From positions 1-38,719 of IMG/VR virus record IMGVR_UViG_3300038701_001240: DNA of 38,719 bases; one strand, written 5' to 3'. Origin of the DNA: a virus. The position numbers and the translations under genes are program-made. Below are positions 1-38,719 of this stretch, piece after piece. A model generated the notes under the pieces. That model was not told the origin of the DNA. It searched no databases and saw nothing but the letters and a program-made list of their open reading frames with translations. Position 1 is the first letter of the stretch. Each line of letters begins with the position of its first letter.

Positions 1-126
1 CTGAGTTGAAGCTTGCAACCGTTGGCTTAACGCCCGGTATAGGCGCTCCGCTTGCGCTTATAGATGTTGAGCTTCCACCAAAGGCAAAGCCGCTTCCGGC
101 AGAGCCTAAGCCTGTAATAGAGCCTA
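1..126. repeat. Terminal direct repeat, left copy (circular overlap)
   Basis: These 126 bases are identical to 38593-38718. The next base differs (G at 127, T at 38719). Both copies lie inside the tape-measure gene, and joining them restores one open reading frame, so this is the overlap of a circular or circularly permuted assembly and not a biological duplication. The unit genome is therefore about 38,592 bp. Confidence 0.95.
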
Positions 127-1522
127 GGGCGTTAGATAGGCCAGCTTTTAAAGGCGATGTTACTGTTTCACGCAATACAAATTGCGCAATATCATTAGCC
201 AAACTATTAAGGGCTTGTCTAGCTGAGATTGTGCCTGAGACAAACTGCGCAAAAGTACTCGCGGTTGAGTTAGAAAATCTATCAAGCTCGCGCTGGTTAT
301 CTTTTAGGCCATCGCTTATTTTAGATAGATTATCAGCGCTCTTTTCTTTTTCCTCATTCGCACCGCTTAAGCTAGATGCAATATCCTTATAATCTTTAGA
401 AAGTTTTTCTGTTGAAGAACTGGTTTTCTTAGTCTCATTATCAAGTTTAGAGAAATTAGCAACAGCAACACCAAGCGATCTTGATATTTCATCTAACTCT
501 TTGCGCAACTCCATGCCATTAGACTTAGTGTCGTTTAAAGCTATTTGCAATTTATTGCCCGGCAAGCTATTAAAAAACTCAAATACTTTATTTTGAAGCT
601 CTAAAAATGATGTTACAAAATCGTCAACGTAAATACGGGCTTGGACAAAAGCCCCCTGAAACGTAAGCCCGATAATTTCTCCAAGCTGCGCAACACCTCT
701 AAGAACATTGGAAAGGCTTTCCATCAATGCTATAATTGCTTTATTAATAGGAATTATAGACAAAAACTTTTCAACAAAGAAATCTACAGATTGCAATAAT
801 CCGCTAAATGTCCTCTTAATAGTTTTGTCTAATTTCTCAAATTCTTCATTGGCTTTTTGTGTTGAGTTTAGAATAGCGGCGAATACATCTTTAGAGGCAA
901 CCTCGCCCTCAATAACCAAGTTTCTTAATTGACCAGTCGTAACGCCAAACTCATCAGCAATTGCCTTGGCAACAGCAGGGATGTTTTCAAGAATAGAGTT
1001 AAACTCCTCAGCGCGCGTCACGTCACTAGATAAAGCCTGTCCAAGCTGTAATAGACCAGCGTTTAACGCCCCCGTACTTGCTCCCGATACAACACCAAGC
1101 TTTTGAACTGTGGAAGTGAACTCCACCATTTCTTCAACCGTGGCATTAATTTCCTTACGTGTAAAAGAAAGGCGCTGGAAAATATCAACAGCAGTATTAA
1201 GCTCTGTGCCAACCTCATTAGATATCTTAGCCAATTGGTTAAATGCAAAAGTAGCTTCTTCAACACTTTCAGTCGCGCCTTCAATACGCGATCTTAAAAG
1301 CGCATAATCTTCTGCGCGATTTATGACTTTAACAGCCGCAAAAGCCGCCGCCGCAACAGTAGCCGCTTTACCAGCATTTAAAAAAGATTGTTCAACTTTA
1401 CTGTTTGCTCTTTCAGCGCTATTGCCGTATTCATTAACTGATCTTTTAGCTCTGTCGGTTGAGCGCTCTAAATCTTTAGTGTCGCCTCTAAATCTTGCTA
1501 ATAACTCTTTTACTACAGCCAT
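1..1522 (-). CDS. Tail tape-measure protein, N-terminal part (gene continues at 38719)
   Basis: The gene reads leftward from the ATG at 1522 off the window edge and continues from 38719 to a stop at 38300. Joined across the 126-bp overlap it encodes about 604 aa. The N-terminal 200 residues look like the phage tape_meas_nterm family. Runs of predicted coiled coil (residues about 10-60 and 330-420) and hydrophobic stretches (about 50-65 and 240-300) follow, and the C-terminus is glycine- and serine-rich. Tape-measure proteins set tail length and are threaded into the tail tube; at roughly 0.15 nm per residue this predicts a tail near 90 nm. The ATG lies one base after the stop of the frameshifted chaperone extension, with a GGTGGG ribosome-binding site, which is the usual G/GT-to-H order. 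Identification is by sequence character plus synteny. Confidence 0.9.
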   Translation of the reverse strand, partial: MAVVKELLARFRGDTKDLERSTDRAKRSVNEYGNSAERANSKVEQSFLNAGKAATVAAAAFAAVKVINRAEDYALLRSRIEGATESVEEATFAFNQLAKISNEVGTELNTAVDIFQRLSFTRKEINATVEEMVEFTSTVQKLGVVSGASTGALNAGLLQLGQALSSDVTRAEEFNSILENIPAVAKAIADEFGVTTGQLRNLVIEGEVASKDVFAAILNSTQKANEEFEKLDKTIKRTFSGLLQSVDFFVEKFLSIIPINKAIIALMESLSNVLRGVAQLGEIIGLTFQGAFVQARIYVDDFVTSFLELQNKVFEFFNSLPGNKLQIALNDTKSNGMELRKELDEISRSLGVAVANFSKLDNETKKTSSSTEKLSKDYKDIASSLSGANEEKEKSADNLSKISDGLKDNQRELDRFSNSTASTFAQFVSGTISARQALNSLANDIAQFVLRETVTSPLKAGLSNALGSITGLGSAGSGFAFGGSSTSISASGAPIPGVKPTVASFNS

Positions 1523-1523
1523 T

Positions 1524-1720
1524 TTACTTTCCCACCATATCCAAAAAGTCATTACGACTTGTTAATTTATCGCCTGTTTTAATGCCTTTGCCTTCAGCAT
1601 ACCCCTCTAAAGCAAGATTAAACTCAACGACAGTCATAGAACGCACTTGCTCAGGTGTATATTTTAACACACCACAGCCGATTTTGTAATAATATTTAAG
1701 AGGATAAAAGTCAGGCTCTA
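1524..1720 (-). CDS. Tail assembly chaperone, -1 frameshift extension (GT-like)
   Basis: An open frame of about 65 codons lies in the -1 frame directly after the A10 run that ends the upstream chaperone gene. It has no good start of its own at the 5' end and stops at 1524-1526, one base before the tape-measure ATG. Its middle, with the motif TVVEFNLALEGYAEG, resembles the T-domain of small tail assembly chaperones, where an E-F and G-Y pattern is common. The product is expected only as a fusion: the 2083 start to 1524 gives about 186 aa. In lambda the G and GT products coat the tape measure before tube polymerisation. The open frame and slippery run are seen; frameshifting is inferred. Confidence 0.8.
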
Positions 1721-2083
1721 TTTTTTTTTTGGATTTACAGGCTCAACCTCAAAAGCAGTCTTCCCACTCACGGAGTAAGTTAAGCAAGTTTCAAAGAATT
1801 CTTTGTAATTAATTAAGCCTTGTTCAAGAACATATTCGCCAATTTGCTCACGCGAAAATCGAGTATCTTGATTAGCATGAAGTCCGCAATAAATAAGATT
1901 AACAACATCTTTTAAAAAGATTTTGCCGTTTACGCTATCATTAAGAACTTGCACTAGAGGTCTTTTAAAGTAAAAGCTTTCAAGGTCTTCAACGACACCA
2001 AAGGTTATTTTGACATCTCTGTCTTTACCTTCTAAAAAAACCCTAAAAATTCCCTGAATATTAAGAGCTTGTGATTGTGCCAT
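1718..2083 (-). CDS. Tail assembly chaperone, short form (G-like)
   Basis: A 121-aa protein lying between the tail-tube gene and the tape-measure gene, the fixed place of the tail assembly chaperone in siphoviruses. The start overlaps the tail-tube gene by 23 bases. The reading frame ends CCA-AAA-AAA-AAA-TAG, so the last sense codons are an A10 slippery run. The sequence looks like a GTA gp10/TAC-type helical chaperone. It should bind the tape measure as a mix of short form and frameshifted long form. Family assignment rests mainly on position and the frameshift arrangement. Confidence 0.8.
   Translation of the reverse strand: MAQSQALNIQGIFRVFLEGKDRDVKITFGVVEDLESFYFKRPLVQVLNDSVNGKIFLKDVVNLIYCGLHANQDTRFSREQIGEYVLEQGLINYKEFFETCLTYSVSGKTAFEVEPVNPKKK
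1721..1730 (-). other. A10 slippery site for programmed -1 frameshifting
   Basis: On the minus strand ten A residues follow CC and precede TAG. Slipping back one base on AAA moves the ribosome from AAA-TAG into ATA-GAG, which opens a 65-codon frame reaching the tape-measure gene. A +1 shift gives a stop after three codons, so -1 is the productive direction. Confidence 0.8.
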
Positions 2084-2486
2084 CAGATTCTAAATTGATT
2101 GTGTAGTTTACTTCACCATCGTATGACCCAGCATGTTCAATTGATGTAACGCGGAAAGCGCCAGTCAATTTTTCGCCACCTGTTGTCGCGTCCGTGTCTA
2201 CAATATCAATCTCATAATTTGCATGAGTACCTGCGCGCATCTCTGAGCGAAGGTCAGCAATTGTCTGGCTGTCTTTAAATACACCCGTTGCCGTTACTGA
2301 AATAGCGCTTAAGATACGTCCTGATAATAGTTGTCTTACCCCACTATCATCTTTTGATGTTGTGTCTACTGTTGCCTCTGATTCCGTAACTGTAATGTCA
2401 CGACCGCCAGCAATGACCGCAAATGTTTCACTTGACGCTCCATCACCTATCGCTAAAGTAAAACTTCTCCCCGAAAAACCTGCCAT
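2061..2486 (-). CDS. Major tail tube protein
   Basis: A 141-aa beta-rich protein with the composition typical of TP901-1/GTA gp9-type major tail proteins: an opening with GRSFTLAIGDG, a central TVDTTSKDDSG stretch and a C-terminal YTINLESDG strand. It polymerises as stacked hexamers to form the tail tube around the tape measure. It sits between the tail terminator gene and the chaperone, and has a strong AAGGAG ribosome-binding site at about 2494, in keeping with a highly expressed structural protein. The assignment is by motif and synteny and is fairly secure. Confidence 0.88.
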   Translation of the reverse strand: MAGFSGRSFTLAIGDGASSETFAVIAGGRDITVTESEATVDTTSKDDSGVRQLLSGRILSAISVTATGVFKDSQTIADLRSEMRAGTHANYEIDIVDTDATTGGEKLTGAFRVTSIEHAGSYDGEVNYTINLESDGTITSS

Positions 2487-2500
2487 TTAAAATACTCCTT

Positions 2501-2905
2501 TTATTGTACGACTGCTCTAAATTGTATCACAGCGTGTTGTGTTTTTCCATCTGGTTCTTTGAAAATATCAGCAACACCATTGAATTGTATATCAATTAGT
2601 GTGCCTGTGTCTAGTGCTATATTTACACCAGCACGATGTAGGCTGTCATAAATTGCAGAACGTGCGCTCGCAACACTTTCTGTTGATGCTTCCCTATCAT
2701 AAATATCAACTTGCACTGTATGAGACATGCCACTATCCGTTTTATCGCTAAAATCAGCGCTATCAATTGTAACCATTGCATAAGGAAAATTTTCATTCTG
2801 TGGCACAGTGTTATAAACACGATCACCAATGTTCGACCCCACGCCTGCATCAGCCCTTAAGCGTGCAATAATATATTTTAACAATGGTAAATACGTATCA
2901 GCCAT
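2501..2905 (-). CDS. Tail terminator protein (DUF3168-like)
   Basis: A 134-aa protein resembling DUF3168, the family containing the lambda gpU-like tail terminators that cap the tail tube and join it to the head. Visible features are the opening helix (LLKYIIARLRADA), the RVYNTVPQ and FPYAMVTI strands, the VDIYDREAS segment and the closing strand with QHAVIQFRAVV. Its stop lies 14 bases before the tail-tube start. The ATG at 2905 coincides with the end of the upstream gene, suggesting coupled translation. Confidence 0.82.
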   Translation of the reverse strand: MADTYLPLLKYIIARLRADAGVGSNIGDRVYNTVPQNENFPYAMVTIDSADFSDKTDSGMSHTVQVDIYDREASTESVASARSAIYDSLHRAGVNIALDTGTLIDIQFNGVADIFKEPDGKTQHAVIQFRAVVQ

Positions 2906-3318
2906 TAATCAAAAAACTTTCTAAATTTTCTAAGCGTTTCATTAAATGAAGGCGTAAGCCACGGGCGCTTTGCCATAAACCTAGTGCCAAACTCTAGCCA
3001 AAAGCCATGAGGCGCTTGTTGCCTTGATCCAGCATCATAATCCGCAAATCCATTTTTACGTACTGTAATGTTATTGGCAAGCTCGCCTGTATCTGTTTTT
3101 GGAAACTCGCCCGGCGCTGAAGCTTGATGCGTTATAGACCTGCGCTTATAGACCTTACCTGATCGGCCACCGCCTTGAATTCCTTCAACCGCGCTATTGC
3201 GCGTATCATTGGCCATGGCCGCTAATATCTTATTGGCCTCAGACTTATTTTTTTGAACAAGCTGCTCTGCGGCCTTTGCAAACTCTTTACTGCCAAAAAG
3301 CTCTACACTTTTACTCAT
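2905..3318 (-). CDS. HK97 gp10-like head-tail/tail completion protein
   Basis: A 137-aa protein with the family signature near the C-terminus, GFWLEFGTRFMAKRPWLTPSF, where an LEFGT block is followed by a RPW(L/F) block. An N-terminal helix and a basic middle (residues 50-70) are also usual. HK97 gp10-like proteins act at the neck-tail junction during tail attachment. It overlaps the closure gene by four bases upstream and touches the tail terminator gene downstream. Confidence 0.85.
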   Translation of the reverse strand: MSKSVELFGSKEFAKAAEQLVQKNKSEANKILAAMANDTRNSAVEGIQGGGRSGKVYKRRSITHQASAPGEFPKTDTGELANNITVRKNGFADYDAGSRQQAPHGFWLEFGTRFMAKRPWLTPSFNETLRKFRKFFD

Positions 3319-3683
3319 AACTCAGCCCCGTTTTCCTCAGCATAAATAACCTGATAAGATTTGCCTTCTAACTTCATGCTATCGTCAACATTTCTAATAT
3401 GCTGGATTGCAAAGATACGGCCATCATAGCTAATACGGTATTCAGAAGCCACGGCTGTGTTTTTTAATGCTGATTGATAACGAATAGTGAACTTATGAGT
3501 AACACGTGACTGGCTCATATCCTGAGCATATAACTCACGGCCTGATACTGGCTCCATAGCAGCCCAAGGCGTGCTTTGCGTTGTTGGTGTAGCAGCACTA
3601 CCACCATACACGTCAGCCGCCTTAGAAAACGATTGTATGGTGATCTTATGCGTTGCCTTTGCCCTGAATTCGCCACATTTCAT
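3315..3683 (-). CDS. Head closure / head-tail joining protein (Phage_H_T_join-like)
   Basis: A 122-aa, mostly beta-strand protein resembling the SPP1 gp16 / PF05521 head-closure family. It opens with a short basic segment, then ITIQ strand, a Trp-Ala block (TPWAAMEPVSGRE), a HKFTIRY strand and a DGRIFAIQHIRN block close to the classic pattern. It should plug the connector and form the tail docking site. The ATG follows the stop of the connector gene directly (TAAATG), showing tight coupling. Confidence 0.85.
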   Translation of the reverse strand: MKCGEFRAKATHKITIQSFSKAADVYGGSAATPTTQSTPWAAMEPVSGRELYAQDMSQSRVTHKFTIRYQSALKNTAVASEYRISYDGRIFAIQHIRNVDDSMKLEGKSYQVIYAEENGAEL

Positions 3684-4346
3684 TTACGCAAACCCCAAAT
3701 AATCAATAAGCTTATATTGTGCGATAAGCGTTTTACAGCTTTCCGTCATTCCGCAAGCCTCACGGCAATCATACATCTTGCCCACATGCATTTTAATAGA
3801 CTGGACAATAGGTGCTGGAATATCACTAGCCGCATCCCCGTACCCACTCACATATCTAATCTTAACGGCTTCACGGTTACGCAAGTTAGAAGGCCATGTT
3901 TCACCTTCATTCAAATAAAGCCTGCCGCCTTCCTCATCAAGCTCATATTTGGAACTAGAATAAGTCGCCTCAGTATTGTCTCTATCAAAATATTTCAAGC
4001 TTGTGATGGACTGCACAGGGGCAAAGGGAAGCTCTACGCTGTTACCAGTGCCGAGAACATACGGAACGCTTGCAATGTGCGTTCCTGCGCCAAGATTAGC
4101 AAGTCTTTCATCGCCATCTGTTTCCAAGCTTCCAAAACCATCCATTGTAAGCTCTAAGGTCTCAGTAATAAGTGAGCGCTTAAGATAGTTTCTATGCATA
4201 ACGCTAGAAGCTTCAATAAAGCCATCAATCAAGCTATCATCATCAGATGTATCAACACGCAAATAATCTTTCATATCAGATGTTGAAACAACAGCCGTGG
4301 CTGGCTTTGTGATAATCTTTATTGTTTTGCGGTTGTAATACTTCAT
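3684..4346 (-). CDS. Head-tail connector (gp6/phiE125 gp8-like adaptor)
   Basis: A 220-aa protein similar in build to the phage connector family that includes HK97 gp6 and the phiE125 gp8 group. The N-terminal DMKDYLRVDTSDDDSLIDGF block is diagnostic: it begins the helical QLRG-type domain. A long insert of about 100 residues (55-160) with beta character precedes the C-terminal helices, so it is longer than minimal connectors. It forms a ring under the portal and accepts the closure protein encoded next. Confidence 0.85.
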   Translation of the reverse strand: MKYYNRKTIKIITKPATAVVSTSDMKDYLRVDTSDDDSLIDGFIEASSVMHRNYLKRSLITETLELTMDGFGSLETDGDERLANLGAGTHIASVPYVLGTGNSVELPFAPVQSITSLKYFDRDNTEATYSSSKYELDEEGGRLYLNEGETWPSNLRNREAVKIRYVSGYGDAASDIPAPIVQSIKMHVGKMYDCREACGMTESCKTLIAQYKLIDYLGFA

Positions 4347-4603
4347 TATTTAGATTTACGCTTTCTTGATTTACGCTTAGGAGCTTCTTCTGCCTTGTTT
4401 TCCTCAACAGATTCAATCGCTTTGTTTTCCTGTGGCGCTGGTTTTTCTTTTGGCTTATCATTAACAAGCTCGATAACACCTTGCTCAACAAAGCTTTCTA
4501 ACAAGCTGTCATTAAGATCGTATTCAACATTTTGTTGATATACGTTAACCTGAATTCCATCAGGTGAACCTTTTACTGTTTTTAGCATCTTTACTTTAGT
4601 CAT
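4346..4603 (-). CDS. Small head-region protein of unknown function
   Basis: An 85-aa protein with a folded N-terminal half (MTKVKMLKTVKGSPDG start, a typical short beta unit) and a charged tail rich in Lys, Glu, Pro and Arg from residue 50. Small proteins with this MKVKML-type start often sit between capsid and connector genes in HK97-like phages, but their role is not established. It overlaps the connector start by one base and the 191-aa gene by four, so it belongs to the head operon. The disordered basic tail could bind DNA or another head protein; this is only a guess. Confidence 0.7.
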   Translation of the reverse strand: MTKVKMLKTVKGSPDGIQVNVYQQNVEYDLNDSLLESFVEQGVIELVNDKPKEKPAPQENKAIESVEENKAEEAPKRKSRKRKSK

Positions 4604-5175
4604 GTTTTCTCCTCAATATAAAGAACAGTTATATTTACACTTGCTCCTGTTAAAATAAGACCGCCAACTTTTGACACTCTTAAACCTACACTACCAAGAT
4701 TAACACCTAAATTCGCCAAAGTCACGCTTGTCGAGGCTGGTAAAATACTTGCGCCATCCGTCAATATTGTCTGTGGCAATGTTGCAATTGTCCTATTACT
4801 TTCTTCAATAGTTTCAATAATAATTGATGTTAACCCCGTAAAAGCGCCACTTACATTAGCGACAAAGCCAACAACCCTTAAATCTCTATCGGCAACAGAA
4901 TTAATTATAACTTTGTTTCCAACTTGGTTTAAATCATTAACAGTAACATTTATTGTCTTTGAACGAACAATTGGGTTTCTTTCAGCAGAGATAGAAGAAG
5001 GCGCTGATTCTTGCGCCACGCCTTGCTCGCCAACAAGAACACTAGATAGCTCAGAAATTTTTCCTGAATAAACCTGAGACCTACCATTAACAAAAGATAT
5101 TTCACTACTAGAAGAAAGATTGTTATCTGATTCAGTTAAATACTTCCAACCTTCACGCATATAATTCAAAAGCAT
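4600..5175 (-). CDS. Unknown protein, possible head-associated protein
   Basis: A 191-aa protein not recognised at family level. The first 60 residues are Ser- and polar-rich. From residue 70 it shows alternating short beta strands (TINVTVNDL, NKVIINSV, LTSIIIETIEES, VNITVLYI) suggesting a beta-sandwich, as in capsid decoration or head fibre proteins. A good AAGGGG ribosome-binding site precedes the ATG at 5175. The place between the decoration-like gene and the connector gene fits a virion protein. Confidence 0.65.
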   Translation of the reverse strand: MLLNYMREGWKYLTESDNNLSSSSEISFVNGRSQVYSGKISELSSVLVGEQGVAQESAPSSISAERNPIVRSKTINVTVNDLNQVGNKVIINSVADRDLRVVGFVANVSGAFTGLTSIIIETIEESNRTIATLPQTILTDGASILPASTSVTLANLGVNLGSVGLRVSKVGGLILTGASVNITVLYIEEKT

Positions 5176-5199
5176 AAAAACCCCTTAACCTTAATTGTA

Positions 5200-5220
5200 T
5201 GCACCCCGTAAAGGGATGCA
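5200..5220 (-). terminator. Hairpin between decoration-like and 191-aa genes
   Basis: TGCATCCC pairs with GGGGTGCA across a five-base loop on the minus strand, an 8-bp stem with one G-U pair. There is no U-tract, so it is not a standard terminator. It could be a partial terminator or an mRNA end-stabiliser after the highly expressed capsid genes. Confidence 0.45.
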
Positions 5221-5236
5221 CACTATAAAATTAAGC

Positions 5237-5653
5237 CTACTGAGACACAGGCGCTTCGTGCGCATGGCCTAATAAAGCCGTTGCACCAACTACAGCACCA
5301 GATGATGTGTTTGTAGAAACAATGCTTAGGCGTACATAGCGTTTATCGCCACGATAGCCAACCGTTCCAACAACATTGTCATCTGTGTCAGCAGAAAAAG
5401 ATGCACCTGCCTCTGTGCCAATCAGGTCAGCGTCTGCAACAGCCGCAGCGTCTGAAAGACCAGAATCGTCGCCTTCTTCAATCAAAACTGTGTAGTCACC
5501 ATCAGTGACAGTACCAGTCTGAAATGCAAATGTACAAGCGTTAAAGCCCTGAAGGTCGATAATATCGCCCGCAGTCGTTGTATCGCTTGAAATTGTTTGA
5601 ATGTCTAAGGCATTTGCAACCTTAATGTCATTCTTTTGGTCAAATTTAGCCAT
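5237..5653 (-). CDS. Capsid decoration-like protein
   Basis: A 138-aa acidic, beta-rich protein directly downstream of the major capsid gene, the usual place for decoration or stabilisation proteins in HK97-like phages. Recognisable blocks are CTFAFQTGTVTDGDYTVLIEEGDDS and a YRGDKRYVRLSI strand followed by a small-residue C-terminus. Proteins of this type are common next to alphaproteobacterial-phage capsid genes, generally unnamed. A strong AAGGAG site lies at about 5663. Assignment as decoration protein is by position and composition only. Confidence 0.7.
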   Translation of the reverse strand: MAKFDQKNDIKVANALDIQTISSDTTTAGDIIDLQGFNACTFAFQTGTVTDGDYTVLIEEGDDSGLSDAAAVADADLIGTEAGASFSADTDDNVVGTVGYRGDKRYVRLSIVSTNTSSGAVVGATALLGHAHEAPVSQ

Positions 5654-5678
5654 TTTTAATACTCCTTTAAATTAGCTA

Positions 5679-6866
5679 TTAAGATGCAATTTTACCGATC
5701 TTAAGTGAATCAAAGTTTGTTACATCACCACCTACACGCTTAGTTGTGTAGTATGTCATGAAGCCTTTGTTAGTGTAAGGGTCTTTAAGAACCTGTAAAC
5801 CAACACGGTCAACGATTGTGTAACCTACTGAGAAGTCACCATAGACTAGCGCTAAAGCGTTGCTTCCAATAGAAGGCATGTCATCCATAAAGATAACAGG
5901 CTTACCTAGCAAGCGTGGCTGTAACTGGCCATCAGCCAATAGTGTTTGGCTAAAGAAATAGTTATCAGAACCTTTAAGCTTTAACACGTTACCAAAAGAG
6001 GCACGCTCCATGCCGAAAACAGCACGGCCTTGGTATGGTTCTTTTAGGGCATTTTGAAGCTCAATAAGGCCATCCGCAGTAACATCAGATGCATCACCTA
6101 GGTTTACTTGTTCAATCTGTCCACGTGTGTAAGAACTATCGCCAGCCGCATATGTTAAGAAACCACGTGGCTGGTTTACGCCAGTACCATTCACGAATGA
6201 CGTGTTTTCAGAACGTGCGAACTTGTCAGCAACCTTGCCTTGCAGCCAAGATTCGACATCTAAGTAAGCGTCTTGCATTTGCTCGATAGTGATCTTTGGA
6301 TCAGCTTCTTGCTTATGCGCAACAATTTCTTTTAAGCCAAGCTGTGGTGTATCAGTTTCACCGTCAGAAGCGCCTTCACCAACCCAACGAGCCGCAGCTT
6401 CGTTATCGTCAATAAGAACTTCTAGTGACTTAGAGCCGATTGTCTCAACACGGGCAACCTGTCTAAGAGGTGATGTTTCAAATACACGGTCAATCACGAA
6501 ATTTGCAAGCTCAGGGCGTACCAAGTAACCACCATCTGGGTTTACATCAGTAGACATTGCTTTTGCAAGAATTTCGATCTCGCCATTTGACTTAGAGCGC
6601 ATAAACTTGTCGAATGCGTCTTTATGCTCAGTAAGCATTTCTTCATTCTTAGTTTCAGAACCCGGACGGTCAAGACGCGCTTGAACCTTTGCGTTTTCTT
6701 TTTGCACTTCTTCTAGCTTAGTTGTAATGTCATCCGTGATGCGATTAAGCTTTTCTTCAGTAATGACATCTTTCTGAGATTCCTTGATACCTTCAAGCTC
6801 AGAACGTAGATCGCCAAAAGACTTATTAACGCCTTCAACAATCTCTGTCAGATTTTTGTCTGTCAT
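5679..6866 (-). CDS. Major capsid protein, HK97 fold
   Basis: A 395-aa HK97-family capsid protein. Residues 1-100 are a charged coiled-coil delta domain that acts as built-in scaffold and should be cut off by the prohead protease near residues 100-108, just before the DVNPDGGYLVRPE block that begins the mature subunit. Later family landmarks are the SPLRQVARV strand, the LGLKEIVAHKQ strand and the GRAVFGMERASFGN segment of the A and P domains. The AAGGAG ribosome-binding site is strong. The start lies 32 bases inside the protease gene, so the two are translationally linked. Confidence 0.95.
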   Translation of the reverse strand: MTDKNLTEIVEGVNKSFGDLRSELEGIKESQKDVITEEKLNRITDDITTKLEEVQKENAKVQARLDRPGSETKNEEMLTEHKDAFDKFMRSKSNGEIEILAKAMSTDVNPDGGYLVRPELANFVIDRVFETSPLRQVARVETIGSKSLEVLIDDNEAAARWVGEGASDGETDTPQLGLKEIVAHKQEADPKITIEQMQDAYLDVESWLQGKVADKFARSENTSFVNGTGVNQPRGFLTYAAGDSSYTRGQIEQVNLGDASDVTADGLIELQNALKEPYQGRAVFGMERASFGNVLKLKGSDNYFFSQTLLADGQLQPRLLGKPVIFMDDMPSIGSNALALVYGDFSVGYTIVDRVGLQVLKDPYTNKGFMTYYTTKRVGGDVTNFDSLKIGKIAS

Positions 6867-7530
6867 TGTTTTCTCCTTTTAATGTTTGCAATAATTTAGA
6901 CAAAGTTTTAACTACCTCGTCTGCATCCCGCAGATCATCGTTAGGAGTATCAACGCCAGCATCCCGCAGGTCGGTCAGATAACCCTTGTACCCCTTCGCA
7001 ACAATAGACTTGGCCGCAGAACGGTCAAAGTTATTATCGGTCAGGAATTTCTCAAATTGGCGCTCAGTCATAACGCCTTCCTTAACGGCTGTAATAGCCG
7101 CTTGGTCATTGGCTGGAATTGTTACAAGCGAAAACTCAAACAACTCAGCCTTAATTATTTTTCTTGTGCCGTTCTCACGGTCATATTCAGCTTCAGCAAT
7201 TGTGAAGCCGATAGAAAGCTTATCGATAATGCCAGCCTTCACAAGCTCATAAGCATCTTTCCCTAATGTTGTTTTTGTGGCTAGCTTAACCTTAACATAT
7301 AAGCCATTTTCGTCTTCCCTAGCCTCCATAAGCTTGCCTACTGGCTGCTTCATGTCATGCTGCCATAGAACCTTAGGCTCACGCTTCTTTAGGCTATCAG
7401 CAAAAGCGCCATTCATAACAATATCGTCCACAACGTCTGTGTTGCCAAAAGTCGAAGCGTAACCTTCAAACATACCTTCTTCTTCTAGCGCTTTAAGCTC
7501 TGTCTCAAGATGAATCGATTTATTTTCCAT
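6835..7530 (-). CDS. Prohead protease (peptidase S78, HK97 gp4-like)
   Basis: A 231-aa serine protease of the HK97 prohead family. Visible landmarks are the FEGYASTFGNTDVV opening, a VLWQHD block with the probable catalytic His58, KLSIGF with the probable nucleophile Ser106, and the LFEFSLVTIPAN strand with Glu132. It trims the delta domain of the capsid protein and itself during maturation. The gene is followed, with a 32-base overlap, by the capsid gene. Length and order match the family. Confidence 0.93.
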   Translation of the reverse strand: MENKSIHLETELKALEEEGMFEGYASTFGNTDVVDDIVMNGAFADSLKKREPKVLWQHDMKQPVGKLMEAREDENGLYVKVKLATKTTLGKDAYELVKAGIIDKLSIGFTIAEAEYDRENGTRKIIKAELFEFSLVTIPANDQAAITAVKEGVMTERQFEKFLTDNNFDRSAAKSIVAKGYKGYLTDLRDAGVDTPNDDLRDADEVVKTLSKLLQTLKGENNDRQKSDRDC

Positions 7531-7585
7531 GTACTCCCCTATTCAACCACAATAGTTTACCATTTATTAACTTATTTTAAAAGAC

Positions 7586-8368
7586 CTATATAACATCGCT
7601 ATCATAAACCAACTGACACCGACAATTTATCACGTTGCCTGCGCTTCCACTAGGGTCTTTTGGACGGTCAAGCTTTTCGCCGGCAACTGTGAACTCTGCA
7701 TCCATGGATATCCCCTGCCTGCCTGCCATAGAAGCGTGACTAAAGCGCGTGCGCTCATCAAGTGCCGGAATCCATCTTTTCTTTAACTGTAAGCCCGTAT
7801 TTGCGCTTATATTTTTGGCTGTTTGCACAGAAGCAAAGCTCGCGGCCATGCCTGCCTCGGTTCTCGCAATCGTATCAGCTCTAAAAGCATTAACACCACG
7901 AAGCTTTAGCATGTCCGACACAACCTTGTTCCTTGGTACGGCTTCCTCGCTAGCCTGAGCCGTATTAATGATGCTTACGATATCCTGTCTTGTCGTGCTA
8001 GCAGTTGTTTGCACGGCAGCCGCGCCTCTAAGCGTTACCCATTGCGTAAACAGGTTGTCCCAAAGGTCAGCCTTTTGCTCTAGCTTTAGCACATCACGCT
8101 TTTGTTGTGACCGAACCATTTCGTTTACATCCAAAACAAAGAAACGAATTGTGCGCTTATAATATTTGTAATAAATCTCTTTAAGGTTGCGCATATGTTG
8201 TTCAAAGTCAGCATCACTTACTTGCGCCATAACATCAAAGCGCTCTGCCTGCTCACGAATAAAGCGGTTCTTTTCCTTAAACACTTCATTGCGAAATCCG
8301 CGCTCAATAGATGTCAGCAACCTATCTTGGCGGTTAAAAAGCTTTCTTGCCTGTGCATCACTTAACAT
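7586..8368 (-). CDS. MuF-like minor head protein
   Basis: A 260-aa protein with the Mu gpF/SPP1 gp7 head-morphogenesis domain in its C-terminal half: RADTIARTEAGMA near residue 165, KKRWIPALDERTRFSHASM near 195, and NVINCRCQL at the end, all in the right order. The N-terminal half is helical. Such proteins are minor head components that bind the portal and may be ejected with DNA. The start overlaps the preceding methyltransferase-like gene by 11 bases. Confidence 0.93.
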   Translation of the reverse strand: MLSDAQARKLFNRQDRLLTSIERGFRNEVFKEKNRFIREQAERFDVMAQVSDADFEQHMRNLKEIYYKYYKRTIRFFVLDVNEMVRSQQKRDVLKLEQKADLWDNLFTQWVTLRGAAAVQTTASTTRQDIVSIINTAQASEEAVPRNKVVSDMLKLRGVNAFRADTIARTEAGMAASFASVQTAKNISANTGLQLKKRWIPALDERTRFSHASMAGRQGISMDAEFTVAGEKLDRPKDPSGSAGNVINCRCQLVYDSDVI

Positions 8369-8861
8369 TCACAACAATCCTTGTAAATTTTGGGCTTAAA
8401 ACCTTTAGGTTTATATAATCAAAATATTCATTTAACTTATCGACCCACCAATTAGCATCTTCAATAATTAAATGCGCATTTCGCCCGTCTGATAAAATCT
8501 TTTGCGCTGGTGCTGTGCCGATTATAAAATAAACAAATTCTTTGGCGTTGGCTTTTATATCAGCTAAAACATTATCTAGCATATCAGGCTCAACATGCTC
8601 CAGCACATCAATACAGGCGACAATATCGCACGGCTCGCGTTCGTCTATATCAAGCCCCGGATCATATTCTTTAACATCTATACAATCGCCAATTAATTCT
8701 TTTAAAACACCTTTACCACAGCCATAATCCAGTAAACTGCTAAGCATGAACTCATCCGCAAGCACCTTTATTTCATTAGCATAATTACCAGCGCTAGAAC
8801 CCCAGCTTTCATCTTGGCTGTGGGTTTCTTGTAAAACTTTCTTGTACTCACTACTTAACAT
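8358..8861 (-). CDS. Class I SAM-dependent methyltransferase
   Basis: A 167-aa protein with a class I methyltransferase core. Motif I is LLDYGCGKG at residues 43-51, followed by an acidic second-strand loop (EYDPGLDI) and the motif IV-like region DIVACIDVLEHVEPD, as in small-molecule methyltransferases. It is short, with no obvious target domain, so the substrate is not visible. It lies between the DUF115-like gene and MuF, overlapping both, so it is made with virion proteins. It is not a DNA methyltransferase by motif (no DPPY). Confidence 0.8.
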   Translation of the reverse strand: MLSSEYKKVLQETHSQDESWGSSAGNYANEIKVLADEFMLSSLLDYGCGKGVLKELIGDCIDVKEYDPGLDIDEREPCDIVACIDVLEHVEPDMLDNVLADIKANAKEFVYFIIGTAPAQKILSDGRNAHLIIEDANWWVDKLNEYFDYINLKVLSPKFTRIVVNVK

Positions 8862-9456
8862 CTAAAACCTCTTTTAAATCGACCTTATCAAAACAACCTA
8901 ATGCTGTGTCTCTTGTGGCGTTTAATATATCAATATCATAGAAATGAAGCTTCTTTGCAAGGTCTTCAAAGCATGGGATCATTCTGCGCTCAAATATATG
9001 CTCATGATTTGGCGTTCTATTTGGATGGTTACCAAACCAGTGCTTTTTACCATCATCCGCAAATTTCATGTCATAGCCTAATAAAATTATACGCTTTGCG
9101 CCTAAATGATAAGCAAGCCCAAGCGCCTGATAACCTGAATTACTGCCGTGGTTTATAACATAAGGATTTGTAGAAAAGCCCTCGCGCTCACCTCTAAGCA
9201 ACTTTAAATTCATATGCTGTGAGCGCCAATCACATGATACCTTCATGCCAATAAAGCTTATAAAGGCAGGCTTATCTTTGTGCCAGCCTTCCCATTGATG
9301 GTCTGAATAGTATAGGAAGTCAGCCCAAGGCGCTTTAAGATAATTATCGTTTATCGCAATGACCTTACACTTGCCAACTTCATGTGCCTTACGCACTACC
9401 TCAACATCATCATCCGTTAAAGAAGCGCCTGACGCTATGCAAACATAAGTGTTCAC
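8851..9456 (-). CDS. DUF115/MptE-like or glycosyltransferase-like Rossmann protein
   Basis: A 201-aa protein with a nucleotide-type Rossmann layout: an opening VCIASGASLTDDD loop (G-x-S-L), VIAINDNYL, then NHGSNSGYQALGLAYHLGAK and RIILLGYDM. The G-S-L opening and the A-x-x-LGxKxIxLxGxD block are shared by DUF115 proteins and by sialyltransferase-like GT42 enzymes. A sugar-nucleotide or pterin-related substrate is possible; the sequence does not decide. It overlaps the methyltransferase gene by 11 bases and lies four bases from the portal stop. Confidence 0.7.
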   Translation of the reverse strand: MNTYVCIASGASLTDDDVEVVRKAHEVGKCKVIAINDNYLKAPWADFLYYSDHQWEGWHKDKPAFISFIGMKVSCDWRSQHMNLKLLRGEREGFSTNPYVINHGSNSGYQALGLAYHLGAKRIILLGYDMKFADDGKKHWFGNHPNRTPNHEHIFERRMIPCFEDLAKKLHFYDIDILNATRDTALGCFDKVDLKEVLDVK

Positions 9457-9460
9457 TGTC

Positions 9461-10774
9461 TTATTCCTTTAAAGCTTTTTGAATAACCTCATCATCATAC
9501 CCTAGCGCTCTCATTTCCATTGCTAAGCGCTTTTCCTCTGGTGGTAAAGCATCAAAGCCTGCCATATCAATAGGAATAGAATTAGCTGGCACAAACAAGC
9601 TATCAGCCACACCGCCAAGGCTATCATAGCCAATTGCCTGACGCGCTTCATCAATTGTAATAAGGCCAGACTTAACGGCTTCAACCATGCGATTGAATGT
9701 GCGTGTTCTCACGCCCTCTAACGCTGGTATAGAATCAAGATCAGCGCAAAGCTCGAAGTCCTCACCATAAATTGGTTTAAGCCAATTGCTGTAAGCGATT
9801 AAGAACTTGTTAAGCAATGGTAACACGGTATCAGTCCAAAGGCGTTCTTTAGCTTGCTCCATGTTGTTAAAGGTAGAAGCATCATTGTCAATCAACGGCA
9901 ATGGCACGCCAAGCGCAGAAGCAACATACTTGGCAGTTTCTTTCATGGTGCTAATATAATCCATGTCGCGTGGGTTATTGTCTATCTGCTGCCACTCTGC
10001 ATCATCTGTTAATACGGGAAGCTCACCAGCATTAGATGAGCCTTGAATATTATTCTTAAAATGCTCTTTTAAGCGGTTCATAGCATCAATGCCGGGATCT
10101 TCTTTAAATTTAATAATACCGCTTGGCCTTGCGCCATTATCTAGTAAAGAATGATTCCACATCAAGCCAGCATTATGCGTATCAGCCGCTAGTGAAGCCG
10201 CCTTTAAAGGCGATAGCCCGCGCCAATAATCCAAAGGATTGTATTCCTTAAGATGAAAAACTTGAGATACGCCCGTTCTAGGGTCAACATCAAACTTCTT
10301 TTCCCTGTTGTTCACTTTGTGAATATAAGCACTAGGCATACCGCCTTGTCCGGGTGCAATTTCCATGTGCATAGGATTAAGCGCCCAAAGCTCTACAGGG
10401 CTTCCATTTTCAGGCGTTCTAACACAAAACATCTCACCTGATACTTGATAATTTGTGAAAAGCTCTTGTAAAAACCCATCTTTGCCCTGCATTGGATTAG
10501 GACGCTCCAAAAGCTTTACAGCCTCATGCTCTCTATCTTTCTCAACGTCATCACCATTGCGCTTAACAACGTAAATATCGACATCAGATATAGCGTTGGT
10601 TATTTCTTTGATCGCCTTATACACAATCACATTGCGCATATAGCCTTCTTCAAAATAATCTTTGGTCTTTTTGTTTTTCTTAAATATACCACCAGCCATC
10701 AAAAAGAAAGCTTTACCGTTCGGATGTTCTTTTACTTCCTGCTTATTGCCGTTGTTAAAAAATGGAATTCTCAT
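9461..10774 (-). CDS. Portal protein, HK97 family
   Basis: A 437-aa protein of the HK97-type portal family. Typical blocks are YKAIKEITNAISDVDIYVVKRNG near residue 55, the RPNPMQGKDGFLQEL segment near 92, VELWALNPMHMEI near 130, the PLIDNDASTFNNMEQAKERLW stretch near 295 and a C-terminal LITIDEARQAIGYD motif. It forms the dodecameric ring at one capsid vertex through which DNA passes and where the terminase docks. It overlaps the terminase gene by four bases. Confidence 0.95.
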   Translation of the reverse strand: MRIPFFNNGNKQEVKEHPNGKAFFLMAGGIFKKNKKTKDYFEEGYMRNVIVYKAIKEITNAISDVDIYVVKRNGDDVEKDREHEAVKLLERPNPMQGKDGFLQELFTNYQVSGEMFCVRTPENGSPVELWALNPMHMEIAPGQGGMPSAYIHKVNNREKKFDVDPRTGVSQVFHLKEYNPLDYWRGLSPLKAASLAADTHNAGLMWNHSLLDNGARPSGIIKFKEDPGIDAMNRLKEHFKNNIQGSSNAGELPVLTDDAEWQQIDNNPRDMDYISTMKETAKYVASALGVPLPLIDNDASTFNNMEQAKERLWTDTVLPLLNKFLIAYSNWLKPIYGEDFELCADLDSIPALEGVRTRTFNRMVEAVKSGLITIDEARQAIGYDSLGGVADSLFVPANSIPIDMAGFDALPPEEKRLAMEMRALGYDDEVIQKALKE

Positions 10775-11973
10775 ATGGTGTAAAAGCCCCCGCCCTTTTT
10801 AGCTTTAATAATTTTTTCCAGCGCATAACGTAAAGCGTCTATGCAATGGTCTAATCCTGCTTTATCGTCAACTTGCGGTAAGATGTTTCCGACCTTGTCA
10901 AGTTTATAGCTATACAATCTTAATTCTTTTTGAAGCAATTTGCAACGTGGATGAACGACTATCTCATAACCACGTAGCCAATCAATGCCACTTTCAACTG
11001 AGCCTTTGCCTTTAATCGAGCCAGCAATATTAAACCCAGCGTTTTTCATGTGGCTAATTATCTCAGGTCTAGCGCTATCGGCTGTAATGCGATATTTACG
11101 ACTATCAGGCACACGGTCAAAGAACTCAGGCAAGTTAGTGACCTCAACGCCAACACCGTCAATTTGGTGATCGATATAGATGCGGCGCTCATCTTCTCTT
11201 ATCCAGCATCTAAGCAATGTTGTAGGGTCTTGTGAAAAACCCCAGTCAGCGCCATAGTAAAGCTCATCATCAAAGGTTGGCTCGCATTCTTCTGTTGTCC
11301 AGTTTCTAAACACGCGTATATCAGAGCGCAAGTTATAGCCACCAAGCCATACGTGATCAAAGTCGTCTGGGATATTAACTTTATCCTCTTCAATCTCTTT
11401 GATGGTTTCCTTATCAAGAAACGGGTTTTGATCATAGTTTACATGTACCGTTATTCCTTTATCTTTGTGATGCTCATGAAACTTTTCAATTGGGTCATCG
11501 GGCTGGTCAGGATTCCACGTAAACCACATCTCATAGCCTTTATTACGCATAATAGTTGGCCTCAATAAATCAAGCGACCGCTTAGATAAGTTTTGTGCTT
11601 CTTCACACCACGCAATGCGAAAGCCTTCTAAGCCCTTAATACTATCAGCTGTATGATCTTGCATACCCTGAAAAATCATCAATCCATTGCCACCCTTGCG
11701 CCTTATTTCGCCCTTAACAATATCAAAATAAGCAGAGACACCCATTGACTGGATTTTATCCTTAATCAATTGGAAGCCTGAAAACTGTAATGATTTTTGA
11801 ATTTCACGAATACACACAATCTTTAGATCAGGGTCTAATATCATGCTTTCAATGCACGTTTCACCTCTATCATGTGTCTTACCTGACGAGCGACCGCCCT
11901 TAATAAACTTATATGGCGCGTATTCTTGTAATGGCAAAGCCCATCTAGGTGTCTTTATTTTTAGGATCGACAA
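10771..11973 (-). CDS. terL: Terminase large subunit
   Basis: A 400-aa packaging motor of the PBSX/Terminase_3 type. Walker A is GGRSSGKT at residues 26-33, Walker B IAWCEEA at 120-126, and the coupling motif FTWNP at 151-155. The RNase H-like nuclease begins at GADWGF (Asp243), with further acidic residues near TADSARP (about 300) and GLDHCIDALRYAL near the C-terminus. It cuts concatemeric DNA and pumps it into the head. It overlaps the small-subunit gene by 29 bases and the portal gene by four. Confidence 0.95.
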   Translation of the reverse strand: MSILKIKTPRWALPLQEYAPYKFIKGGRSSGKTHDRGETCIESMILDPDLKIVCIREIQKSLQFSGFQLIKDKIQSMGVSAYFDIVKGEIRRKGGNGLMIFQGMQDHTADSIKGLEGFRIAWCEEAQNLSKRSLDLLRPTIMRNKGYEMWFTWNPDQPDDPIEKFHEHHKDKGITVHVNYDQNPFLDKETIKEIEEDKVNIPDDFDHVWLGGYNLRSDIRVFRNWTTEECEPTFDDELYYGADWGFSQDPTTLLRCWIREDERRIYIDHQIDGVGVEVTNLPEFFDRVPDSRKYRITADSARPEIISHMKNAGFNIAGSIKGKGSVESGIDWLRGYEIVVHPRCKLLQKELRLYSYKLDKVGNILPQVDDKAGLDHCIDALRYALEKIIKAKKGGGFYTI

Positions 11974-12355
11974 TTTCTCGCACCACTTTAGTTATAAGGG
12001 GATTATCGCCTTGACCGCCAATGTCGACTTTATCTGTAAACATCTTTAAATACTTACCTAGCATCTCATTCGCCTTTAAACGCTCACTGAGGCGTTCTAG
12101 CTTCTCTGCGCTATCACGGGTATCTAAAATATCTTGAAGCACATTCTCGACCGTTAAATTGACTTTTTGCGCGCGTTTCTCGGTATGTTTTTTTATATAT
12201 TCTTGTATTGTAGGTTTTCTAAGGTTCTCCTGACCTATGGCATGCGCGGTCTTTTCGCTATATCCAGCCCTGATTGCAGCCTGAGTTGCGTTCAGGTCTA
12301 CTAGGTACTCTTTACAAAACAATTCTTGTTTAGCTGTTAGCTTTTTCTTAGACAT
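11945..12355 (-). CDS. terS: Terminase small subunit
   Basis: A 136-aa protein of the Terminase_2 family. The opening block LTAKQELFCKEYLVDLNATQAAIRAGYS is the family signature and forms the helix-turn-helix that binds the packaging site. A coiled oligomerisation region follows at residues 60-110. It recognises viral DNA and hands it to the large subunit. No convincing Shine-Dalgarno precedes the ATG at 12355 (a weak TAAGAC only). Confidence 0.93.
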   Translation of the reverse strand: MSKKKLTAKQELFCKEYLVDLNATQAAIRAGYSEKTAHAIGQENLRKPTIQEYIKKHTEKRAQKVNLTVENVLQDILDTRDSAEKLERLSERLKANEMLGKYLKMFTDKVDIGGQGDNPLITKVVREIVDPKNKDT

Positions 12356-12371
12356 GTCTTACAATACCATA

Positions 12372-12509
12372 CTAATCAACATTTACGCAACGCTTATACC
12401 TGTCCAGCTTTACATGCAGGTTCTTGATAGGATAATCTTTCACCTTAATATTGCTTTCAATCAAGGCTTCTATCTGGTCTGCTAATAATGGCCGAATATC
12501 GATAACCAT
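12372..12509 (-). CDS. Possible small protein upstream of terminase (45 aa)
   Basis: A short frame of 45 codons in the gap between the 12.5-kb terminator and the terminase small subunit, on the same strand and ending 17 bases before terS. The product opens MVIDIRPLLADQIEALIE and ends with a basic stretch. The start has only a weak ribosome-binding site, so it may be a real leader gene or chance. No family recognised. Confidence 0.4.
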   Translation of the reverse strand: MVIDIRPLLADQIEALIESNIKVKDYPIKNLHVKLDRYKRCVNVD

Positions 12510-12548
12510 AAATATATCATTAACCAGTTTTTAAAATTATTCAAGATA

Positions 12549-12585
12549 TAAAAAACCCTGCAACGGGGTGAAGCGTCACAGGGTT
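12549..12585 (-). terminator. Rho-independent terminator of the 13.9-12.6 kb operon
   Basis: On the minus strand AACCCTG (12585-12579) pairs with CAGGGTT (12560-12554), an 18-base loop between, and is followed by a run of T. It ends the regulatory operon before the late genes start. Confidence 0.75.
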
Positions 12586-12638
12586 GGTTCTAGTTTTAAC
12601 ACCAGAAAGGAAACCGAAAGGAAGTTACCACTAAGCGT

Positions 12639-12908
12639 CTATGCGCCTATAATTGTTCCTTTGTATTTATTTATCTTAGCCAAGCTTTCAAACAAAGGCA
12701 ATGCTTTATTTGCGCTCTCAACCGTATTAAAGAAATATTCTGTGTTAGGCTTTGCAAACTGCCTTGTGTAGCACGCATCTACATAGCACTTTCCACGGCT
12801 TTCATGAAGCACAACGAAATACTTCTTTTGCTTTTTGTTTTGCCAGTCGGGAATAAACGCCAGCGCATCTAATTCCTGATATAATTCCTGCTCTCTATCT
12901 TTTCCCAT
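12639..12908 (-). CDS. Unknown small protein (89 aa)
   Basis: An 89-aa protein, no family recognised. The start at 12908 is chosen over the upstream in-frame ATG at 12935 because a GGAGG sits seven bases before it. The middle reads KKYFVVLHESRGKCYVDACY with two Cys, then a QFAKPNTEYFF segment and a helix. It overlaps the 53-aa gene by 14 bases and ends just ahead of the terminator, so it closes the operon that starts at the TTGACA promoter at 13.5 kb. Confidence 0.75.
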   Translation of the reverse strand: MGKDREQELYQELDALAFIPDWQNKKQKKYFVVLHESRGKCYVDACYTRQFAKPNTEYFFNTVESANKALPLFESLAKINKYKGTIIGA

Positions 12909-13056
12909 GTTTACCTCCAAAGGCTCTTGGATCATCTTGATACCTTAAACCTGCTTTCTTCATTGCTAATGTGAACATTTGGTCAGAGGTACGCACTGAG
13001 CGCACCTTGCCAAGTATATCCAATGTTCTTTCACTAAAAAATTCCATCTGTTCCAT
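12895..13056 (-). CDS. Unknown small protein (53 aa)
   Basis: A 53-aa frame opening MEQMEFFSERTLDILGKV and ending in a basic GGKHGKR tail. It fills the gap between two operon partners, 15 bases after the 120-aa gene and overlapping the 89-aa gene by 14, which supports a real gene. An alternative ATG lies at 13047. Ribosome-binding AGGAAAG is about 12 bases upstream of the first ATG, slightly far. No family recognised. Confidence 0.6.
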   Translation of the reverse strand: MEQMEFFSERTLDILGKVRSVRTSDQMFTLAMKKAGLRYQDDPRAFGGKHGKR

Positions 13057-13070
13057 TTCTAAGCGCTTTC

Positions 13071-13433
13071 CTATTCTCTGTTAAAATCAGCATAAGTACA
13101 AGCGCGACCATATTCATTGTTTTCTTGAATCCAGTCATCTTGCACACGCTCTCTTGCATTGTCAATAATCGAAAGCCCTAAATCAATCTCAGAAATACCG
13201 CGCATTAATTCTTGGTCATATTCCTGTTTAATCTTTTTCATTTTGTCCAATGTTGCCTGCCCGGCAAAAGGAACAACCTTAAGCTCTGCTTCAAAATGCG
13301 CTTTAAGCTTTCTCATTTCTTCCTCACACTCGTCAAGATATTCTAACTTCTCATCCGCATTAAAGCAGTTATTGTCTAAGTGCTGTTCCATATCTGAAAC
13401 AAATTCCTGAATAGTCTCTTTGTAATCCAACAT
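13071..13433 (-). CDS. Unknown acidic helical protein (120 aa)
   Basis: A 120-aa, largely helical and acidic protein (Glu/Asp-rich, residues 10-55), with probable coiled-coil around EECEEEMRKLKAHFEAELK. No enzymatic motif. It is the first gene after the TTGACA promoter at 13474-13501 and has a GAAAGGAAA ribosome-binding leader like the plus-strand early genes, so it is probably expressed early. An anti-host or regulatory role is possible but not shown. Confidence 0.72.
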   Translation of the reverse strand: MLDYKETIQEFVSDMEQHLDNNCFNADEKLEYLDECEEEMRKLKAHFEAELKVVPFAGQATLDKMKKIKQEYDQELMRGISEIDLGLSIIDNARERVQDDWIQENNEYGRACTYADFNRE

Positions 13434-13473
13434 AATATTTTCCTTTCAAGCGTTACGTTGTTTAACTATCCCC

Positions 13474-13501
13474 ATCTTACACCTACAAAACCTCGTGTCA
13501 A
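13474..13501 (-). promoter_or_regulatory. Sigma70-type promoter for the 13.4-12.6 kb operon
   Basis: TTGACA at 13501-13496, a 16-base spacer and TAAGAT at 13479-13474 on the minus strand. The first gene starts 41 bases downstream. The 13-bp AT motif TATATTTTTTTAT (13510-13522) lies just upstream. Confidence 0.75.
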
Positions 13502-13528
13502 TATCTTTTTATATTTTTTTATACACTA

Positions 13529-13951
13529 CTATCTAGCAACCTTATAAAGCTTTCTTGGTCTTCCACGACCATTTATGTTTTTAGAATATGAAACAATCAT
13601 ATTTTTCCTCTCCAATGAATTTAAACATTCCCTGACATGTCGATCATTATGATTATTAATTGCGCCAACCCAAACGTCTTTACCAACCGATTGTAAATTC
13701 TTAATTTGCTTAAACACATCATTTTCAGTTTCCAGCTTTTTAGGCAAAATCTTTTTAGTGCAATAAAAATCAACACGGCTGTCAATTTCATGAGGAATAA
13801 TTTTTAGTCCATATTCCTTTGCTTCGTCCAAAATAATCTTAACACCATTTTTACCCAATTCCTTTTTAGTGAAACTAAACCCATCTCCAACATCCACATC
13901 ATCAAAATCAATTTTCATGAACGCGGGCAAATCTTTATTTTTTTCTATCAT
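13529..13951 (-). CDS. Winged-helix DNA-binding regulator
   Basis: A 140-aa protein. The C-terminal 60 residues form a winged helix: two helices, then HVRECLNSLERKNMIVSY as recognition part, then the wing NGRGRPRKLYKV. The same GRGRP-K-Y wing ends the 758-aa primase-helicase, which shows a related domain. It faces the divergent 554-bp control region, the place for a repressor or early/late switch protein. The ATG at 13951 has an AAGGAG five bases upstream. DNA binding is inferred from the fold; its operator is not known. Confidence 0.75.
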   Translation of the reverse strand: MIEKNKDLPAFMKIDFDDVDVGDGFSFTKKELGKNGVKIILDEAKEYGLKIIPHEIDSRVDFYCTKKILPKKLETENDVFKQIKNLQSVGKDVWVGAINNHNDRHVRECLNSLERKNMIVSYSKNINGRGRPRKLYKVAR

Positions 13952-14387
13952 AATAACTCCTTAAATTTCTGTTTATATAATGCATTATTTTATAGCTTAA
14001 AAAATATTAAAAAACAAATATTATTTTTTAATTCAAAATAACTTAACAAAATCAATGCTTTAATTTTTTTTACCCTATTTATAACAATATATAACTTTCA
14101 AAAATAAAACTCTTTATTTTCATACACTTAAAGCATGAAAAAAAATACAAACAATGAATATTTTTTTGTAAGGCATATATCCCCCTACCTACCCCCCTCC
14201 CCTCGCGTGCGCACACACTATAAATAAATAAATAAATATATATATATTATATAATTAAAATATTCTGTAACCCTAGTGTTTATGGGCTTTTGAATTTGGA
14301 AGTAAATAGAAAAATAAATACTGATTTTGTAAAAATAATACGATCAATAATATGTAAATATAGTATATTACGTAAACTATTATCTAG

Positions 14388-14407
14388 CTGTTGCATTTTT
14401 ACAACAG
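14388..14407. promoter_or_regulatory. Inverted repeat, possible operator
   Basis: CTGTTG and CAACAG flank an 8-base AT-rich centre. It lies about 35 bp upstream of the -35 element of the early promoter, so it could be the regulator's binding site. Confidence 0.4.
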
Positions 14408-14441
14408 TATAAATAAATCAAAATTAATTATAAGAAATCTA

Positions 14442-14469
14442 TTGCATCTTATATTTTTTTATATATTAT
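14442..14469 (+). promoter_or_regulatory. Probable early promoter
   Basis: TTGCAT, 16-base spacer, TATTAT, ending 36 bases before the first early gene. The 13-bp motif TATATTTTTTTAT (14450-14462) fills the spacer. Spacer length is the same as in the other three TTGACA promoters. Confidence 0.55.
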
Positions 14470-14505
14470 AAGAATTGTTAAACACGAACGAAAGGAAACT
14501 AAACA

Positions 14506-14706
14506 ATGCCACAATCAAAAGACTTACCTATTCATATTTATATTGACCATGAATTAAGGTTAGCAACGTCTATGCCTTTTTATGCTTTCAAAGTTTTTGA
14601 TATTATTGTTGACCAGTACACAGCAGCAGGGGACAAAGTACATGTAAAAATGATGGATACAAGCGGTTTAAACGCTCATTTAATACAAGAAACTTTTACA
14701 AACTAA
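14506..14706 (+). CDS. Unknown early protein (66 aa)
   Basis: A 66-aa protein, first gene of the rightward early region. It has a GAAAGGAAA leader 8 bases before the ATG. A helix (residues 20-42) lies between two short beta parts; no motif recognised. First early genes of phages often act against the host, but nothing here shows it. Confidence 0.7.
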   Translation: MPQSKDLPIHIYIDHELRLATSMPFYAFKVFDIIVDQYTAAGDKVHVKMMDTSGLNAHLIQETFTN

Positions 14707-14746
14707 CCTTTTCAGCTTCTTAAAGTAACTAAAGAAAGGAAACAAA

Positions 14747-15019
14747 ATGACACAATCAAAACACACAGAATTGCCTTATAGGTATGACCCAGACAATAAC
14801 GCCATATATGGCGCTGAATGCGATATTGTAGTGGTTTATGAAGGTCAACTACAATATAAAGGCGATGGCGAATTCATAGCGCGTGTTTGTAACTCACATT
14901 ATGAATTGCTTGAAGCTTTGGAGGACTTAGCAGCAGAAAGCGCAGAAACATTTGCGCACTGGCCTGACTTAAAAATCCAAGTGTGCGAAGCAATCGCAAA
15001 AGCAAAAGGCGGTGAGTGA
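14747..15019 (+). CDS. Unknown early protein (90 aa)
   Basis: A 90-aa protein with a beta-rich front and a helical back. The segment GDGEFIARVCNSHYELLEALEDLA is a common helix in small phage proteins of no known role (roughly FIxRAxNxHxxLLxAL). GAAAGGAAAC lies seven bases upstream of the ATG. It shares the TGATG overlap with the next gene. Confidence 0.75.
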   Translation: MTQSKHTELPYRYDPDNNAIYGAECDIVVVYEGQLQYKGDGEFIARVCNSHYELLEALEDLAAESAETFAHWPDLKIQVCEAIAKAKGGE

Positions 15020-15213
15020 TGCAATTAAAAATTGAAGCTGGCGTTTTTGGCAAATGCGTGAACGATAAAAACAAATGCTTTACGGTTTACGCTTATAAAA
15101 AGCTTGACGGCAAAAGAAAGCTTGAGGTGTTTGACATTTTTCCAGAGGATGAGCCGCTGATTAATGTAATTAAAGAACTTGAGGAAAGATTAGAAAGAGG
15201 ATGTGATGAATAA
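15019..15213 (+). CDS. Unknown small protein (64 aa)
   Basis: A 64-aa protein with a beta-hairpin front (KCFTVYAYKKL and KLEVFDIFPED) and a C-terminal helix. The ATG at 15019 uses the TGATG overlap with the preceding stop; a GTG three bases earlier is the other choice. No family recognised. Confidence 0.65.
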   Translation: MQLKIEAGVFGKCVNDKNKCFTVYAYKKLDGKRKLEVFDIFPEDEPLINVIKELEERLERGCDE

Positions 15214-15364
15214 CCCGTTACCATATTTAATAGCTGGCCTAATATTAGCAACGTCTATGCTAGGCTTAATTTTAACAGGACAACCAACGCAAGCCCAGAT
15301 CGATAAGTGCATTGAAAACACGAATTACACTGAACAAACTTGCATTAACGAGATGATGAGGTGA
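15206..15364 (+). CDS. Small secreted or membrane protein with signal peptide (52 aa)
   Basis: A 52-aa frame opening MNNPLPYLIAGLILATSMLG, a hydrophobic segment followed by GQPTQAQ with an A-x-A-like cleavage site. The mature part of about 20 residues has two Cys and is acidic. It overlaps the previous gene by eight bases and ends five bases before the next ATG, so it fits the operon. A role at the cell envelope, such as superinfection exclusion, would be possible; it is only an inference. Confidence 0.6.
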   Translation: MNNPLPYLIAGLILATSMLGLILTGQPTQAQIDKCIENTNYTEQTCINEMMR

Positions 15365-15368
15365 TATT

Positions 15369-15629
15369 ATGAACGACGCGCAGAAAGTATACAGAACAAA
15401 ATATAATGAGTACCGTCATTTTGATATTAATGGTTACTGGATAGAAGTGACGAAAAACGGTAACCAATGGTTCCAGCGCCATGTATGGGATACTGTAAAT
15501 GAAGGGCTTAGGATTGATAATTGGGTTCATAGTTACGTGTCTGAAAGGGATTTAGAGCATTTTATGGAAGTAACGTGCGGTGCTCCTGGTTTAGTAGAAA
15601 GTTATAATAGAAGAGCGGATTTTATTTAA
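15369..15629 (+). CDS. Unknown early protein (86 aa)
   Basis: An 86-aa Trp- and Tyr-rich protein with beta character (FDINGYWIEVTKNGNQWFQRHVWD) and a helical C-terminus. A GAGGTG ribosome-binding site lies eight bases before the ATG. No family recognised. Confidence 0.68.
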   Translation: MNDAQKVYRTKYNEYRHFDINGYWIEVTKNGNQWFQRHVWDTVNEGLRIDNWVHSYVSERDLEHFMEVTCGAPGLVESYNRRADFI

Positions 15630-15655
15630 TGAAACCATATAGGATGGATTAAAAA

Positions 15656-15955
15656 ATGAGTAATGAATTTTATTTTGACGACGGTAAAGAAAACACATGC
15701 CTTATTGTTATAAACACAAAACAATTGGCTTGGAAATTTTCTGAAATGAATTCAAAAGAGCAAGCCATTTTTTTAAAGGCGTTTGTAGATAACTTTTGCT
15801 ATCAAGCAGGCGATGATTCAAAATGGCCATTCCAAGCTAGTTACATAGCGGAAGAGTTTGACAAATGCCCAAAGTTAAATACAAGCAAACAAAAAGTTTT
15901 AGAGTATTTAAGAGATTTAGTGGAGAATTTAGAGGTTGAAGAGGTGAGCAAATGA
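15656..15955 (+). CDS. Unknown early protein (99 aa)
   Basis: A 99-aa helical, acidic protein. The MNSKEQAIFLKAFVDNFCYQ block (residues 29-48) and QASYIAEEFDKCP resemble small phage proteins of unknown role in which a QAxFxxxF helix is common. Its stop overlaps the next ATG (ATGA), so the two are translationally coupled. Confidence 0.7.
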   Translation: MSNEFYFDDGKENTCLIVINTKQLAWKFSEMNSKEQAIFLKAFVDNFCYQAGDDSKWPFQASYIAEEFDKCPKLNTSKQKVLEYLRDLVENLEVEEVSK

Positions 15956-16131
15956 ATGATGAAAAGATCGAGCAGTTATTCGCGATCATTGATAAAGATA
16001 ATTTATGCCCGAACGCGGATAACCAAGGTTATAAAAAGACAGAAAGTGAATATCACGCTTATCAAAAAGGATCAGATCAAATGAAAGCATATATCCTATC
16101 AAAACTAGCGGAATCGATCGAGGATAATTAA
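15952..16131 (+). CDS. Unknown small protein (59 aa)
   Basis: A 59-aa frame starting in an ATGA overlap with the previous stop, opening MNDEKIEQLFAIIDKDN and carrying a YHAYQKGSDQMKAYILSKLAE helix. Acidic and helical, with no known motif. The coupling overlap and the absence of other coding in this space support it. Confidence 0.6.
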   Translation: MNDEKIEQLFAIIDKDNLCPNADNQGYKKTESEYHAYQKGSDQMKAYILSKLAESIEDN

Positions 16132-16155
16132 CACTTAAAACGAAAGGTATGGAAA

Positions 16156-16770
16156 ATGAGCACAGGACACCGTAACACAGGACACCGTAACACAGGACAC
16201 CGTAACACAGGATATTGTAACACAGGAAATAGTAACACAGGAGACCGTAACACAGGAAACTGGAACACAGGAAATAGTAACACAGGACACCGTAACACAG
16301 GAGGTTTTAACACAGGACACCGTAACACAGGACACCGTAACACAGGAAACTGGAACACAGGAAACTGTAACACAGGATATTGTAACACAGTTACTCCTGA
16401 AGATTGCCTAATTTTTAACCGACCAGCAAAGCGACAAGATTGGTTGAATGCTGACAAGCCCTCTTGGATGCATGTAAGTTTAGTAACATGGGTTAGTGAA
16501 AAAGATATGAATGATAGGGAAAAAGACGCTTATCCATCATACGTAACAACTGGCGGTTATTTAAAAGCTTATGCAACCTTACAAGATGCTTACAAAGAGG
16601 CTTGGGATAAGGCGGATAAAGAGGATAAAGAAAAGACGTTTAAACTACCCAACTATGACAGAGAAGTGTTTATTGAAATTTTTGGCTTCGATCCTGAAAA
16701 AGATACACAATCTTGTGCGGGTAAAGTCGTAGAAATTGACGGTAAAAAGTACAAATTACAAGAGATTTAG
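16156..16770 (+). CDS. Pentapeptide-repeat protein, NTG type
   Basis: A 204-aa protein. Residues 3-78 are about 15 copies of a five-residue unit x-x-N-T-G (GHRNTG, GNSNTG, GYCNTG and so on), matching the Pentapeptide_2 type, followed by a unique 125-residue part with TPEDCLIFNRPAKRQDWLNA and a Lys/Asp-rich helix. Pentapeptide stacks fold as a right-handed four-sided helix and sometimes mimic DNA; the role here is unknown. The repeat units are nearly identical at DNA level (15 bp), so copy number may vary. A cGAAAGG leader precedes the ATG. Confidence 0.85.
   Translation: MSTGHRNTGHRNTGHRNTGYCNTGNSNTGDRNTGNWNTGNSNTGHRNTGGFNTGHRNTGHRNTGNWNTGNCNTGYCNTVTPEDCLIFNRPAKRQDWLNADKPSWMHVSLVTWVSEKDMNDREKDAYPSYVTTGGYLKAYATLQDAYKEAWDKADKEDKEKTFKLPNYDREVFIEIFGFDPEKDTQSCAGKVVEIDGKKYKLQEI
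16160..16392 (+). repeat. 15-bp tandem repeat inside pentapeptide gene
   Basis: A 15-bp unit with the core AACACAGGA repeats about 15 times with variation in four or five bases after it. It encodes the x-x-N-T-G units. The complementary strand also stays open through it, which is a by-product of the repeat. Confidence 0.9.
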
Positions 16771-16791
16771 CCTTTAACAAACACATAAACT

Positions 16792-16808
16792 CTCCGCTTT
16801 AAACGGAG
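16792..16808 (+). other. Short hairpin between early genes
   Basis: CTCCG pairs with CGGAG across a seven-base AT loop. There is no T-run, so termination is unlikely; it may be an mRNA processing or stability element. Confidence 0.35.
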
Positions 16809-16856
16809 TAAAATAAGTTATATCAAAGCGAACAAATTAGAGAAAGGTTAAAGAGA

Positions 16857-16964
16857 ATGAGTGATTATTTTAACTACGATGACGACACTGGAAATATAGA
16901 GATGGACGAATGTGATATTTGCTATGAAAGCAGTGAGTATTGCATGTGTGGCAAAACTGTTTAA
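16857..16964 (+). CDS. Four-cysteine microprotein (35 aa)
   Basis: A 35-aa acidic frame whose second half has CDIC and CMC pairs eight residues apart, a possible zinc-binding knuckle. It has an AGAAAGG leader 12 bases upstream and ends 11 bases before the next ATG, filling a gap in the operon. Cys pairing is seen; metal binding is inferred. Confidence 0.55.
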   Translation: MSDYFNYDDDTGNIEMDECDICYESSEYCMCGKTV

Positions 16965-16975
16965 GGAGCAACAAA

Positions 16976-17488
16976 ATGAAACAGGACACGATTAAGATGA
17001 TTGAGGAAGCTATAAAAGCTTTTGAAGTTGTAAAACTCAAAAATTATGAAGGCAATGAGTGTAGAGCAATAATAGGTGTAGGTGTAGACGTAAAACAAAT
17101 TAAAGCCGCTTTGTCCGTATTACAGAAAATAGCAAGCGGTGATGATTGGTTTGATATTGAGAGTGCGCCGAAGGATGATACAGAAATCTACGTAAAAACA
17201 TGCCATGAAAAAGACCCTTACCACTTAGGCGATGAAGTTTTGACTATTTACGGGGTTTGGTGTGAGTTTGAAAGCCATGCTGCGGACGGTGTACATACTG
17301 CAATTTATGGGGGAGGGTTTGATGACCGTTCCTATGATGAGCCTAATGGCGCAAACATGCCTGACTGGTGGTTTATAAATGGCGGGAACGATGGCTATGA
17401 AATACCTTGTAACCCAACCCACTGGAAACACCTAGACCAAGCCAAACACATTCAAATGCTAATGGAAAGAGAGCTAAAAAATGACTAA
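16976..17488 (+). CDS. DUF551-like protein (170 aa)
   Basis: A 170-aa protein. Residues 60-165 resemble DUF551: the WFDIESAPKDDTEIYVKT opening, a central YGVWCEFESH strand and the closing PTHWKHL, the family's typical THW ending. DUF551 proteins are small phage and prophage proteins with no known function. The start at 16976 is chosen because AAGGAG lies seven bases upstream; an upstream ATG at 16940 has no such site. Confidence 0.72.
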   Translation: MKQDTIKMIEEAIKAFEVVKLKNYEGNECRAIIGVGVDVKQIKAALSVLQKIASGDDWFDIESAPKDDTEIYVKTCHEKDPYHLGDEVLTIYGVWCEFESHAADGVHTAIYGGGFDDRSYDEPNGANMPDWWFINGGNDGYEIPCNPTHWKHLDQAKHIQMLMERELKND

Positions 17489-17942
17489 AGACTTAGAAAA
17501 AGAAATTCAAGCAACAAAAGAACAACTTGAGCGATTACAGAAACAGCTTAAAAACAAACAACCTTGGTTCCCAGAAGAGTGTGAGGAGTTTTATTTTATA
17601 AATGAGTTGGGTGGCGTTTGTGAAACATATCAGACAAAGGTATATTATTACGGCGATGCCGCCGAATACAAAGAATACTTCCGCACTTATGAACAAGCCG
17701 AACGTGTCGCAAAAGCCCGTAAAGCTATCCGTGAACTGGCGTTTAAACCGCATGAGATTGATTGGAATGATGAGATGCAAAGAAGGTGGGTATTGATGTA
17801 TGACCATTATGAACATGAATTCGATATTGCGCTTAATTTATTAAAACAATGTCTAGGAGAGGTCTACTTCCCAACCAAAGAAGCCGCTAAACAAGCCGAG
17901 CCACATTTCCGTGTGCTTATAGATGAAGGGGTAGGGATGTGA
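17481..17942 (+). CDS. Unknown protein with N-terminal coiled coil (153 aa)
   Basis: A 153-aa protein. Residues 3-28 form a Lys/Glu/Gln-rich coiled coil; the middle has WFPEECEEFYFINELGG and a helix REQAERVAKA-like; the end is a helix with KEAAKQAEPHF. This layout is common in small phage proteins (tail of the DUF-type xxFPTKExAxxA) with no known role. The start overlaps the previous gene by eight bases. Confidence 0.7.
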   Translation: MTKDLEKEIQATKEQLERLQKQLKNKQPWFPEECEEFYFINELGGVCETYQTKVYYYGDAAEYKEYFRTYEQAERVAKARKAIRELAFKPHEIDWNDEMQRRWVLMYDHYEHEFDIALNLLKQCLGEVYFPTKEAAKQAEPHFRVLIDEGVGM

Positions 17943-18160
17943 TGTTAATAATTGATATATTTTTTACGTTGCCCTTTATTGCTTTTGGCTGTCAAATTAT
18001 TTTGATGTTTTATACAATGTTTAAAATCGACAAACAGGCGGCATCAATTCTCATAGGAATAATATTGCTTAGCGTATGGATAGCGAGTGCGTACGTGTAT
18101 TTTATAAATGAACAAGAAACAACACATCAAGAAAAGGTAGTAAACGATGACAATAAATAA
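17942..18160 (+). CDS. Small membrane protein (72 aa)
   Basis: A 72-aa protein with two hydrophobic segments (residues 2-24 and 34-53) and a polar Gln/Asp-rich tail. A GTG at 17939 is the other possible start; the ATG at 17942 follows a TGATG overlap with the preceding gene. Membrane location is predicted from sequence; the function is unknown. Confidence 0.62.
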   Translation: MLIIDIFFTLPFIAFGCQIILMFYTMFKIDKQAASILIGIILLSVWIASAYVYFINEQETTHQEKVVNDDNK

Positions 18161-18374
18161 AAAGTTATTGAGCCAAAGACAAAAAGCAATTAATGAGATT
18201 ATTGAAAACACTGATTTACAGATGGATAAGATTGTTAAAGAAAGCGAAGTATTTAAAAGCTCTTTAAAACAAATTGATTTATCGTTATCAGAGGATGATT
18301 TTAGCAATGCTATTGAAACTTGCCTTGTAAGCTATATGCTAAAAATGAAAAAGATAGAGGCTGAAGCTAGCTAA
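18147..18374 (+). CDS. Unknown helical protein (75 aa)
   Basis: A 75-aa, mostly helical and charged protein opening MTINKKLLSQRQKAINEI, no domain recognised. An AAAGG site lies before the ATG, which overlaps the membrane-protein gene by 14 bases. The stop shares a base with the primase start (TAATG), so it may help couple expression of the replication gene. Confidence 0.65.
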   Translation: MTINKKLLSQRQKAINEIIENTDLQMDKIVKESEVFKSSLKQIDLSLSEDDFSNAIETCLVSYMLKMKKIEAEAS

Positions 18375-20650
18375 TGGTTGACCTAACCCCTTACAAGAAA
18401 TCGATAGAAGAAATCCGTAAACGATCTAAGCCGCAATTCCAAGGCGATCCTCGGCATGGTTTCCAGCAAAAATTAATATCCGATGGTTTCGAGCCGCCAA
18501 AAGAAGGTATATTGGTTGGGAAAATACAGCGAATAAAAGACCCGCAAGATAAAGGTAACAAAAAAACAGGGTGGCTGCATTTTGTTGAAGTAACAGATAG
18601 CCATAATGAAGGCCAGTGCATTGGTATAGGCACATATGGAAGCTGGCGCGCAGGTGATAAGATCACATGGGTTTCGCGTGACTTTAGCCAAATGACCACG
18701 CAAGAGCGCTTAAACTACCATACAGAGCTTGAAAAGATGCGGGCTATGCGTGAAGAAGAGCAAAACAGGATATATGAGGAGGCCGCTAAGGAAGCCTATG
18801 ACGAGTATATGGCAGCAGGCGAAGCATCCTTTGACCATGCGTATATTAAAAATAAGCAAATTAAGAACTTAAGCGATATACGGCAGGCCGATAATGCTTT
18901 ACTTGTTCCTGTTCTCAATCAAGACGGACAAATCATGTCATTGCAAAAAATATACGAGAATGGCTTTAAATCGTTTAAGACGGGTGGTAAAACAAAAGGC
19001 GGCTATTTTGTTATTAAAGGCGATGCCTCAAAACCTGTGTACGTTGCTGAGGGGCTTTCTACAGGTGACGCGGTTGCGCAAGCCACAGGTTCAACCGTGT
19101 ATGTTTGTTTTAATTGTAATAATCTTTACGAAGCTTCATCTATCGCCAAGGCACAGAACCCGAATAGCAAAGTTATCATTGCAGGTGATGATGATATTGA
19201 GACAAAAGATAATCCGGGTAGAACAAAAGCAACACAGGCTGCAGAAGGCTTAAATATAGACGTTGTTTTTCCTGACACAAAAGACGGGCTAGATTTTAAT
19301 GATGTATTAGTCAGCGCTGGCTTAGTAAAGCTTAAAGAGTTTTTCCAATTATCGGATGTAAAACCTTATCAGAAAAAGGATGATAAAAACAACGACAATA
19401 TCCCGCAACCGCATAAAGGAGTTTTAACAGATGTCTATGATTATTACAACACAACCAGTGGTAACAAACAGCTTGGCTTTGCCCTACAAAGCGCCATTGC
19501 TTTTGGGTCAATCATTTTGGGCAGAGAATTTAAAACAAGTTTGGAAAACTACGCCTCGCTGTTCTTACTTAACATTGGTAAATCAGGGACAGGAAAAGAA
19601 CACGCAAAAACAGTCATTGAAAAGTTGCTCGATGAAACAGGCAACGGGTCACTCATATCGGGGGACGGGTATTCATCAAGCGGGGCTGTATTCTCACAGC
19701 TTCTTATTAAGCCAAAGCACATCACTGTCATTGACGAATTTGGCAGACACTTGGAAAGCGCGGCCAATATTAAAGGCGGGGATCACCACAAACGAGATGC
19801 CAACACGAAATTAATGGAAGCGATTGGCCGTTGCCATAATGTTATGAGACCGCAAGCGTATTCTACAATGACCCTTAAGAAGTCAGATGCAGAAGCAATT
19901 CAAAACAGGGTCATATACAATCCGGCTATTACACTTGTCGGCATGAGTACGCCCTCAACGCTTTATAAGACCCTTGGTACTGGCGCTATTAAAGACGGTT
20001 TTATAAACAGGTTTATTATATCTATATCAGATGCTGAAAGGTCAATTAGGGTTCACAAGCCAGTCATTGACGTTCCACAAAGTATTATTGATTGGGTTGC
20101 TAAGGTGCAATCTAGGGTCAAGTTTGAGCATTTATCAAGCGAGGAAGCGCAGCCAGTTGTCATACAATTTACGCAAGAAGCAATTGCGGCTCAGGAAGAT
20201 TTTCAATGGTATTGCGTAGGCGTTGCCAACGACCTTGAAACATATGGCATGGAAGAAATTTCAGGGCGATCTAATGAGATGGCAATGAGGCTGTCTCTTA
20301 TCGCTGCTTTAAGCCGTGATCCTATGGCTGAGTTTATTGAAAAGGAAGATATTGAATGGGCTATTGCCTATGTTAAGTATAATCTTGATAAGACGATTAA
20401 TAAGCTGAAAATGACGATATCAAGCTCTGATTATGAAGGCCATAAGAAAGAATTTCTACAAGCCTTGCGTGATGCTGGTGGATGGGTTATGCGCTCTAAC
20501 ATGATTAAGCAAGCACCATACTCTGCACATCCGCGCAAATATATTGACGAGATATTGACGGATTTAGTGGATGCTGGTCTAATAGAAGAAAGGCAAGCCG
20601 AAACAGGTAAACGTGGCAGGCCATCAAAAGAATATATGGCGATTGAATGA
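18374..20650 (+). CDS. TOPRIM primase-helicase replication protein
   Basis: A 758-aa replication protein. A TOPRIM-like region spans residues 222-310, with YVAEG (Glu226) and GDDD (272-274) as metal-binding acids. A DUF3987/helicase-type ATPase follows: Walker A GKSGTGK at 402-408, Walker B HITVIDEFG at 449-457, and later motifs around NRVIYN and INRFIISISD. The C-terminal 70 residues form a winged helix ending with GKRGRPSKEY. Such proteins lay primers and open the fork for host polymerase; no polymerase gene was found here. It starts in the TAATG overlap with the preceding gene. Confidence 0.88.
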   Translation: MVDLTPYKKSIEEIRKRSKPQFQGDPRHGFQQKLISDGFEPPKEGILVGKIQRIKDPQDKGNKKTGWLHFVEVTDSHNEGQCIGIGTYGSWRAGDKITWVSRDFSQMTTQERLNYHTELEKMRAMREEEQNRIYEEAAKEAYDEYMAAGEASFDHAYIKNKQIKNLSDIRQADNALLVPVLNQDGQIMSLQKIYENGFKSFKTGGKTKGGYFVIKGDASKPVYVAEGLSTGDAVAQATGSTVYVCFNCNNLYEASSIAKAQNPNSKVIIAGDDDIETKDNPGRTKATQAAEGLNIDVVFPDTKDGLDFNDVLVSAGLVKLKEFFQLSDVKPYQKKDDKNNDNIPQPHKGVLTDVYDYYNTTSGNKQLGFALQSAIAFGSIILGREFKTSLENYASLFLLNIGKSGTGKEHAKTVIEKLLDETGNGSLISGDGYSSSGAVFSQLLIKPKHITVIDEFGRHLESAANIKGGDHHKRDANTKLMEAIGRCHNVMRPQAYSTMTLKKSDAEAIQNRVIYNPAITLVGMSTPSTLYKTLGTGAIKDGFINRFIISISDAERSIRVHKPVIDVPQSIIDWVAKVQSRVKFEHLSSEEAQPVVIQFTQEAIAAQEDFQWYCVGVANDLETYGMEEISGRSNEMAMRLSLIAALSRDPMAEFIEKEDIEWAIAYVKYNLDKTINKLKMTISSSDYEGHKKEFLQALRDAGGWVMRSNMIKQAPYSAHPRKYIDEILTDLVDAGLIEERQAETGKRGRPSKEYMAIE

Positions 20651-21105
20651 CAGAACAAATATATCCGATTTTAGAAATTGAAATTCCATTGAGGGTTAAG
20701 GTCGGTAAAAAAATGTTTTCCTGTAACTTGAACCAATATAGAAACGCGCATTATCGTATCTTGAACGATGCCAAAAAAAACTACGCTTCTTTTATATATG
20801 ATATGGACTTAAGAGAGAGGCTAGAAAATCCAGTTGCTATTATTTATTCAATATATGCACCCAATAAACGCATGTACGATGTTATGAATGTGGGATCAAT
20901 CACTGACAAGTTTGCCTGTGATGCTTTAGTCAACTCTAAAGTGTTAATTGATGATAATTATAATTATGTGAGATATGTTGCGTGCCAGCACAAGGGAATT
21001 GATAGAGACAATCCCCGTGCTGTTTTACGTATATATGATTATTCTCAGGCTAAACAAGCCCTCTCTCTTTTTCGTACGCTTCAACAGCTTCAAGACGATA
21101 CTTAA
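20647..21105 (+). CDS. RusA-like Holliday-junction resolvase
   Basis: A 152-aa protein of the RusA family. Acidic catalytic candidates are in the order expected: Asp78 and Asn81 in YDVMNVGSITDK, Asp87, Asp92 in CDALVN and Asp102-Asp103 in IDDN, followed by a YVRYV strand. RusA cuts four-way junctions in recombination and processes branched DNA ahead of packaging. It overlaps the primase stop by four bases. The 3' end is overlapped on the other strand by a small HTH gene. Confidence 0.87.
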   Translation: MTEQIYPILEIEIPLRVKVGKKMFSCNLNQYRNAHYRILNDAKKNYASFIYDMDLRERLENPVAIIYSIYAPNKRMYDVMNVGSITDKFACDALVNSKVLIDDNYNYVRYVACQHKGIDRDNPRAVLRIYDYSQAKQALSLFRTLQQLQDDT

Positions 21106-21223
21106 CACCTTTGAACTTAATGTACTCCGGCCCCTTGCCATCTGAGCGCCATTGATTAAGCGTATTTACAGAATAGCCCCAGCGCTTCGATAATTCCTCA
21201 GTTGTTAAAAAGTTGTTTTCCAT
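21050..21223 (-). CDS. AlpA/excisionase-like MerR-type HTH protein (57 aa)
   Basis: A 57-aa protein reading against its neighbours. It is a helix-turn-helix of the HTH_17 type: LTTEELSKRWGYSVNTLNQWRSDGKGPEYIKF, then VKYRLEAVEAYEKE. This is the pattern of excisionases and AlpA-like regulators. GAGAGG lies seven bases upstream of the ATG. It faces a divergent promoter at 21271 and its 3' end overlaps the RusA gene by 56 bases. With no integrase in the genome, a transcription regulator is more likely than an excisionase. Confidence 0.85.
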   Translation of the reverse strand: MENNFLTTEELSKRWGYSVNTLNQWRSDGKGPEYIKFKGVKYRLEAVEAYEKERGLV

Positions 21224-21270
21224 TTCATAACCTCTCTATTATTATTATTATATAACATTATATTTTTTTA

Positions 21271-21298
21271 TTGACAAGCAAAAAAACCTGTGTAATAT
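21271..21298 (+). promoter_or_regulatory. Sigma70-type promoter for recombination module
   Basis: TTGACA, 16-base spacer, TAATAT, 33 bases before the ATG at 21332. The 13-bp motif TATATTTTTTTAT (21259-21271) runs into the -35 box. It lies between the divergent HTH gene and the module it drives. Confidence 0.85.
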
Positions 21299-21331
21299 AA
21301 GTAAATATAAAACATTAGAAAGGAAAAAGCA

Positions 21332-21736
21332 ATGACCGAAACGCTAGATGAGATTTTGAAAATTGAAAAACAGATAGATGATTTAAAGAGTTATTTGTCT
21401 GAATTATATGATGATTTAAACGACACTATTTCACAACAGGTTGTTGAGAATTTAAAAAACAATGAATATAATTGCGGTACTGTTAATATTGATCTTGGCA
21501 ATCATAAGGTAAAATACACTGTTCCCAAAAAGATTGTTTGGGATCAAGAAACTTTAAAAACAATTAAGCAAAGCATTATTAATTCTAAGCAAAACCCCGA
21601 TGTCTATATGACAACAAAATATGCTGTATCAGAAACAAAGTATAAAAACTGGTCAGGTGAAATTCAGAAATTCTTTGAGCCAGCTAGAACAGTTGAGCAA
21701 GGGAAACCACAAATCAAAATTGAAAGGAAAAATTAA
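21332..21736 (+). CDS. Unknown protein at head of recombination module (134 aa)
   Basis: A 134-aa protein with an N-terminal coiled coil (residues 5-35), a beta segment (CGTVNIDLGNHKVKYTVPKK) and a basic end. Proteins of this type often precede Sak4-like ATPases in phages, with no established role. The ATG has the GAAAGGAAAAA leader and lies behind the 21271 promoter. Its stop is immediately followed by the ATPase start. Confidence 0.72.
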   Translation: MTETLDEILKIEKQIDDLKSYLSELYDDLNDTISQQVVENLKNNEYNCGTVNIDLGNHKVKYTVPKKIVWDQETLKTIKQSIINSKQNPDVYMTTKYAVSETKYKNWSGEIQKFFEPARTVEQGKPQIKIERKN

Positions 21737-22414
21737 ATGCAAATAATTAATACAAAGGACATACCACAACCAAAGGTCAAAATCTTAGTCCATGCGCCTG
21801 CTGGTGCTGGCAAAACAAGGCTATCCGCAACAGTGCCAAACAACATTGTTCTAAGCGCTGAGGCTGGCCTGTTATCCCTTAGAAGTGAGTCAATTGATAC
21901 TGTTGCTATTAAGTCGCTAGATGACTTACGCGAAGCTCATAGCTTTTTAGCTAATGACGACAAATATGAGTGGGTAACACTTGATAGTATTTCTGAGATT
22001 GCCGAAACAGTATTGGCGGCTGAAAAGAAAAAAGCCAAAGACGTAAGGCAGGCTTATGGCGAAATGCAGGAAATTATGACATCACTTATTCGCTCATTTA
22101 GAGACTTAGATAAGAATGTTTATTTTTCAGCTAAACAAGAAAGAACAAAAGATGAGATAACAGGCGGCTTTATTTACAGCCCTAGTGCGCCCGGCACAAA
22201 AGTTGGCGCAAGCCTGCCATATTTCTTTGATGAGTGTTTTGCACTTCATACTTGGCGTGATGAGGAGGGCAATTTACAACGTAGGTTGCAAACTCAACGT
22301 GATAACCAGTATGAAGCAAAAGACAGGTCAGGGGCTTTAGACTTTTATGAAGTTGCTGACCTTGGTAAGATTTACCAAAAAATTACTAACCCACAACAAC
22401 CAAAAGGAGAATAG
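21737..22414 (+). CDS. Sak4-like AAA ATPase, single-strand annealing recombinase
   Basis: A 225-aa ATPase of the AAA_24/Sak4 type. Walker A is APAGAGKT at residues 20-27 and the Walker B aspartate is Asp83 in WVTLDSIS, both as in RecA-like cores. The C-terminal FDECFALHTWRDEEG and QTQRDNQYEAKDRSG blocks are typical of this phage family. Sak4 proteins are RecA-core annealing/recombination proteins that act with a partner ssDNA-binding protein, here the DUF669 gene next to it. Confidence 0.87.
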   Translation: MQIINTKDIPQPKVKILVHAPAGAGKTRLSATVPNNIVLSAEAGLLSLRSESIDTVAIKSLDDLREAHSFLANDDKYEWVTLDSISEIAETVLAAEKKKAKDVRQAYGEMQEIMTSLIRSFRDLDKNVYFSAKQERTKDEITGGFIYSPSAPGTKVGASLPYFFDECFALHTWRDEEGNLQRRLQTQRDNQYEAKDRSGALDFYEVADLGKIYQKITNPQQPKGE

Positions 22415-22415
22415 A

Positions 22416-22946
22416 ATGGTTGCACTAAATCAAACTTTTACACGAAACGAACTACCAGACCCAACAAGTGGTGGTGGCGGTGTCTTGATTGATCCCGGCA
22501 CGTATAAATCTGTTATTGTTTCTTCTGAATTAAAAGAAAACAGCAAAAAGACTGGTTCTTATTTAGAGCTTAAATTTGTATTGACAGAAGGTCAGTATGC
22601 TAACACTGAGTTTTTTGAGCGCTTAAATTTGGATAACCCTAATCCACAGGCTGTAGAAATTGCCAAAAAGAAATTGGCTGAGATCATGGATGCAGTTGGT
22701 GTTGAACAAGTGGCAGACAGTAATGATTTGCACAATAAGCCTTTAATGCTGGAAATTTATACTAAGAAACAGGATGACTGGCAAAATGACAAAGGCGAAA
22801 CAGTAGAGGGAAAAGACAGGTCAGAAATTAAGAAGTATTTACCTGTTCCTGCTGTAGGTGGTGCGGGTGCGCCAACCCCACAAGCGGCTAATTCAGCACC
22901 GCCTTTCCCTGCCGCGACAAACAACCAAGGTAATCCGGGCTTTTAG
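22416..22946 (+). CDS. DUF669 protein, probable ssDNA-binding partner
   Basis: A 176-aa protein. The family pattern is seen in the P-G-T-Y-K opening (IDPGTYKSVIVSSELKENSKK), the SYLELKFVLTEGQYANTEFFERLNLDNPN block and a Pro/Gly/Ala-rich acidic-free tail from residue 145, as in ssDNA-binding proteins. DUF669 proteins travel with Sak4 in phages. The ATG at 22416 follows AAAGGAG; an in-frame upstream ATG is not used as it lies inside the ATPase gene. Confidence 0.85.
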   Translation: MVALNQTFTRNELPDPTSGGGGVLIDPGTYKSVIVSSELKENSKKTGSYLELKFVLTEGQYANTEFFERLNLDNPNPQAVEIAKKKLAEIMDAVGVEQVADSNDLHNKPLMLEIYTKKQDDWQNDKGETVEGKDRSEIKKYLPVPAVGGAGAPTPQAANSAPPFPAATNNQGNPGF

Positions 22947-22950
22947 TGCA

Positions 22951-23679
22951 ATGGTAAAAATCCCTATGGCGGTTGATCCGACAATACAGGCTTTAAAAAA
23001 ACAAGAAAAAGAAGCTGCGGCGAAGCAACCGTCTAGGGGTTACCTTGGGGCGAGTTTAATAGGGGATGCTTGCGCTCGTAAGATTTGGTATACGTATCAA
23101 GGATATGAGCGCAAGCCTTTTTCTGCTGAAACGCTTTGGAAGTTTGCCGATGGACACCGTACAGAAGATTTAATTGCTGAGCGATTGCGAAGCTTGCCAT
23201 TTATTGAACTTCATACCCATGACGAAAATGGCTTTCAATTTGGCTTTAGCGATTTTGACGGTAAGTTTAAAGGGCATTGCGATGGTTTCATAAAGGGTAT
23301 ATTGCAAGCGCCTAATGTGTGGCATGTTTGGGAGTGCAAAGCTTCTGAAAAAAAGAAATATGATGAGTTTACAAAGCTTGTAACTACTATGGATACAAAG
23401 CGTGTTTTAAAAAAATGGAATGAAAACTATTATGCACAAGCCCAGCTTTATATGCATTATTTTAAAATTGATCGGCACTACACAACAGTCGCCAAGGCGG
23501 GTGGTCGAGATATTATGACATGCAGAACTGAGTATGAGCCTGAAATTGCCGAATATTATCGTGACAGAGCTTGGCAAATTATAAACGCAACACAAGAGCC
23601 AATGCGCATAAGCGATAAACCTGACTTTTGGCTGTGTAGATTTTGCGATTTCAGTGAGGTATGCCATGGCTCAAACTAA
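22951..23679 (+). CDS. Cas4/RecB-like nuclease with probable Fe-S cluster
   Basis: A 242-aa PD-(D/E)xK nuclease. Catalytic acids are Asp111 in KGHCDGF and Glu128-x-Lys130 in WECKAS, with His70 in DGHRTED upstream. One cysteine (Cys41) in the front and three at the end (Cys229, Cys232, Cys238) match the four ligands of the Cas4/AddB iron-sulfur cluster. It most likely resects DNA ends for Sak4. The start is taken at the first ATG after the preceding stop; the ATG 15 bases later is also possible. Confidence 0.85.
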   Translation: MVKIPMAVDPTIQALKKQEKEAAAKQPSRGYLGASLIGDACARKIWYTYQGYERKPFSAETLWKFADGHRTEDLIAERLRSLPFIELHTHDENGFQFGFSDFDGKFKGHCDGFIKGILQAPNVWHVWECKASEKKKYDEFTKLVTTMDTKRVLKKWNENYYAQAQLYMHYFKIDRHYTTVAKAGGRDIMTCRTEYEPEIAEYYRDRAWQIINATQEPMRISDKPDFWLCRFCDFSEVCHGSN

Positions 23680-23878
23680 GCTACAGAGCTTGCTAGAAAG
23701 CGTTATAAATATAGCGATAGGCATTGCCATAGGATTCATTGCAAACATTACTGTATTGCCTTTATTTGGCTATCCTGTAACGATTGCAGACGGTATGCTT
23801 ATAAGTGTTGTGTTTACGATTGTAAGCTTAGTTAGAAGTTATTTAATAAGAAGGTATTTTAATAAGAGGCATGGATGA
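23666..23878 (+). CDS. Small membrane protein, DUF7220-like (70 aa)
   Basis: A 70-aa protein with two membrane segments (residues 12-32 and 40-58), a short basic N-terminus and a basic end (RRYFNKRHG). Proteins with this shape and the SLLESVINIAIGIAIGFIAN-type first helix are common in phages, with no known role. The start at 23666 is preceded by GAGGT. It overlaps both neighbours. Confidence 0.8.
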   Translation: MAQTKLQSLLESVINIAIGIAIGFIANITVLPLFGYPVTIADGMLISVVFTIVSLVRSYLIRRYFNKRHG

Positions 23879-24645
23879 CATATAAAAGAAAAGAAACAAT
23901 CGGTGATTGCACTTTGTACCTAGGGGATTGCTTTGAAGTCATGCCAATACTGGATAAAGTTGATCATATAATAACAGATCCTCCATATGAGCAGTCTTTG
24001 CATGATAGTAAAAACTCAGCAAGCGCACCCGTGCGCTTAGACGGTGGCCCAGCCTTACAAGGCTTGAATTTCAATGGGATAGACCATATCCGACAAAGTA
24101 TTGTAGATATATCTTACCCTGCTTGTGATGGTTGGTTTATTGCGTTTTGCACTATCGAGGGTGTGGCTCGCTGGGCTGATGTTATTAATCCGTCTCCTAT
24201 GAAATATAAGAGAGCCTGTTTATGGATCAAACCAGATAGTACACCTCAGCTAAATGGTCAGTGCCCCGCACAAGGGGCCGAATGCTTTGTTACAGCATGG
24301 TGCGGAAAAGGGCACAGTAAGTGGAATGCTGGCGGCAAGCGTGGCGTATATACACATCTTACAAATTCACGTGAACGACACGGCGTGCACCCTACAGAAA
24401 AACCAATAAAGCTAATGTCAGAAATATTAAAAGATTTTACAAATCAGAACGAAACCATCCATGACCCTTTCATGGGTAGCGGCACAACGGGCGTTGCATG
24501 TGCAAAGATGGGGCGTAAGTTTATTGGAACAGAGCTTGATGAGAATTATTTTGATATAGCATGTAAGCGAATTGAGGAAGCATATAAACAACCTGATTTA
24601 TTTATTGAGCCGCAGAAAAAGATAGAGCAAGATACATTTGTATGA
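23875..24645 (+). CDS. Site-specific DNA methyltransferase (N6-adenine or N4-cytosine)
   Basis: A 256-aa DNA methyltransferase. The catalytic DPPY is at residues 35-38, before the AdoMet-binding FMGSGTTG loop (199-206), the beta-class order that also holds for CcrM. The VHPTEKPIKLM block is the usual family helper. It is shorter than CcrM (about 358 aa) and lacks its C-terminal extension, so its target site is not known. It could protect phage DNA from restriction or alter host cell-cycle methylation. It overlaps the helicase gene by four bases. Confidence 0.9.
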   Translation: MTYKRKETIGDCTLYLGDCFEVMPILDKVDHIITDPPYEQSLHDSKNSASAPVRLDGGPALQGLNFNGIDHIRQSIVDISYPACDGWFIAFCTIEGVARWADVINPSPMKYKRACLWIKPDSTPQLNGQCPAQGAECFVTAWCGKGHSKWNAGGKRGVYTHLTNSRERHGVHPTEKPIKLMSEILKDFTNQNETIHDPFMGSGTTGVACAKMGRKFIGTELDENYFDIACKRIEEAYKQPDLFIEPQKKIEQDTFV

Positions 24646-26273
24646 AAACACCACGTGATTATCAGCAAGCCGCACTAGATTCTTTATTTGAATACTTACG
24701 TGAAAACGAAGGTAACCCATTAATCGTTGCGCCCGTTGGCTCAGGCAAAAGCTTAATGATGGCCGAGACTATCAAGAAAGCGCATGAGCTTAAGCCACGT
24801 GCAAGAATTGTAGTGCTAACCCACGTAAAAGAATTGCTCGTGCAAAATTCTGAGGAATTAAGTGAGCAATACCCTGAATGTGATTATGGCTTTTACTGCG
24901 CAAGCTTAAAACAAAAGCGACTTCATAACGATGTTACTTTTGCCTCAATTCAATCTATCCATAACAAGATAGGCAAGTTTAATCGCGCGCCTAATTTGAT
25001 ACTTGTTGATGAGTGCCATTTGATAAGTCATAAAACAGATACGCAGTACAGGCGCTTTATAGACAGCGCTTTAGCTTTGAATCCTAGCTGCCGGATTGTT
25101 GGTTTTACTGGAACGCCTTTTAGAGCTGACACAGGCCGTATTGATGAAGGTGAAAACAGGCTGTTTGATGACATTGCTTATGAAATTGGCATTAAATATA
25201 TGATTGATAATGGCTATCTTGCCAAACCTATCACACCACAAGTTAAGACAAAGATGGATGTTAGCAATGTTGGCACACGCAATGGCGATTATATTGCAGG
25301 GCAACTTGAAAGAGCAATTGATACTGGCGAAATAACAAAAGATTGTGTCGCTGAAATTGTCCACCACGCAGAACAAACAAACCGTAAGAAATGGCTTATT
25401 TTTACGGCTGGCCTTGCTCATTGTGAACATGTTCGTGACGAAATAAGGCGTTATGGAATTACCTGTGAGATGATAACAGGTAAAACGCCAAGCGAGGAAC
25501 GCGACAAAATTATTCAAGACTATAAAGATGGCAAGATACAATGTCTTGTAAATGTTGCCGTTTTAACAACTGGTTTTAATGCACCTGATATTGATTTAAT
25601 TGCTTTTATGAGGCCGACAAAAAGCCCTGTTCTTTATATACAATGCCTAGGCCGTGGTATGCGTATCGCTGAGGGAAAAGAGGACTGTCTTGTTCTAGAC
25701 TTTGGCGGCGTTATTGATGAGCTTGGCGCTATTGACCAGATTAATATTAAAAAAAACTTTATTGATAGGGAAAAGGGTGAAGGCGAAGCTGTTACTAAAA
25801 CATGTCCTAAATGCGAAGCCATTTGCTACGCGGCTCAAAGATATTGCTATGAGTGCAGTTATGATTTTGGCGTTGCGAATATTCAGCAAGGCGCGTCTAC
25901 AAATAGAAGTTTGTTGTCTGAGCCTGAACCGCCAATGGAAATTCATGTCATGGGTATGCGTACACATAAGCACCATAAAAGTAACAACCCTGAGAACACA
26001 GCCACAATGTGCGTGACATACACGACAATGCACGGAGGCATTAAGGAATGGGTATGTTTTAACCATACGGGCTTTGCCAGAAATAAGGCCGAAAAGTGGC
26101 ATAACAAATTTTTGCCTGATTTTGATGCGCCATTATGTGTAGACGATGCGCTTGATTATGAGTACCCGACACCTGAAAAGATTATTGCGCATAAGGAAGG
26201 GAAATATTGGCGCGTTGATGATTATATATTCCCTGAAAATGATGAGTTAGAAGATGTTGAAATATCATTTTAA
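24642..26273 (+). CDS. DEAD/DEAH-type superfamily 2 helicase
   Basis: A 543-aa helicase of the SSL2/ResIII type. Motif I is APVGSGKS at residues 30-37, motif II VDECH at 121-125, motif III FTGTPF at 154-159, and motif VI QCLGRGMR at 333-340. A zinc ribbon follows (CPKC at 387-390 and CYEC at 401-404), then a 140-residue tail. Such phage helicases act in replication or recombination, probably with the nuclease and Sak4 ATPase in this module. Confidence 0.9.
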   Translation: MKTPRDYQQAALDSLFEYLRENEGNPLIVAPVGSGKSLMMAETIKKAHELKPRARIVVLTHVKELLVQNSEELSEQYPECDYGFYCASLKQKRLHNDVTFASIQSIHNKIGKFNRAPNLILVDECHLISHKTDTQYRRFIDSALALNPSCRIVGFTGTPFRADTGRIDEGENRLFDDIAYEIGIKYMIDNGYLAKPITPQVKTKMDVSNVGTRNGDYIAGQLERAIDTGEITKDCVAEIVHHAEQTNRKKWLIFTAGLAHCEHVRDEIRRYGITCEMITGKTPSEERDKIIQDYKDGKIQCLVNVAVLTTGFNAPDIDLIAFMRPTKSPVLYIQCLGRGMRIAEGKEDCLVLDFGGVIDELGAIDQINIKKNFIDREKGEGEAVTKTCPKCEAICYAAQRYCYECSYDFGVANIQQGASTNRSLLSEPEPPMEIHVMGMRTHKHHKSNNPENTATMCVTYTTMHGGIKEWVCFNHTGFARNKAEKWHNKFLPDFDAPLCVDDALDYEYPTPEKIIAHKEGKYWRVDDYIFPENDELEDVEISF

Positions 26274-26424
26274 ACCAATGACTGTTTTAAGCGCTGGCTG
26301 GCAAGGACACCATGAGCAGGCCATTAAAGATGTTATGGAACGCAATGGCTGGTCATGGGATGACGTAAAGCTAAATAAAACTAAAGACGGTATGTTGTTG
26401 TTAATTGCAAAAAGATATTTATAA
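26254..26424 (+). CDS. Unknown small protein (56 aa)
   Basis: A 56-aa frame from an ATG inside the helicase end, with a second in-frame ATG at 26278 (48 aa). It opens MLKYHFKPMTVLSAGW and has a Trp-rich WDDV helix; no family recognised. Ribosome-binding sites are weak for both starts. It ends just before the 26.4-kb promoter. Confidence 0.5.
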   Translation: MLKYHFKPMTVLSAGWQGHHEQAIKDVMERNGWSWDDVKLNKTKDGMLLLIAKRYL

Positions 26425-26441
26425 TTTTTTATATTTTCTTA

Positions 26442-26469
26442 TTGACATTACATTTAATATAGGTATTAT
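26442..26469 (+). promoter_or_regulatory. Sigma70-type promoter of the 26.5-29 kb group
   Basis: TTGACA, 16-base spacer, TATTAT, followed by the ATG at 26494. The AT motif is present with one change (TATATTTTCTTAT, 26430-26442) and runs into the -35 box. Confidence 0.85.
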
Positions 26470-26493
26470 CAATATAACAGAAAGGAAAAAATA

Positions 26494-26658
26494 ATGAACA
26501 ATATCAAAAACGATATAAGAAACAGCTTAGTCATTATCATGTGCATTGCGCTAGGTTATTTTGGCGGCCAAGTTGAGATATACAGAGGGTTACATGGATC
26601 AGGCGTAGAGTGCACATTAAGTACAGCATTGCCACCAGTAACAGAGGATTTGAGATGA
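26494..26658 (+). CDS. Small membrane-anchored protein (54 aa)
   Basis: A 54-aa protein with one hydrophobic helix (residues 11-27) and a polar outer part with one Cys. The GAAAGGAAAAAA leader sits just upstream and it is the first gene after the promoter. It ends in an ATGA overlap with the next gene. Membrane placement is predicted; no function seen. Confidence 0.65.
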   Translation: MNNIKNDIRNSLVIIMCIALGYFGGQVEIYRGLHGSGVECTLSTALPPVTEDLR

Positions 26659-26798
26659 ACAACCTTGCTGACAGAATAGACGCTGGATGTTTTAACATTA
26701 GTGGGTTACCAACATGGAAGCTAGAGCAGATGGCCAGTGAGACAACGTGCAATAGGTTAAAAGATAAGCTCGGTTGCGAGATAATGTATAGGAGATAG
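26655..26798 (+). CDS. Unknown small protein (47 aa)
   Basis: A 47-aa protein opening [19 protein letters not shown] with three Cys and a basic end. The ATG overlaps the previous stop by four bases, so it is coupled. No family recognised. Confidence 0.62.
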
Positions 26799-26800
26799 TT

Positions 26801-27373
26801 ATGAAATTTGAAGTAAAAAACAGATACACAGGCAAAGTAAAGTTCACAGCTGAAATTGATTGTGACGAGAGCGCACCTTACGGTTTTAAGTTAGGGCTTG
26901 CTGTTAAATGGGGTCTTGAGAATGAGGCTGATCTGACAGAGGCTAATCTGACAGACGCTAATCTGACAGGGGTTGATCTGACATGGGCTAATCTGACAGA
27001 GGTTGATCTGACAAGTGCTGAGCTGAGATGGGCTAATCTGACAGGGGCTAATCTGACATGGGCTAATCTGACAGGGGCTAATCTGACAAGGGCTAATCTG
27101 ACAAGTGCTAATCTGAGAGAGGCTGAGCTGAGATGGGCTAATCTGACAGAGGTTGATCTGACAAGGGCTGATCTGAGACATTACAAGTCCGACCTGTATG
27201 AATGCTACATCCAACGAAATTACATGCAAATAGGGTGTGAGCGCCATACGTGGGATGAGTGGATAAGCTTTAACGACAAGCGGATTCTAGAGATGGACGG
27301 TAAGAAAGCTTTAAAATGGTGGCGTGTCAATAAGCCGATACTAGAGGCAATTAGAGAAAGTATTGAGGTTTAA
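26801..27373 (+). CDS. Pentapeptide-repeat protein, A(N/D)LTx type
   Basis: A 190-aa protein. Residues 40-125 are about 17 units of the classic A-[ND]-L-[TR]-x pentapeptide, which stack as a right-handed beta helix like MfpA and Qnr. Before it lies a beta part (residues 1-38), after it a C-terminal helix with [22 protein letters not shown] (Trp-rich) that is commonly seen in phage versions. DNA mimicry or gyrase binding is known for some family members; this one is not tested. The unit is a near-exact 15-bp DNA repeat. Confidence 0.88.
26925..27180 (+). repeat. 15-bp tandem repeat in second pentapeptide gene
   Basis: A 15-bp unit with the core GGCTAATCTGACA recurs about 17 times with single-base changes, encoding the pentapeptides. 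The reverse strand stays open as a by-product. Confidence 0.9.
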
Positions 27374-27377
27374 GAGA

Positions 27378-27434
27378 ATGAGTAAAAGATTTTTAGTTAT
27401 ATTGGAAAACAGATTTTTATTTAGACAAGGATGA
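27378..27434 (+). CDS. Possible 18-aa peptide before the tRNA
   Basis: An ATG with AAGAGA five bases before it opens an 18-codon frame, ending seven bases ahead of tRNA-His. It may be a leader peptide or chance; there is no further support. Confidence 0.25.
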   Translation: MSKRFLVILENRFLFRQG

Positions 27435-27441
27435 GTATTGA

Positions 27442-27517
27442 GTGTGGGTAGGATAGAGGCAATCCACTTGACTGTGAATCAAGACCGAGGTGGGTTCGAG
27501 TCCCACCCCACACACCA
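27442..27517 (+). tRNA. tRNA-His (anticodon GTG)
   Basis: A 76-base cloverleaf with CCA encoded. The acceptor GTGTGGG pairs with CCCACAC, the D arm closes GGAT/ATCC, the anticodon arm is CTTGA and TCAAG around CTGTGAA (anticodon at 27474-27476), and the T arm is GTGGG/CCCAC with loop TTCGAGT. Base 73 is A and there is no G at -1, the form known for alphaproteobacterial tRNA-His, unlike the G-1:C73 of most bacteria. It probably helps decode His codons CAC and CAU. Confidence 0.95.
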
Positions 27518-27527
27518 TTTAACTTAT

Positions 27528-27590
27528 GGGGGTTGCCGAGGGGTTGTGACTTCATGGCCGCGCTATAAAGGATGCATCCAGCCCCCACCA
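27528..27590 (+). ncRNA. tRNA-like element of 63 nt, not a normal tRNA
   Basis: It begins GGGGGTT and ends AGCCCCC-A-CCA, forming a seven-bp acceptor with encoded CCA. A D-like arm (GCC with GGC, 27535-27537 and 27556-27558) has an 18-base loop like that of class II tRNAs, and a 10-base palindrome GGATGCATCC (27570-27579) sits where the T arm should be. No anticodon arm fits. It may be a degenerate tRNA or a tRNA mimic. It ends 20 bases before the next ATG. Confidence 0.5.
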
Positions 27591-27610
27591 AAATTAAGAA
27601 AGGCAAAAAA

Positions 27611-27928
27611 ATGACAAATATTACAAAACCTTACAACGGGGCTGAATACCTTGCTGACGATGATGAATTAAGGGGTGAAATTATACAAGATATGCTTAAG
27701 CAAAAAGACCCTGAACTTACATCTCTGCTAATGAGGGACATAGTAAATAGTTACATTTTAGAGAAAAACACCCGCACCGACAACAAAACCACCGCACTGC
27801 TTAAAGAGGTGAGGGGCATGTTGCAAGTAGCTTCTTTTAAGGAAGATCACGCACGAACCATAGAGGGACATTTAAGGGCAATAAAAGCCATAGACGAACA
27901 TTTAAAGGAGCTAACCAATGACGAATAA
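27611..27928 (+). CDS. Unknown helical protein (105 aa)
   Basis: A 105-aa protein, helical and acidic, opening MTNITKPYNGAEYLADD, with long helices from residue 20 and KELTNDE at the end. The start at 27611 follows GAAAGGCAAAAAA; the upstream in-frame ATG at 27572 lies within the tRNA-like element. No family recognised. Confidence 0.7.
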   Translation: MTNITKPYNGAEYLADDDELRGEIIQDMLKQKDPELTSLLMRDIVNSYILEKNTRTDNKTTALLKEVRGMLQVASFKEDHARTIEGHLRAIKAIDEHLKELTNDE

Positions 27929-28124
27929 ATACGATGAGGCTAAAAAACTAATAAAACCAAAAATTAAAACCATGGATGATTGGATTGATTATGTTTGGTC
28001 AAAAGGTTTTAAGGTAATGCCTTTAGTTGAAGGTGATTATAACATGGGTCAAATGCCCGTATTATACGTGCCACAACATTTAATCGATTTAATGCCACGA
28101 TCTAAACCACCGAAGGGAGATTGA
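27918..28124 (+). CDS. Unknown small protein (68 aa)
   Basis: A 68-aa protein opening MTNKYDEAKKLIKPK with KTMDDWIDYVWSKGFKVMPL in the middle and a Pro-rich end (MPRSKPPKGD). It overlaps the previous gene by 11 bases. No family recognised. Confidence 0.68.
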   Translation: MTNKYDEAKKLIKPKIKTMDDWIDYVWSKGFKVMPLVEGDYNMGQMPVLYVPQHLIDLMPRSKPPKGD

Positions 28125-28127
28125 GTG

Positions 28128-28502
28128 ATGGTAAGTAAAATAGTTTTATACGCATATGAAGATTTTGAGCCAATTACTTTCATAAAAGTACCTTTTAACG
28201 AAAGAGACCTTCTTAATAATTATAGGCCGTTTTTTAGAGTTCCTATTATTCGACCTGTTACTGCATCGTTTATACAAGAGCATACACCTAGCATTAGTGA
28301 AGCAAATCAAACAGTAGATATAGAAGTCCACAAAATTAAATGGAGAGGAATTAATAAACTTATATTTACAACTAAAGACGAGGAAGCGGCCTTACTACTT
28401 AAAAGTGATGTAATGGCAGGACAGCGAAGTGAATATCAAGAAAACTACCGAAAAGGGTTTGATGATGGTTTAATTATGGCAATAGGAGCAGTACTAAAAT
28501 GA
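28128..28502 (+). CDS. Unknown protein (124 aa)
   Basis: A 124-aa protein, beta-rich in front and ending in a helix with GQRSEYQENYRKGFDDGLIMAIGAV. The AGGGAG site eight bases upstream supports the ATG at 28128; GTG at 28125 is the alternative. Its stop overlaps the next small ATG (ATGA). Function unknown. Confidence 0.68.
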   Translation: MVSKIVLYAYEDFEPITFIKVPFNERDLLNNYRPFFRVPIIRPVTASFIQEHTPSISEANQTVDIEVHKIKWRGINKLIFTTKDEEAALLLKSDVMAGQRSEYQENYRKGFDDGLIMAIGAVLK

Positions 28503-28621
28503 CTAACTACGTAGCATATAACGGCTTTGCGATGCCAATTAACGAAGGAGAAAATAATGTCTTGGACAAAAGAAGATGTAAAAATATTAATCGAGTTAAA
28601 GAAAAAAGATTATACCGCTAA
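28499..28621 (+). CDS. Possible 40-aa protein overlapping gcrA
   Basis: A 40-codon frame starting in an ATGA overlap with the previous stop, opening MTNYVAYNGFAMPINE and running 65 bases into gcrA in another frame. The coupling favours it, but a chance overlap is possible. Confidence 0.35.
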   Translation: MTNYVAYNGFAMPINEGENNVLDKRRCKNINRVKEKRLYR

Positions 28622-28985
28622 CCAGATAGCTAAAAACCTAGGCAATGGCAAAACGCGCTCTGCTGTAATTGGCAAGATAAACAGGCTTGGATTATCTAGA
28701 CCTAAGAATGTAGGTGCTGGAACTGGCCGCCATATGAAAGGCAAAGAAGCAAAGCCAACAAGCTACCAATTAAAGCATATAAAAGTTAAAGGAATAAGGC
28801 ATATACCCCTTCTTGATTTAAAGCGCAATGAGTGCCGTTTCCCTACCTCTTATGAAGGTAAGCACCTATTTTGTGGTAAACATGCTGAGAATGGTTTATA
28901 TTGCGAAGAACATCATAGTCTTTGCCATAGAAAGGCGCGCAAGAGACGGTCTAGCAATCGCGCTGACGGTTGGTCTCATATCTAG
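28557..28985 (+). CDS. gcrA: GcrA-family cell-cycle transcription regulator
   Basis: A 142-aa homologue of alphaproteobacterial GcrA. The DNA-binding front reads MSWTKEDVKILIELKKKDYT, then ANQIAKNLGN and TRSAVIGKINRLGL, the exact GcrA layout. The C-terminal domain keeps the three Cys positions: C-x-F-P (Cys93), FCG (Cys106) and YCEEHH (Cys116), with a basic end. In Caulobacter GcrA binds sigma70 and acts at GANTC-methylated promoters. The start at 28557 has GGAG seven bases before. It converges on the spanin gene with a 35-base overlap. Confidence 0.93.
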   Translation: MSWTKEDVKILIELKKKDYTANQIAKNLGNGKTRSAVIGKINRLGLSRPKNVGAGTGRHMKGKEAKPTSYQLKHIKVKGIRHIPLLDLKRNECRFPTSYEGKHLFCGKHAENGLYCEEHHSLCHRKARKRRSSNRADGWSHI

Positions 28986-29148
28986 CGCCCCATTGCTTAC
29001 TTTGAAAAGTATCCTCTAAGCTAACAGATGCAGGCTCTAGCCATGCAGGGCATTTAACATCCGTTATTGTTCCGCACGCTGCCAAGCTCGCACAAATAGC
29101 GATTAAGCTTAATTTCATCAAGTGACTGAATTTCTTTTTTAACTTCAT
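28951..29148 (-). CDS. Outer-membrane spanin (Rz1-like lipoprotein)
   Basis: A 65-aa lipoprotein: basic start, hydrophobic stretch and lipobox LAAC with the lipidated Cys at residue 25. The rest is a short periplasmic tail. The ATG at 29118 (residue 11) is the alternative start. It overlaps the inner spanin by 95 bases in another frame, the classical Rz/Rz1 arrangement. It links to the inner spanin to fuse membranes at the end of lysis. Confidence 0.8.
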   Translation of the reverse strand: MKLKKKFSHLMKLSLIAICASLAACGTITDVKCPAWLEPASVSLEDTFQSKQWGARYETNRQRDC

Positions 29149-29305
29149 TTGATTTACTTATGCTTTCTACTTGTTTATTAAGCGCCTGTGTTGCAATACT
29201 GGCTTTTAAATCTGAGCGCCCTTTTATATATCCTACTACAAAAGCGCTAACTATAACAGATATAACAGCCATAATCACATAAGGATTTTTTAATAAGCTA
29301 ATCAT
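29054..29305 (-). CDS. Inner-membrane spanin (Rz-like)
   Basis: An 83-aa protein with an N-terminal membrane helix (residues 7-26) and a charged helical periplasmic part, with two Cys near the end. It overlaps the amidase stop by four bases and carries the outer spanin in a second frame. This is typical of i-spanins that span the periplasm with the outer partner. Family assigned by topology and the overlapping lipoprotein gene. Confidence 0.8.
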   Translation of the reverse strand: MISLLKNPYVIMAVISVIVSAFVVGYIKGRSDLKASIATQALNKQVESISKSNEVKKEIQSLDEIKLNRYLCELGSVRNNNGC

Positions 29306-29742
29306 AAATTATGCTCCTCTAAGAAAGCTTTGACATTAAAATTAGGACATGTCTTATAAGCACTAAAGTCGCTATGACCATAAACAGGCAAATCAGCGCC
29401 ATAGGTTACTCTATACATTCTAATCAATTGCGCTAAAGATTTAAATTGTTTTTCTGTGAAATTATTCTCAGGCTCGTTATCTTGTGATTTGCCACCGACT
29501 AAGCAGATTCCAATGCTGTCATGATTATGGCCTTTGGCATGTGCGCCTGATAAATGAATGCTACGGCCTATCTCTATGCGCCCGTTTAAGCGGATAACGT
29601 CATGATAGCCTATATCAGGCCAAGGTTTACTAGGGTCTGTAGGGCTTGGCGTTGTGTGCCATTTAGTTATCTCAACGACACCAATATCCATATTAGGATA
29701 AGTGTCAGCACAATGTACTATAATTTTTTTAATTGGCCTCAT
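29302..29742 (-). CDS. N-acetylmuramoyl-L-alanine amidase (T7 lysozyme-like endolysin)
   Basis: A 146-aa amidase_2 endolysin. Zinc ligands match T7 lysozyme: His10 (IIVHCAD), His123 and Cys132 in VYGHSDFSAYKTCP; Tyr46 in WPDIGYHDVI and Lys130 correspond to the catalytic Tyr46 and Lys128. It cuts the bond between the sugar and the peptide of peptidoglycan. The start at 29742 is preferred over an earlier ATG because TAGGAG lies eight bases upstream; it overlaps the phosphoesterase by 14 bases. No signal peptide, so a holin should release it. Confidence 0.92.
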   Translation of the reverse strand: MRPIKKIIVHCADTYPNMDIGVVEITKWHTTPSPTDPSKPWPDIGYHDVIRLNGRIEIGRSIHLSGAHAKGHNHDSIGICLVGGKSQDNEPENNFTEKQFKSLAQLIRMYRVTYGADLPVYGHSDFSAYKTCPNFNVKAFLEEHNL

Positions 29743-30943
29743 TGTCTTTGCTCCTAAGCATATCAATAGAACACGTATGACGTGCCACTTCACCATATTT
29801 TACGTGATGTATAACAGCTTTCATATCCCTGCCAGACAACCAGCCGTGATTATGTGCATAGCTGTCATTAGGTGCAAGCGTCCTAAACTGCTCCACAATA
29901 CATCCATTATATTCTTTTTTACTATCATGATGGTGATGGCCGCGGTAGAAATACCTATGGCGCGTTTGACCCCAGTCTTCTTTCATATCATTGGCCATTA
30001 AAAGGGCCAAGTCTTGGTCTTTAGTTTCATGGCCGTGGGTGACCCCAATAAGAACTCTACCATGGCGCACATAATGCCTATGGCGCGCATTGTCTTGTAT
30101 TTTAATACGTGGGTTATCAGCGTAAATATTATTTAAAGCCGCTCCAAGAAACATAGATGTAATGTCATCATGGTTCCCAATAGCGTTTATAACCTCAACC
30201 TCGTTAAACTTCTGAGCTGCATATTCAATACAAAACCGCATTGCCCTTAAGCCCACATTAATCATATCGGCTGGTCTTGATGCCATATCTAATACATGGC
30301 CTGAGCGTGTCGTTGTACCTGATATATTGTCTGCGTGGAAAAAGTCGCCAAGATTAGCAATTAAACATTTATTACTCGTTGGCGTAATGTCTACAAGATG
30401 CTTAACGGCATTACATAAATCACGTTCGGCAATTTCAAGGTCAAAGCTTTCGCCAACCTCATCAGCCCAGCAATACAACCCGAAGTGCGGATCGCCAAAA
30501 GGAATGACCGTTAAAAGATTATGGTCGGCCTCTGCGTTAACTGGCTCTATTTGTTCTATCGGCTTTATGTCTTTTACAAAACCGTCAATAATTTCTTTAA
30601 TTTGATTAAGCTGGTCTTCTTTTGCTTTATCTGTTTTAACCCATTGGATTTTGACGTTTCCGTCTGCATCTAGCAAAGCACTAGAACCTTTTAAAACTTG
30701 CCCCTCAGGTGTCGCTGTAGCAATGTTGTCTTCTAGCCTATCACGGCTTATAGACTTAATCCAAAGGTCTGGGCCAAGTTTCTTAACCCTTTTAATGGCA
30801 TTATTAACTGTTCTTGTTGATACGTTAAATTGTTCTGCCGTTAGCCTCTGAGCGCCATTAACGCCCTTTTTCTTTAACGCCTCATGATAATCATAGATAT
30901 CTTTATCATATGGCTGAGGCGTGTTGTTTTTCATCGTTGCCAA
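29729..30943 (-). CDS. Metallophosphoesterase with N-terminal helix-turn-helix
   Basis: A 404-aa calcineurin-like phosphoesterase. Metal motifs are GDPHFG (150-155), NLGDFFH (197-203), GNHDD (256-260), THGH (302-305) and a GHHHHD block near 335. The front 20-65 resembles a helix-turn-helix (GAQRLTAEQFNVSTRTVNNAIKR). Substrate is not visible; DNA or nucleotide phosphates are possible. A TTG start at 30943 is favoured because GAGGGGAG lies six bases upstream; the ATG nine bases on is too far. It is the first gene behind the lysis promoter. Confidence 0.88.
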   Translation of the reverse strand: MATMKNNTPQPYDKDIYDYHEALKKKGVNGAQRLTAEQFNVSTRTVNNAIKRVKKLGPDLWIKSISRDRLEDNIATATPEGQVLKGSSALLDADGNVKIQWVKTDKAKEDQLNQIKEIIDGFVKDIKPIEQIEPVNAEADHNLLTVIPFGDPHFGLYCWADEVGESFDLEIAERDLCNAVKHLVDITPTSNKCLIANLGDFFHADNISGTTTRSGHVLDMASRPADMINVGLRAMRFCIEYAAQKFNEVEVINAIGNHDDITSMFLGAALNNIYADNPRIKIQDNARHRHYVRHGRVLIGVTHGHETKDQDLALLMANDMKEDWGQTRHRYFYRGHHHHDSKKEYNGCIVEQFRTLAPNDSYAHNHGWLSGRDMKAVIHHVKYGEVARHTCSIDMLRSKDNEAN

Positions 30944-30973
30944 ATTAGACTCCCCTCGTAAGGTTGTTATCTA

Positions 30974-31002
30974 ATTATATGGAATTATTGATAAAAAGTA
31001 AA
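30974..31002 (-). promoter_or_regulatory. Promoter for the phosphoesterase-lysis operon
   Basis: TTTACT (31002-30997), a 17-base spacer and TATAAT (30979-30974) on the minus strand. The -10 is a perfect match. The start codon lies about 30 bases downstream. Confidence 0.65.
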
Positions 31003-31121
31003 TGTACGTAGAGTTGCATGGAATTTTAATGAGAAAGCCGACAAGGATAGCGGCAAAATTTATACAAGATTAATGCTTAAGTACATGATGGCGTTTAATT
31101 AATAGCGGCAATTTTAACGGC

Positions 31122-31170
31122 AAAAAAAGACCCGCCGATTTGAGGTGCATAAGCATAGCCTTGGCGGGTT
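31122..31170 (-). terminator. Terminator after late operon
   Basis: On the minus strand AACCCGCC-type stem (31170-31163) pairs with GGCGGGTC (31136-31129) and is followed by seven T. It should end leftward late transcription before the lysis promoter. Confidence 0.85.
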
Positions 31171-31200
31171 CTATTATATAAATTATATCATATATGATAT

Positions 31201-31240
31201 AAAAAAGGCCATACTTAATTAAAAATACGGCCTTTTTGAT
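31201..31240. terminator. Bidirectional terminator
   Basis: AAAAAGGCC and GGCCTTTTT form a stem of at least nine pairs with T-runs on both strands, so it can stop transcription in both directions. Confidence 0.8.
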
Positions 31241-31257
31241 CTGTTGTTCTTATAGTA

Positions 31258-31330
31258 AACCCTTTCGAAAGAGGGGGCTTTTGAGTTCTTAAATCCTAGT
31301 AGCAGCTAGGTCGGATGTTCACGCATCCTT
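31258..31330 (-). ncRNA. Three-hairpin structured element, possible small RNA
   Basis: Three stems stand in a row on the minus strand: GGATG/CATCC (31328-31313), CCTAG/CTAGG (31310-31295), and the palindrome CTTTCGAAAG (31271-31262) set in a C-rich/G-rich block. It is GC-richer than its surroundings, non-coding, and lies between the last late gene and the terminators. It could be a processed 3' RNA or a packaging or protein-binding site. Confidence 0.45.
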
Positions 31331-31368
31331 AAAACTATTAATACATATTATTTTGTATATATCAAGTA

Positions 31369-31587
31369 TTATTTTGCCTTATTAACCGCATCAAAGTACA
31401 TCCATTGCGTAGCGCCAGTCACTAATGACGGGATAGCGTTTAATGCTGTTATTTCTGCGGCTGAGAACGTACCTTGCAAAGCGCCGTACATTGTAAAGGC
31501 AGCATAAACAAAAGCGTATAGAAAACTAATGTATGCAAGGGTTCTTCTGTTCTTGAACGGGTCATTGGCATCAGGCTTTGGGATCAT
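31369..31587 (-). CDS. Holin-like small membrane protein (72 aa)
   Basis: A 72-aa protein with two hydrophobic segments (residues 16-37 and about 46-62) and charged ends, the shape of a small phage holin. It is the last gene of the late operon, overlapping the coiled-coil membrane gene by four bases. The amidase needs a holin and none other is seen except the neighbours. Function by topology and place only. Confidence 0.65.
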   Translation of the reverse strand: MIPKPDANDPFKNRRTLAYISFLYAFVYAAFTMYGALQGTFSAAEITALNAIPSLVTGATQWMYFDAVNKAK

Positions 31588-31871
31588 AGTTTCTCCAATA
31601 TTCTATCAAGCTTTACGTCTTGACGGTCTAGCTTCGTATCATGCTTATCAAGCTGCTTTTGAAAGCTATCCATTGTACGCTGCAATTCCTCACGCGTAAT
31701 GTAGTTAAGTTTGATCTCGGTAAGCTCATCCTTAAAGTCATTAATCTGCGCAGTCGTTATATCATGGCGCTCTTTATTTTGGTTGTGTAGCGTTTTCATA
31801 AACCACCCCAAAACCCCAGCCAATGGCAACCATAAGTATTTTCCAATTGCGTGTAAAAGCTCTGCATCCAT
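31584..31871 (-). CDS. Membrane-anchored coiled-coil protein (95 aa)
   Basis: A 95-aa protein with one hydrophobic segment at residues 9-26 and a long coiled coil to the end, with a repeating KLDRQDVKLDRILEKL heptad. One-helix proteins of this kind beside holins may be antiholins or spanin-like factors. It starts directly after the stop of the 108-aa gene. Confidence 0.68.
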   Translation of the reverse strand: MDAELLHAIGKYLWLPLAGVLGWFMKTLHNQNKERHDITTAQINDFKDELTEIKLNYITREELQRTMDSFQKQLDKHDTKLDRQDVKLDRILEKL

Positions 31872-32198
31872 CTAACCGCCCTTAATTTTATTGATTATTA
31901 TTTTTATTGTGTAAACTAGGTTATTCGCCATAAAGAATGGCATGTGCAAAATTCCGAACAAGCCGTGGCCAATTCGTGCAAGAATAGGAGACTTGTCGTA
32001 AATTCTTAGGATATGGAATATGTAGTCAACATCTGATTCGAAGCGCAACCTAAGTGTTGTGAAGCTATACCCGAATCTGTCTTGATAGATAGCGTATTCA
32101 TGGTCATGACGTTCGCAAGCTGAGTTATAACGCTTTACGTACCAGTCGCGAAAGAAAGGTATATTCGGCACTGTGCAAAATCTACGCTTCGTACTCAC
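31872..32198 (-). CDS. Small late protein with PLA2/DUF1353-like HDxxY motif
   Basis: A 108-aa protein. Residues 28-35 read CERHDHEY: Cys, three residues on a His-Asp pair and Tyr35, as in the C-x-x-HD-x-x-Y centre of phospholipase A2 and in the HDxxY of viral or phage DUF1353-like proteins. An Asp (56 or 58) in RLRFESDVDYIF stands where those families keep a second acid. The last 40 residues are hydrophobic (GHGLFGILHMPFF). It lies in the holin-like group, so a role in membrane attack at lysis or entry is possible. This is motif-level inference. Confidence 0.55.
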   Translation of the reverse strand: MSTKRRFCTVPNIPFFRDWYVKRYNSACERHDHEYAIYQDRFGYSFTTLRLRFESDVDYIFHILRIYDKSPILARIGHGLFGILHMPFFMANNLVYTIKIIINKIKGG

Positions 32199-32643
32199 TG
32201 TCTATCTCCGCTGTGGTTGTGATTGTGCCGTTGTCTATTTTGGCATCTACTGCATTATAAAGATCAAAAGCACCTTTGATCGCTGTTTGCCCAGCCACGT
32301 ACAAACCTTTAATCTGTGCGTTGGTTAGATTGAACCTACCGTTAATCGCATTAAAACCGTTATAGGTAAACTGGCTGTCAGCATTGGCTTGCATAAATAG
32401 GTTCGTAAAGAAAATTAATGTGCGGTCATCTGTTTTGATTGTAATGCCATCAAATGTAGCACCCTGTGCTATTAGTTGTTCACGTTTTTGCTCGTTATAA
32501 TCAGGAAGCATTGCTAACTGACTAGCTTCTGCCTCAGCCTCACGCTGGTCAATTTCTTCTTGGGTTAAAAGATAACGCTTGCCGTTTACAAGCCTTGTTG
32601 GCGTTTCGTCTGATACTTCTGTTCCGTCATGTAAAATCTTCAT
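32182..32643 (-). CDS. DUF4376-like tail fibre associated protein
   Basis: A 153-aa protein with a mobile front (residues 1-45, ending in LTQEEIDQREAEAEA) and a helical back around FDGITIKTDDRTLIFFTNLFMQANAD and NAQIKGLYVAGQTAIKGAFDLYNAVDAKI, the DUF4376 layout. It stands directly after the tail fibre gene, as fibre assembly or tip proteins do. It overlaps the 108-aa gene by 17 bases. Confidence 0.72.
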   Translation of the reverse strand: MKILHDGTEVSDETPTRLVNGKRYLLTQEEIDQREAEAEASQLAMLPDYNEQKREQLIAQGATFDGITIKTDDRTLIFFTNLFMQANADSQFTYNGFNAINGRFNLTNAQIKGLYVAGQTAIKGAFDLYNAVDAKIDNGTITTTAEIDSEYEA

Positions 32644-32652
32644 ATCGCTCTC

Positions 32653-34008
32653 CTATGATTTTTTGAGGCCGTAAAGGTAGAAATCACCTGTCTGTATGTT
32701 TCCTGTGTTTAGTAGAAATCTTAATGCATCAACATCGGCCACTGCTTGTCTTGTTCCTGATCCTGTAAGTGATGTACACGCTGTCGTAAATGTCATCGTT
32801 GATTGATAAGTGAAGGTTGTAACCAAAGATGAATTTAAGGGGTCATGAATGTATATAATTCCGTTACCGCTTTCACCAGCGGCAGGGCCTATTACGGTTG
32901 TAAGAGCTATTTGCGCAGCTGCCGTGCTTGCCCCTGACACACTCCCCGAGTTTGTGACATATCTGTAATAGTAGTCACTTGCGCCACCATCAAAACTAGA
33001 GCCATTATCTGTTGATGTTCTTAGATACAAGGAGGCATTAGCACCAACCGTCACGCCGTTGTATATGACAGCGTAAGTGTCATAAGTAGAGGTTATAGCA
33101 CTAATAAAATCAATAGTCGCATCACTACTAGCTGTTTGAGTTGCTAACAGCTCCCATGCACCACCGCCACCCGCAGCAGGGCTAGATAACACATGCCAGT
33201 CAGAAGTCGCGCCATCGTATTTCAAAATGACTTCTTTGGCTACCTCATCAAGCTCAATGTCATTCCCGTCAGGCGTTTCAATGTTGCCAGTACCATCTTT
33301 TAGTACCACAGTTCTAGCGGCATTCTCAGCGCGAACAATAAGTATTTGACCGTCTGTACCGCCGTTGATTGTATCCAGATCATCAGAAGCCGCATCGCTT
33401 TCTGTGTCAATTGTATGATTTGTGCCTGTTACTGTGATAGCGCCTGAACTAATTGTAAGCTCGCCTTGATCTGGTGAAACAATAGCAGCGCTCGCCCTTT
33501 GATAGCTTACACACCGCCAATCACCAGAAGCATACTCAACAAAAATCGCATGGTCGCCTGCGGCTGTTGTAATATTAGCACCGCCCGGCAATACTAAGTC
33601 TGTTGCGTTGTGCGTTAAAGTTAAGGCTGCATCAAACTGCAACATAACCATTGTTCCAACACCAAGGCTTGCGATAGATGTGATTGTTGTTGTGCCTGTT
33701 ACGTCAAAATAATTGCCGTCCACACCAAGCGCTAAAGAACTCGCAGATGAAACGTCAGCACCTTTGCGCCAATTAAATTGCAAGCCTGTTGTGCCGTTAA
33801 ACTTATAAAGATTAACCCATCCAGTATTGGCAGCGTTTCTCTGCTTCACAATGCCGTTCGAAGTATCGACCCAAATTTGATAAGCGTAAGTCGTTGAAGG
33901 CTCGCTTGCACCGCTTGAAAGTGATGCTAAAGCTTGCAAGTTAGCATTAATATCTGCTCTTACCGTTGCACCGTCTGCGTTAGCTACTACAAAATCATTC
34001 TGCGACAT
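32653..34008 (-). CDS. Tail fibre protein, probable receptor-binding
   Basis: A 451-aa protein. The front reads NADGATVRADINANLQALASLSSG and then PSTTYAYQIWVDTSNGIVKQRN, a common tail-fibre opening that attaches to the tail tip. The middle is Thr/Ser/Gly-rich with beta repeats. The end (WELLATQTASSDATIDFIS onward) resembles the beta-sandwich tips of cyanophage and marine-phage fibres. It should set host range. It sits between the J-like gene and DUF4376. Confidence 0.8.
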   Translation of the reverse strand: MSQNDFVVANADGATVRADINANLQALASLSSGASEPSTTYAYQIWVDTSNGIVKQRNAANTGWVNLYKFNGTTGLQFNWRKGADVSSASSLALGVDGNYFDVTGTTTITSIASLGVGTMVMLQFDAALTLTHNATDLVLPGGANITTAAGDHAIFVEYASGDWRCVSYQRASAAIVSPDQGELTISSGAITVTGTNHTIDTESDAASDDLDTINGGTDGQILIVRAENAARTVVLKDGTGNIETPDGNDIELDEVAKEVILKYDGATSDWHVLSSPAAGGGGAWELLATQTASSDATIDFISAITSTYDTYAVIYNGVTVGANASLYLRTSTDNGSSFDGGASDYYYRYVTNSGSVSGASTAAAQIALTTVIGPAAGESGNGIIYIHDPLNSSLVTTFTYQSTMTFTTACTSLTGSGTRQAVADVDALRFLLNTGNIQTGDFYLYGLKKS

Positions 34009-34056
34009 TTTTTCTCCCTAATTCGTTATTATGTTACCATTTATTCAAATTCAATG

Positions 34057-36732
34057 CTAGATATCATCTGCGCTCACAGATAATTCTTCTACGTATATAT
34101 TATATGATGAATCAACAGTTGATAACCGAGCCTGAAAGTCAAAAGCTCTGTTATTGTATTCACCAACATCTAGTCTTTCATAATCAGACCATACAGGTGA
34201 ACCGCTTGGATCATCATCTGTTGTTCTAACCCAAACCTCACAGTCGCCTTGGCCATCCGCATCGCCATCAAAATTAACCCATGTGTCAATTAATTCTGTT
34301 CGATCATCAAAAGAATTAAACTCGTCTACAGTACGTGCTTTTATATTAGCCTCTAAGCGTATTCTACTAACTGTGCCTAAGTCTATACCAGCCGCAAAAT
34401 CATACGTGCCACTTGTTGAAATGCCGCCGTATAAATCAAGGTTAGAAACTGCATCTAAATCAGGTATATCATCAAATTGGCCAGCACCCGCAAGTTTTAA
34501 AACATCAGGACTTTGCGATGTGTCTACAGTAACGCTTGATCCGACACCATTAAAATCAGGATGTTCTGCAATACTGTCAACATTAGCATAAGCAAGAACG
34601 GTTGCCCCTGCCGTTGAAACTGTCGCCACCTCACCTTGAATACCTGAACTATCTACCGCACGGGCTAAGTATGTACCAGCTTTTAATGGCAATACTGTTT
34701 CCGTTACCGTACCATTAACAGCCTTACCAATGCTTACGCTTTGCGCCCAAGTTGAACCATCTTTTGAATGTCTAAAGATAATACGGCCACCCTGCCTTAC
34801 ATCAAGGTCAGGGTGTCTATCCCATCGCAATATTACAAATGATGAAATAGATTGTATTGTTAAACCCGTAATCGGTGAAGGCTCACCTAATAAGCCCTGA
34901 ATCTCATTTGGACTTGAAACGACCCAATCAGACTTGACACCAATGCTATTAATAGCCCTAACTTCAAAATCATAAGTGCCAGGTTCAATATCAAATATCT
35001 CAGCCGTTGGCGTCGTTGTTGTTGGAATTGTAATGTATTCACTTTCACCTGTTTTTTTGTATCTAAACTGATAACGCTCAACAAAAGGATCAGGTGAAGC
35101 AATAGCCGCTAAGTCAACAACCGCTTTAACGCCTGTGCTACCACGTGTTTCGACTAAGCGCTCTGTAAATGTTGGCGATCCGGGTGTTTGTACGCTAAAG
35201 GCATTAGGCAGGTTTGTGTTAGGGGCAGCATCGTAGGTTATTTGCTCTCCTGCATCCCAATTATAATCAGTCGCGACTTCTTCTTTTAAGATAAGGTCAA
35301 CACCTAAATCTTCTGAGAATGTCCAATTAACCACACGAAATATCTTTTCATTCCAGCCAAGAATGCTATTTGTTACTTTGACCGTATCCCAAACTTGCAA
35401 CCTCATAGCCTTTTGATTACATGGCATATTAACCACAATGCCTTGGCGTGATTTACGCAATAATATTTTAGCTAGTCTTTGCGCTCTTACAGGGTTTGTT
35501 GTGAACGGAAACTCAACGTCGCGCACTAAAACTTCGCCATTATCCTCAGCAATGTTTGTATCGTTTTTAATTTCAGGAAAGTCTGTAGGTTGCCAGCTAT
35601 TATCAGGATCAACAAAGACACCGCGCACCGTATTAAACAATTCATTCTTTGGCGTTGAAGCCTGCACTTCGATACCGCCTCTTAACCAATCATCTGTAAT
35701 TGTATATGTTGGCGCGTCATAAGCACCAGCGTAAACCTGATACTTACCATTGGAATAAGTAACAGTACCAGCGCCACCCGACAGCATTTGATTAAGCACA
35801 TCTAAAGGCTTTTGGCCTGTGTCGACAACGCCATTTGCTGTATAGCGGTCTTGCGTGCTTCCATCGGCCAGCGTTACAGATTCCTCACAGATATTAGCGG
35901 CCGCATTAATTGTCGTATCATCAACCTCAGAATCAGAAGCGCCAAAGCCATAGCGTGTATTAGTCAGATAATCCCTAACCATTAAAGCCCAATTGTCAGA
36001 ATAAGCGGTTGTGTCTGTGCGTGGATCGTAAAGCTTTTTCCCTTTAACGACCGCCGAGATGTTGGGCAGGCCATTAGGGAACTTGTCTTGATCGTATAAA
36101 AGCCTTACATAGATATAAGCAATACCACGCAGTCTATGGTTTTCAGTCCAGTTTGATACCTCACTCACCAAGTCAGAACTTGCGGCTTGGTCGTCTGTGC
36201 CTAAGAATTTTTTAACACGTATAAAAGAAGGGTTAGCAGGGTTTCCTATCGCAGACCAAGGCGCAGTTGTAACAAAGCCGCTTCCGTCTAATGTAACAGG
36301 CGTTTCATCAATATAAATCGTTTCAATTTCTTCAACCTCATGTGCGGCTAATGGAATAACGAGATGTAAATACCCGTTTTGAACTGTGTCAGTTTCACCA
36401 CCATCTTGAACTGTAGCATCTGTTGTTTCAGCAAAAACTAATGGGCCAGAAACACGTGAGCGACCATAAATAATTTTATGTGTTTCTATCGGACTTCTAA
36501 TAATCTGCGATCGCCCTTGCGCTTTAGAACTAAACGGCTGTGTTTGCGCACTAGCACCCAAAGAAAAGCTTGGCGGCTCAGGCGCAAATAAAGCCGAGCC
36601 AATTGCGCCAATAGAGGTTGCAACCACAGCGCCAACTACAGCACTAGCAATAGCGCCTAAGCCAACGGCGGCGGCGGCCTTAGCAGCACCAGCAGAGGCA
36701 ACGGCTGCGATAATTGGAACTGCCTGTGGCAT
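34057..36732 (-). CDS. Tail tip attachment protein, J-like
   Basis: An 891-aa central tail tip protein. It starts with an Ala/Gly-rich hydrophobic segment (residues 1-55) as many J-like proteins do, then the central tip domain with IIYGRSRVSGPLVFAETTD near residue 95, and LRGIAYIYVRLLYDQDKFPNGLPNI near 205. Two fibronectin III-like repeats lie at about 500-700 (ending FRHSKDGSTWAQSV), and a beta domain closes the protein. It anchors the fibre and probably contacts the host. It shares a base with the peptidase gene. Confidence 0.88.
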   Translation of the reverse strand: MPQAVPIIAAVASAGAAKAAAAVGLGAIASAVVGAVVATSIGAIGSALFAPEPPSFSLGASAQTQPFSSKAQGRSQIIRSPIETHKIIYGRSRVSGPLVFAETTDATVQDGGETDTVQNGYLHLVIPLAAHEVEEIETIYIDETPVTLDGSGFVTTAPWSAIGNPANPSFIRVKKFLGTDDQAASSDLVSEVSNWTENHRLRGIAYIYVRLLYDQDKFPNGLPNISAVVKGKKLYDPRTDTTAYSDNWALMVRDYLTNTRYGFGASDSEVDDTTINAAANICEESVTLADGSTQDRYTANGVVDTGQKPLDVLNQMLSGGAGTVTYSNGKYQVYAGAYDAPTYTITDDWLRGGIEVQASTPKNELFNTVRGVFVDPDNSWQPTDFPEIKNDTNIAEDNGEVLVRDVEFPFTTNPVRAQRLAKILLRKSRQGIVVNMPCNQKAMRLQVWDTVKVTNSILGWNEKIFRVVNWTFSEDLGVDLILKEEVATDYNWDAGEQITYDAAPNTNLPNAFSVQTPGSPTFTERLVETRGSTGVKAVVDLAAIASPDPFVERYQFRYKKTGESEYITIPTTTTPTAEIFDIEPGTYDFEVRAINSIGVKSDWVVSSPNEIQGLLGEPSPITGLTIQSISSFVILRWDRHPDLDVRQGGRIIFRHSKDGSTWAQSVSIGKAVNGTVTETVLPLKAGTYLARAVDSSGIQGEVATVSTAGATVLAYANVDSIAEHPDFNGVGSSVTVDTSQSPDVLKLAGAGQFDDIPDLDAVSNLDLYGGISTSGTYDFAAGIDLGTVSRIRLEANIKARTVDEFNSFDDRTELIDTWVNFDGDADGQGDCEVWVRTTDDDPSGSPVWSDYERLDVGEYNNRAFDFQARLSTVDSSYNIYVEELSVSADDI

Positions 36733-37136
36733 TAATTAACCTCCCATGCTCTTAATGCTTTAATCATAGGAAAAAATTGAGTCCCATCTTTTCCTTGGCT
36801 TGCAAACATCTGTCCAGTACACACGCCAAGCGCCTTACCCTGATTGATTGAGCAACTGTGAACAACCACATCACCACGCTTCGCCTTTGTCGGCTTAACT
36901 TCTTTAAAATTACTATCAACCCATTTTTCTAATGAGCCGTGGCCATATTTCTTTAACGCCATATAAGCGCCTTTTTCCGTTGAATATTTGCCACGAAAAG
37001 GCTCTGCATAATCAATGCCCGTCATTTTTTCGACAATATCGGCAACAAACAAGGCGCAATCTTTTTTGCCCCACTCAAATACATGGTGCTTATCCACTTC
37101 TTTAAATAAAATTTGCTCCCAGTTTGCAACCCTCAT
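36732..37136 (-). CDS. NlpC/P60-like tail peptidase (DUF6950-like)
   Basis: A 134-aa protein with the thiol motif WGKKDCALFVADIV (Cys27) and a later RGDVVVHS block (His93 or nearby) in the NlpC/P60 order, close to DUF6950 and GTA gp14. In lambda the matching gene K protein helps the tail cross the cell wall. It lies between the L-like and J-like genes, with four-base and one-base overlaps. Confidence 0.78.
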   Translation of the reverse strand: MRVANWEQILFKEVDKHHVFEWGKKDCALFVADIVEKMTGIDYAEPFRGKYSTEKGAYMALKKYGHGSLEKWVDSNFKEVKPTKAKRGDVVVHSCSINQGKALGVCTGQMFASQGKDGTQFFPMIKALRAWEVN

Positions 37137-37696
37137 CGATCACGCCCCCAAAATATAGCCTTTTCTGTTGTCTGTTCTACAAACTCAAACCCTAAATCAC
37201 CTTCAAACCTAGCTTGCTGGCTTCCATTATTATAACGGCTAACACGTGGGCGCTTCCAATCCGCAAACTGACTTTCAATAGAAAGAATAATTTGCCCGAC
37301 CTGACCAACCGTTACCTTTTGGTTGTCCATCTTACCCTTAAAAATAATAAAAGGGTCAGCAATAAGCGCATAATCGCTATCAAGATAGCCAAAGTAAAAT
37401 GTCGCTGGCCTGCCTTGATAATTCTCAGATAAGGCCGTGCTTAGATTAGCCTCGCCCTCAATACCATTAAGTTTTGCCTCAATACCTTGTGCTTTTAAAT
37501 CGCTTGTCTCTTCTACAGGCGAAATAGAGCCAAAGTTACCGATGCCTAAATAGTCTTCTGAATTATAAGTAATTGTGCGCGTAGTCGAATTCATTAGAAT
37601 ATCGCCACTATCATATTCTAACTTGGCCAAGATAACAGGGCGCTTTGTAGAAGCGTCACTTTGTGTTTGCATTGCGCTTGTAATATCACGTGCCAT
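37133..37696 (-). CDS. Distal tail protein, lambda L/DUF2163-like position
   Basis: A 187-aa beta-rich protein; opens ARDITSAMQTQSDASTKRPVILAKLEYDSGDI, then TYNSEDYLGIGNFGSISPVEETSD and RLEAKLNG-like strands, and ends FWGRDR. These blocks fit the DUF2163/baseplate hub group of GTA gp13-like proteins. It follows the M-like protein and precedes the tail peptidase, the L position of lambda. Function by synteny. Confidence 0.7.
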   Translation of the reverse strand: MARDITSAMQTQSDASTKRPVILAKLEYDSGDILMNSTTRTITYNSEDYLGIGNFGSISPVEETSDLKAQGIEAKLNGIEGEANLSTALSENYQGRPATFYFGYLDSDYALIADPFIIFKGKMDNQKVTVGQVGQIILSIESQFADWKRPRVSRYNNGSQQARFEGDLGFEFVEQTTEKAIFWGRDR

Positions 37697-38319
37697 TAAC
37701 TAAAAGCCTCCGTTAAGCTAAAAGATATGCTTTCATAAATTCCAGCATCGTTGCTGTCCCATTGTATTCCGTCATTATCTAAAATCATTTTACATTTTGG
37801 GGTGCTGTATGTGATTTGTGCATTATCTGCAGGGCTTGCACGTAGAGGCGGCTCAAACTGGATTGTGGCCTCGCCTGATCCGTTACTATCGACAGATGCC
37901 GTTACCATTTTAAGCTCATTATTGACCTCAAAATAATCACCCGGCAAGAACAAGCCCGTTGTGGAATTGGCAAAGCCATCACAATCAAGGCTCGTTCCCG
38001 TCTGGCTTCCCCCGTTCACTAAAATAGTGCCTGCAACACTCCCTCTAGGACTTATTGCATCAGGGTCATAGGCATTAAGCCTGTTCACACGCCCTTTGAG
38101 CCTTATCAAAATAGATTGAAGCTCTGCAAAAGTTGCCCTGCGCATAGGCACTAATTCATATCTAGCCTTCCAGCGCGCCCCGTCAAGCTCTGATCGCTCA
38201 ACAAACTTAGATAAAGCGCTTGTGAAAACTTGCGTGTTAGTCTCCAAGCCAAAGCTTGAATTGCGTACAAGAGATAAAAAGTTATTTGGTAAATCAATAT
38301 CAGCCACTTTGCGTACCAA
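37696..38319 (-). CDS. Distal tail protein, lambda M-like position
   Basis: A 207-aa beta-rich protein beginning MVRKVADIDLPNNFLSLVRNS and including RWKARYELVPMRRATFAELQSIL, a block seen in distal tail proteins of HK97-like phages. It is directly after the tape measure, overlapping its stop by 20 bases, as gpM follows gpH in lambda. A role in joining tape measure end and tail tip is inferred. Confidence 0.7.
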   Translation of the reverse strand: MVRKVADIDLPNNFLSLVRNSSFGLETNTQVFTSALSKFVERSELDGARWKARYELVPMRRATFAELQSILIRLKGRVNRLNAYDPDAISPRGSVAGTILVNGGSQTGTSLDCDGFANSTTGLFLPGDYFEVNNELKMVTASVDSNGSGEATIQFEPPLRASPADNAQITYSTPKCKMILDNDGIQWDSNDAGIYESISFSLTEAFS

Positions 38320-38719
38320 CCTCTCTTGCTAAAGCACCACCACGTTTTAATGATGATAATACATCTCTTTGCGTTTGCCTAGATATCTGAGGCGCAAGTT
38401 GTGCAATTTCTGCACGCACTGTTTCTTGAACGCCCAAGCTAAAATTAAGATTTTGATTAATGGTAACGCCACCGCCGCCACCACGGCCAATATTAACGGT
38501 TTCACCCTTAGATACATTAGAAATAGGCTGGCCGTTAAGTGATAGTGTATTTCTATCGTTACCAGCCGTGCCACGTACTTGGAATGAGCCACCTGAGTTG
38601 AAGCTTGCAACCGTTGGCTTAACGCCCGGTATAGGCGCTCCGCTTGCGCTTATAGATGTTGAGCTTCCACCAAAGGCAAAGCCGCTTCCGGCAGAGCCTA
38701 AGCCTGTAATAGAGCCTAT
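38300..38719 (-). CDS. Tail tape-measure protein, C-terminal part (continues at 1)
   Basis: This is the end of the gene that starts at 1522. The stop (TGA) is at 38300-38302. The C-terminal residues are Gly-rich and end with a QETVRAQIAPQISRQTQRDVLSS helix typical of tape-measure ends. The frame is kept across the 126-bp circular overlap (605 codons in total). Confidence 0.9.
   Translation of the reverse strand: MGSITGLGSAGSGFAFGGSSTSISASGAPIPGVKPTVASFNSGGSFQVRGTAGNDRNTLSLNGQPISNVSKGETVNIGRGGGGGVTINQNLNFSLGVQETVRAEIAQLAPQISRQTQRDVLSSLKRGGALAREVGTQSG
38593..38718. repeat. Terminal direct repeat, right copy
   Basis: Identical to bases 1-126. The final base of the window (T at 38719) differs from base 127 (G). 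See the left copy. Confidence 0.95.

Follow-up and report, generated by a model that had tools for sequence, protein, structure and literature searches.

In Caulobacter, the DNA-binding domain (DBD) of GcrA binds methylated promoters and its sigma-interacting domain (SID) binds domain 2 of sigma-70, and open complex formation is stimulated (PMC7403470). GcrA proteins are also encoded by phages. In the phiCbK-like Caulobacter phages, the GcrA homolog gp222 was proposed to alter the cell-cycle state of the host (PMC3556154), and the same kind of host-steering proposal was made for gp5, the GcrA of the Agrobacterium phage Atu_ph08 (PMC6630229). The idea that a phage GcrA steers the host cell cycle is thus already in the literature; the role has been proposed since 2012, from a few large Caulobacter phages.

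The sequence studied here is a 38,719-base IMG/VR virus record, and the window is the whole of this record. Like the phiCbK-like phages, it encodes a PF07750 protein, but those phages are at least 200 kb in size, whereas the window is a 38.7-kb contig whose host is probably a low-GC alphaproteobacterium. Atu_ph08 also resembles the window in having GcrA and a DNA methylase in one phage genome, but its GcrA is 90% identical to an Agrobacterium protein, whereas that of the window lies outside the chromosomal cluster of the tree described below. The main features are as follows.

28557–28985, plus strand: phage GcrA homolog, 142 aa (PF07750, E = 3.6e-20; PDB 7ye1, 5yiu, and 5yix by sequence and fold)
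28557–28694, plus strand: N-terminal DNA-binding (helix-turn-helix) domain of GcrA, residues 1–46 (three helices, pLDDT 94–97; match to 5yiu)
28794–28931, plus strand: C-terminal sigma-interacting domain of GcrA, residues 80–125, with C93, C106, C116, and H119 (match to 5yix_B)
23875–24645, plus strand: beta-class N6/N4 DNA methyltransferase, 256 aa, with DPPY ... HPTEKP ... DPFMGSGTT (PF01555, E = 4.7e-26; fold of the CcrM catalytic domain and M1.HpyAVI)
24642–26273, plus strand: DEAD/ResIII helicase, directly after the methyltransferase gene (PF04851, phrog_16)
27442–27517, plus strand: tRNA-His (gtg) between the helicase and gcrA, containing GANTC sites at 27476 and 27498 (ARAGORN)
30948–30952: the one GANTC that is fully intergenic; it adjoins the start codon of the minus-strand gene 29729–30943, within its leader

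By gene content, the contig belongs to a tailed phage. To the left of ~13.9 kb, genes for terminase, portal, head protease, and major head protein occupy the minus strand. A plus-strand replication module (a primase with a Toprim domain, a RusA-like resolvase, a Sak4-like annealing protein, a Cas4-type exonuclease, the methyltransferase, and the DEAD helicase) is accompanied by gcrA. Beyond them, the minus strand encodes an amidase and tail proteins. The contig genes searched did not include an integrase, and no helicase-primase relatives were found. The earlier note placed gcrA "next to" the methyltransferase gene; the two are only a few genes apart, but the actual gap is 3.9 kb and contains the helicase, a pentapeptide-repeat gene, the tRNA-His, and three small ORFs. 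No close counterpart of the tRNA-His was found in collections of phages or plasmids. Two repeat proteins (16156–16770 and 26801–27373; NTGxxNTG tandem repeat and LTxAN pentapeptide repeat) flank the replication module. A 554-base gap of 21% GC (13952–14505) separates divergent gene blocks, and the sign of the GC skew flips there; it is likely an origin or the main promoter region.

Family, fold, and distribution of the phage GcrA

The gcrA ORF starts with ATG preceded by GAAGGAG, a good ribosome-binding site. The protein scored 73.4 bits against PF07750 (gathering cut-off, 26.9), with both ends matched, and a sequence search of the PDB retrieved the solved GcrA structures. Its score against the equivalog model of Caulobacter-type GcrA (NCBIfam NF050816) was 57.9 bits, below the cut-off of 280. 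A structure model built from 30 relatives (mean pLDDT 83.5) has two domains predicted with confidence, joined by a loose linker. In structural alignments with VIA-align, the DBD was superimposed on 5yiu with a Z score of 7.6 (rmsd 0.7 Å over 45 residues, 60% identity) and the SID on 5yix_B with a Z score of 5.9 (rmsd 2.1 over 46 residues, 26% identity). The fold of the GcrA DBD is a common Myb/SANT-like arrangement for which a Z score by itself is weak evidence, and the domain was called GcrA-type because of the 60% sequence identity.

Compared with 23 chromosomal GcrAs, the phage protein retains W3, R34, V37, G39, K40, R43, P67, C93, C106, C116, and H119, and the last four are 95–100% conserved in this comparison. 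The full-length homolog of 142 aa with three conserved cysteines that the earlier note had described is therefore borne out, with H119 as an additional conserved residue. Region 28557–28985 encodes a genuine two-domain GcrA-family protein of a kind already known from other phages. Caulobacter GcrA (5yiu, 5yix, and 7ye1) has in common with it both domain folds, the C/C/C/H set, and R34, K40, and R43, but the linker of the phage protein is shorter and it differs by N35S, W15K, W95F, and other substitutions. The changes from the chromosomal consensus are W15 to K, N35 to S, H42 to N, and W95 to F, in addition to those at F103, P114, and other positions. In total, 13 of the 43 positions conserved in at least 80% of the chromosomal GcrAs are different. 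Two of these changes, at N35 (recognition helix) and W95 (sigma domain), were absent from every chromosomal GcrA sampled. Many viral GcrAs also vary at the positions changed here. Because of this divergence and the low equivalog score, methyl-dependent DNA binding may have been lost.

A maximum likelihood tree of 89 proteins, in which the bootstrap had not settled, placed the phage GcrA among viral GcrAs, outside the cluster with the 23 chromosomal ones (support 92/87) and also outside a clade (98/85) of the candidate host order. Because of these positions, a recent capture of gcrA from that order is not favored.

In INPHARED, 33 records matched Caulobacter GcrA, 26 of which are Caulobacter phages. 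The GcrA of the window, used as the query, matched only one of 50,697 phage records (30% identity). In IMG/VR, at least 176 stretches fit the search pattern and encode a GcrA relative (alignment query), so the gene is common in uncultured alphaproteobacterial phages. Among cellular genomes, 142 of 289 alphaproteobacteria were matched by the window's GcrA, and PF07750 passed the cut-off in 1 of 274 gammaproteobacteria; judged by these sequence matches, GcrA appears close to class-specific for alphaproteobacteria. PF07750 also exceeded its cut-off in a control genome outside the expected range of GcrA, Sulfolobus acidocaldarius. Two Synechococcus phages (PP438432.1 and OM868079.1) encode a GcrA gene, which would be unusual with a cyanobacterium as the host; they may actually infect an alphaproteobacterium present in the culture.

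The methyltransferase and its proximity to gcrA

The gene at 23875–24645 encodes a beta-class enzyme of the N6_N4_Mtase family, as the earlier note had read it (PF01555, 92.5 bits; cut-off, 26.7), with the motif order DPPY, target region, HPTxKP, and GxGTT. It shares 56–58% identity with two enzymes of the same family, from Sinorhizobium phage NV1.1.1 and Rhizobium phage RHph_TM3_3_14B, and 50–68% with 24 IMG/VR relatives. No annotated gcrA is present in the portion of Sinorhizobium phage NV1.1.1 that was read. The putative DNA-reading region, KPDSTPQLNGQxPAQGAECFVTAWCG, is nearly invariant in the family, which suggests that its members may have one common target.

In the structure model (pTM 0.79), the loop after DPPY (43–66) and residues 123–132 have pLDDT values below 50. 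The top Foldseek match was CcrM (E = 4e-18, TM 0.71 by query), followed by M1.HpyAVI. CcrM reads the G with R44 and the T with R129 and W109, and its N124 is stacked on the C (PMC13092597). The CcrM kind of GANTC orphan enzyme carries a C-terminal domain of 83 residues (PMC10359602). The CcrM sequence used for comparison matches PDB 6pbd over all 358 residues and was aligned with the phage enzyme at ~25% identity. The two have in common the beta-class fold, DPPY, HPTxKP, and K193. However, the phage enzyme has S, K, Q, and C in place of R44, W109, N124, and R129, respectively, and it stops after the catalytic domain, without the 83-residue extension. Its score against the CcrM model NF050803 (NCBIfam) was 72.5 bits, below the cut-off of 830. 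The alignment agrees with the earlier suspicion that the enzyme is not a clear CcrM. The best sequence match in the PDB was M1.HpyAVI (5hek/5hfj), which is likewise a short beta-class N6A enzyme without an extra domain but is only 25–29% identical; it recognizes GAGG/GGAG/GAAG (PMC5173035). The phage methyltransferases with demonstrated GANTC specificity (PhiLM21, phi2LM21, phi3LM21, and PhiOC_p213; PMC5537653, PMC7139368) are adenine methyltransferases of alphaproteobacterial phages, as the enzyme of the window is predicted to be; the motif of the PhiLM21-type enzymes is NPPY/F/W, whereas that of the window's enzyme is DPPY. Because M.HhaII reads GANTC without a CcrM-type C-terminal domain (PMC10359602) and PhiLM21 reached this specificity by convergence (PMC5537653), the present enzyme may, by analogy, have converged on GANTC.

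Among 50 gcrA-bearing viral contigs, 15 carry a PF01555 enzyme and 7 a PF05869 enzyme. After removal of one near copy (n = 14), 5 contigs had PF01555 no more than 1 kb from gcrA (1.1 expected, P = 0.003) and 10 had it no more than 5 kb away (3.7 expected, P = 0.0008), under a null of uniform placement that is lenient since phage early genes cluster. HNH genes, used as a control, were at expectation (2/22 within 1 kb and 7/22 within 5 kb). The ResIII helicase, an early gene, was within 2 kb of gcrA in three of five confident cases, although the contigs are few. The proximity is therefore only suggestive of a real linkage in unrelated phage contigs, which may be new, and early-gene clustering could explain it. 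This recurring neighborhood is the one point that could open something new. Four contigs with the window's methyltransferase family carry gcrA on the same record. A methyltransferase at least 40% identical to that of the window co-occurs with gcrA in the window and about six contig groups (L015, L020/L021, L024, L039, L066, and L088/L092/L094), and in L039, L066, and the L088/L092/L094 group, the window-family enzyme is within 10 kb of gcrA. Enrichment of the N35S recognition helix in GcrAs paired with this family was considered and is unsupported (3/9 versus 11/75).

GANTC sites and the candidate host

The window contains 33 GANTC sites, against 95.7 ± 9.5 expected from dinucleotide shuffles (observed/expected 0.34 in a first-order and 0.48 in a maximal-order model). 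Codon shuffles of 54 genes gave 29 against 75.1 ± 6.7 (0.39, z = −6.9). The scarcity reported in the earlier note is therefore real over the full window. Its hand count of about 11 sites in the first 8.3 kb was exact, but its expectation of about 30 was too high, as the whole-window value of 96 scales to ~20.

The same note took the scarcity as avoidance of, or pressure on, the motif in connection with the two phage proteins, and this reading did not withstand the controls. In 20-kb stretches of alphaproteobacterial chromosomes, the median observed/expected ratio was 0.33 with a match to the window's GcrA (20 stretches) and 0.73 without one (18 stretches), and it was 0.78 in 14 gammaproteobacterial stretches. 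The medians were 0.28 for 63 viral contigs with gcrA and 0.26 for 16 contigs in which the window's methyltransferase family was present and gcrA was not found, and these two viral groups did not differ (p = 1). For Alphaproteobacteria, Gonzalez et al. 2014 (PMC3973325) reported that GANTC is under-represented two-fold or more and enriched in intergenic DNA. The chromosome and contig controls rule out a phage-specific signal in the GANTC depletion. Because GcrA-bearing chromosomes and gcrA-less phage contigs are equally depleted, the rarity is a sequence bias common to GcrA/CcrM-bearing alphaproteobacteria and not an effect of either phage gene, which removes a tempting but wrong argument about low GANTC in such phages.

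Only 1 of the 33 sites is fully intergenic (2.8 expected), so the intergenic enrichment published for the class is not seen in the window, and none occurs at a promoter position in its 11 larger intergenic gaps. The sites near phage starts are inside genes or the tRNA (the one at 16111 is within a 59-aa ORF), except that at 30948, which adjoins a start codon. GANTC-type phage promoters thus find no support, and the phage has the GANTC background of its host class without GANTC promoters.

Other sites are more depleted than GANTC: GGNCC (7 observed, 59 expected), CCWGG (2 against 37.6), and GGWCC (0 against 24). AACGTT was also missing (0 against 11), and codon shuffling bears out the avoidance of CCWGG, GGWCC, and AACGTT. 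Similar sets of low sites were seen in genome G164 (L178), in the sequences L007, L016, and L018/L019, and in a Pasteurellaceae prophage region (L148). The gcrA-bearing contig L102 (G630) has a single GANTC over 20 kb, where 90 would be expected, and a CCWGG ratio of 0.02, far past the class background.

The host is probably a low-GC alphaproteobacterium, judging from GcrA, the relatives of the methyltransferase, and composition. Of all genome stretches and viral contigs compared, G164 (40% GC) came nearest to the window in composition, with a tetranucleotide z-score correlation of 0.60 (next, 0.50). Its sampled stretch is depleted like the window, with observed/expected ratios of 0.35 for GANTC, 0.25 for GGNCC, 0.21 for CCNGG, and 0.16 for CCGG. 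In the order of G164 (142 genomes, mostly ~2 Mb), the window's GcrA was matched in 133 genomes. These data hint at this order as the host group, composition being no proof of a host. The terminase was rejected as a host marker; its matches are mixed (Pasteurellaceae, 53%; other gammaproteobacteria; Paracoccus, 31%), and the nearest are gammaproteobacterial relatives, pointing to other groups than the order of G164.

Proposed role of the phage GcrA

Here, we propose a mechanism that we consider probable on balance: a sigma-70 cofactor of the GcrA type that is directed to promoters of the host, accompanied by an independent methyltransferase, with the rarity of GANTC being a bias of the host class. 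From sequence and structure, we infer DNA binding, sigma-70 binding, the effect on the host, and the role of the methyltransferase. The N-terminal helix-turn-helix would bind DNA, most likely GANTC-methylated promoters of the host, and the C-terminal cysteine/histidine-rich domain would bind domain 2 of host sigma-70. Since the phage has no GANTC promoters, host promoters are the likelier targets, or the protein may work through sigma-70 alone. The phage-supplied cofactor would probably keep or push the infected cell into a replicative, S-phase-like expression state. Encoded 3.9 kb upstream, the methyltransferase would act separately, most likely protecting or marking phage DNA. The earlier suggestion that both proteins push the host cell-cycle programme therefore stands in part: GcrA has both domains and could credibly influence sigma-70 transcription in the host, whereas its coupling to a GANTC methyltransferase is unsupported.

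The absence of GANTC from the phage promoters also fits another reading, in which GcrA binds sigma-70 and aids RNA polymerase at these promoters. The sigma-interacting fold is kept, the recognition helix is altered at N35 and H42, and sigma remodeling is frequent among phages (reviewed in PMC7403470). However, the DBD is well preserved, including most positions of the recognition helix. A protein that only binds sigma would have no need for this, and we regard the sigma reading as unlikely. An antagonist, which would compete with host GcrA for sigma-70 or its sites and shut the host programme down, could account for the divergence at positions fixed in chromosomal GcrAs, but an inhibitor would need only one of the two domains that are present, and this possibility appears very unlikely.

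Two further readings couple the two phage genes. In a phage copy of the CcrM–GcrA circuit, the methyltransferase would methylate GANTC and the phage GcrA would read the mark. GANTC methyltransferases do exist in phages (PhiLM21, phi2/3LM21, and PhiOC), CcrM leads the Foldseek matches to the enzyme, and an N6/N4 methyltransferase lies within 5 kb of gcrA more often than expected (10 of 14 contigs against 3.7). Nevertheless, the enzyme lacks both the C-terminal domain and the four base-reading residues of CcrM, these residues do not occur together in any of the 11 methyltransferases that were read at gcrA loci, the phage promoters lack GANTC, and the helicase control is also near gcrA, so that early-gene clustering may explain the proximity; a copied circuit is thus quite unlikely. 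In the other reading, a nearby beta-class methyltransferase, whose recognition region is conserved but unlike that of CcrM, would mark a new motif to which the divergent phage GcrA recruits host sigma-70 polymerase, a writer–reader pair forming a CcrM-independent epigenetic switch in a set of alphaproteobacterial phages. We give this highly speculative scheme the least credence.

The small two-domain phage GcrA is a handy test protein. Single-domain forms were also observed: low-GC viral contigs (L093, L095, L109–L111, L116, and L117) encode 69-aa proteins without the sigma domain, in which the GcrA DBD is accompanied by a conserved tail, MPxYSFxKK.
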